Shown one piece after another: positions 1 through 40,838 of a stretch of DNA of 40,838 bases; the first letter of the stretch is position 1, and every line of letters begins with the position of its first letter. Location of the stretch: NCBI GenBank assembly GCA_003213115.1, contig QCNU01000002.1, forward strand, positions 81,017 to 121,854. The letters run 5' to 3'. A program made the translations under genes and the position numbers. Under the pieces are notes generated by a model. It did not search any database, had not been told where the DNA came from, and saw only the letters and a program-made list of their open reading frames with translations. This DNA comes from Pelagibacteraceae bacterium AG-426-L23 (GTDB lineage: Bacteria; Pseudomonadota; Alphaproteobacteria; Pelagibacterales; Pelagibacteraceae).

Positions 1-1100
1 GTTGGTTCAAAAAAATAACCTTTATTAAATCCCGCTGGTCTCTTTCCGCCATAAAGAACTTTTCCACCTTCTTTTTTTGTTTTTTCAACTAAATTTTCAA
101 TTTCATTTAATCTTTTCTTTGTAGTTATAGGACCTAGATTCACACCTTCTTGTAAACCATTTCCAATTTTAAGTTTTTTTGTCTTTGAGATAAAATTTTT
201 TGTAAATTCTTCTTTTTTACTCTCGTGAATATAGAATCTACTTGGCGATATACATACTTGACCATTGTTTCTATATTTTGATGCAATAGCCATATCTGTT
301 ACTTTATCAATGTTGGAGTCCTCAAAAACTATAAATGGTGCATGACCACTTAATTCCATTGTTACTCTTTGAACTTTATCTGCTGCTTTTTTTAAAATTA
401 ATTTCCCAACTCTTGTTGATCCTGTAATTGAAACTTTTTTAATTATATCAGATAAAATTAATTGATTAGATATTTTTTCAGGATCGCCAGATAATAAATT
501 TACTACACCCGGAGGAACTCCTGCATCATTTATAATATTCATTAATTCCATAACTGACCCAGGTGTTATAACATCGGGTTTGACAATAACTGAGCAGCCA
601 GCAGCAAGAGCAGTTGAAATTTTTCTTGATGCTAAAACTATAGGAAAATTCCATGGCACTAAAGCTGCAACAACTCCAATAGGTTGGTATATAACTTGTA
701 CTCTTGTATCCTCAAATCTACTCTCTACAGTTTGTCCAAATATTCTTTTTGTTTCTTCTGAATTCCATTCAAAAATATCGGCAGCTCCCATAACTTCACC
801 AACGCCTTCTACAAGAGGTTTGCCAACTTCTATTGCAAGCCATTTTGCTAAATCATTTTTTCTTTCACGAATTAAATCAGCAATTTTTCTTATTTTGGCC
901 GATCTTTCCCACGCTGGAGTCTTTTTCCAAATTTCAAAACCTTTTTCTGCAGATTTTAACGCTTTGATGACATCTTTTTCACTGGCTTTAGAAGCCTTAC
1001 CAATAATTTCCTCAGTTGCAGGATTTATAACTTCATAAGTATTATTGTCTTCTGAGGGTTGCCACTTTCCATCTATAAATTGACCAAAGTTTGAATACAT
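1..1100 (-). CDS. NAD(P)-dependent aldehyde dehydrogenase, succinate-semialdehyde dehydrogenase-like (3' end outside window)
   Basis: Oxidises an aldehyde to the acid with NAD(P). The visible N-terminal 366 codons show the family order: NPATEE near residue 26, the coenzyme-binding PWNFP at 149-153, general base Glu in MELSG (Glu249), and the catalytic Cys in NNGQVCISPSRF (Cys283). The closest recognisable type is the GabD/SSADH group (SITGSTRVGK, HAPFIVFEDSNID), but the true substrate cannot be read from sequence. The ATG at 1098-1100 gives the expected N-terminus FGQFIDGKW. It lies 18 bases behind an FAA-hydrolase-family gene on the same strand, which suggests a two-step catabolic pair. The C-terminus lies beyond the left edge. 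Confidence 0.88.
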   Translation of the reverse strand, partial: MYSNFGQFIDGKWQPSEDNNTYEVINPATEEIIGKASKASEKDVIKALKSAEKGFEIWKKTPAWERSAKIRKIADLIRERKNDLAKWLAIEVGKPLVEGVGEVMGAADIFEWNSEETKRIFGQTVESRFEDTRVQVIYQPIGVVAALVPWNFPIVLASRKISTALAAGCSVIVKPDVITPGSVMELMNIINDAGVPPGVVNLLSGDPEKISNQLILSDIIKKVSITGSTRVGKLILKKAADKVQRVTMELSGHAPFIVFEDSNIDKVTDMAIASKYRNNGQVCISPSRFYIHESKKEEFTKNFISKTKKLKIGNGLQEGVNLGPITTKKRLNEIENLVEKTKKEGGKVLYGGKRPAGFNKGYFFEP

Positions 1101-1118
1101 TTTACAAAAATTACTCTA

Positions 1119-1970
1119 TTACATTTGCTTGTAAGATACAACTTTATGAACTTGTTCTCCAAGTTTATCAATGCCAAGTTTTACTTTATCGCCTTCTTTA
1201 AGAAACGTAGGTGGGTTCATATTTTCCCCTACTCCTGGAGGTGTTCCTGTACAACATATGTCACCAGGTAATAAACTCATACAATGACTCATGTAAGAGA
1301 CCAGTTTTTTAACATTGAAAATCATTTTTTCTGTATTACCAGTCTGCATACGTTTTCCATTTACGTCCAAAAACATATTTAATTTTTGATAGTCAGGTAA
1401 TTCATCTTTAGTTAAAATGTATGGACCAATCGGACCAAAGGTATCAAATCCTTTACCTTTATCCCAGGTAAGACCTTTGTTTTTTTGAAAATTTCTCTCA
1501 CTAACATCATTCACTAAGAAAAAACCAAGAATATGATCAAGTGCCTGGTCTTCACTAACGTATAAAGCCTTTTTTCCAATTACAAATCCTAATTCAACCT
1601 CCCAATCTGTATGCTGAGAGTTTTTTGGAATTGTAATTCCATCATTGGGTCCAGTAATACAATTTGTGAATTTAGAAAAAATTATAGGCTCTTTTGGTAT
1701 AGGAAGTTTTTGTTCTTCAGCATGATCTTTAAAATTTAATCCTATTCCAATAAATTTTGAAGGTTTAGAAACACAAGGTCCAATTCTATCATTAGGATTT
1801 AATTTATTTAATTTACTTAAGTCGGCCTTTTTGATTTCATTTAAAGTATTAAAATTTAAAGTTTCTGGATTAAAATCTTTAATTATGGTTGATAGATCTA
1901 AATAATTATTATCTTTGTCTATTAAAGCAGGTTTTTCCTTATTAAAATCTCCTATTCTACATAATTTCAT
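1119..1970 (-). CDS. fumarylacetoacetate hydrolase (FAH) family protein
   Basis: A 283-residue FAH-family hydrolase, whose members cleave C-C bonds of diketo acids or act on related 2-keto acids using a divalent metal. The metal-binding acidic triad is present: WEVELGFV (Glu124, Glu126) and NDVSERNFQ (Asp155). KGKGFDTFGPIGPYI and TGTPPGVG are the usual substrate-loop motifs. KGxxxDTFxPxGP resembles 2,4-diketo-3-deoxy-sugar-acid hydrolases, but fumarylpyruvate hydrolase or another diketo-acid hydrolase is equally possible. An AAAGGAG ribosome-binding site precedes the ATG. It lies between tRNA-Glu and an aldehyde dehydrogenase, which suggests use of a carboxylic-acid substrate with a downstream aldehyde product; that pathway is inference. 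Confidence 0.85.
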   Translation of the reverse strand: MKLCRIGDFNKEKPALIDKDNNYLDLSTIIKDFNPETLNFNTLNEIKKADLSKLNKLNPNDRIGPCVSKPSKFIGIGLNFKDHAEEQKLPIPKEPIIFSKFTNCITGPNDGITIPKNSQHTDWEVELGFVIGKKALYVSEDQALDHILGFFLVNDVSERNFQKNKGLTWDKGKGFDTFGPIGPYILTKDELPDYQKLNMFLDVNGKRMQTGNTEKMIFNVKKLVSYMSHCMSLLPGDICCTGTPPGVGENMNPPTFLKEGDKVKLGIDKLGEQVHKVVSYKQM

Positions 1971-1993
1971 TTAATTGCTCCTTTCATTCATTT

Positions 1994-2068
1994 TGGCGGT
2001 CCCTAGGGGAATCGAACCCCTCTTTGCAGGATGAAAACCAGCTGTCCTAACCGATAGACGAAGGGACC
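1994..2068 (-). tRNA. tRNA-Glu (UUC anticodon), CCA encoded
   Basis: The minus strand folds as a tRNA. The 7-bp acceptor GGTCCCT pairs with AGGGACC, followed by discriminator G and an encoded CCA. The T arm is GAGGGGTTCGATTCCCC, and the anticodon loop TTTTCAT gives UUC. The anticodon stem GCTGG/CCTGC has a central U-U mismatch, while the other four pairs are good. The gene's 5' 22 bases overlap the end of recJ on the same strand, so it is probably cut from the recJ transcript. Confidence 0.95.
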
Positions 2069-3831
2069 TTGTTTTTGATGTTCTTATTAACAGAAATGTC
2101 ATCGATAATAAACTCTACATTTTTTTTACCTTTCCACTCATTAAGGCTTAACTTTCCAGCAATGTTAAATGTTTTAGACGATTTTTTCATTAAATAGGCA
2201 CCAATATCATTTTCTACAGCATTAAAAGCAATAGTTTTAATACTTGAACCATCTGGGCCTAGTAGCACGGATTTAACATGTTTCTCTCCTACAATCGAAG
2301 AGTTCACAGATTTTAAATTTTCTATACTAAATTTTGGCTCTGGATTGCCGGATCCAAAAGGGGATAAATATTCTACTTTTTCGTAAAAATCTATATTAAG
2401 TGCGGAGGGTGATATTACACTATCTATAAAAAGTTTTTTTTGGTTGTTAATATCAATATTTATTGTCTGAAATTTTTTGTTTATAAATGACTTAAAATTC
2501 TCAATCTGGTTTACATTAATTGTAAAACCTCCAGCCATTTTATGGCCTCCACCTTTAATTAAAATTTTATCTTGAACACCATTAATTATAGTTTTTCCTA
2601 TATCAAACCCCGCAATTGATCTTGCAGAAGCTTTTCCAATATCATTATTTATTGAGATAATAACAGTTGGTTTATTATATTTATCTTTAATACGTGAAGC
2701 AATAATTCCAATTATTCCCTCATGCCAATTATTTCCAGTTAAAACTATTACAGAATCAGAAACCTTATCAGATATTGAATTTTTTATTTTATTTAATAGG
2801 TTATTTTCTAAATCTTTTCTCTCATTGTTAAAAGCATCCAGTTCTGAAACAAGTTTAAATATTTTTTTTGAATCAGTGCCTAATAACAATTCAGCCCCAT
2901 GTGAACACTTCCCTACTCTTCCTCCTGCATTAATTCTTGGTCCTATTACATAACCTAAATGATAAGAAGATGGTGCAGTTTCAATTTTACAATATTCGAA
3001 TAGTGTTTTTAATCCTAGATTTTTTTTATTTTTAATAATTTTTAGCCCTTGTTTAACAATGGCTCTATTAAGACCTATTAACGGGACAACATCACAAACT
3101 GTGCCTAAAGAGACTAAGTCTAAATAATTAATGAGATTTGGTTCTATAACATCGTTTTTAATAAACCAATTATTCTTCCTTAATTTACGGTTTAAAGCTA
3201 TAAGAAACATGAAGCATACACCGGCTGCACATAAATAATTAAGCTCAGAAGCATCGTCTAATCTATTCGGGTTAATAATCGAAAAAGCTTCTGGCAATTT
3301 AATATCTGACTGATGGTGATCTAAAACTATAACATCAGTTTTTAATGTTTTAGCAAAGCTAATAGGCTTAAATGAAAGAGTCCCACAATCAACTGTAAAA
3401 ATTAGATTTGCGCCCTCATCAATTAATTTTTTAAAACCTTTTTCATTAGGCCCATATCCTTCACTTTTACGATCAGGAATATGGATATTAAAATCTTGTT
3501 TTATTTCTCTAAAAAAATTTCCTAATAAAGCTGTAGAGGTAGCTCCATCAACATCATAATCTCCAAAAATTCCAATTTTTTCTTTTTTGATTATAGATTG
3601 AAATGTTCGTTCTATAGCCGAATCCATTCCTTTCAATTTTAATGGATTTGGTAAAATATTTTTAATTGTAGGATTTAAAAAGTTTTTTACATTCTCTTTG
3701 TTAATTTTCCTAATAGCAAGTAATTTAGAGGTAATTTCATCTAAAAAAAAATTGTCTTTAAAAAAGTTGAGATCATTATTGTCAAACTTTTTAAGAATCC
3801 AACTTTTCCCAGTAACTGAATTAAAATTCAT
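2047..3831 (-). CDS. recJ: single-stranded-DNA-specific 5'-3' exonuclease RecJ
   Basis: RecJ degrades single-stranded DNA 5' to 3' in recombination and mismatch repair. At 594 residues it is close to family size. DHH-phosphoesterase motifs are intact: DYDVDGATST (91-100, metal Asp), TVDCG, and LDHHQ (DHH 171-173). The DHHA1 motif GGGHKMAGGF follows, and then a C-terminal OB-like domain. It starts 4 bases inside the end of glpX, in the alphaproteobacterial order hom-glpX-recJ. Unusually, its last codons and TAG stop lie within tRNA-Glu: the C-terminal VPSSIG is encoded by the tRNA acceptor and D-arm bases. Confidence 0.96.
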   Translation of the reverse strand: MNFNSVTGKSWILKKFDNNDLNFFKDNFFLDEITSKLLAIRKINKENVKNFLNPTIKNILPNPLKLKGMDSAIERTFQSIIKKEKIGIFGDYDVDGATSTALLGNFFREIKQDFNIHIPDRKSEGYGPNEKGFKKLIDEGANLIFTVDCGTLSFKPISFAKTLKTDVIVLDHHQSDIKLPEAFSIINPNRLDDASELNYLCAAGVCFMFLIALNRKLRKNNWFIKNDVIEPNLINYLDLVSLGTVCDVVPLIGLNRAIVKQGLKIIKNKKNLGLKTLFEYCKIETAPSSYHLGYVIGPRINAGGRVGKCSHGAELLLGTDSKKIFKLVSELDAFNNERKDLENNLLNKIKNSISDKVSDSVIVLTGNNWHEGIIGIIASRIKDKYNKPTVIISINNDIGKASARSIAGFDIGKTIINGVQDKILIKGGGHKMAGGFTINVNQIENFKSFINKKFQTINIDINNQKKLFIDSVISPSALNIDFYEKVEYLSPFGSGNPEPKFSIENLKSVNSSIVGEKHVKSVLLGPDGSSIKTIAFNAVENDIGAYLMKKSSKTFNIAGKLSLNEWKGKKNVEFIIDDISVNKNIKNKVPSSIG

Positions 3832-4769
3832 TTTTCGTGAATATTTGTAACTTTTTTATTTGTTTTAGATTCTCTGTGTAAAATAAAAGTAGTTGCAGAA
3901 AAACTATTTTTATTGTCTACAATCCCTTTGACTAAATCCCCATCGGTAATACCAGTTGCGCAAAAAATTACATCACCTTTTACCATTTCATCAATATTAT
4001 ATTTTTTAACAATATCTTTTATTCCAAGTTTCATCGCTCTTTTTTTTTGTTCTTGGTCTAAAATCAATCTTGTTTGAATTTGTCCTCCAAGACAACTTAA
4101 TGCAGCAGCAGCCAATACTCCTTCTGGCCCCCCACCAATACCTAAATAAATATCATTTTTTGAATTTTCATCGATTACCGATATAGCACCACTTACATCA
4201 CCATCAGTTATAAAATTAATATTAACTTTCATTTTTTTTAAACTCTCTATTATTTTTTTATGTCTAGGACGATCTAATACACAGGCATTTAGTTGATCTG
4301 GTTTAATATTTTTTGCCTCAGCTAAAATCTTAATGTTTGTCTCTACGCTGTTATCTAAATCTAATAAATTTGGAGGCAAATTTGAACCTATAGCTATTTT
4401 CTCCATATAAGTGTCAGGTGCAGATAAAAGGTTTCCTTTTTTAGTTGCTGCAAGAACAGAGAAGGAATTTGGAAGATTTTTTGCTACAAAATTTGTACCT
4501 TCTAATGGATCAAGTGCAATATCTATTTCTTCACCCTTGTTGGTTCCAACTTTTTCACCAATATAAAGCATTGGAGCTTCATCCATTTCACCTTCGCCTA
4601 TAACAACAGTTCCTCTCATTTCAATCTTGTTTAACTCTTTTCTCATTAAATCAACAGCGCCCTTGTCTGCAGCTATTTTATCACCTTTGCCTATAAATAA
4701 AGAGGCTCCATAAGCTGCTTTTTCTGTAACGGAAACAAATTTTTTTAATAGATTGATATTTAAACTCAT
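3828..4769 (-). CDS. glpX: class II fructose-1,6-bisphosphatase GlpX
   Basis: Hydrolyses fructose-1,6-bisphosphate to fructose-6-phosphate in gluconeogenesis; some homologues also act on sedoheptulose-1,7-bisphosphate. The 313-residue protein has the Li+-sensitive phosphatase fold motifs VIGEGEMDEAP (57-66) and ALDPLEGTN (85-93), which bind metal, and the GlpX signature GIGGGPEGVLAAAAL. It shares one base with the end of hom and overlaps the start of recJ by 4 bases, so the three are probably translationally coupled. As no other fructose bisphosphatase is in the window, it is the likely gluconeogenic enzyme here (inference). Confidence 0.95.
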   Translation of the reverse strand: MSLNINLLKKFVSVTEKAAYGASLFIGKGDKIAADKGAVDLMRKELNKIEMRGTVVIGEGEMDEAPMLYIGEKVGTNKGEEIDIALDPLEGTNFVAKNLPNSFSVLAATKKGNLLSAPDTYMEKIAIGSNLPPNLLDLDNSVETNIKILAEAKNIKPDQLNACVLDRPRHKKIIESLKKMKVNINFITDGDVSGAISVIDENSKNDIYLGIGGGPEGVLAAAALSCLGGQIQTRLILDQEQKKRAMKLGIKDIVKKYNIDEMVKGDVIFCATGITDGDLVKGIVDNKNSFSATTFILHRESKTNKKVTNIHEK

Positions 4770-6064
4770 TAAATATTTTCTATTCTAATCAATTTTGGTT
4801 TTTTTAAAATGAAATTTTTTTTACTCAACTGAGTAACTATTTTAGTTAGCTTATCATCTTTAGATTTGTGAGTAATTATTGTAATAGATGAGTACTTTTT
4901 AGACTTGTATGGACTTTGAATTAACCTTTTAATTGAAACTTTATTTTTTGACATTATTTTTGTGATATTTGAAAGAACTCCATGTTTATCAATCACCTCT
5001 AATCTTAAATAAGAAGAAAAATATTTATTATTAATTTTTTCAAACTTTAATGATTTTCTTTTATTATAGGGTATAACAAACGGAAATTTAATATTTCCAC
5101 GCATAATTGAAGAGATATCCGAAATTAGTGCAGAAGTAGTCGCTTCGGGGCCCGCTCCTTCGCCTTGGATTACTGTTTGCCCGGCAGGTTTTCCCTCTAT
5201 AATAACTGCATTTAAAACACCATCTATTTTAGCTATATAAGAGTTCTTCTTAATTAAACATGGATGAACTCTTTGTGTAATTTTTTTATCTTTGAATTCT
5301 GATATTCCGATTAATTTAATTTTATATCCAAGTAAATTTGCATTAGATATGTCTAATTGATCAATATTGTTTATTCCTTCTATATGAACTTCTTTATTGT
5401 TAATATAAGAATTAAAACAAAGAGAAGTTAAAATTTCTAATTTTGATGCTACATCCTGACCATTTAAATCTGAAATAGGATTAGACTCTGCATATCCAAG
5501 TACTTTTGCTTTATTTAAAGCAAAATTGTATTCAATGTTTTGTTTGTCCATGGAAGAGAGAATAAAATTTGAAGTTCCATTAAATATACCGTAAATTTTT
5601 TGTATAGAATTAGCTATTAGACCCTCTTTTAAAGATCTAACTATTGGAACGCCACCACACACAGCTGCTTCAAATTCTAAATTAACCTTATTATCTTCGG
5701 CAATTTTTGATAATTTATCTCCATGTTTAGCTATTAAAGCCTTATTAGCAGTCACAACATGTTTTTTATTTTTTAAAGCCGCGAAAACTAATTTTTTTGC
5801 AGGTCCATCTGAACCACCTATTAATTCAATTACAATATCAATTTTTGGATGAGTGGCTGCATCCAAATAATTTTTAAGCCATTTAGTTTTTGGTACCTTA
5901 ATACTTCTTTTTTTTTGTTTATTTTTTGCAGATACAAAAATTACATTGGGAGTAATATTTGTTTTTTTAGTTAGTAAATTTTGTTTTTTTAATAGATATT
6001 TATAGAGATATGATCCAATGTTTCCTAAACCAATAATAGCTATATTTATATTCTTTTTATTCAT
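4769..6064 (-). CDS. hom: homoserine dehydrogenase
   Basis: Reduces aspartate semialdehyde to homoserine, the branch towards threonine and methionine. At 431 residues it has the monofunctional layout: an N-terminal Rossmann fold (IAIIGLGNIGSYL, residues 8-20), a catalytic domain containing VTANKALIAKHG, AAVCGGVPIVRSL, GTSNFIL and VQGEGAGPEATTSALISDI, and a C-terminal ACT domain (LRLEVIDKHGVLSNITKIM) that normally mediates threonine feedback. No aspartokinase domain is fused. It is followed directly by glpX and preceded, with a 4-base gap, by a small lipoprotein gene. Confidence 0.95.
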   Translation of the reverse strand: MNKKNINIAIIGLGNIGSYLYKYLLKKQNLLTKKTNITPNVIFVSAKNKQKKRSIKVPKTKWLKNYLDAATHPKIDIVIELIGGSDGPAKKLVFAALKNKKHVVTANKALIAKHGDKLSKIAEDNKVNLEFEAAVCGGVPIVRSLKEGLIANSIQKIYGIFNGTSNFILSSMDKQNIEYNFALNKAKVLGYAESNPISDLNGQDVASKLEILTSLCFNSYINNKEVHIEGINNIDQLDISNANLLGYKIKLIGISEFKDKKITQRVHPCLIKKNSYIAKIDGVLNAVIIEGKPAGQTVIQGEGAGPEATTSALISDISSIMRGNIKFPFVIPYNKRKSLKFEKINNKYFSSYLRLEVIDKHGVLSNITKIMSKNKVSIKRLIQSPYKSKKYSSITIITHKSKDDKLTKIVTQLSKKNFILKKPKLIRIENI

Positions 6065-6068
6065 AGTT

Positions 6069-6701
6069 TCATTCGACAGAAAGATTAGGGTAATCCTTAT
6101 TTATTCCAATATTCATCAAAAATTTTGAGATTTCATCTATCTCACATTTATTTAAAAGAGAACAAATTTCCTCATATTGTACAATCTGGTTATTTATTTC
6201 TTGATCGATTGTTTCCTTTTTAGGTTTTTTTATAAGCTTATCTTTTTTTATAGTATCTTTAGTAACTTTGGATAACTTTTTTTCCTCTTTTAATCTTTTT
6301 TTATCAAGTTTTTTTTGACTTAATATTTTTTCTTTTTCAATTTTTTTTAAATCTTTCAATATTTTTTTTTCATGTTTTTTTCTCAATTTTGCCAATTTCT
6401 TTTCATCATCAAGTTTTTTTTTAATAATATCTTTTTCTTTTTTAGATAATGATTTTAAATCAGGTTTAGAGTTATTATTTAAAGTTTTTTGTCTGATATC
6501 TTCATCTGTATTCAATTTAACTAAATCGTAAGTTTTAACTTTTTTATCTTTATAGATTTTTATTTCCAAAGAAAGATTTTTAGCAAAATAAGCTTCTGCT
6601 TCTTTTTTGTTTATACATTCTCTGTCTCCACAAATAAAAACTTTTTTACCAGTCGAGCAAGATATAAGAAATATAAATATTAATAATAAAAAAAATCTCA
6701 T
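6069..6701 (-). CDS. Lys-rich predicted lipoprotein of unknown function
   Basis: I do not recognise the family. The 210-residue product begins with a lipoprotein signal: hydrophobic residues 3-13, then the lipobox LISC with the acylated Cys at 15. Residues 20-70 form a short globular-looking part with two Cys (ICGDRECINKKEAEAYF). Residues about 85-160 are a highly charged Lys/Glu run predicted to be a long helix or coiled coil, and the C-terminal 45 residues contain a Cys pair (EICSLLNKCEIDEI). Placement between argC and hom suggests co-expression only. It is probably membrane-anchored facing the periplasm. Confidence 0.7.
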   Translation of the reverse strand: MRFFLLLIFIFLISCSTGKKVFICGDRECINKKEAEAYFAKNLSLEIKIYKDKKVKTYDLVKLNTDEDIRQKTLNNNSKPDLKSLSKKEKDIIKKKLDDEKKLAKLRKKHEKKILKDLKKIEKEKILSQKKLDKKRLKEEKKLSKVTKDTIKKDKLIKKPKKETIDQEINNQIVQYEEICSLLNKCEIDEISKFLMNIGINKDYPNLSVE

Positions 6702-7729
6702 TTCAAACTGGCACTTTCCTTAAAATTAAATATGAGATTCATGTTTTGAACGGCCTGTCCAGAAGCCCCCTTTATCAAATTATCTATTGCGGAGAAAACA
6801 ACAATGCGATTTTTATCTCTTCCTTGACATACTGAGATTTCACAAAAGTTTGTATTTACTACATTTCCTGTTCCTAGAGGTTTATTCATATTAATAATTT
6901 TTATAAATTTATTTTTTTTATGAAATTTTTTAAGTGCGTTATGTACCGTTTTAATTTTAATATTCTTTTTAAGTTCTAAATGTATAGAGGAAAGAAGACC
7001 TCTAAAAAAAGGAAGTATATGAGGATTAAAACTGTATTTTATTTTTCCTTTCTTTATTTTATTAAATTCTTGATCCAATTCTGACATATGTCTATGCATA
7101 TTAGTTTTGTAAGCCTGTATGGATGAAAAAAAATTTTTATGTTTAAACTTAGTTTTAAAATTTTTTCCAGCTCCAGAGTAGCCAGATTTTGAGTCTATTA
7201 TAATATTTTTTTTATTTATCAAATTTTTCTTTATAAGGGGTATAAGAGCCAGTTGTATCGATGTTGGATAGCATCCTGGATTAGAAATAATTCTATATTT
7301 TTTTAAAGAATCTCTTGAAAATTCAGAGATGGAATATATAGAGTCTTTTATTAAATTTTTTGCTGAATGATTTATTCCATACCAAGCCTTGTAAATATTT
7401 GGTTTTTTAATTCTAAAATCAGCGGATAAATCTATAAATTTAATCTTTTTATATTTAATTAGCTTTTTTATAATTTTTTGTGCCTTACCATTGGGTAATG
7501 ATAAAAATAACACATCAATTTTAGGCCAGTTTACTTTTTTTAAATTTGTAATCTTTGGAAGTTTCTTTTTAATTCTTTTATCAAAAAATTGAATATTTTT
7601 TCCTAAATTTTTAGTCGCACAAAGATTAGTTATATTAACATTAGGGTGCTTGGAAAGTATTTTGACCAAATCTAAACCTACAAAGCCTGTTGCTCCTGCT
7701 ATAACGATATTTATTTTTTTGATAGTCAT
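6698..7729 (-). CDS. argC: N-acetyl-gamma-glutamyl-phosphate reductase
   Basis: Third step of arginine synthesis, reducing N-acetylglutamyl-phosphate to the semialdehyde with NADPH. The 343-residue protein carries the Rossmann motif VIAGATGFVGLDL (9-21), LSADFR, and the catalytic Cys in SNPGCYPTSIQ (Cys153). The active-site His region is NMHRHMSELDQEF, and PFFRGLLSSIH is the usual downstream motif. It overlaps the lipoprotein gene by 4 bases and follows rpsI after 43 bases. rpsI-argC linkage is common in alphaproteobacteria. Confidence 0.95.
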   Translation of the reverse strand: MTIKKINIVIAGATGFVGLDLVKILSKHPNVNITNLCATKNLGKNIQFFDKRIKKKLPKITNLKKVNWPKIDVLFLSLPNGKAQKIIKKLIKYKKIKFIDLSADFRIKKPNIYKAWYGINHSAKNLIKDSIYSISEFSRDSLKKYRIISNPGCYPTSIQLALIPLIKKNLINKKNIIIDSKSGYSGAGKNFKTKFKHKNFFSSIQAYKTNMHRHMSELDQEFNKIKKGKIKYSFNPHILPFFRGLLSSIHLELKKNIKIKTVHNALKKFHKKNKFIKIINMNKPLGTGNVVNTNFCEISVCQGRDKNRIVVFSAIDNLIKGASGQAVQNMNLIFNFKESASLK

Positions 7730-7772
7730 TATTATTTATATCATTGATGTTGAAAAGAATAAATTAAATGAT

Positions 7773-8222
7773 TTATCTTTTAGAAAACTGAAAGCTTCTT
7801 CTAGCTTTTCTATGGCCGTATTTTTTTCTCTCAACGACTCTTGAGTCTCTGGTCGTCAGTTTTTCTTTCTTTAAATCTTTTTTCAAACCTTGATCATAAC
7901 TAACTAAAGCTCTTGATAATCCATGAATTATAGCTCCAGCTTGACCTGATAAACCGCCACCTTTAACAGAACATTTAACATCATAGGAGTTCAATGATTT
8001 AGAAACTTCAAGTGGTCTGGTAACAATAATCTGATGGACGGGTCTTTTAAAGTATTCGTTCATTTTCATTCCATTTACAAATATGTTTCCGGAACCTTTT
8101 TTAACCCATACTTTTGCTATAGATTTTTTTCTTCTTCCTGTTGCGTATTTACCTTCTGTGAAATTTAATTTAATTTTCTTTTTTTTTTGATTAATTGAGG
8201 AATTAGATTCTAAATTGTCCAT
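7773..8222 (-). CDS. rpsI: 30S ribosomal protein S9
   Basis: Small-subunit protein S9, whose C-terminal tail reaches the P-site tRNA. The core shows ATGRRKKSIAKVWVKKGSG, VKGGGLSGQAGAIIHGLSRAL, and the basic end LTRDSRVVERKKYGHRKARRSFQFSKR, with the terminal Lys-Arg typical of S9. About 20 N-terminal residues precede the core, as in other alphaproteobacteria. It shares one base with the end of rplM (stop and start overlapping as TAATG), indicating translational coupling. Confidence 0.97.
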   Translation of the reverse strand: MDNLESNSSINQKKKKIKLNFTEGKYATGRRKKSIAKVWVKKGSGNIFVNGMKMNEYFKRPVHQIIVTRPLEVSKSLNSYDVKCSVKGGGLSGQAGAIIHGLSRALVSYDQGLKKDLKKEKLTTRDSRVVERKKYGHRKARRSFQFSKR

Positions 8223-8683
8223 TAGCTTTTTCTTGTGTTTTTTAAATTTAATTTTGAGAAATCAACTTCTTTTGGTTTTTGTATATCATGGGGATGTTGA
8301 TCGCCACTATACATTTTTAATTTTGATAATTGTTTTTTTGCTAAAGGTCCTCCTGGTAACATTCTTTGGACTGCTAATCTAAGAATATCTTGCGTCTTGT
8401 TTCTGTCTTTTAATATTCTAGGCGTAGTTTGTTTTATACCTCCGGGATGACCTGTGTGCTTGTAATAAATTTTATTTGTTAATTTTTTACCTGTAAATTT
8501 CATTTTATTTATATTTGTTACTATAACGAAATCACCGTTATCTATATGTTTATTGTATGTAGGCTTATTTTTACCTCTTAGAACTTTAGATATATAAGCA
8601 GCCAATCTGCCGACTACAGCGTTTTCGGCATTAATTAAATACCAATCGTTTTTAATTTCTTTCTTTTTAATAAAAGGTGTCAT
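8222..8683 (-). CDS. rplM: 50S ribosomal protein L13
   Basis: Large-subunit assembly protein L13, 153 residues. Motifs: WYLINAENAVVGRLAAYISKVLRGKNKPTY (the L13 N-terminal signature, split here around Ala28-Arg35), NGDFVIVTN, GKKLTNKIYYKHTGHPGG, and RMLPGGPLAKKQLSKLKMY. It heads the rplM-rpsI pair. A consensus-like promoter lies immediately upstream and would leave a leader of only about eight bases. No Shine-Dalgarno sequence is seen before the ATG. Confidence 0.97.
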   Translation of the reverse strand: MTPFIKKKEIKNDWYLINAENAVVGRLAAYISKVLRGKNKPTYNKHIDNGDFVIVTNINKMKFTGKKLTNKIYYKHTGHPGGIKQTTPRILKDRNKTQDILRLAVQRMLPGGPLAKKQLSKLKMYSGDQHPHDIQKPKEVDFSKLNLKNTRKS

Positions 8684-8697
8684 TTTAATTAGGGCGA

Positions 8698-8726
8698 TAG
8701 ATACTCACAAAATTTAACAAAGTCAA
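8698..8726 (-). promoter_or_regulatory. predicted sigma-70 promoter of rplM-rpsI
   Basis: On the minus strand, TTGACT (8721-8726) and TATCTA (8698-8703) are separated by exactly 17 bases. The predicted start near 8691 leaves a very short untranslated leader before the rplM ATG at 8683. The -35 box abuts the stop codon of ctaA. Prediction by consensus only. Confidence 0.6.
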
Positions 8727-9749
8727 TTAATTAATAGATTTATAATAAAAATTTATAGTTAAAATTATTAAAATAATACTGGAAATTTGATGCATGGAAG
8801 CAACAATTATATTTAAATCAGTGATTAAAGCCAAAACACCTAAAAATATTTGTAAAAATATAAAAGCTAATAAATAAAAGTAAGCTTTGTATAAATAAAT
8901 TTTATTAGTCTTTTTTATAAAATAACCAATGTAAATAATTAGAAATAAAATAATATACGCAACATTTCTATGAATAAATTGAACAAGGCTTCTGTCCTCA
9001 AAATTCAAAAATTCTTTATAGTCTTTAAAGTTAATATCGTTTGGAAAATATGAATTATTCATTAAAGGCCATGTCTGATAAATTTTCCCCGCATCAAGGC
9101 CAGAAACAAAAGCTCCAAGAACAATTTGTAAAAAAGCTAAAATAATCAAAATTTTTGTTGAAATTGTATCTGTTTTATTGAAAAAGAAATTTTTATTTGA
9201 GTTATATTTAAAATTTAAAAAACTCCATACTAAACAAGAAAGTATTATAAATGCAGTTAACAAATGTGCTGAAAGTCTATAATGACTTACATCAACTCTA
9301 TCTACTAATCCACTCGAAACCATGTACCAGCCCATAAATCCTTGAAAGCAGATTAACAAAAATACTAGATATAAATCTAAAAGTTTTTTTATTTCAACTT
9401 TAAAAGAAAAATATATTAAAGGTAATAAAGCAGCTAAACCAATAATTCGTCCAAGAAATCTGTGAGCCCACTCCCACCAAAATATTATTTTAAAATCATT
9501 CATAGACATTGAAAAATTTTGTAGCTTATATTCAGGAATTTCTTTGTATAAATTAAAATAATAAATCCAATCTGCTTGATTAAGAGGTGGTAGAATTCCT
9601 GAAAATAATTGCCACTGAGTAATGGATAGGCCGGAATCTGTTAATCTTGTTAAACCTCCTACAATTATCATTAAAATAATTAACAAAATTAGAGTTAATA
9701 TCCACGATAGGAATACTTGGTTTAATTTTTCGTTAGAAAATCTCATCAT
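8727..9749 (-). CDS. ctaA: heme A synthase (COX15/CtaA)
   Basis: Inner-membrane enzyme that oxidises heme O to heme A for cytochrome c oxidase. The 340-residue protein has about eight hydrophobic segments in two pseudo-repeats. Conserved heme-ligand histidines are visible in WEWAHRFLGR, SHYRLSAHL, QFIHRNVAY and SMHQISS. VGGLTRLTDSGLSITQWQ and GAFVSGLDAGKIYQTWPLMN are the COX15 signatures of the alphaproteobacterial/mitochondrial type. It is divergent from the chorismate mutase gene across a 50-base gap, and its end abuts the rplM promoter. Confidence 0.95.
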   Translation of the reverse strand: MMRFSNEKLNQVFLSWILTLILLIILMIIVGGLTRLTDSGLSITQWQLFSGILPPLNQADWIYYFNLYKEIPEYKLQNFSMSMNDFKIIFWWEWAHRFLGRIIGLAALLPLIYFSFKVEIKKLLDLYLVFLLICFQGFMGWYMVSSGLVDRVDVSHYRLSAHLLTAFIILSCLVWSFLNFKYNSNKNFFFNKTDTISTKILIILAFLQIVLGAFVSGLDAGKIYQTWPLMNNSYFPNDINFKDYKEFLNFEDRSLVQFIHRNVAYIILFLIIYIGYFIKKTNKIYLYKAYFYLLAFIFLQIFLGVLALITDLNIIVASMHQISSIILIILTINFYYKSIN

Positions 9750-9799
9750 TAAGTAAGTATATAAATTAATTTAAAAATGAATATAATAATAATGTCGCT

Positions 9800-10081
9800 A
9801 TGAAAAATAAAAACATTATAAAAGTAAGAATAAAATTAGATAAGCTAGATGACAAGTTACTTATTATATTTAAAAAAAGAACATTGCTTGTTAATAAAAT
9901 TTTAAGCTCTAAAACTTATAAAAATCAAATTATTGATAAAAAAAGGATAAAGATTATTCTTAAAAGGATTAAAAAAAAGTCTAAAAAAAATAAAATAGAT
10001 CCTAAAATTACTCATAGAATTTGGAAATCTATTATAGGTGCCTATATTGACTATGAGTTTAGAAACTTTAAAAAAAAATAA
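9800..10081 (+). CDS. stand-alone type II (AroQ) chorismate mutase-like protein
   Basis: Predicted to convert chorismate to prephenate for Phe/Tyr synthesis. The 93 residues fit the all-helical AroQ fold: VRIKLDKLDDKLLIIFKKRTLLVNKI matches the signature first helix, with Arg10, Arg27 and Lys38 in the positions of E. coli CM Arg11, Arg28 and Lys39, and Asp46/Arg49 matching Asp48/Arg51. The Glu52 equivalent is Ile50, and the Gln88 position appears to be Glu, so activity may differ. It is not fused to prephenate dehydratase or dehydrogenase. A possible TATAAT lies at 9782-9787, very close to the ATG. The stop is one base from the rpmG stop, convergent. Confidence 0.72.
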   Translation: MKNKNIIKVRIKLDKLDDKLLIIFKKRTLLVNKILSSKTYKNQIIDKKRIKIILKRIKKKSKKNKIDPKITHRIWKSIIGAYIDYEFRNFKKK

Positions 10082-10082
10082 C

Positions 10083-10274
10083 TTATTTACTATGGGGCGG
10101 TAGTTTCTTCTCTACAAAGAATTCGTGCTTTCTTGTTGATGGATTGTATTTCTTTAATTTTAATTTATTTTTTACTTTTTCACCTTTTGTTGGTTTTTTT
10201 ACATAATAAAAAAAAGAACTATCAGGTTTAGACTCAGGTACTAAACGAACTTTCTGATGTGATTTTTTAGCCAT
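10083..10274 (-). CDS. rpmG: 50S ribosomal protein L33
   Basis: Small basic large-subunit protein, 63 residues. Recognised by the N-terminal MAKKSHQKVRLVPES, the central FFYYVKKPTKG, and LKLKKYNPSTRKHEFFVEKK (the KYDPxxRKH signature of L33). It is the Cys-free form and a little longer than the common ~55 residues, with extra C-terminal LPPHSK. It follows the merR-type gene with no gap and ends facing the chorismate mutase gene. Confidence 0.93.
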   Translation of the reverse strand: MAKKSHQKVRLVPESKPDSSFFYYVKKPTKGEKVKNKLKLKKYNPSTRKHEFFVEKKLPPHSK

Positions 10275-10643
10275 TTATTTTCTCATTCCTTTAATCTTTT
10301 TTAATAACTCTTTAGATTTAATCTTAATTTCCTTCTTAAAATATGTTGCCTTTATACTTGATGAATTATAATCGTCAAGATTATTAATATTGCTATTTAA
10401 GACTTTTTTTGCACCACTAATTGTTAAGCCTTGATCTTTCAAAAGAAATTTAATCAAACTTATTTTTTCTACGTCCTTATTAGAGTAGTATCTTCTGTTT
10501 CCACCTAAAATAGTGGGTTTCAACTGACTAAACTGACTTTCCCAAAATCTAATAGTGTGTGTTGAAGGTTTTCCGTTTTTTTTATTAATAAGATTTAGTC
10601 TTTTTGCTAATTCACTAATACTAATAAAATTATTTTTAGACAT
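10275..10643 (-). CDS. MerR-family transcriptional regulator
   Basis: A 122-residue DNA-binding protein with an N-terminal MerR winged helix: ISISELAKRLNL, THTIRFWESQF and GGNRRYYSNKDVEKISLIKFLLKDQGLTISGAKKVL, spanning about residues 6-85. A short Lys-rich tail follows, with no recognisable effector domain or Cys cluster. It overlaps ihfA by 8 bases. The plsX/ihfA/merR neighbourhood is a conserved alphaproteobacterial arrangement; the target genes of this regulator are unknown. Confidence 0.88.
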   Translation of the reverse strand: MSKNNFISISELAKRLNLINKKNGKPSTHTIRFWESQFSQLKPTILGGNRRYYSNKDVEKISLIKFLLKDQGLTISGAKKVLNSNINNLDDYNSSSIKATYFKKEIKIKSKELLKKIKGMRK

Positions 10644-10941
10644 TATTAATCTTTTTTTTTAAAATGTTAGATGCTTTAAAAGATACAGTATTTCGTGGTT
10701 TAATTTCATATTCTACTTTCGTTTTTGGATTTCTTCCAAATCTTTTTTTTTTCTTTATTTTTTTGAAAGTGCCGAAATTATCTATTTTAATAATTTCATC
10801 ATTTTTGAGCGTTTTAATTAGTAATTCTATAGTGTCATTAAAAAAATTTTCTATGTAAAGTTTTGGCAATCCAAATTTTCTATATAATTCCTCACATATT
10901 TGTTTTTTACTTATATTTTCTCTTTTAATTTTTTGCATCAA
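10636..10941 (-). CDS. ihfA: integration host factor alpha-like DNA-bending protein
   Basis: HU/IHF-family protein of 101 residues that bends DNA in the nucleoid. The fold is clear: helices over residues 1-45, IIKIDNFGTFKKIKKKKRFGRNPKTKVEYEI (split here around the beta-arm RFGRNPKT) and the C-terminal KPRNTVSFKASNILKKKIN. The GRNPKT arm with the intercalating Pro is intact. Assignment to the alpha subunit rather than HU rests on its position next to merR and plsX. The start overlaps the plsX end by 17 bases. Confidence 0.88.
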   Translation of the reverse strand: MMQKIKRENISKKQICEELYRKFGLPKLYIENFFNDTIELLIKTLKNDEIIKIDNFGTFKKIKKKKRFGRNPKTKVEYEIKPRNTVSFKASNILKKKINNV

Positions 10942-11962
10942 TATGTTTTAAATTATTTTTAATCTTATTCATCAAATCTCCTTTAATTATCCTATAACAA
11001 AGATCAATAGAGTGATAAAAACCGACTGAATCAGTTGAGCCGTGACTTTTAACAACAGGTCCTCTTAGACCCAAGAAAATCGCACCATTATATTTTCTGG
11101 GATCTAATTTTTTTTTAAATTTTTTAAGAGAAAAATAAGAAAAAATTAATGATATCTTTGATAAGAAATTCTCCATTAATGATTCTTTAAGAGAGTCTGT
11201 GAGAAACTTCGCTGTACCTTCCGCAGTTTTTAAAGCTACGTTTCCAGTAAATCCGTCAGTAACAATAATATTACTGTTGCCATCGTAAATTTTATTTCCT
11301 TCTATGTATCCTATAAATTCAAAATCTCCATAATTACTTAATTCTTTAAGTTTGCTGTATGCTTTTTTGATTACTTCAGTACCTTTTATTTCTTCTGAAC
11401 CAATATTAAGTAATGAAACTTTTGGTTTTTCATTGCCATACAAAGATTTATAAAGTGCAGAGCCCATTTCAGAAAAATCTATTAAGTTATTTTCGTCACA
11501 TTCAATATTTGCGCCTAAATCTAAAACAACACTAACACCTTTTTTATTTGGCCATATCCCAGCTAGCGCAGGTTTACTAACTTTATCAATAGTTTTTAAA
11601 AGCATTCTTGATATTACAAATAAAACTCCAGTATTTCCGGCTGATAAAGATATGTGAGCACCACTTACTATTTGTGAGTTAATAGAATTCCACATACTAC
11701 TATTCTTAGAATTTTTAACAGCTGTTAGAGGAGTTTCGTCGTCTGACACTACGGTAAGTGTATTTAAAATTTCTATTTTATCTTTTTTTATATTATTTTT
11801 ATTTAATTCTTTTATTATTTTCTGCTCATCTCCATAAACTTTGAAAAAGTAATCATCTTTATTTTTGTTTGCCTTTAAAAATAAACCAAGACCTTCTATG
11901 TTTTTTTTTGGTGCATTTTCACCCCCCATTGCGTCAATAGCAATTACAACTTTATTATTCAT
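10925..11962 (-). CDS. plsX: phosphate acyltransferase PlsX
   Basis: Makes acyl-phosphate from acyl-ACP at the membrane face, feeding PlsY in phospholipid synthesis. The 345 residues show the family signature VIAIDAMGGENAP (5-17), a SAGNTGVLF-type loop (LSAGNTGVLFVISRMLLKT), GSEEIKGTEVIKKAY, DGFTGNVALKTAEGTAKF and GAIFLGLRGPVVKSHG. It lies between rpmF (13-base gap) and ihfA (overlap). The fabH gene that commonly follows plsX in this cluster in other alphaproteobacteria is not here. Confidence 0.96.
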   Translation of the reverse strand: MNNKVVIAIDAMGGENAPKKNIEGLGLFLKANKNKDDYFFKVYGDEQKIIKELNKNNIKKDKIEILNTLTVVSDDETPLTAVKNSKNSSMWNSINSQIVSGAHISLSAGNTGVLFVISRMLLKTIDKVSKPALAGIWPNKKGVSVVLDLGANIECDENNLIDFSEMGSALYKSLYGNEKPKVSLLNIGSEEIKGTEVIKKAYSKLKELSNYGDFEFIGYIEGNKIYDGNSNIIVTDGFTGNVALKTAEGTAKFLTDSLKESLMENFLSKISLIFSYFSLKKFKKKLDPRKYNGAIFLGLRGPVVKSHGSTDSVGFYHSIDLCYRIIKGDLMNKIKNNLKHIDAKN

Positions 11963-11975
11963 TTCAAAATTATTG

Positions 11976-12149
11976 TTATACGTCTAAAATCTTTTTGCCG
12001 TTATAATAGCCGGTTTTTAAATCTATGTGGTGCGAAAGCCTATACTCACCACTTTTCTTATCTTCAATCACATTTATAGCAGAAACCTTATGATGTGATC
12101 TTCTCTGATTTCTTCTCGATTTAGACGTTTTTCGTTTTGGTACAGCCAT
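11976..12149 (-). CDS. rpmF: 50S ribosomal protein L32
   Basis: A 57-codon gene on the minus strand. The protein starts [20 protein letters not shown], the classical L32 N-terminus, and continues through [22 protein letters not shown]. It has His rather than Cys in the central part, so no zinc ribbon. It is directly upstream of plsX, as in most bacteria, and four bases downstream of the cbp3-type gene. Confidence 0.96.
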
Positions 12150-12153
12150 AAAA

Positions 12154-12654
12154 TTAATATTTGTAATCTATTTGACCTTTTAGCATAATTTCATCTTCTA
12201 ATTCAAAGCAAAAGTTGCAAAAATTTCCATAATACTCCTCCAATTTACTTACTATTTTAGAATTATTGTTATCATTTAAAATAAAATGCTCGTTAATTAT
12301 ATTCTTTTTAAAAACTAACTTATTGTCATTATTTATTTCCATTTTTAGTAAAATATTATAAAAAATTTTATTGAGTGTTTTCATTTTTTTATTTACGACT
12401 ACATCTCCATGTCCTAATTCTCTTAAATGATATTCTATATTTAAAAAAATATTATCAAATATTTTTTGTGGGAACTTACTATTATTGTTTTTTTTAAATT
12501 TGAGTAAAATTACAGAAAAATGGAAAAAAATAAGCATTATTCTAGTTTCAAAATTGTCACTTAATTTCAAATCTTTATAAAAAAAAATATTACGTGATAA
12601 TTCAACTAATTTGTTGTAAAGATTGTTATTATGCCGATTATAAAAAGCAAACAT
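12154..12654 (-). CDS. ubiquinol-cytochrome c chaperone family protein (CBP3-like)
   Basis: Homologue of mitochondrial CBP3, which assists assembly of cytochrome b in complex III. The 166-residue protein matches the domain's characteristic pattern: [18 protein letters not shown] (residues 12-29), then [19 protein letters not shown], and [27 protein letters not shown], where the LRE-x-G-x-GD motif is diagnostic. FYNILLKM closes the core. It is divergent from bamE, overlapping it by 24 bases at the 5' ends. The bamE/cbp3 pairing is an alphaproteobacterial neighbourhood, which supports the call. Confidence 0.75.
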
Positions 12655-13104
12655 ATTTGTTTAATTTGTATTTTTACTATTTTTATTATTCTAACACATT
12701 GCCAATTGCAAGAGCCCAAAAAAGTACACGGTATCAACTTCTTAGAAAATAGAGGAAAAGTTTTGATAGTTAATAAAACCAATAAAAATGATGTAGTTGC
12801 ATTAATTGGAAAACCTCATTTAACATCAATCACTTATCCCAATAAGTGGATATATTTTCAAAGAACGATTACTAAAGGAAAATTACATAAACTAGGACAA
12901 AACGTACTTAAGGAAAATAATGTTCTAGAATTAGATTTTGACAAATATGGAGTCCTTAAAGATAAAAAACTTTATAAGAAAGAAGATATGAATAAAGTTG
13001 AATTCTCTAAAGCTGAAACAAAAAATGAAATTTCAAGACAAAGTTTTGTTGGAAGATTTCTTTCTAGTGTTAAACAAAAAATGTATGGGAAGAAAAAGTT
13101 TTAA
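12631..13104 (+). CDS. bamE: outer-membrane assembly lipoprotein BamE (SmpA/OmlA family)
   Basis: Lipoprotein subunit of the BAM machine that inserts beta-barrel proteins. The 157-residue product has a signal segment ([16 protein letters not shown]) whose Cys24 is the probable acylation site, although His at -1 is atypical for a lipobox. The fold motifs follow: [19 protein letters not shown] (the GxPxxT turn) and KWIYFQR, then [11 protein letters not shown]. The C-terminal 50 residues are Lys-rich. Position opposite a cbp3-like gene fits alphaproteobacterial bamE. Its stop overlaps the hppA stop as a shared TTAA. Confidence 0.82.
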
Positions 13105-15203
13105 TGGGCTATTACTGCGAGTAATAGGAGAGCAACTATATTTGTAATTTTAATCATTGGATTTACTGCTGGTCCTGCAGTGTCTTTGTAAGGATCACCC
13201 ACTGTATCACCAGTAACAGCCGCTTTATGAGCTTCAGAGCCCTTACCTCCGTAATTACCATCTTCAATGTATTTTTTTGCATTATCCCATGCACCACCAC
13301 CAGCTGTCATTGATATGGCGACAAATAATCCTGTAACTATTACTCCTAGAAGCATAGCACCTAGCGATGATAGTGCTGCTTCAATACCTCCGATAGGTAA
13401 AATAATTAAGTATAAAACTATAGGTGACAATACAGGAAGTAATGATGGGATTATCATTTCCTTAATCGCAGCTTTAGTTAGTAAGTCAACTAATTTTCCA
13501 TAATCAGGCTTTCTTTTGCCTTTCATTATTCCAGGTATTTTTTTAAATTGCCTTCTAACTTCAATTACAACTGCGCCACCTGCTCTACCAACAGCTTGCA
13601 TACCCATGGAACCAAAGAGATAAGGAAGCATTCCACCCACAAGTAATCCAATTACAACAAATGGATTTGACAAATCAAAACTAACACTTATGTTTTCCAA
13701 CTTTGATCCTTTAACGGTTGAAAAAAATTTAATATCTTCAGTATATGCTGCAAATAATACTAAAGCTCCTAACCCCGCAGAACCAATGGCGTAACCTTTG
13801 GTTACTGCTTTTGTTGTGTTTCCAACAGCATCTAAAGCATCTGTAGTTTTTCTAACATTTTTTGGCAATTTAGACATTTCAGCAATTCCGCCAGCATTAT
13901 CAGTAACCGGACCGTAAGCATCCAAAGCGACAACCATACCGGTTAACGCTAACATAGAAGTTACTGCTATTGCAATTCCAAACAAACCAGCTAAATTATT
14001 TGTAAACAAAATTCCTACAACAATAATTAAAGCAGGTATAGCTGTTGCCTCCATTGATACAGCCAAACCTTGAATAACATTAGTTCCATGACCAGTTCTA
14101 GATGAATTAGCAACACTTTTTACTGGTCTATAATTTGTTCCAGTGTAGTACTCTGTTACCCAGATAATTAATCCTGTAATAACTAAACCAGCTACTCCAC
14201 AAATATAAAGGCTGTATCCAGTAAATGAATTATTTTCAGTAGTAAAAACCTTATCTAAACCAATTACAGAATCTGTTACTGGGTAAAAAATAATAAGCGA
14301 CAAAACTGAAGTTGCTATAAATCCTTTGTACAAAGCTCCCATAATATTTTTACTTTTACCAAGTCTTACAAACCAAGTTCCGATTATTGATGTAAAAATA
14401 CATGAAGCACCTATAGATAAAGGGTAAATCATCATATTTGGATCATTTGGAAAAAAAATTGAGGATAAAACCATTGTAGCTACAATCGTAACAGCATAAG
14501 TCTCAAAAAGATCTGCTGCCATTCCTGCACAATCACCAACATTATCACCAACATTGTCTGCGATTACAGCTGGATTTCTTGGATCATCTTCCGGTATGCC
14601 CGCTTCAACTTTTCCAACTAGGTCAGCGCCTACATCAGCACCTTTTGTGAAAATTCCACCACCTAATCTTGCAAAAATCGATATTAAAGATGCTCCGAAT
14701 CCTAGGGCTACTAAAGCATTAATTATTTCTCTCTTATCTACATTAGAGTTAACCAAAATTATATAATAAACTGTTATTGCTAATAAGGCTAAACCAGCAA
14801 CAAGCAAACCTGTAATAGCACCAGATTTAAACGCTATAGTTAATCCATCTTGTAAACTTTTTCTTGATGCTTCTGCGGTTCTAACATTTGCTTTGACTGA
14901 AATTAACATTCCCACATAGCCTGCTACTCCAGAAAGAAAAGCTCCAATAAAATATCCTAAACCTACAAGAAAATTAAAAAAATAAGTAACAATTACAAAA
15001 ACTATGACACCAACTATGGCTATAGTTTTGTATTGACGATTTAAATAAGCTTTTGCTCCTATCTGAATTGCCTCAGCTATTTCTTGCATTTTACTATTTC
15101 CAGGGCTAGATGATAATATTTGATTAGATAATAAATAACTATAGGCTACAGCAAGAATGCCTGTAAAAACAATTAGATATAATAATTCAAAAACTGACTG
15201 CAT
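13101..15203 (-). CDS. hppA: membrane-bound K+-independent proton-translocating pyrophosphatase
   Basis: Couples pyrophosphate hydrolysis to proton export across the inner membrane, with about 16 membrane helices. Substrate-site motifs [38 protein letters not shown] and [16 protein letters not shown] are intact, as is the C-terminal [28 protein letters not shown] carries Lys where K+-dependent enzymes have Ala, placing it in the K+-independent H+-pumping class. I place the start at the ATG (15203, 700 residues) because the family N-terminus begins there; an in-frame TTG at 15248 would add 15 residues. It gives the cell a way to recover energy from biosynthetic pyrophosphate. Confidence 0.96.
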
Positions 15204-15265
15204 ATTTGGTAAAGCACGCAAATTGCCAAATAAAATAAAAAAAGGCAAGCTAATTATTTGTTATT

Positions 15266-15658
15266 TTATCGTACTTTTTTTGAAATTTTGTCTAAAATTG
15301 CGTTAAGATATTTTATTTGAGCTTCCTCTAAAAAAAACTCGGAAGATTTAACGTATTCAGAAATTATTACATTTTTAGGATTATTGTGTTTAAAAAGTAG
15401 TTCAAAAACTGCTGCAGATATAATTATTTTTAACAACTTATCTGTTTTATTAAGATCAATATCTTCACTTAGATGTTGTAATATAGACTTTTCAATAAAC
15501 TCTTTTCGTTCAAGAGTTCCGATAACGACATCTTTCATAAATTTTTTGTATTGGCTTTTTGGAAAAAGTATTTTTTCATCAGGATTCAAAAGATTGCTAT
15601 ATAGCTTTTGAATAATTTTAATTCTTGGAGTAGATGACTGTTTATCTTTTTTGATCAT
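15266..15658 (-). CDS. nusB: transcription antitermination factor NusB
   Basis: With NusE (S10), NusB binds boxA RNA and promotes rRNA antitermination. The 130-residue protein fits the helical NusB fold: RIKIIQKLYSNLL, a middle helical part, and the diagnostic LLKIIISAAVFELLFKHNNPKNVIISEYVKSSEFF followed by KYLNAILDKISKK (the first of these is read around residues 75-110). It follows ribH with a 17-base overlap; ribH-nusB is a widespread pair. It ends the long minus-strand riboflavin operon. Confidence 0.93.
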   Translation of the reverse strand: MIKKDKQSSTPRIKIIQKLYSNLLNPDEKILFPKSQYKKFMKDVVIGTLERKEFIEKSILQHLSEDIDLNKTDKLLKIIISAAVFELLFKHNNPKNVIISEYVKSSEFFLEEAQIKYLNAILDKISKKVR

Positions 15659-16043
15659 CTAATACACTTATAACTGCCTCAACTGCTTCTTTGCCCTTTT
15701 CATATCTTTCAGTAGCTTGGTCTTTATTTAAACAGGTCAATATAGCGTTACCTATGGGTTTTTTATGTGCAATAGTAAGATTCATTATTCCATGAGTGAT
15801 AGCTTCGGAAATAAAATTAAAGTTAGGAGTCTCTCCTTTAATAATAGAACCTATAGCAATAAAACCATCAAATTTATTGATATTTTTTGAAATAGCGACT
15901 GGAATTTCAAAAGCACCTGAAACGCTTTTTGTTGAAAAAGTTACATTCTTATAATCTAATAATCTATTACTGGCACTCTCAAATATCTTTGATGTATCGT
16001 TATATGAAGATCTTACAATTAAAATCTTAGTTTTTTTTTTCAT
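15642..16043 (-). CDS. ribH: 6,7-dimethyl-8-ribityllumazine synthase
   Basis: Condenses 5-amino-6-ribitylaminouracil with dihydroxybutanone phosphate, the penultimate riboflavin step. At 133 residues it is on the short side. Motifs VSGAFEIPVAI (41-51), IGSIIKGETPNF (64-75), HKKPIGNAILTCLN and the Gln-Ala-x-x-Arg region (DQATERYEKGKEAVEA) identify it. The residue matching the conserved catalytic His (His88 in the Bacillus enzyme, GxTxHF) is Asn74 here. Context in a ribD-ribE-ribB-ribH-nusB run makes the function secure even though catalysis may be altered. Confidence 0.92.
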   Translation of the reverse strand: MKKKTKILIVRSSYNDTSKIFESASNRLLDYKNVTFSTKSVSGAFEIPVAISKNINKFDGFIAIGSIIKGETPNFNFISEAITHGIMNLTIAHKKPIGNAILTCLNKDQATERYEKGKEAVEAVISVLDDQKR

Positions 16044-17110
16044 TTAATAATCTCTTGTTTAAATATTTTAATACCAAAACCCTCTAGTCCAATAATTTTC
16101 TTTTTAGATCGTGATACTAGTATCATATTTTTAATTTTCAAATCTTTAATAATTTGTGCTCCAATACCATAATATCTTAATGTATTATTGCTTTTCTGCA
16201 TATCTTTTTTAATAGAGTTTAAATTTTGATCTTTAATAATTATAAGAGCATAATTATTAAATCTAGAAAGATAACTTAATGATTTTTTTAAAGTATTTTG
16301 GTTAAAATTTATCATATTATTCAGTATGTTTGTTGAAATAACCCTTACTCTAATTGGTTTAGATGATTTGATTCTACCTTTTATCAGAGCATAATGTTCT
16401 GATCTGTCCATTTTATTTTCAAAGATTTTGAGTTCAAATTTTCCAAATTTTTTCATACTAAATAGTTTGGTGGAAATATTTTTAATTAACTTTTCATTTT
16501 TCACTCTGTATGAGATTAAATCTTCTATGCTGGCAATCTTGAGTCTGTGTTTTTTGGAAAATTTTAATAAATCATCATATCTAGCCATTCTTCCATCTTC
16601 GTTCATAACTTCACATATGACAGCGCTAGGATTTAGCTTAGATAATTTAGATATGTCTATTGAAGCTTCCGTATGACCTGCTCTCTCTAGAACTCCACCA
16701 CTTCTTGAAACTAATGGAAATACATGGCCCGGTGAAACTATATCTTTTTTTTTTGAATTCGGATTGATCGCAACTTTAATTGTTTTTGCACGATCAAAAG
16801 CCGAAATTCCAGTAGAAATTCCTTTTTTTGCCTCTATCGAAACTGTAAAAGCAGTTTGCATTCTTGCTTCATTAACGCTTGACATAAGGGGTAAAGATAA
16901 TTTTTCAACTTGTTTTTTTGTGAGAGCAAGACAAATTAAACCACGACCATGTTTGGCCATAAAATTTATATTTTTAGAATTGCATTTTGACCCAGGTATT
17001 ACCAAATCACCTTCATTTTCTCTATTTTTATCATCTACTAAAATAAACATTTTACCTTTTCTTGCGTCTTTAATAATATCTTTTATTGAGGAAAGTGATT
17101 TATTTTTCAT
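16040..17110 (-). CDS. ribB: 3,4-dihydroxy-2-butanone-4-phosphate synthase with degenerate GTP cyclohydrolase II domain
   Basis: The N-terminal half (1-205) is an intact RibB that turns ribulose-5-phosphate into the four-carbon riboflavin precursor: DDKNRENEGDLVIPG, HGRGLICLALT, STGISAFDRAKTI, PGHVFPLVSRSGGVLERAGHTEAS. The C-terminal half resembles RibA (FENKMDRSEHYALIKG, LRYYGIGAQIIKDL, GLEGFGIKI). However, the zinc motif HSECLTGDxFGSxRCDCG is replaced by VISTNILNNMINFNQNTLKK, with no Cys. So GTP cyclohydrolase II activity is very unlikely. Similar fusions (RibBX type) are known in proteobacteria. It overlaps ribH by 4 bases. Confidence 0.92.
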   Translation of the reverse strand: MKNKSLSSIKDIIKDARKGKMFILVDDKNRENEGDLVIPGSKCNSKNINFMAKHGRGLICLALTKKQVEKLSLPLMSSVNEARMQTAFTVSIEAKKGISTGISAFDRAKTIKVAINPNSKKKDIVSPGHVFPLVSRSGGVLERAGHTEASIDISKLSKLNPSAVICEVMNEDGRMARYDDLLKFSKKHRLKIASIEDLISYRVKNEKLIKNISTKLFSMKKFGKFELKIFENKMDRSEHYALIKGRIKSSKPIRVRVISTNILNNMINFNQNTLKKSLSYLSRFNNYALIIIKDQNLNSIKKDMQKSNNTLRYYGIGAQIIKDLKIKNMILVSRSKKKIIGLEGFGIKIFKQEIIK

Positions 17111-17707
17111 TTAACTTGTAATATTAAGTAAATATTTACTAAAAATATCAAATTCAATATTTACTAAATCTCCTTTTTTTAATTTAATAAGGTTTGTCAG
17201 TTTTAAAGTATGGGGTATTACGGTTACCTGAAAACCCTTTTTAGTCAATTTAGATATTGTTAAAGACACACCATTTATAGAAATTGAACCTTTTTCTACG
17301 ATATATTTCTTAAAAAGTTTTTTAATTTCAAAATCAATCGTCCAAGATCTTTGAACTATTTTGATATTTTTAATTTTAGATGTTGTATCAACATGTCCTT
17401 GAACATAATGACCTGAGATTTTTTGTCCATGATTTAAAGATTTTTCTATATTTATAGATTTTCCAATTTTAGCTTTTTTAAAGTTAGATCTTTTAATAGT
17501 TTCTTTCGAAAGGTAGAAAAAGAAAGATTTTTTTCCTATACCAATTAAAGTAAGACAAACACCATCACAAGAGACAGACTCTCCTATATCAGATTTTTTA
17601 AGTTTTATATTCGAAATTATTTCTAATACTAAACTTCCAGAAATATATCTTGGATTTTTTTTTAATCCTTTAATTATTCCTTGATTGTAAATTATCCCAT
17701 TAAACAT
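17111..17707 (-). CDS. ribE: riboflavin synthase alpha chain
   Basis: Dismutates two 6,7-dimethyl-8-ribityllumazine molecules to riboflavin. The 198 residues form the usual two tandem lumazine-binding barrels, each about 95 residues. The first begins [15 protein letters not shown] and contains GESVSCDGVCLTLI; the second contains SGHYVQGHVDTTSKI and GSISINGVSLTISKL. It abuts ribB and shares one base with the end of ribD. The symbol ribE is used for the alpha chain; ribC is used in some species. Confidence 0.94.
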   Translation of the reverse strand: MFNGIIYNQGIIKGLKKNPRYISGSLVLEIISNIKLKKSDIGESVSCDGVCLTLIGIGKKSFFFYLSKETIKRSNFKKAKIGKSINIEKSLNHGQKISGHYVQGHVDTTSKIKNIKIVQRSWTIDFEIKKLFKKYIVEKGSISINGVSLTISKLTKKGFQVTVIPHTLKLTNLIKLKKGDLVNIEFDIFSKYLLNITS

Positions 17708-18804
17708 TATTTAATCTTTATTTTATAAAGAGTATCTCCATTTAAATAAACATTAACTCTTTTGTTATTTAGTTTAATTTTTTTAAGATTATTTGAGCTC
17801 GCATAATTTATACCTTTTCTACCTAATCCTTTATTAGTTTTAAAAATATATAAATTATTAATCATTTTACCTTTTAAAAAAAAATTAAATATACTTAGTC
17901 CACTTTCTAAAAGAATTCTAGATATGCCTAATTTATTCATTAATTGTAGGATTTTTAAGTAATCTTTATAAGATGACATTTTATCAACTTTTATTATTTT
18001 TATACCTCTCTTTCTAAAGAATAGTTCCTTATCTTTATTTTTTTTGATAGTAAAAATATATATTTTTCTATTTTGTTCATTTTTTATAATTTTTAAGTTT
18101 TTTTTTAATTTAAAGTTTCTGTCAATTATTACTATAGATGGTGATTTTTTTTCCAAACCTTCTATTCGGCAATTTAGTTCAGAGTTGTCATCATTAATAG
18201 ATTTAGAAGTAGACATTATACAATCATAATTTGACCTAATTAAGTGAGCAATTGTTCTAGATTGTTGATTTGTAATCCACTTTGATGAAATATTTTTTGT
18301 AAAGTAGTCTCTGGAAATAGCTATTTTTGCATCTAAATAAGGAAGAAGTTTTTTTTTGTTAAAATAATAACTTTCATAAAACATTTTACCATAACTCTCA
18401 TTTATTCCATTTTTAACTAAAATATTTTTAATTCTTAGATTGTGAATTGATTTTTTGTTAGATCTTTTATCAACATCAAATATTGAAAAAAAAACTTTTT
18501 TAATTTTTTTTTTTATTATAATTTTTGTGCAAGGTGGTGTTTCGCCGTAATGTGAGCATGGTTCTAAAGAAATATAAATATTTGAATTTTTAAAATCTAA
18601 TTTCTTATTTAAAGCGTTAAATTCAGCGTGAGGACGCCCATTTAATGAAGTATGTGCTGAAGCTATAACTGAACCATTTTTTTCTACAATACATCCTACA
18701 GAAGGATTGGAACCTGTAGATCCTAAATTTATCTTAGCTTGCTCATATGCTAATTTAATAAATTTAGATACTTTTAAAGGAGAGTCACTTTTTCGATTTA
18801 ACAT
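17707..18804 (-). CDS. ribD: bifunctional riboflavin deaminase/reductase RibD
   Basis: Performs the second and third steps of the GTP branch: deamination of the pyrimidine and reduction of the ribose side chain. The deaminase domain (about 10-150) keeps the zinc ligands in [10 protein letters not shown] and [13 protein letters not shown]. The reductase domain (about 165-365) shows [33 protein letters not shown] and [11 protein letters not shown], with [13 protein letters not shown] near the end. The glycine of the usual VGxGT loop reads STSKS, a mild divergence. The start lies 20 bases inside nrdR. The C-terminus is very Lys/Asn-rich. Confidence 0.93.
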
Positions 18805-19249
18805 GTAATTTGCCTATATATTCCTCAAATTCTTCAACCTCTTTGAAATTTGTGTATACAGAAGCAAATCTAATGTAAGCGATTTTATCTAAATCTTTTA
18901 AGCTCTCCATAACCATTTTTCCAATAATACTAGATTGAATTTCTGGTTGACCAATTTCTTCGAGTTCTCTAGATATTTTTGAAACAAGTTTCTCAATAGT
19001 TTCGCTATCTATAGGTCTTTTCTTTAGTGCTATAAAAAGTGATTTAGCTAATTTTTCTCTATCAAAAGGAGATTTACGACCATTCTTTTTAATAACTGTT
19101 AATTCTCTAAATTGAACTCTTTCAAACGTTGTAAATCTTTGACCCCCACCACAAGTGCAGCTTCTTCTTCTTCTTATAGCTGTACCGTCCTCTGTAGGTC
19201 TAGAGTCAACTACTGATGTATCTTTTTCTCTACAAAATGGACAAAGCAT
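18785..19249 (-). CDS. nrdR: transcriptional repressor NrdR
   Basis: ATP/dATP-sensing repressor of ribonucleotide reductase genes. The 154-residue protein has the N-terminal zinc ribbon ([20 protein letters not shown], then [21 protein letters not shown]) and an ATP-cone domain ([22 protein letters not shown]). The second zinc pair reads Cys31-Thr-Cys33 followed by GGGQ, instead of the normal C-x2-C. The order glyA-nrdR-ribD is conserved in alphaproteobacteria. Its gene is three bases from glyA. Confidence 0.94.
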
Positions 19250-19252
19250 AAT

Positions 19253-20569
19253 TTAATTTTTTAGCAAATGATTATATATAGGAAATTTAGAACAAAGTTC
19301 AATTACTTCTTTTCTTACTTCTGACTCTATAATGCTATTATCATTTGGATTTTGGGATAAACCTTTTATAACTTTAGTAATTAATTCACCAACTTTTTTA
19401 AATTCATTTAATCCAAAGCCTCTAGTTGTTGCTGCTTGAGAACCGAGTCTAATACCCGAAGTAATTGTCATTTTTTCTGTATCAAAAGGTATTCCATTTT
19501 TATTACATGTGATGTTTGCTTTGCATAAACTTATTTCAGCAGCTTTGCCTGTAACTTTAAACGGTCTGAGATCAACTAACATTAAATGAGTATCTGTTCC
19601 ACCAGAAAAAATTTTAAATCCATTGGATTTTAAAGTTTCAGATAAAATTTTAGCATTTGCTAGAACAGATTTTATATACTCTTTAAATGAAGGTTTTAAA
19701 GCTTCTTGAAAAGCTACAGCTTTAGCGGCAACAACGTGCATTAAAGGTCCGCCTTGATATCCTGGAAACACTGCAGAATTGAATTTTTTTATTAAATCCT
19801 CTCTATTCGTTAGAATAATTCCACCTCTAGCACCTCTCAAAACCTTATGAGTTGTAGATGTAACAACATCAGCATAATCAACAGGATTTGGATAACCTTT
19901 TCCGGCAACCAATCCAGAAAAATGAGCCATATCAACCATCAGATAAGCGTTAACGCTGTCAGCTATTTCTCTAAATTTTTTAAAATCTATAATTCTTGAA
20001 TAAGCGCTGCCTCCCGCAATAATAAGTTTAGGTTTGTGTTCCTTCGCTAATTTTTCAACTTCAGAATAATCTATCAAGCCAGTTTCTTTATTTACATCGT
20101 AATGAAATGATTTTAACCATTTTCCAGAAATTGAAACTTTAGCACCGTGAGTTAAATGACCTCCTGAATTTAAGCTCATACCAAGTATAGGGTCTCCTGG
20201 ATTCAAAAGAGCTAAATATACAGCTCCATTAGCTTGGGCTCCAGAGTGTGGTTGAACATTAGCATATTTACAATTGTACAATTTTTTAACTCTTTCTAAT
20301 GCTAATTCTTCTGCTTTATCGACAAACTCACATCCTCCATAATATCTTTTAGATGGATAACCCTCAGCATATTTGTTTGTCATTATAGAACCTTGGGCAT
20401 CTAATACTGCTTTTGAAACAATATTTTCAGAAGCAATTAATTCTATATGTTGCTGTTGTCTTTCAAGTTCTAATTTTATTGAATTATATAAATCTGGATC
20501 TGTTTTTGACAAATCACTATCAAAAAAATTCTGATAATCGTCAGAGGAATATTTTACAAACTTTGACAT
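19253..20569 (-). CDS. glyA: serine hydroxymethyltransferase
   Basis: PLP enzyme interconverting serine and glycine with transfer of a one-carbon unit to tetrahydrofolate. The 438-residue protein is complete: [72 protein letters not shown], and the PLP lysine in [15 protein letters not shown] (Lys242). [15 protein letters not shown] is the C-terminal signature. It sits five bases behind rpiB and three bases ahead of nrdR. For SAR11-like cells glycine/serine exchange is central to one-carbon metabolism (established for the group). Confidence 0.97.
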
Positions 20570-20574
20570 CTTGT

Positions 20575-21018
20575 TTAAATTTTTTTTACTCTTCTTAGAT
20601 GTCTGCCACCCTCAAATTTTGTTTTAAGAAAAACTTTTATTAATTTCATAGCTTCATCTTTTTTTATTAATCTTGATCCTAGTGCTATAATATTAGCATT
20701 ATTATGTTCTCTGGACAAACGTGTAGATTTGGCGTTATAGCAGACTGCAGCCCTTATTCCTTTAGTTTTATTTGCAGATATTGCCATTCCAGTACCCGAT
20801 CCACATACAAGAATACCAATATCGCTTCTTTTAGAAGCAACCCTTTTGGCAATTTTTTTGGCATAATCAGGATAATCTACTGAATTGGTTTTGTATGGAC
20901 CAAGATCTATTAAAGGAATTTCTTTTTTAATAAAATAAGATTTAATATATTCTTTTAAATTATATCCAGCGTGATCAGATGAAATGCAGATTTTCTTAAA
21001 AATAGAATTCAATTTCAA
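20575..21018 (-). CDS. rpiB: ribose-5-phosphate isomerase B
   Basis: Interconverts ribose-5-phosphate and ribulose-5-phosphate. The 147 residues show the RpiB/LacAB pattern: [58 protein letters not shown] (shown around the catalytic Cys of VCGSGTGM) and [29 protein letters not shown] at the end is the usual phosphate-binding C-terminus. Its product ribulose-5-phosphate is the substrate of RibB in the same operon, a sensible pairing. It overlaps the upstream hydroxylase-like gene by 4 bases. Confidence 0.95.
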
Positions 21019-21614
21019 TTAAATTTGTAATCTAAAACGCAAGCCACTAAATGCACTCTATTTTCTTCTCCACCATTAAAGGCATTGTGATATTTAGTAT
21101 TATTAGTAATCCATGCAGATCCATCAGCTGGTAAATGTTTAGCTACTTCCTCTATAACCATTATAGAGCCTGGATTTGTAATTATCGGTACATGTAATCT
21201 TGGTTCAGGGTCTCTGTGCCAGCTCAAAGTTGATCTTGGTTCTTTTAAAAGTATTCTTACTCTTCCTAATTTAAATTTTGAGGATAGTTTTTCATAAACT
21301 TCTTTGAAGTAAGTTTTTTCATATTCTTTTATAAATTCAGTATATTCAGACTCATTAATAGCTGTATCTCTTTTAGCTTCTTTTCCAGTATGATCTGGTT
21401 TAGTCCAGAAAATTCCTCTAGCTTTATTTCCTTTAATTGAGTCTGGTTGTCCAGGAATTTGGTTTAAACAAATAGCACCAAAATGAGATATGCCTCCAGC
21501 TGTATCATATTTTTTTATTTTTAAAACTTCGTGAAGAGCTCCTTGAAGTTTAGATATATCAAACTTCATGTTTTCTATTTTATAAAAATCTTTATGTAAA
21601 TTTTTGTTGTTCAC
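21015..21614 (-). CDS. aspartyl/asparaginyl beta-hydroxylase-like 2-oxoglutarate/Fe(II) oxygenase
   Basis: Predicted non-heme iron oxygenase of the Asp/Asn beta-hydroxylase fold, 199 residues. The iron and 2-oxoglutarate ligands can be placed: WHRD (His133, Asp135), LHVPI (His141), TKYHNAFNGG (distal His176) and NRVHLV (Arg186). The substrate is unknown; small amino acids, peptides and protein residues are all possible. It starts with GTG preceded by AAGGA; the ATG 15 codons in is the alternative. It heads the rpiB-glyA-nrdR-rib operon behind a strong-looking promoter. Confidence 0.78.
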   Translation of the reverse strand: MNNKNLHKDFYKIENMKFDISKLQGALHEVLKIKKYDTAGGISHFGAICLNQIPGQPDSIKGNKARGIFWTKPDHTGKEAKRDTAINESEYTEFIKEYEKTYFKEVYEKLSSKFKLGRVRILLKEPRSTLSWHRDPEPRLHVPIITNPGSIMVIEEVAKHLPADGSAWITNNTKYHNAFNGGEENRVHLVACVLDYKFN

Positions 21615-21640
21615 CGTTAACTATTCCTTTAGATTAGTTT

Positions 21641-21670
21641 ATTATAGATGTATAATATATTAATTGTCAC
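21641..21670 (-). promoter_or_regulatory. predicted sigma-70 promoter of the hydroxylase-rpiB-glyA-nrdR-rib operon
   Basis: On the minus strand, GTGACA (21665-21670) and a perfect TATAAT (21641-21646) are 18 bases apart, with a predicted start near 21634 and an AAGGA ribosome-binding site before the GTG. The 78-base divergent gap must also hold the hemB promoter; a plus-strand TATAAT at 21651-21656 is a candidate -10 with only a weak -35. Confidence 0.6.
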
Positions 21671-21692
21671 ATCGTATAAACATTTTTAATTT

Positions 21693-22688
21693 ATGAAAAT
21701 ACTTGGTAAATATCCTAACTTGAGATTGAGAAGGGTTCGCAAAAGCGACTGGATTAGAAGACTGATATCAGAAAATAAACTTTCTGCTGACGATTTAATA
21801 TTACCTATTTTTGTTCGGGAAGGAAAAAACAAAATTGAACCTATAAAATCAATGCCGGGGGTAAATCGATATAGTATTGATAAACTAAGTTATGTAGTTG
21901 AAAAAGCGTGTAACTTTAAAATACCACTAATAGCTTTATTTCCTTATACTCCAAATAACAAAAAAAATAATTATGGTACAGAAGCTCTAAATAGGAACAA
22001 CCTTGTTTGTAAGGCTCTAAAAATTATAAAAAAAAATTTTAAGGAAATAGGGACAATGTGTGATGTGGCGCTAGATCCATACACCTCACATGGTCATGAT
22101 GGAATTTTTTTAAATGGAGATGTAGATAATGATAAAACAATAAAAATTTTAGCTAAACAAGCGTTACTTCAAGCACAAATGGGCTGTGATATTATCGCTC
22201 CCTCAGACATGATGGATGGAAGAGTTGCTGAGATAAGAAAAATTTTGGATAAAAATAATTTTAAAAATACAAAAATATTGTCCTATGCTGTAAAATATGC
22301 TTCAAATTTTTATGGACCGTTTAGAGAAGCTGTCGGTTCTAAAAGAAAATTAAAGGGAACTAAAAAAACTTATCAAATGGATTTTAGAAATTCTCAAGAA
22401 GCTTTAAGAGAAGTAGCTGTTGATATAAATGAAGGAGCTGACATGATAATGGTTAAACCTGGTATGCCTTACCTTGATATAATCAAAACGATTAAAGATA
22501 GCTTTAAAATACCAGTTATTTCTTACCAAGTCTCAGGAGAGTTTAGCCTTATTAAAAATGGTATTAAAAATAAATTAATAAATGAAGATAGTATATTAGA
22601 AAGTTTAACTTCTCTTAAGAGAGCAGGATCCTCTGCTATAGTAACTTATTTTGCGCTAGATGTAGCGAAAAAACTAAAATCTAATTAA
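21693..22688 (+). CDS. hemB: delta-aminolevulinic acid dehydratase (porphobilinogen synthase)
   Basis: Condenses two 5-aminolevulinates to porphobilinogen in heme synthesis. The 331 residues contain both Schiff-base lysines (YAVKYASNFYGPFR and MIMVKPGMPYLD). The metal-site stretch is DVALDPYTSHGHDG, with Asp rather than the Cys triad, which indicates the Mg-type rather than zinc-type enzyme. It is the only gene on the plus strand between two long minus-strand operons. Its last 8 bases overlap the end of recO in convergent orientation. Confidence 0.96.
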   Translation: MKILGKYPNLRLRRVRKSDWIRRLISENKLSADDLILPIFVREGKNKIEPIKSMPGVNRYSIDKLSYVVEKACNFKIPLIALFPYTPNNKKNNYGTEALNRNNLVCKALKIIKKNFKEIGTMCDVALDPYTSHGHDGIFLNGDVDNDKTIKILAKQALLQAQMGCDIIAPSDMMDGRVAEIRKILDKNNFKNTKILSYAVKYASNFYGPFREAVGSKRKLKGTKKTYQMDFRNSQEALREVAVDINEGADMIMVKPGMPYLDIIKTIKDSFKIPVISYQVSGEFSLIKNGIKNKLINEDSILESLTSLKRAGSSAIVTYFALDVAKKLKSN

Positions 22689-23361
22689 AATAATTTTCAA
22701 GTAATACTCTAGATTTTGGTAAATTAAGGTTATTTGGTAAAAAAAACTTATTTAACATTATGCTTCTTGTAAAAATTAAAGATTTTTTTATTAAATGATT
22801 ATTAATAGTTGTTGGTATAACATTTTTAATCAAGAATGATGGTATTTGATATTTTGAATTATCAATGTCTATAGTAACCAACTCATTATCATCATAATTC
22901 TCTGAGTTATATTGGCTTATATTGGTATCAAAACCAAGTTCCTTGATTAAACTTAATTCCCAATAAACAAATAAAATAATCCATTGATCTTGATAGAAAT
23001 TTTGTAAAAGTTTTTCTAAAGAATTGTAAATGTTTTTGTAGGGTTGTGACTCTGGTAATAGAACATTTAATAAAGAGGTTAAAGACATTAATGCAGCTGA
23101 TCTTTTTTTATCGTTAAAATATTTTGGTGAAATAGGCTCAACTAATTCGGTTTTAAAATATCCAATTTTATTTTCGTTTTTTGAAGTATAAAAAATAAAG
23201 ATTTTATTAGAAATTTGAAGATAATTTCTTATTTTTCTAGAACTGCCTCCATATACAATACCACTAACTTTACCAAATGTATTAGTAAATACATTTATGA
23301 TGTTTGCATTCTCTCTGAACTTTCTTTTAGATAAAAGATATCCCTCGTCTTCCCAATTCAT
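22681..23361 (-). CDS. recO: DNA repair protein RecO
   Basis: RecO loads RecA with RecR and anneals SSB-coated strands. The 226-residue protein has the N-terminal OB fold (WEDEGYLLSKRKFRENANIINVFT, KVSGIVYGGSSRK around residue 37) and a helical C-terminal half containing LLPESQPYKNIYNSLEKLL. No zinc Cys cluster is visible in the C-terminal half. It is the last gene of the dapA-to-recO operon, one base behind rnc. Identity rests on both the OB-fold start and the rnc-recO neighbourhood. Confidence 0.9.
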   Translation of the reverse strand: MNWEDEGYLLSKRKFRENANIINVFTNTFGKVSGIVYGGSSRKIRNYLQISNKIFIFYTSKNENKIGYFKTELVEPISPKYFNDKKRSAALMSLTSLLNVLLPESQPYKNIYNSLEKLLQNFYQDQWIILFVYWELSLIKELGFDTNISQYNSENYDDNELVTIDIDNSKYQIPSFLIKNVIPTTINNHLIKKSLIFTRSIMLNKFFLPNNLNLPKSRVLLENYFN

Positions 23362-23362
23362 T

Positions 23363-24031
23363 TTATATTTTTAAATCATTTATTAATTTTTTAGCCGCAT
23401 TTTGTTCAGCAATTTTTTTTGAACCACCTATTCCAATGTATTTTTTTGAATTCTTAATTTGCACTTCTGCTTTAAATGTAGGCTGATGTTTAGGGCCTGA
23501 TTGTTTAAATATTTTATAGTTAGGTAATTGTTTGTATCTTTTTAAGCTGTATTCTTGAAGCATTGTTTTAGAGTCAATGATGGTAATATTTGACTTGATT
23601 AAAAACTCTTTCCAATTCTTTTTTATGAATTTTTCTGCAATCTCTAAACCTTGATCCAGGAAAATAGCTCCAATTAAAGCTTCTAAGCCATCGCTTAAAA
23701 TCTTCTCGTTTTTTTTATCATGTTTTTTTTGAGAGTCCCCAACAAAAATATATTTATCTAAACCTATTTTTTTTGATATTTGATAACAAGTTTTTTTATT
23801 TACTAAATTAGCAAATTTTTTATCTAGAATGCCTTCCTTTTCATTAGGATAGATTTTAAGAAGAGCATTAGAAAGTACTAAACCTAGTACCCTATCACCC
23901 AAAAATTCAAGTTTTTCGTTATTGTTATTGTTGTTGTAACTTTTATGTGTGAGACTTTTTTTAAAAATTTCTTTGTCATTGAAACTTATTCCTATTACTT
24001 TTTCTAAAGTTAAAAACTTTTTATTTTTCAT
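23363..24031 (-). CDS. rnc: ribonuclease III
   Basis: Double-strand-specific RNase that matures rRNA and other structured RNAs. The 222 residues comprise a catalytic domain with NEKLEFLGDRVLGLVLSNAL (signature with metal-binding Glu and Asp) and DGLEALIGAIFLDQG (second acidic pair). A C-terminal double-stranded RNA-binding domain follows (DSKTMLQEYSLKRYKQLPNY through AEQNAAKKLINDL). It overlaps lepB by 4 bases; lepB-rnc is a classical bacterial pair. Confidence 0.96.
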   Translation of the reverse strand: MKNKKFLTLEKVIGISFNDKEIFKKSLTHKSYNNNNNNEKLEFLGDRVLGLVLSNALLKIYPNEKEGILDKKFANLVNKKTCYQISKKIGLDKYIFVGDSQKKHDKKNEKILSDGLEALIGAIFLDQGLEIAEKFIKKNWKEFLIKSNITIIDSKTMLQEYSLKRYKQLPNYKIFKQSGPKHQPTFKAEVQIKNSKKYIGIGGSKKIAEQNAAKKLINDLKI

Positions 24032-24765
24032 AATTTTTTAAAAAAACGATCTATTCTTAATGAGTTTCCCCAGTTCCAAAATTTAAGAATACTCCCTTGC
24101 ACAGTATCATTTGAAAAGAAAATTAAGCTAGCTTTTCCAACTAAGTTTAAATCAGTTACATAGCCTACGCTGCTTAAAAATCTGCTATCTCTAGAACAAT
24201 CTCTATTGTCTCCTAAGAAAAAATAATGATTTAATGGAACTTTATATTTATCAGTATTTTGAATTGTTCCAACTTTGTTGTAAACAGTTATATGTTTAAA
24301 ACCATTTGGAAGAGTTTCTTCATAAGCATTAACTGTTATTGAAGAAGTTCCACATCTTATTATTTCATCAATCTTTACTTCTTTTCTAGATATTTCATTG
24401 TTATTAATATAAAGCTTCCCATTTAGAAATTGTATTTCATCTCCGGGTAAACCAATTAATCTTTTTATATAGTCAGTTCTATTATCTGACGGTGTCTTGA
24501 AAACTACAAGATCTCCATATTTAGGTTCTTTCTTTAGTACTCTTTTGTTATAGATATTTGGACTAAATGGGAAAGAGTGCTTGCTATATCCATATGAATA
24601 TTTTGATACAAAGATTCTGTCACCTATTAAAAAAGTCGGCTCCATAGATGAAGAAGGTATATAAAAAGGTTGGAAAAATAACGATCTTATAAATACTGCA
24701 ATAATTAACGCATATATAATCGTTTTTAAATTTTCAAAAATAGTTTTTATAAGGCTTTTTTTCAT
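24028..24765 (-). CDS. lepB: signal peptidase I
   Basis: Membrane-bound serine protease that removes signal peptides of exported proteins. A single N-terminal hydrophobic segment (about 14-31) anchors the 245-residue protein. The catalytic Ser lies in IPSSSMEPTF (Ser40), the catalytic Lys in DYIKRLIGLPGD (Lys101), and the box E motif is FLGDNRDCSRDSR. It overlaps acpS and rnc by 4 bases at each end. It would process the binding protein and Slt encoded elsewhere in the window. Confidence 0.96.
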   Translation of the reverse strand: MKKSLIKTIFENLKTIIYALIIAVFIRSLFFQPFYIPSSSMEPTFLIGDRIFVSKYSYGYSKHSFPFSPNIYNKRVLKKEPKYGDLVVFKTPSDNRTDYIKRLIGLPGDEIQFLNGKLYINNNEISRKEVKIDEIIRCGTSSITVNAYEETLPNGFKHITVYNKVGTIQNTDKYKVPLNHYFFLGDNRDCSRDSRFLSSVGYVTDLNLVGKASLIFFSNDTVQGSILKFWNWGNSLRIDRFFKKL

Positions 24766-25157
24766 AAAATAGTTAAAATTACAAATGCAATAGCGAATGG
24801 TTTATCATCTGAGATTGAAAGAAATATTTTGAACTTTTTGTTTTTGATAGTCTTATATAAAATTTTAAGACTCTTACCAGTAACTTTTATAAAAGGTTTT
24901 CCATATTTATCATTTTTAATCTCAATTTCTTTAAAACTTAATCCCTTTGAAATCCCAGTTCCGAGAGATTTAGAAAAAGCTTCTTTTGCGGCAAATCTAG
25001 AGGCATAACACGAATAATTATTTTTTCTTCTCTCACATAATTCAATTTCTGATTTTGAAAAAATCTTATTTTTAAATTTTTTATTGGATTTAATAATTTT
25101 TTTTACTCTTTCAACTCTAATTATATCAGTTCCAGATCCATAAATTCTCATAATCAA
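24762..25157 (-). CDS. acpS: holo-[acyl-carrier-protein] synthase
   Basis: Transfers 4'-phosphopantetheine from CoA to acyl carrier protein. The 131 residues show the Mg/CoA motifs GSGTDIIRVERV (around Asp11) and RFAAKEAFSKSLGTGISKG, with SISDDKPFAIAFVIL at the end (the SISH/SITHS position reads SISD). A second Met two codons in (MRIYGSGTD) is an equally good start. Overlaps of 4 bases with pdxJ and lepB give the conserved pdxJ-acpS-lepB-rnc order. Confidence 0.93.
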   Translation of the reverse strand: MIMRIYGSGTDIIRVERVKKIIKSNKKFKNKIFSKSEIELCERRKNNYSCYASRFAAKEAFSKSLGTGISKGLSFKEIEIKNDKYGKPFIKVTGKSLKILYKTIKNKKFKIFLSISDDKPFAIAFVILTIL

Positions 25158-25873
25158 ATGATTTTTTTAAACTTTTTTATTGCACTCTTTAATCCAATAA
25201 ATATAGATTCTCCAACTAAAAAATGTCCTATATTAAACTCGCTTATATCTTTAATTTTAGATAAAATCTTTGCTGACTCAAATGTAAGTCCATGCCCTGC
25301 ATGAATTTCTAAACCTAAATGAGATGCTAAACCCACAGCCTTTTTTATTTTATTAAGTTCATTTTTATAGGATTTTTTCTTATTGATAGCATTACAAATT
25401 TTTCCAGTATGAATTTCGATACAGTCTGCTTGGATTTCTTTAGCAACTCTTATATCTTTCAAGCTTGGTTCAATAAATAAGCTAATTCTCGACCCATTTT
25501 TTTTTAAAATTTTAATTAATTTTTTAAGAAAATGTTTCTTGTAATTAAGATTTAAACCTCCTTCAGTTGTTATTTCTTTCCTTTTTTCTGGAACTATGCA
25601 AATAAACGAAGGCTTTTGCTTCTTGGCAATTTTCAACATTTCTTGGGTTGCGGCTATTTCTAAATTTAATGGTATCTTTAATTTTGATTTAATTTCTTTT
25701 AAATCTTTTTCATTAATGTGACGTCTGTCTTCTCTTAAATGTATTGTTATAGAGTCCGCTCCATATTTCTCAGATAACAAGGCTGCTCTGAGAGGGCTTG
25801 GATAAATTTCACCACGAGCATTTCTAACAGTTGCTACATGATCTATATTAACACCCAATCTTATTCTTGGCAT
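25154..25873 (-). CDS. pdxJ: pyridoxine 5'-phosphate synthase
   Basis: Closes the pyridoxine ring from deoxyxylulose-5-phosphate and 3-amino-1-hydroxyacetone-phosphate. The 239-residue TIM barrel starts with the signature RLGVNIDHVATVRNARG (4-20). It keeps HLREDRRHI, NLEIAATQEM, LFIEPS, EIHTGKI, LEIHAGHGLTFE and FNIGHFLVGESIF. It shares one base with pyrE upstream and overlaps acpS downstream. The product feeds PLP enzymes such as GlyA. Confidence 0.96.
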   Translation of the reverse strand: MPRIRLGVNIDHVATVRNARGEIYPSPLRAALLSEKYGADSITIHLREDRRHINEKDLKEIKSKLKIPLNLEIAATQEMLKIAKKQKPSFICIVPEKRKEITTEGGLNLNYKKHFLKKLIKILKKNGSRISLFIEPSLKDIRVAKEIQADCIEIHTGKICNAINKKKSYKNELNKIKKAVGLASHLGLEIHAGHGLTFESAKILSKIKDISEFNIGHFLVGESIFIGLKSAIKKFKKII

Positions 25874-26454
25874 TAAATACCTCTAGAACCTGGTTTTACA
25901 GCTTTAATAGATAATAAGGTTTCTGGTAGATTATTTTTATCATACGTTGGAATATTAATTTCTATTTGAGAAACAATTTTATTTTTAATTACAGATTTTC
26001 CTTGTGATCTATCTATAAGACATGCGAATCCCACAATTTCTGCCTCAGACTTTTTTATTATTTCAACACACTCTAAACTAGACTTTCCGGTTGTGATAAC
26101 ATCTTCAACAATTAATACTTTTGAGGACTTTGGAATTGTAAAATCTCTTCTTAAAGTAAAGTTATTGTTAATTCTTTCAGCAAAAATTGCTTCTTTGTTT
26201 AAAAGTTTACCCATCTCATATCCAATAACAATTCCTCCTATTGCAGGTGAAAGTATTAGATCAATTTTTTTAAATTCATTTTTAATTTTATCAGCTAAAG
26301 AGGTACAAATTTTTCTTGATAAATGGGGTTTGCTTAGTAGTTGAGCACATTGAATATATTGTGAACTGTGTAGTCCTGAGGACAATATAAAATGACCTTC
26401 TAAAAGAGCTTTACTTTCTTTTAAAATTTCTAAAGATTCTTTGTATGAAAGCAT
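25873..26454 (-). CDS. pyrE: orotate phosphoribosyltransferase
   Basis: Converts orotate and PRPP to orotidine-5'-phosphate in pyrimidine synthesis. The 193-residue protein begins with the alphaproteobacterial pattern KALLEGHFILSSGLHSSQYIQCA. It has SPAIGGIVIGYEMGK, AERINNNFTLRRDF, and the PRPP-binding loop VLIVEDVITTGKSSLE. The ATG at 26454 overlaps the end of the RSH gene by 44 bases; this start is favoured because it gives the family's usual N-terminal length. Confidence 0.95.
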   Translation of the reverse strand: MLSYKESLEILKESKALLEGHFILSSGLHSSQYIQCAQLLSKPHLSRKICTSLADKIKNEFKKIDLILSPAIGGIVIGYEMGKLLNKEAIFAERINNNFTLRRDFTIPKSSKVLIVEDVITTGKSSLECVEIIKKSEAEIVGFACLIDRSQGKSVIKNKIVSQIEINIPTYDKNNLPETLLSIKAVKPGSRGI

Positions 26455-28159
26455 TTTTTTTCTGTTTATGACGAATAATTTTAAAGTTCAAATGTTTTTG
26501 TTTTATCTGACTTATTAAGTTTGTAAAGTTTTTTAAATCGTTTATTTGCAGATCGAAAGAGAAAGTGAGAAATTTATCCTTTCTTTCTAAAAGCTCTACG
26601 TTCAATATATTGCTACCATTAGTGCCAATTATAGTGCTTACCTCACCTAACACTCCTGGTTGATGAGGTAAATCAATTTCTAGAGTTGTAAAATATTCTT
26701 TATTTTTTTTTGTTTTATTATCAATTAATTTGTCTTGCCAATATCGTCTTATAGCTGCCCTCGCTTTACCTGTTTTGGCTGATGACAGCCAATGTAAAGA
26801 AGGTGAGATTTTTTTTGAAGTTATAATTTTAATCATGTCTCCATTTTTTAAAATTGTTTGAAGAGGAAGTTCAGTTCCATTTACATAACAACCAACAGCA
26901 GTATCTCCTATTTTAGTGTGAACTGCGTAAGCAAAATCTATCGCTGTACCATTTTTTGGTAATTTTATTACTGCGCCCTTAGGAGTGAAACAAAAAACAT
27001 TATCTTGAAACATTTGTAATTTAGTAAATTCATAATAATGTTCTGGGCTATTACCTCTTTCAATAATTTCTACTAAATCTCTTAACCAATCATATTCCTT
27101 CCATGATAACTCTGAAAATTTTTCAGATGATTTATATTTCCAATGTGAAGCTATGCCTCTTTCAGCAAATTCATGCATTTCCTCTGTACGGATTTGAATT
27201 TCAATACGGTGTTTTTTTGGACCAATTAAAGATGTATGAATTGATTTGTAATTGTTTATTTTAGGTGTTGAAATATAATCTTTAAATTTTCCTGGAATAG
27301 CAGAGTATATGCTATGAAAAATTCCTAATGTTTTATAACATTCATCAATGTTGTCTACTATAACTCTAAAACCTACAATATCGGTTAATTGCTCTAGAGA
27401 GATTTTTTTCTTTTGAATTTTTCTCCATATTGAAAATGGAGTTTTTTCTCTTCCAGTAATTCTAGCTTTAACTTTATTTTTTTTTAAAAGAACTATTAAT
27501 TCTGAGGAAATTGAATTAAAGTTGTCTTCTCTATGATTTTTAATAAACTTTAATCTTTCTTGAATCAAATCTCTGGCATCTTTATTTAAAAATGCAAATG
27601 ATAAATCTTCTAATTCATCTCTTATCCTGTTCATGCCCATTCTATCTGCTAACGGTGCATAAATTTCCATTGTCTCTTTAGCTTTTCTGATTTTTTTATT
27701 TTCATCTTTCACAAATTGTAGTGTTCTCATATTATGTAATCTATCAGCGAGCTTTACTAACAAAACTCTTATATCTTTAGATGTTGCTAATATTAATTTT
27801 CTAAAATTCTCTGCTTTAGAGTTTTCAGCTGCCTTATCCTCAAGTTCTGAAATTTTTGTAACTCCATCTACTAAATCAGCTACTTCTTTTCCAAATTCCT
27901 TAACTACTGAATTATATGTGATTTTTGTGTCTTCAATAGTATCATGCAACAAACCCGTTGTTATTGTTGCGCTGTCTAATTTTAAATCTGAGAGTATATC
28001 AGCTACTGCTAATGGATGTATTATGTATGGAACACCTTCGTCTCTTTTTTGATTTTTATGAGCGTTTAATGCAAACTGATAAGCCTTTGAAAGAATGCTA
28101 GGATTTAAAAATTTATTATATGATTTTACTTTATTAATTAAATCTTCATTATTGATCAT
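26411..28159 (-). CDS. bifunctional (p)ppGpp synthetase/hydrolase, shortened RSH protein
   Basis: Makes and degrades the stringent-response alarmone. The hydrolase HD site is intact (YIIHPL His48, LLHDTIED 70-77, KLADRLHN Asp139). The synthetase domain is intact (GFRVIVDNIDECY, GKFKDYISTPKINNYKSIH, EIQIRTEEMHEFAERG, 263-335). TGS covers about 386-448 and ACT about 489-560. At 582 residues it is well below the ~700 of SpoT/Rel. The missing part is the helical and zinc-finger/RIS-type region, reduced to about 40 residues between TGS and ACT. As the only RSH in the window it may be SpoT or Rel by name. Confidence 0.94.
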   Translation of the reverse strand: MINNEDLINKVKSYNKFLNPSILSKAYQFALNAHKNQKRDEGVPYIIHPLAVADILSDLKLDSATITTGLLHDTIEDTKITYNSVVKEFGKEVADLVDGVTKISELEDKAAENSKAENFRKLILATSKDIRVLLVKLADRLHNMRTLQFVKDENKKIRKAKETMEIYAPLADRMGMNRIRDELEDLSFAFLNKDARDLIQERLKFIKNHREDNFNSISSELIVLLKKNKVKARITGREKTPFSIWRKIQKKKISLEQLTDIVGFRVIVDNIDECYKTLGIFHSIYSAIPGKFKDYISTPKINNYKSIHTSLIGPKKHRIEIQIRTEEMHEFAERGIASHWKYKSSEKFSELSWKEYDWLRDLVEIIERGNSPEHYYEFTKLQMFQDNVFCFTPKGAVIKLPKNGTAIDFAYAVHTKIGDTAVGCYVNGTELPLQTILKNGDMIKIITSKKISPSLHWLSSAKTGKARAAIRRYWQDKLIDNKTKKNKEYFTTLEIDLPHQPGVLGEVSTIIGTNGSNILNVELLERKDKFLTFSFDLQINDLKNFTNLISQIKQKHLNFKIIRHKQKKNAFIQRIFRNFKRK

Positions 28160-28671
28160 AAATTTATTATAACACTTTCCTTCATTCTTGTAATCTCATT
28201 CCTTTTTTCAAAATTGAGTTTTTTTATTAAAAAATCTATTTTTTTATTAATTATTGGATGTTTCCAATTGGAATTAATATCGTTTAAGGGGTATAAAACA
28301 AAATTTCTCAAATGTGCTTTAGGATGAGGTATATTTAATCTCTTATTATTTAAGATTTGTCCTTTAAAATCAATGATATCTATATCACATGTTCTTGGGG
28401 CATTTTTTAAATTTCTTTTTCTATCCATTTTCCTCTCAACCACAAAAATTTCTTTTAACAAATATTCGGGCTTTAAATTATATTCAATTTCAATAATAAT
28501 ATTAATAAACTTAGGATTCTTTTTGTTAGGATAAGATGGTGTTTCAAAAAAATTAGATATTTTTTTAATTTTTATTTTTTTATTTTTTAATAAACTAACT
28601 GCTTTTGTAATATTGTCAAACCTATTTCCGAATTTTGAATTTAAATTTGAGCCTATACTTAAATAAATCAT
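28156..28671 (-). CDS. folK: 2-amino-4-hydroxy-6-hydroxymethyldihydropteridine pyrophosphokinase
   Basis: Transfers pyrophosphate from ATP to the pterin in folate synthesis. The 171 residues begin IYLSIGSNLNSKFGNR (the conserved GSN loop), then FETPSYPNKKNPKFINIIIEIEY. The diagnostic HPPK stretch is ERKMDRKRNLKNAPRTCDIDII (around residues 84-105, with the paired Asp), followed by LNIPHPKAHLRNFVLYPLNDI. It overlaps the RSH gene by 4 bases and shares one base with smpB. It is monofunctional, with no FolB or FolP fused. Confidence 0.95.
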   Translation of the reverse strand: MIYLSIGSNLNSKFGNRFDNITKAVSLLKNKKIKIKKISNFFETPSYPNKKNPKFINIIIEIEYNLKPEYLLKEIFVVERKMDRKRNLKNAPRTCDIDIIDFKGQILNNKRLNIPHPKAHLRNFVLYPLNDINSNWKHPIINKKIDFLIKKLNFEKRNEITRMKESVIINL

Positions 28672-29141
28672 TATTTGTTTCTGCTTAAAATTCTTGCTTG
28701 TTCCCTTCTCCAGTCTTTCTTTTTTTTTGCCAGTCTTTTATCATATAACTTTTTACCTTTTGCGACAGCTAACTGAATTTTTGCCTTGCCCTTAGAAAAA
28801 TATAGTTTTGTTGGAACAATTGTTAATCCTTCTTGATTAATTCTTCCAATCAAATTATTGATTTCTTTTTTATTGAGTAGTAATTTTCGATCACATTTGG
28901 GGTCATGATTATTGTAACTTGATTGTCTATAAAGTGGTATATGAGAATTTATTAAGTAAATCTCCCCGTTTTTATCTAAGGCATATGAATCAGCTATACT
29001 AGCTTTCCCATCTCTAAGTGATTTGACTTCTGAACCTTTAAGAACAATGCCAGCTTCAAAAAATTCTTTAAGATAATAATTAAAACTAGCTTTTCTATTT
29101 AGGCAAATTATTTTTTGACCAGAGCTCTTTAAATTTTTCAT
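28671..29141 (-). CDS. smpB: SsrA-binding protein SmpB
   Basis: Partner of tmRNA in rescue of stalled ribosomes. The 156 residues show [40 protein letters not shown] (read around the central GSEVKSLR), YINSHIP-type [19 protein letters not shown], and the basic C-terminal tail [25 protein letters not shown] needed for decoding-centre binding. It abuts dapA and folK with single-base sharing. The tmRNA gene itself is not in this window. Confidence 0.96.
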
Positions 29142-30025
29142 TAAAGCAACTTAGCAAATTTAAGTGCATCTTTTACCGTTTTTTTAGTTTCATCCATTAC
29201 TTTAACTAAAGGCAAACGCACATCATCAGGTGCAAGTTTTAACAATGAAGCCGCATATTTAACTGGTGATGGATTGCTTTCAATAAACAAAGCTTTATGT
29301 AAAGGTTTTAAAATATTATTTATTTCTTCAGCTTTAATTTGCATATTCTTATCTCGTATTTTAAGAGAAGCTGACTGAAACTCTGAGCACAATTTTGCTG
29401 CTACATTAGCAGTTACACTAATACACCCTTTGCCTCCTCTTCTATTAAATTCTAATGCATTATGATCTTCACCGGTTAACTGTAAAAATTCGTCTCCCAT
29501 AGTTTTTAGTTGTTGATCAACTCTATTTAAATCTCCGGTAGCATCTTTTACGCCCAAAATATTTTTTAATTCAAATAATCTAGCCATAGTTTCAACTTTC
29601 ATGTCAATTACAGATCTAGATGGAATGTTGTATATAATTATTGGTATTCCAACATTGTCATTAATTTTTTTATAGTGCTGATACAATCCTTCTTGAGTTG
29701 GTTTGTTATAATATGGAGTAACAATTAACAATCCATTGGCGCCAACTTTTTCCGCATGTTTAGACAATTCAATTGCTTCGTCAGTTGAATTTGAACCAGT
29801 CCCAGCAATAACAGGAACCTTACCCTTACACTCATTAACGGAAATTTCTATAACCTTACGGTGTTCATTATGAGAAAGTGTTGGCGACTCACCTGTAGTT
29901 CCAGCAGGAACTATTCCGTTTGTACCGTTTTTAATATGATGGTTTATTAATTGAGCGTATTTTTCCTCATCTAGTTTATCATCCTTAAACGGTGTGATTA
30001 AAGCAACGATTGATCCTTTGAACAT
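29141..30025 (-). CDS. dapA: 4-hydroxy-tetrahydrodipicolinate synthase
   Basis: First committed step to lysine and diaminopimelate, condensing aspartate semialdehyde with pyruvate. The 294-residue TIM barrel has the catalytic set: GTTGESPTL (Thr43, Thr44), YNIPSRS (Tyr132) and the Schiff-base lysine in GVKDATGDL (Lys160). [10 protein letters not shown] and [17 protein letters not shown] are also present. It is the first gene of the ten-gene operon ending at recO and is divergent from slt across 33 bases; both belong to cell-wall metabolism. Confidence 0.96.
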
Positions 30026-30058
30026 AAAAATATAAGATATTTTTTTTACCTTAAACTT

Positions 30059-32350
30059 ATGCCTATTCGTATAATTAGTCTAGTAATTTTATTTATTAGT
30101 TTATCAGTCTATGAAATTTCTTATGCACAGAATAATGATTTCATAATTCCTAAAAAGAAACCATCTATATTCAAAAAAATTGATGAAAAAAAAAATAATA
30201 CAAAATTGATACTTCCGTCTAATAAACCAATAATTGACTCAAAACCTAAAACATCAACTAGTTATTTTACAATGCCGGCTAAAAAACCCATCAAAGATCA
30301 GGTAAAAAAAGAAGAGACCATTGTTAAAAAGAGTCCAATAAAAGAGAATAATGTTGAAGTTAATAAAATTTCTTTAGAAAAATTTATTTATCCTAAAAAA
30401 AAGCCTTCTAGTTACAAAGCTATAGTTGGCACAAGTGAAACTTCAAAAATTTTATCAAAAAAAGATTATAAAAGAGCCAAAGAAGTTTTTAATTTAATAG
30501 GTTCTAGTAAATGGATAAGTGCAGTTAAAATGTCAGAGAAAGTTAGTGATAAAGATTTTAGAAATTTAATTCAATGGATGTATTTAAAACAAAGAGGTAA
30601 CAAGGCAACTTTCAATGACTACACTGATTTTATAAAGAGAAACAAGGAATATCCGAGAATTAATAGATTAAAATATTTAGCTGAACATAAAATAATACTT
30701 AAAAATACTACTCCCAACACAGTAATTAGCTGGTTTTCGGATAATAAACCTTTAAGTGGAACTGGAAAATTAAAATTAGCTGAAGCTTTTATTGCAAAAG
30801 GTCAAATTGATAATGCTTCAAAACTTATTAAAGAAGGATGGGTAAATGCGAAGTTGAGTAAAAACGATCTAAGATATTATAGAAATAAATTTAAAAAATA
30901 CCTAACAAATGAAGATCAAGTAAAAAGAGCAAGTTATTTAGCTTGGAACAACAAGTACTGGGATCTCAAAAGAATGCTTAGATATTTACCAAAAGATCAA
31001 CGAGCACTTTATAATGCTAGACAAATTTTAATGAGTAACTCGTATGGAGTTGATAAATCAATTTCTGAAGTTCCAAGTCATTTAAAAAAAGACACTGGAC
31101 TTGAGTATGACAGACTTAAATGGAGAAACAGGAGAGGAAGGTTAGAGTCATCTTTAGAAATTCTTTATTCTAATGCAAATAAATCAGAAGAAGATTTAGT
31201 GAGACCTGACCTTTGGTGGAAACAAAGAAAAAGTCTTACAAGATCTTTGATATACAAGAAGAGATATAAAACTGCTTATAAAACAGCTAGTGAACACTCT
31301 TTATCCTATGGACCTGAGTTTGCTGAAGCAGAGTGGCTATCTGGCTGGATAGCTCTTACTTTTTTAAACTCACCAGAATATGCAATTAATCATTTTCAGA
31401 ATTTTTATAGTAATGTTGGATATCCAATAAGTTTGGCTAGAGGAGCTTATTGGTTAGGAAAATCTTATCAAATGTTAGGTGACGAAAGTAAATCAAAAAA
31501 ATATTTTAAAGAAGGTTCTAAGTTTTTAACAACTTATTATGGACAATTATCCTTTAATGAAATTAACAACGGAGGAGAATTTAAATTGGATGACCAAACT
31601 TCATTTGACAATGAATATGAGAAAGAATTTAATAAAAATGTACTTATAAAACATGTTATTCTTTTGAAAGAATTAAATAAAACGAAATATAGTAAAGATA
31701 TAATTAAACATTTAGCAGTTCTTAATATTGAAAAAGGAAGTGAAGTCTTAGCTGCAAAATTAGCTACAGAAGTAGGTAGATATGATTATGCTATTCAAAT
31801 TTCAAAACAAGCTTCTTATGAAAAAAGATTTTTTAACATATATAACTATCCAATAATTACCACTCCTAGAGAAATTAATGGAAAAACAATGCCTAGGCCT
31901 GAGCTTATTTTAGCAATAATTCGGCAAGAAAGTGAGTTTGATAGCAAAGCCAATAGCTACGTAGGTGCAAGAGGAATGATGCAGTTAATGAAGTACACAG
32001 CTAAGGTTGTTGCAAAACAGGCTAAGCTTCCATACAGCATAAGTGGATTAACAAAAGATCCAGAGTATAATGTTAAATTAGGTTCATATTATTTTAATTC
32101 TCTTTTGGAAGATTATAATGGGGTTTTTCCGTTTGCATTAGCTGCATATAATGCAGGACCAAATCGTGTAAAGACATGGAGAAGAGTAAACGGTGACCCA
32201 AGTAAAAACCAATTAAGTTATATAGATTGGATTGAGTTGATAAGATTTAAAGAAACACGAAACTATGTGCAAAGAGTTTTGGAAAATGTAAACGTCTATA
32301 AATTTATGCTAAATAAAGCGCCTGTAAAAATTGATGGTTTCTATCAGTAA
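30059..32350 (+). CDS. slt: soluble lytic murein transglycosylase (Slt type)
   Basis: Periplasmic enzyme that cleaves peptidoglycan glycan strands with formation of 1,6-anhydro-MurNAc. The 763-residue protein has a signal peptide (about 1-23, cleavage near SYAQ). A low-complexity linker follows (24-125) with four Pro-x-Lys-Lys-Pro-like motifs, then a long superhelical U/L-type region (about 130-600). The C-terminal lysozyme-like domain has the catalytic Glu624 in IRQESEFDSKANSYVGARGMMQLM and the AAYNAGPNRVKTW motif. The repeat-bearing linker is the unusual part. Confidence 0.92.
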   Translation: MPIRIISLVILFISLSVYEISYAQNNDFIIPKKKPSIFKKIDEKKNNTKLILPSNKPIIDSKPKTSTSYFTMPAKKPIKDQVKKEETIVKKSPIKENNVEVNKISLEKFIYPKKKPSSYKAIVGTSETSKILSKKDYKRAKEVFNLIGSSKWISAVKMSEKVSDKDFRNLIQWMYLKQRGNKATFNDYTDFIKRNKEYPRINRLKYLAEHKIILKNTTPNTVISWFSDNKPLSGTGKLKLAEAFIAKGQIDNASKLIKEGWVNAKLSKNDLRYYRNKFKKYLTNEDQVKRASYLAWNNKYWDLKRMLRYLPKDQRALYNARQILMSNSYGVDKSISEVPSHLKKDTGLEYDRLKWRNRRGRLESSLEILYSNANKSEEDLVRPDLWWKQRKSLTRSLIYKKRYKTAYKTASEHSLSYGPEFAEAEWLSGWIALTFLNSPEYAINHFQNFYSNVGYPISLARGAYWLGKSYQMLGDESKSKKYFKEGSKFLTTYYGQLSFNEINNGGEFKLDDQTSFDNEYEKEFNKNVLIKHVILLKELNKTKYSKDIIKHLAVLNIEKGSEVLAAKLATEVGRYDYAIQISKQASYEKRFFNIYNYPIITTPREINGKTMPRPELILAIIRQESEFDSKANSYVGARGMMQLMKYTAKVVAKQAKLPYSISGLTKDPEYNVKLGSYYFNSLLEDYNGVFPFALAAYNAGPNRVKTWRRVNGDPSKNQLSYIDWIELIRFKETRNYVQRVLENVNVYKFMLNKAPVKIDGFYQ

Positions 32351-32353
32351 AAA

Positions 32354-32445
32354 TGGCGGAAGAGGAGAGATTCGAACTCTCGGTACGATATTACTCGTAC
32401 GGTTAGTTAGCAACCAACTGGTTTCAACCGCTCACCCACTCTTCC
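32354..32445 (-). tRNA. tRNA-Ser (GCU anticodon), CCA encoded
   Basis: The minus strand folds as a class II tRNA. The acceptor GGAAGAG pairs with CTCTTCC, followed by G and CCA. The anticodon arm GTTGG-TTGCTAA-CTAAC gives GCU, and a long variable arm typical of tRNA-Ser (CCGTACGAG...CGTAC) precedes the T arm GAGAGTTCGAATCTCTC. It lies three bases beyond the stop of slt on the opposite strand. Confidence 0.96.
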
Positions 32446-32464
32446 ATTTTATTTAGTACTAATT

Positions 32465-32493
32465 ATTAAATAACTATCTTATAAATCAATCAA
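32465..32493 (-). promoter_or_regulatory. predicted promoter of tRNA-Ser
   Basis: On the minus strand, TTGATT (32488-32493) and TTTAAT (32465-32470) are 17 bases apart, placing a start about 12 bases before the tRNA. It occupies most of the 60-base gap shared with the divergent rarD gene. Consensus match is moderate in an AT-rich gap. Confidence 0.4.
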
Positions 32494-32505
32494 AAAAATG
32501 GTCAA

Positions 32506-33378
32506 ATGAAGAAAAGTTTATTTAAAGGCTCATTATTTACTATTGGAGCCTCACTTTGGTGGGGAGTGATAGGTGTATTATATTTTAATTTTGTCTCTTT
32601 CGCTTCAACTTTAGAATTAACAATACATAGAACTATTTGGACTGCTTTATTATTAGTGATTACAACCTCATACTTTTCAAGATGGAATGAATTTATTAAA
32701 ATTATAAGTAAAAAAATTAATATACTCATTTTTTTCATAACCGGAATTTTAATTTCAATTAATTGGTTTACGTGGTTGTACGCTGTTAAAACAAATAATC
32801 TATTAGACTCTGCGTTGGGGTATTATATTTTTCCAATATTAAGTGTTTTTTTTGGTATTATATTTTTAAAAGAAAAATATAATAAGAACAAAATTATATC
32901 TATTATTTTAGTAGCCGCTGCCCTAGTTTACTTATTAATTAAATTAGGTGAAATTCCATGGATAGGTATTACTGTGGCTATTTCATTTAGTTTATACGGT
33001 TTGATAAGAAAAAAAATTAAAGTTTCTTCTGATATAGGGTTGCTCATAGAAACATTATTAATATCACCAATAGCTATATTTTTGTTTGTTTTTTTAATTA
33101 AAAATAATATGAATATCTTTTCTTTAAGTGAGCCTCTTTTATCTTTTTATTTAATCTGGGCTGGACTTATAACTTTAATTCCTCTTTTTTGGTATATAAA
33201 GGGGTTTGAGCTTATAGGTATCGGTCCAGCAAGTATGATCTTTTTTTTAACTCCAACTGCACAATTTTTTTTAGGATTATATTATTTTAGCCAACCTTTA
33301 ATTTTAGATAAATTAATTTCTTTTATATTTATTTGGTTAGCTGTAATTATTTATTTAAACGAATTGCGCAAAGAGTAA
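32506..33378 (+). CDS. rarD: RarD-type EamA/DMT-superfamily transporter
   Basis: Inner-membrane protein of 290 residues with about ten hydrophobic helices in two EamA repeats. The RarD subgroup is indicated by GASLWWGVIGVLYF, ELTIHRTIW, NWFTWLYAVKTNNLLDSALGYYIFP (read around NWFTWLYAV) and GPASMIFFLTPTAQFFLG, which carry its conserved helix ends. RarD homologues are called chloramphenicol-sensitive proteins, but the physiological substrate is unknown. The start follows a 60-base gap after tRNA-Ser; the last 28 bases overlap the end of thiV, convergent. Confidence 0.87.
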   Translation: MKKSLFKGSLFTIGASLWWGVIGVLYFNFVSFASTLELTIHRTIWTALLLVITTSYFSRWNEFIKIISKKINILIFFITGILISINWFTWLYAVKTNNLLDSALGYYIFPILSVFFGIIFLKEKYNKNKIISIILVAAALVYLLIKLGEIPWIGITVAISFSLYGLIRKKIKVSSDIGLLIETLLISPIAIFLFVFLIKNNMNIFSLSEPLLSFYLIWAGLITLIPLFWYIKGFELIGIGPASMIFFLTPTAQFFLGLYYFSQPLILDKLISFIFIWLAVIIYLNELRKE

Positions 33379-34802
33379 ATTGATATAATCAATAATGGTA
33401 TAATTAAAGATACGCAAAATGAAATAAATAGTAAGTTTGTTTTAATAAAAACAGAAAAATTATCAATAAATATTAAATTACCAACCAAGATACTGCTTTT
33501 GAAATTTGGACTTGGAAAAAATAATAATCCCAATATAAGACCACTTGTTATAGAAATTCCTGCAAGTTTTGGATTAATTTTCTTTTTAAAAAAACCATAA
33601 AATATTGTAATAACTGCAGAACAACATAATAAATCTGCTAATAAAAATAAATATAAAATACTGTATCCTTTAGATGCTAAAACAAAAACTAATAAACTCA
33701 GTAATAAAATTATAAAATTAGTTTTACTCTTAATTTTTTTAGTTCCTAATGATTTATTAATTTGATCACTGTTTACAATAATTAAACTTGATATGGCATT
33801 AATTAAAGTATCTATAGTACTTAAAGTTAATGAAAGTGCTAAAATTAATATACCCAATACTGTAATAGAGCTTTTGTTGCTAAGCATTAAATCAAAGAAT
33901 GCGAGATCTGGAACTACTTTTGAATTTAAAGAATAAGATATTAGTCCTGAATATCCCATCCAAAAAACAATTAAAAAAATAAATATTGAAGAAAAAACCA
34001 AGCTTAATTTTAAAATGGAATTATTTTTTGCAGAAAAGACTCTTTGCCAATTTCCTTGGTGAAATAAATTTGTTGCTGCAACAGCAATAAAAAATGTTAA
34101 TCCCGAAGTATAATTAGGTAAATAATTTTTATTTATTAAATTAGGTGAATTTTGTTTAATTAATTCATAGCTAGATAAATCTATATTTCCTAAAACTATA
34201 AATACTGAAACTACAATAATTAATGTGATGAAACAAAATTGATATTTATCTGTTATAACTGAAAGTTTAAATCCACCTCTTAATATATAAAGTAAACAAA
34301 TAGTTAGTATAATGCCTGAAGTTATCCATAATGGGACTTGAGATATAAATTTTAATAAAGATGCAATAGCCGTGACTTCAGCTATCAAAAATATTGTTAA
34401 GTAAAATAATATCAAAAATAAACATAATTTAAGAATTTTTATCCCAAATCTTTTTTTAATAAATTCAGTTAATGTAAGACCATTTGGAAATTCTTTTCTA
34501 ATTTTCGGTCCAAAATTATACAGAAATAGCATAGGTGCAGCTGTGCCTAATGCATAACCAATCACAGCGCCTATACCGCCCCAAGTGGCTGCAGATGAAG
34601 GCCCAAATAAAATCCATGCTCCTAGAGCTGAAGCTGTTAAGCTAGCAGTTAAAGAGAATAAGTTTTCATCCCTATCTCCAACAATATAATTTCTATTGTT
34701 ATAAATTTTTTTAGTATTTAAATAGCCTAATCCTATAAAAAATAATCCTACTATAATTATAGTTGTAAGTGATATTTCTATAGACAGGTATGTTTTTTCC
34801 AT
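33351..34802 (-). CDS. thiV: sodium:solute symporter, predicted thiamin-pyrimidine (HMP) or thiamin transporter ThiV
   Basis: A 483-residue SSS-family Na+ symporter with about 13 hydrophobic segments. The N-terminal part has SLTASLTASALGAWILFGPSSAATWGG (read around SALGAWILFGPSSAA), the Na+/substrate region of the family. A TPP aptamer stands immediately upstream, so uptake of a thiamin-related compound is very likely. In Candidatus Pelagibacter a TPP-riboswitch-controlled SSS gene named thiV is proposed to import the pyrimidine precursor HMP, which those cells require. Specificity for HMP versus thiamin cannot be read here. It overlaps rarD by 28 bases, tail to tail. Confidence 0.85.
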   Translation of the reverse strand: MEKTYLSIEISLTTIIIVGLFFIGLGYLNTKKIYNNRNYIVGDRDENLFSLTASLTASALGAWILFGPSSAATWGGIGAVIGYALGTAAPMLFLYNFGPKIRKEFPNGLTLTEFIKKRFGIKILKLCLFLILFYLTIFLIAEVTAIASLLKFISQVPLWITSGIILTICLLYILRGGFKLSVITDKYQFCFITLIIVVSVFIVLGNIDLSSYELIKQNSPNLINKNYLPNYTSGLTFFIAVAATNLFHQGNWQRVFSAKNNSILKLSLVFSSIFIFLIVFWMGYSGLISYSLNSKVVPDLAFFDLMLSNKSSITVLGILILALSLTLSTIDTLINAISSLIIVNSDQINKSLGTKKIKSKTNFIILLLSLLVFVLASKGYSILYLFLLADLLCCSAVITIFYGFFKKKINPKLAGISITSGLILGLLFFPSPNFKSSILVGNLIFIDNFSVFIKTNLLFISFCVSLIIPLLIISIYSLRNSFK

Positions 34803-34868
34803 AATTCCCTTACTGAATTACCGGTCAGGTTCATCGGGTATGATCTCAGTCATTTAAGACACCCCGTG
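34803..34868 (-). promoter_or_regulatory. TPP riboswitch (compact THI element) controlling thiV
   Basis: The minus-strand leader carries the THI-box core in order: CGGGGTGTC, a short P3 (GTC-TTAAAT-GAC), ACTGAGAT, ATACCCG pairing back to CGGG, then GAACCTGA and a short arm CTGA...TCAG before AAGGGAATT and the ATG. The AGGG serving as the thiV ribosome-binding site lies inside the conserved 3' end of the aptamer, so ligand binding should block translation directly. No separate terminator hairpin fits. About 66 bases is small for this class. Confidence 0.93.
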
Positions 34869-34872
34869 ACAA

Positions 34873-34902
34873 CTTATATATTGAATTAAACAAACGAGTC
34901 AA
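34873..34902 (-). promoter_or_regulatory. predicted promoter of the TPP riboswitch-thiV transcript
   Basis: On the minus strand, TTGACT (34897-34902) is followed by overlapping -10 candidates TATATA/TATAAG at 34873-34880, with spacers of 16-18 bases. The start would fall near 34866-34868, at the very 5' edge of the aptamer. The same 45 bases separate thiV from the divergent binding-protein gene; for that strand TTGAAT (34881-34886) and TAAAGT (34904-34909) give only a weak candidate. Confidence 0.5.
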
Positions 34903-34915
34903 ATAAAGTTAATGC

Positions 34916-35683
34916 ATGTTTAGAGTAGTTTTAACATTATTTTTGATGGTTTTTTTAACAAATGCCAATGCTGAGTCTAGATTACAAAAAGTCTTAAAAA
35001 GTGGAGAATTAAGAGTTGGTACCACTGGTGACTGGGACCCAATGTCAATGAAAGATCCATCTACAAATAAATATAAAGGATTTGATATAGATGTAATGAA
35101 CGAATTAGCAAAAGATATGGGTGTAAAAGTTAAATTCGTACCTACAGATTGGAAGACAATTGTCTCTGGAATTACAGCTAATAGGTATGATATTTCAACT
35201 AGTGTAACTAAAACTCCTAAAAGAGCTGAAGTGGCTGGTTTCACAACCACTTATTACAAATATGGTACAGTTCCTTTAGTGCTTAAAAAAAATTTAAAAA
35301 AATTTTCGACTTGGGACTCATTGAACAATAAAAATGTTACTATAGCAACTACTCTTGGAACATCTCAAGAGGAAAAAGCGAAAGAATTTTTTCCTAAATC
35401 AAAATTAAAATCAATTGAAGCTCCTGCTAGAGATTTTCAGGAAGTTTTAGCTGGAAGAGCAGATGGAAACATAACTAGTTCTACAGAAGCTAATAAATTA
35501 GTAATTAAATATCCTCAGTTAGCAATAGTTCCTGATGGTGAAAAAAATCCAGCCTTTTTAGCAATGATGGTTGCAAAAGATGATAAAGTTTGGAATGATT
35601 ATGTTAGTAAGTGGATTAAAAGCAAAAAATCTTCAGGTTTCTTTAAATCTTTACTAGCAAAATACAATCTTAAAAGTTTGTAA
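34916..35683 (+). CDS. amino-acid-type ABC substrate-binding protein (family 3), cyclohexadienyl dehydratase-like
   Basis: Periplasmic two-lobed protein, 255 residues, signal peptide 1-19 (ending ANA). SBP family 3 features: [49 protein letters not shown] (Arg103, the usual carboxylate ligand) and VLAGRADG. Sequence around [15 protein letters not shown] and the TxxxEA motif (Glu191) is closer to PheC-type cyclohexadienyl dehydratases than to common amino-acid receptors. The Asp that normally binds an alpha-amino group is Ser188. The permease gene downstream still favours a transport role. Ligand unknown. Confidence 0.85.
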
Positions 35684-35742
35684 TTTAAGTTTAAATAGCC
35701 TCTAATAATAATATAATTAATTTTCAAAAATACATTTATAAA

Positions 35743-36477
35743 GTGAAATTTATTAAATACATACCCTTTTTTTTATTACTTCAAGGATGTAGCTCAAACT
35801 ATGAATGGGGTTGGTACATCTTAAGTCCGAATAATTTTGAGGGTTTGACCAATCTAAAGTTTTTAATAAGTGGAATAACTACAACAATTTATATTTCTGT
35901 AGTCTCAATATTTTTTGCAATGATTGTGGGTTTAATCGTTGCCCTGCCCTCGATTTCTAATAATAAATTTTTAAGCTACGTTAATATTGTGTATGTCGAA
36001 ATTGTAAGAGCTATACCTCTATTAGTATTAATACTATGGATCTATTACGGCCTACCAATAATGTTAGGTATAAGTTTCTCTCCATTTGTTTCTGGTATAA
36101 TTGCACTAACTATCAGTGAAAGTGCTTTTCAAGCAGAAATTTTTAGAGCTGGTATTAATTCTATAAATAAAGGTCAACACGAAGTATCACACTCACTTGG
36201 AATGGATTTTTGGAAGAAAATGAGATTGGTGATTCTTCCTCAGGCAATTAAAGTGGTTTTGCCTGCTTTAGGGAATCAATTCGTTTACGTCTTGAAAATG
36301 TCTTCTTTAGTATCAATTATTGGTATTGCTGATTTAACCAGAAAAGCTAATGAGTTGGTTACAACTACTTATAGACCTTTGGAAATATACACTTTTTTAA
36401 TTTTAGAATATTTAGTATTAATTTTACTTGTTTCTTTTTTGGTAAGAAAACTAGAAAAAAAATTAAAATACAAATAA
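35743..36477 (+). CDS. amino-acid-type ABC transporter permease (HisM/GlnP family)
   Basis: Inner-membrane permease subunit, 244 residues, starting with GTG. About five membrane helices follow residue 38. The family signature is clear: EIVRAIPLLVLILWIYYGLP, SESAFQAEIFRAGINSI (read around AEIFRAGI), and the ATPase-contacting EAA loop HEVSHSLGMDFWKKMRLVILPQA. The N-terminus looks like a lipoprotein signal (LLLQGC, Cys16) ahead of the first helix. It lies 59 bases behind the binding protein. No ATP-binding subunit is encoded nearby, so one must be supplied from elsewhere. The end overlaps the MATE gene by 15 bases. Confidence 0.9.
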   Translation: MKFIKYIPFFLLLQGCSSNYEWGWYILSPNNFEGLTNLKFLISGITTTIYISVVSIFFAMIVGLIVALPSISNNKFLSYVNIVYVEIVRAIPLLVLILWIYYGLPIMLGISFSPFVSGIIALTISESAFQAEIFRAGINSINKGQHEVSHSLGMDFWKKMRLVILPQAIKVVLPALGNQFVYVLKMSSLVSIIGIADLTRKANELVTTTYRPLEIYTFLILEYLVLILLVSFLVRKLEKKLKYK

Positions 36478-37824
36478 TTTTTTAAAAGAAGTTTTAAATT
36501 CTTTTTTTAATAAGAATGGCACAAAAGTTAACACAACTAACCCCATTCCCCAATTTGTAATCATTATTGTATAAAAAATGTCTTGGTATTCTCCATTTTT
36601 AATATTAATTACATACCAAAGAGACATAAATGGTATTAATGTAAGTCTTAGTATGGTCATGTATAAACTGTAAGTTGGTCTTTTTAGTGCCTGAAATAGT
36701 GCTGAAGTAATAAAAAAAACTGGATAAACTGGACCTATAAGGGCTGCAACTTGAAGATATAGTGCTCCGCTTTGGATTACTTGAGGATCAGTTGTAAAAA
36801 AAGAAATTACTACTTCAGATGTTACAAAAATCAAAATACCAGCTAAAATCATAAATCCTGATCCAAATAATAAAGCTTTTCCATATACCTCTTTGACTCT
36901 AAAGTACATTTTTGCTCCAAAATTTTGTCCAGCTATTGATAATACAGCTGTGTTTAATCCTATTACAGGTAACAGCAAAACTTGTTCTATTCTTACAGCT
37001 GTTCCGTAGCCCGCAGTTGCCAACTCACCGAACTGACCTACGAAATAAAAAATGTTAAAAACTCCAAACATAATCATTAACATTGTAAACATAATCGGAA
37101 CCGATTGTTTAAAAAGTGTGCTAATAAAATCTATTTTTGGTTTAAAGCATTCTAAAAAAAGATATTTTCTTAATTTACAACAGTAAACCTTATTGGCTAA
37201 ATAAATAAGCCCAACACATTGTGACACCAAAGTAGCAATAGCTAATCCAGCTATTCCGAAAGGGGGTATAAATGCGTAACCAAAAATAAATAATGGATTA
37301 AGAAATATATTTAAGAAAAATGTAAATATAAGAACGTTTCTATAACTTTTAGTGTCTCCTTGAGCATTTAAAGTTCCATTCAAAGATAATTGAACCAAGA
37401 TAATTATAGCGCCAAAAAATATTATATCTAAATATTCTCGAGTAAGAATAATACTTTGCTCACTTGAACCCATTATTCTTAAAAGATCATCAGAAAAATT
37501 TAATCCGAACAATGTAACAAAAGCTGAAATAGCAATTGCAAAAATAATTGACTGAGCAACATACATTGATGCAATTTTGTCGTTTTTAGCTCCTATGGAA
37601 TTGCTAATTAAAGCTGTTGTTCCAGCGCCAATGCCCACTGCAACAGCTATAGCGATAAAATATATTGGCCACGATTTTGCAATTGCTGCTAAAGCCTCAG
37701 GCGAAATTCTACCAGCAAAATATGTATCAACTAAGTTATAGAAAGTTTGAAAAAGAGAACCTGTGCTAGCAGGTATAGTAACTTTTCTTAACAACTGCCA
37801 AATAGACCCTTTTGTTAAATCCAT
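36463..37824 (-). CDS. MATE-family multidrug/organic-cation efflux protein
   Basis: Inner-membrane exporter of 453 residues with about twelve hydrophobic helices in two six-helix halves. MATE features: GSIWQLLRKVTIPASTGSLFQTFYNLVDTYFAGR (read around FQTFYNLVDTYFAGR), IGAGTTALISNSIGA in the first half, and GTAVRIEQVLLLPVIGLNTAVLSIAGQNFGA-type sequence (read around IAGQNFGA) in the second. Such proteins exchange Na+ or H+ for drugs or metabolites; the substrate is unknown. It lies five bases behind trhO on the same strand and overlaps the ABC permease tail to tail. Confidence 0.9.
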   Translation of the reverse strand: MDLTKGSIWQLLRKVTIPASTGSLFQTFYNLVDTYFAGRISPEALAAIAKSWPIYFIAIAVAVGIGAGTTALISNSIGAKNDKIASMYVAQSIIFAIAISAFVTLFGLNFSDDLLRIMGSSEQSIILTREYLDIIFFGAIIILVQLSLNGTLNAQGDTKSYRNVLIFTFFLNIFLNPLFIFGYAFIPPFGIAGLAIATLVSQCVGLIYLANKVYCCKLRKYLFLECFKPKIDFISTLFKQSVPIMFTMLMIMFGVFNIFYFVGQFGELATAGYGTAVRIEQVLLLPVIGLNTAVLSIAGQNFGAKMYFRVKEVYGKALLFGSGFMILAGILIFVTSEVVISFFTTDPQVIQSGALYLQVAALIGPVYPVFFITSALFQALKRPTYSLYMTILRLTLIPFMSLWYVINIKNGEYQDIFYTIMITNWGMGLVVLTFVPFLLKKEFKTSFKKLFVF

Positions 37825-37829
37825 AAATT

Positions 37830-38735
37830 TTAATATTCTTTTTGGAATATATGCTTTGATCCAGTATTTTTAGCAAGGTTTATTTGGTTTTGGCGCATTC
37901 TAAATCTTAATTTTTGTGAATTGGTGAGTCTATCGTGACAATTTGGACATGATACGCCCTTCTCATATTTGTTTGATTTCTTATCTTTTGTTGAAATTGG
38001 TGTTCTGCAACCACTACACATTGAATATGTTCCTTGTTTTAATTTATGCTTCAAAGAAATTCTATTATCAAAAACATAACATTCACCTTCCCATAAACTA
38101 TTTTTTTTATTAATACTCTTTAAATAATTTAAAATACCACCTTTTAATTGGTATACATTTTTGAAACCTTTTTGTTTTAAATAGATTGAAGCTTTTTCAC
38201 ATCTTATTCCACCAGTACAAAACATTGCAATTTGTTTTTTTTTATTAAGTTTATTAAGATATTTAGGAAATTCTCTAAAATGTTTTATTTTAGGATTAAT
38301 TGCTTTTTTAAAACTGCCAACTTCATATTCAAAAGGTTTTCTTGCATCTAAAACTAAAGTACTTTTATCTTTAATTAAATTATTCCATTTAATTGGATCT
38401 ACATAATTATTTTTTTTTCTTTGTATGAAAGAAATATGAGTACCCATTGGGACTACTTCTTTTTTTATTTTAACTTTAGGTCGATGAAAAGGTTGGAACG
38501 AACTTTTTGAAATATTTTCACTATCAAAATCAATGATATTAAATAAATTTTTTATTTTATTTTTAGCCAATTTCAAATTTTTAATATTACTTGAAATAGT
38601 ACCATTTAATCCCTCCTTGGTAATAATTAAAGTGCCTCTAATATTTTTTTTTTTAAAATAATCGTTAAGTATAATCTTTTTACTTTTTAAGGCTGATATT
38701 TTTTTAAACTTATAAAATCCAGATATGTAAAACAT
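37830..38735 (-). CDS. trhO: tRNA uridine(34) hydroxylase TrhO (rhodanese-like, UPF0176/YceA)
   Basis: Oxygen-dependent hydroxylation of uridine 34 in tRNA anticodons is the established activity of this family. The 301-residue protein has an N-terminal acylphosphatase-like domain (GTLIITKEGLNGTISS, 34-49) and a rhodanese domain with the Cys loop MFCTGGIRCEKASIYL. The C-terminal domain has two Cys pairs (CSGCRTP and CPNCHD), as in the larger members. It shares one base with the O-methyltransferase gene upstream. Confidence 0.93.
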   Translation of the reverse strand: MFYISGFYKFKKISALKSKKIILNDYFKKKNIRGTLIITKEGLNGTISSNIKNLKLAKNKIKNLFNIIDFDSENISKSSFQPFHRPKVKIKKEVVPMGTHISFIQRKKNNYVDPIKWNNLIKDKSTLVLDARKPFEYEVGSFKKAINPKIKHFREFPKYLNKLNKKKQIAMFCTGGIRCEKASIYLKQKGFKNVYQLKGGILNYLKSINKKNSLWEGECYVFDNRISLKHKLKQGTYSMCSGCRTPISTKDKKSNKYEKGVSCPNCHDRLTNSQKLRFRMRQNQINLAKNTGSKHIFQKEY

Positions 38736-39388
38736 TATATTTTCCTACAAATTGTAAAGCCATCACCTATCGGTAATATTATTTGTTCTGTATTTTTATC
38801 ATTTTTAACATGTTTATTAAACTCTCTAATTAAATTAGTAAATTTGTCTTTATTATTGTAGTCAGCAACTTCTCCATGCCATAAAACATTATCAATGATA
38901 ATCAAATCTCCTTTTTTGATCATTTCTTTTGCTGAATTATAATAATTTATATAGTTTTCTTTATCTGCATCGATAAATACTAAATCAAAGTAATTGTTAG
39001 ATTTTTTTAATTCTTTTAAACTTTCTAATGCAGGCTTTATTATTTGTTTTATTTTAGTTTCTCTGGCTTTTACATAAAAAGATTTTGCTATTTTACTTAT
39101 TTCTTTATCTTTATCTAAACTGATTAATAAACCATCTTTAGGCAATGCTTGTGACATAGACAAAGCACTAAAACCTGTAAAACTTCCTATTTCCAAAATG
39201 TTTTTAATTTTTAATGACTCAATTAATATTTGTAAAAATTGTGCTTGAGAAATAGATATTTGTAACCTTTGTTTGTCACCAAGAGACTTATTGTAATTAA
39301 TGATTTCTTTTTGAATATTGGATAAATCTGTTGAATGTTCAATAATGTACTGTTCAAGATTTGAAGTTAAATCTATATTTTTTGGCAT
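38735..39388 (-). CDS. SAM-dependent O-methyltransferase (caffeoyl-CoA OMT family)
   Basis: Class I methyltransferase of 217 residues. SAM-binding motif I is ILEIGSFTGFSALSMSQALP; the acidic residue of motif II is in LISLDKD. The metal/catalytic motif FIDADKENYINYY and DNVLWHGEVADYNNKD place it with the CCoAOMT/COMT-like bacterial enzymes that methylate catechol-type hydroxyls with a divalent metal. The physiological substrate is unknown. It lies two bases behind gatB and shares one base with trhO. Confidence 0.9.
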   Translation of the reverse strand: MPKNIDLTSNLEQYIIEHSTDLSNIQKEIINYNKSLGDKQRLQISISQAQFLQILIESLKIKNILEIGSFTGFSALSMSQALPKDGLLISLDKDKEISKIAKSFYVKARETKIKQIIKPALESLKELKKSNNYFDLVFIDADKENYINYYNSAKEMIKKGDLIIIDNVLWHGEVADYNNKDKFTNLIREFNKHVKNDKNTEQIILPIGDGFTICRKI

Positions 39389-39390
39389 TT

Positions 39391-40838
39391 TTAACTTTTT
39401 AATGTCTTTTTAAGAATTTCGTTTACCAGTTGAGGATTTGCTTTACCACCTGAAACTTTCATAACTTGACCTACGAAAAACCCGAATAATTTTTCTTTTC
39501 CAGATTTGTATTGTTCCACCTTATCTTTATTTTTTAATAAGATTTCATTAATTATTTTCTCTAATTCTTTTGGATTACTTTGTTGTTTCATGCCCCTAGT
39601 TGCAATAATTTTTTTAGGATTTTCCCCACTTTTAACCATGATTTCAAAAACATCTTTTGCAATTCTACCAGATATTTCTCCAGATTTTATAGATTGTACT
39701 AGTTCAGCTAGACTTTGAGCGGAAACTGGGGACTGAGATATATTTAAATTCTTTTCATTTAACATAGCGAATAAGTCTCCCATCATCCAAGTTGCAGCTA
39801 ATTTTTTATCAGAAATTTTTGCTACTTTTTCATAATAGTCTGAGATCTCTTTTTCTGAAACAAGTACATTTGCTTCATAGGCAGTTAAACTATATTCATT
39901 AATAAATCTTTCTTTTTTCTTATCAGGAAGCTCTGGTAATGATTTTTTCAAGTCATTAATCATTTGTTGATCTAGTTCTAATGGTAATAAATCAGGATCT
40001 GGAAAATACCTATAATCATGAGCATCTTCTTTTGAACGCATAGATCTGGTTTGATTCTTTTTAGTATCAAATAATCTTGTCTCTTGGTCAATTTGTTTAC
40101 CATCTTCTAATAATTCAATTTGTCTTTTAGCTTCATAATCTATCGCCATTTGCATAAATTTAATTGAATTAACATTTTTTATTTCACATCGAGTGCCTAA
40201 TTTCTTATCTCCTAATTTTCTAACAGATACATTAACATCGGCTCTAAGTGAACCTTCTTGCATGTTTCCATCGCACGTGCCGAGATATCTCATAATGCTT
40301 CTTAATTTTTTAATGTAGGCATTAACCTCTTCTGGAGACCTAAGATCTGGTTTGCTAACAATTTCCATTAAAGCAATCCCAGACCTGTTTAAATCAACAT
40401 AAGTATTGGATGGATCTAAGTCATGGATACTTTTACCTGCATCTTGTTCTAAGTGAAGACGTTCAATACCAATTTCTTTTAAGCCATAAGGCATATCTAA
40501 TAAAACCTTTCCTTCTCCAACTATAGGATTTTTATACTGAGAAATTTGATAGCCTTGAGGTAAATCAGCATAAAAATAATTTTTTCGATCAAAAACAGAA
40601 TAGTTATTAATTTGAGCATTTAAACCTAAACCAGTTCTTACAGCTTGTTTGATGCATTCTTCATTTATTACTGGCAACATTCCAGGGAATGCTGAGTCAA
40701 TCAAACTTACTTGGTTGTTAGGTTCGGCACCAAATTTAGTTGAAGAACCAGAAAAAAGTTTCGAATTAGACAAAACTTGGGCATGAACTTCAAGACCAAT
40801 AATAACTTCATAATTAGCTTTGCTTCCTTTAATAATAT
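39391..40838 (-). CDS. gatB: aspartyl/glutamyl-tRNA amidotransferase subunit B (5' end outside window)
   Basis: GatB binds and phosphorylates misacylated Glu-tRNA-Gln or Asp-tRNA-Asn for amidation in the GatCAB complex. The frame is open to the right edge and reads [23 protein letters not shown], split at the family's conserved GLEVHAQ, so the start lies beyond the window; the TTG at 40773 is internal. Further motifs: [51 protein letters not shown] and [13 protein letters not shown]. The C-terminal GatB/YqeY domain is complete. It is the first visible gene of a gatB-OMT-trhO-MATE run. Confidence 0.97.

Follow-up and report, generated by a model that had tools for sequence, protein, structure and literature searches.

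A TPP-derived aptamer variant before the SAR11 gene thiV lacks the canonical pyrophosphate-contacting bases

The TPP riboswitch (Rfam RF00059) is known for its highly conserved binding site, and SAR11 is among the ocean's most abundant bacterial clades; if such a clade keeps one half of the site and deletes the other, either TPP is being recognised there without its canonical pocket or evolution has swapped the ligand. The residues highly conserved among solved TPP aptamers are U39-A43, U59, G60, C77, G78 and A80, and G60, C77 and G78 interact with the metal that coordinates the pyrophosphate (PMC3764141). C77 and G78 are also reported to hydrogen-bond the pyrophosphate (PMC7824784), a GCG motif is marked elsewhere as pyrophosphate-binding (PMC9544697), and E. 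coli thiM is reported to require the pyrophosphate in order to switch (PMC4112796). Sequestering of the ribosome-binding site inside an aptamer core is published as well and is commonest for TPP, preQ1 and SAM-I (PMC2258182). In the 'direct translation attenuation' TPP switches of that study (Barrick and Breaker), the purine-rich 3′ end of the aptamer is the ribosome-binding site, as in the element reported here; the class is defined by the location of that site, and the part of the paper on which we draw describes no altered pocket. A further sensor of a thiamin pyrimidine precursor, the very compact HMP-PP riboswitch (thiS motif, PMC6478431), has another fold, is embedded in a terminator and mostly turns thiazole genes ON.

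That SAR11 thiV (SAR11_0811) has a TPP riboswitch in its leader is likewise already known: the switch is listed in PMC2704228, where SAR11 RNAs are said to tend to be short, and discussed in PMC11452348, PMC4260697 refers to a drawn structure (Suppl. Fig. S6c), and thiV stands among the TPP-controlled genes of three metagenomes in PMC2211319. By gene context, the switch of PMC2704228, PMC4260697 and PMC11452348 is the same element as ours. In strain HTCC7211, HMP uptake drops within an hour, which the authors consider consistent with a thiV switch, and the same 2024 paper states that ligand specificity and activity of the SAR11 switch remain to be confirmed (PMC11452348). The portions of these accounts that we compared, to which the supplementary figure does not belong, do not mention missing pyrophosphate bases or a missing P1; nor was such a statement for SAR11 found in the open literature outside subscription papers and supplements, which leaves priority unestablished.

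The window analysed here is a stretch of 40,838 nucleotides from Pelagibacteraceae bacterium AG-426-L23 (contig QCNU01000002.1), in which a sequence-only reading had noticed a very compact TPP-type aptamer on the minus strand directly upstream of thiV. Comparison of 501 bases with 4227 Rfam families matched RF00059 at 41.5 bits (E 8e-7), with the model aligned over its full length, and the position, strand and type given by that reading were right: the element is a genuine TPP-type aptamer. The match to the TPP covariance model is thus clear by E-value, yet its score stays under the Rfam gathering score of 54.3, which counts against membership in the TPP class, and a standard Rfam scan therefore lists nothing there. 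It is the single RF00059 match at E up to 10 in this genome (84% complete). The RNA from 34866 to 34806 reads CGGGGUGUCUUAAAUGACUGAGAUCAUACCCGAUGAACCUGACCGGUAAUUCAGUAAGGGA, followed by AUU and the thiV ATG; counting from the outermost P2 base to the ATG gives 67 bases, where about 66 had been estimated. A covariance-type model of the variant, R1, gives the window aptamer 83.5 bits, a score to be read with the fact that its training set includes the window sequence.

The gene behind the aptamer encodes a 483-aa sodium:solute symporter (Pfam SSF, E 3.1e-13), so that by family and the ThiV literature (PMC11452348) its earlier designation as the SAR11 candidate HMP importer holds. With RF00059 the element shares P2, the UGAGA T-loop, P3, the CCUG...AGGGA P4 and the L5 loop UAAU, as well as a downstream thiamin-precursor transport gene and a 3′ end overlapping the Shine-Dalgarno sequence (SD); in contrast to RF00059 it has no detectable P1 and lacks C77-G78 and the facing A61-U62. 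Homologous as it is to RF00059, we call it a TPP-derived variant instead of a standard member, because it lacks C77-G78 and a detectable P1 and scores below the Rfam cut-off. Its features are collected in Table 1.

Table 1 Features of the thiV leader in the window, with the evidence for each.
Feature	Position	Strand	Evidence
Variant TPP-type aptamer, outermost P2 base to last A of AGGGA, 61 nt	34806..34866	-	Rfam, 41.5 bits
P2 5′ strand, C+GGGG	34862..34866	-	Outer pair: five standard pair types, 11/64 unpaired
P2 3′ strand, CCCG	34835..34838	-	Pairing table of 64 sequences
P3 5′ strand, GUC	34858..34860	-	UA/CG/UG and CG/UG/UA pair types
P3 3′ strand, GAC	34849..34851	-	Covariation in 64 sequences
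J3/2 T-loop UGAGA, pyrimidine-binding element, intact	34844..34848	-	231/231 loci; role from PMC3764141
P4/P5 arm CCU-G-A-CCGGUAAUUCAG-U-A-AGG, without the canonical AU/CG internal-loop bases	34808..34829	-	Infernal gaps opposite AU and CG
N of compensating pair N-N′ (A here)	34825	-	A-U 19, U-A 45, n = 64
N′ of compensating pair (U here)	34812	-	A-U 19, U-A 45, n = 64
L5 tetraloop UAAU, intact; docks on P3 in solved TPP aptamers	34817..34820	-	PMC3764141
AAGGGA: P4 3′ strand, following GA, thiV Shine-Dalgarno	34806..34811	-	Sequence
thiV start codon ATG	34800..34802	-	Open reading frame
thiV coding sequence, sodium:solute symporter, candidate HMP importer	33351..34802	-	Pfam SSF
-10-like TATATA/TATAAG, predicted start ~34866-34868	34873..34880	-	By-eye reading; clade-wide enrichment

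RF00059 matches occur in 168 of 197 Pelagibacterales genomes and only 10 of the 168 pass 54.3 bits, so that at the Rfam cut-off the element goes unseen in most SAR11 genomes. We read 231 loci, 223 parsed automatically and 8 by eye. Of these, 111 (L001-L111) were found with RF00059 and come from 111 of the 168 genomes (the 30 best-scoring, further picks and the window's own); the other 120 (L112-L231) come from an exact-pattern scan of GTDB genomes with at least 120 matches, in organisms that partly repeat those of the first set. Among the matches listed, 119 are labelled Pelagibacterales and one Rhodospirillaceae. In the scan pattern only N, N′ and R of the arm were left free, and invariance of the remaining arm bases in L112-L231 is therefore by construction and no evidence. 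The same pattern gave 0 matches in viral contigs. For covariation, 64 of the 109 unique variant cores were aligned (alignment A1), leaving aside L046, L094, L164, L215 and L221, five visually read variants whose P2 has CUC where the others have CCC (a G.U pair); all 109 parsed cores start with GGGGUG.

In the 64 distinct variant aptamers, 98.7% of 959 cells are paired in the Rfam-type structure, against 91.9% in shuffled sequences. P2 cells are paired in 96.3% and P3 cells in 100%, both with covariation, which bears out the three-pair P3 (GUC/GAC) described from the letters. The outermost P2 pair is A-U in 28 sequences, U-A in 12, C-G in 9, G-U in 3, U-G in 1 and unpaired in 11, and it is one of the pairs with two-sided changes, together with two of the three P3 pairs and one P4/P5 pair. 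Three of five covariation measures exceed all 500 shuffles and two lie within them (152/500 for the count of double-change pairs, 125/500 for further pair types). Since the aligned sequences are related, the covariation is support, not proof, for P2, the 3-bp P3 and one P4/P5 pair. The minimum-energy fold of the window RNA up to the ATG consists of P2, P3 and P4/P5. It is, however, no stronger than shuffles (z -0.84, 39/200 as good), and with 30 nt more downstream sequence the minimum-energy fold keeps P2 and P3 and loses P4/P5; both results speak against the explanation that we prefer below.

The Rfam-type register of P4/P5 fits 64/64 sequences, and N-N′, which alone varies in it, is the only informative pair. 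N-N′ is A-U in 19 of the 64 and U-A in 45, never a mismatch, and is likewise A-U or U-A in all 194 parsed variants; as it is always complementary, the bases beside the lost loop form a pair. The swap corresponds to one or two events on the ThiV tree and so weighs little as repeated evidence. The arm had originally been drawn as CTGA/TCAG, a pairing that fits the window and all 19 A-type sequences and whose fourth pair fails in 45/45 of the U-type; as a conserved pairing of the arm it is rejected, failing in 45/64. The helix CUG:CAG was also considered as a competing ON-state pairing that frees the SD and is not supported (probability 0.07 in the A-type, 0.00 in the U-type).

The pyrimidine half of the binding site is complete: the T-loop UGAGA is present in 231/231 loci, and AACCUG, UAAU and AGG are retained, with U59-A80 and G60 of P4 kept in CCUG and AGG. 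The other half is gone. Infernal's alignment of the window aptamer to Rfam deletes AU on one side of the arm and CG on the other, which by sequence correspond to A61-U62 and C77-G78 in E. coli thiM numbering; what remains is a helix almost without interruption, containing two mismatches, G60.R and an invariant C.A. This arm, in the form CCUG-N-CCGGUAAUUCAG-N′-R-AGGGA, stands in 79/80 RF00059-found loci of genera g1 (12/12), g3 (66/67) and g6 (1/1), letter-identical apart from N, N′ and R. CG is kept in 30/111 RF00059-found loci: 23 of family f2, two of g2, four of g5, and L047 of g3. The pyrophosphate-contacting bases and the outer stem are lost in most of the relatives examined. The architecture had been called minimal, which holds for the shortened arm and the tiny P3; the change goes beyond minimality in that the pyrophosphate-binding bases of J4/5-J5/4, among the most conserved of the class, are missing, and this loss puts in question the assumption that the aptamer senses TPP.

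Outside Pelagibacterales, the J5/4 CG is kept in 93/95 aptamers from the class and phylum (55 top-ranked and 40 low-ranked in the match lists; checked both with a regular expression and visually). Among the 27 best variant-model matches outside the order, some of which repeat the 95, 26 keep CG and L344 has UG. The CG-less cases outside Pelagibacterales are L287 (G214), L310 (G406; decayed by eye) and L344 (G303). Within the order, CG is also absent from two g4 loci, L005 and L012, as a second, different collapse of the pocket; the arm of L005, CCUG-GAUUG-GUAAUU-CAAUU-AGGGA, forms a helix that lacks CG and is interrupted only by a single bulged base.

P1 was sought in six registers as complementarity between the stretch preceding P2 and the stretch following AGGGA. 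In the main register, a four-pair run occurs in 4/149 unique variant leaders, against 4.2 in shuffles, whereas in the same register it occurs in 36/84 leaders of other bacteria, against 6.1 (84 of the 95 outside-order loci were parsed). The five other registers give 1 to 4 four-pair runs in variants against 1.2 to 6.0 shuffled, no register of the six putting the variants even one leader above shuffles, and f2 leaders have 0/12 unique in the main register. P1 is thus not detectable in the variant clade, as the claim of almost no P1 had it; one register stands against this, with scattered pairs at 1.99 versus 1.84 of 5 and 8/500 shuffles as high. A -10-like hexamer lies 10-18 bases before P2 in 116/159 unique leaders against 59.3 in shuffles, an excess that is no probability because the leaders are related. 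Its position and the usual spacing place the transcript start within ~5 bases of P2, and the RNA includes the outermost P2 base, since this base and its pairing partner change in concert. A start at the first bases of the aptamer, as proposed for the window, agrees with TATAAG/TATATA at 34873-34880, which by usual spacing predicts a start at ~34866-34868; against it, a sigma-70 scan of the window found no minus-strand promoter for the thiV leader. The sole sigma-70-like site in the leader lies at 34854-34882 (+), overlapping the aptamer DNA (0.8 expected by chance), and points to a divergent SBP_bac_3 binding protein at 34916-35683 (+).

The double role of AGGGA as aptamer end and ribosome-binding site, noticed from the letters, is matched across the clade: the ATG follows AGGGA by 2-5 nt in 205 of the 221 leaders, canonical aptamers among them, whose ORF could be read, and in the window the SD lies inside the conserved aptamer core, as in direct translation attenuation. 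No terminator-like site was found within 34780-34960, so the element does not share the terminator-embedded aptamer of the HMP-PP riboswitch, and direct occlusion without an expression platform stands to that extent; as a mechanism, occlusion is likely by analogy with the published cases, and since such control within an aptamer is published, the mechanism put forward earlier is not new. In ligand-free folding of 155 unique variant leaders, the SD is unpaired with probability 0.40 in the 28 A-type and 0.57 in the 127 U-type leaders, and P4 is formed with 0.62 and 0.28, respectively. An SD partly open without ligand is what an ON state needs. The A-type, to which the window belongs, has P4 already more formed than not, which counts against our preferred explanation.

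R1 matches 287/397 Pelagibacterales genomes at E 0.001, weaker canonical relatives included. In a class-wide search, 64/385 genomes match at E 1e-4, and three of the 385 reach at least 79 bits: G000, G003 and G005, Pelagibacterales of g1 and g3. The remaining class-wide matches score at most 44.3 bits, including two g2 Pelagibacterales with canonical arms at 33.7. ThiV was searched in 26 genomes at E 1e-20. ThiV gave no match in 18 of the 20 f1 genomes that lack an R1 match; in the other two, G191 and G421, a ThiV piece begins at the contig start, so that its leader is absent from the contig. In G164 and G440 (g6), the aptamer is present and ThiV was not found at that threshold. thiC was not found in 15/15 SAR11 genomes (G093 being 61% complete), five of them with the variant, including the window's (84% complete), and is present in 13/14 control genomes.

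The thiamin-related gene downstream of the variant encodes an SSF/ThiV symporter, and in L050 (g6) an NMT1-like protein. In L050, the variant aptamer precedes a gene for an NMT1/THI5-like protein instead of thiV (611-1543), which is likely another HMP-type uptake gene; at two further variant loci, the downstream ORF starts MKIKLA. Canonical aptamers precede SSF symporters in L002 (g2), L028 (g5) and L047, and in f2 a canonical aptamer precedes thiB in the two of 23 loci scanned, of which L006 lies over the TIGR01276 equivalog cut-off and L010 under it and over the TIGR01254 subfamily cut-off. On a quick ThiV tree with long-branch warnings, built without f2, ORFs shorter than 300 aa, L004 and the MKIKLA proteins, the symporters behind canonical aptamers form one side. 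Nine fixed differences (L001 positions 59, 60, 66, 138, 242, 248, 268, 299 and 326; H248 to D) separate 5 sequences behind canonical from 166 behind variant or collapsed aptamers, the five including two pairs of near relatives. Position 248 adjoins the phenylalanine-histidine discussed in PMC11452348, and L001 ThiV carries F247-H248 by eye. ThiV of L001 is 51-52% identical to that of L095 and 50% to that of L206, and the altered arm is alike in all.

The thiV switch should decide when SAR11 imports HMP, a precursor that it cannot make. We give roughly even chances to the reading that the element is a clade-specific TPP riboswitch variant acting as a translational OFF switch for thiV, with TPP still its likeliest ligand. 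On this account, as the -10 enrichment and the missing P1 complementarity suggest, the RNA would start within a few bases of P2, so that P1 would never be made. The pyrimidine ring of the ligand would be held in the conserved UGAGA T-loop. Binding would draw the P4/P5 arm onto P3 through L5 UAAU and lock CCU to AGG, and since AGG lies in the SD, a ligand-locked P4 would keep ribosomes off; in the absence of ligand, P4 is computed to be weak and the SD about half open. The pyrophosphate pocket would have been remodelled, with the pyrophosphate of TPP gripped in a new way. TPP is the end product of the HMP thought to be imported by ThiV, and as such the natural signal. Its difficulty is that C77 and G78 bond the pyrophosphate and that pyrophosphate is needed in thiM, so that their plain loss should cripple TPP binding. 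The pocket might instead be only mis-aligned in an ordinary TPP riboswitch, another P5 register restoring the pyrophosphate site: G60, U59, A80 and L5 are kept, Infernal aligns the whole model, and the internal loop would be larger with a P5 of just two pairs (GG/UC). Yet CG is wholly absent from the variant arm's 3′ half, and the N-N′ co-change (19 A-U, 45 U-A) puts these bases in a helix, though through one or two evolutionary changes only; we consider mis-alignment very improbable.

A change of ligand, to HMP, HMP-P, HMP-PP or TMP, would let the same SD occlusion report HMP import directly; we regard it as a real possibility, if not the one to bet on. It would explain the loss of just the pyrophosphate half: only the bases that touch the pyrophosphate and the ones opposite are lost, the other key elements being kept, and the altered arm is identical across ThiV proteins about 50% identical. 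Where the gene following the variant was scanned, it is of HMP type (ThiV-like SSF, and NMT1/THI5-like in g6), the canonical arm stands before thiB in the f2 loci scanned and, in g2, g5 and L047, before a distinct ThiV lineage marked by the nine differences, and thiC was not found in the 15 SAR11 genomes. Against this, the argument is drawn from sequence, TPP is the expected feedback signal, and one ancestral event could account for the distribution (4 changes for four states, the minimum being 3). In g2, g5 and L047, moreover, it is a canonical aptamer that stands before a ThiV-type symporter, so that the gene by itself demands no new ligand. The broader proposal of a new TPP-descended riboswitch class, in which a precursor or part-phosphorylated ligand controls HMP import and ligand class and ThiV subtype change together, is put forward tentatively and at somewhat less than that strength. 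The leader might also be a relic or constitutive, with a P4/P5 sequence that serves ribosome binding or RNA stability and responds to no ligand. Its fold is no stronger than shuffles, the HTCC7211 authors interpret their uptake data as pointing to one HMP transport system with constitutive expression (PMC11452348), and predicted diatom TPP aptamers proved unresponsive to thiamine (PMC9544697). The T-loop present in all loci read, the covarying P2 and P3, and L5 UAAU, none of which an SD needs, make such a relic quite unlikely.

Several loci stand apart from the general pattern. Four Pelagibacterales genomes have second RF00059 matches, at five places and 18-26.4 bits, all taken as chance, L332 among them; the other four (L330, L331, L333 and L334) look by eye like coding sequence. 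L206, labelled Rhodospirillaceae (AG-919-A04), carries the variant aptamer, its ThiV forming a long branch within the SAR11 tree, and may be a mislabelled record or a transfer. In L047 (G174 C17, 611-2171), a g3 genome carries a canonical CG aptamer and a divergent ThiV of canonical type; aptamer type and transporter type travel together in this one case, and it is possible that leader and gene were transferred together, or that the assembly is in error. In L004 (g5), a TPP aptamer that keeps CG stands directly before a gene for a TorF-family putative porin (Gcw_chp, 1577-2248), and the product encoded from 1577 in L029 (g5) resembles that porin by eye; the position of the gene behind the aptamer suggests a thiamin-related role for this porin.
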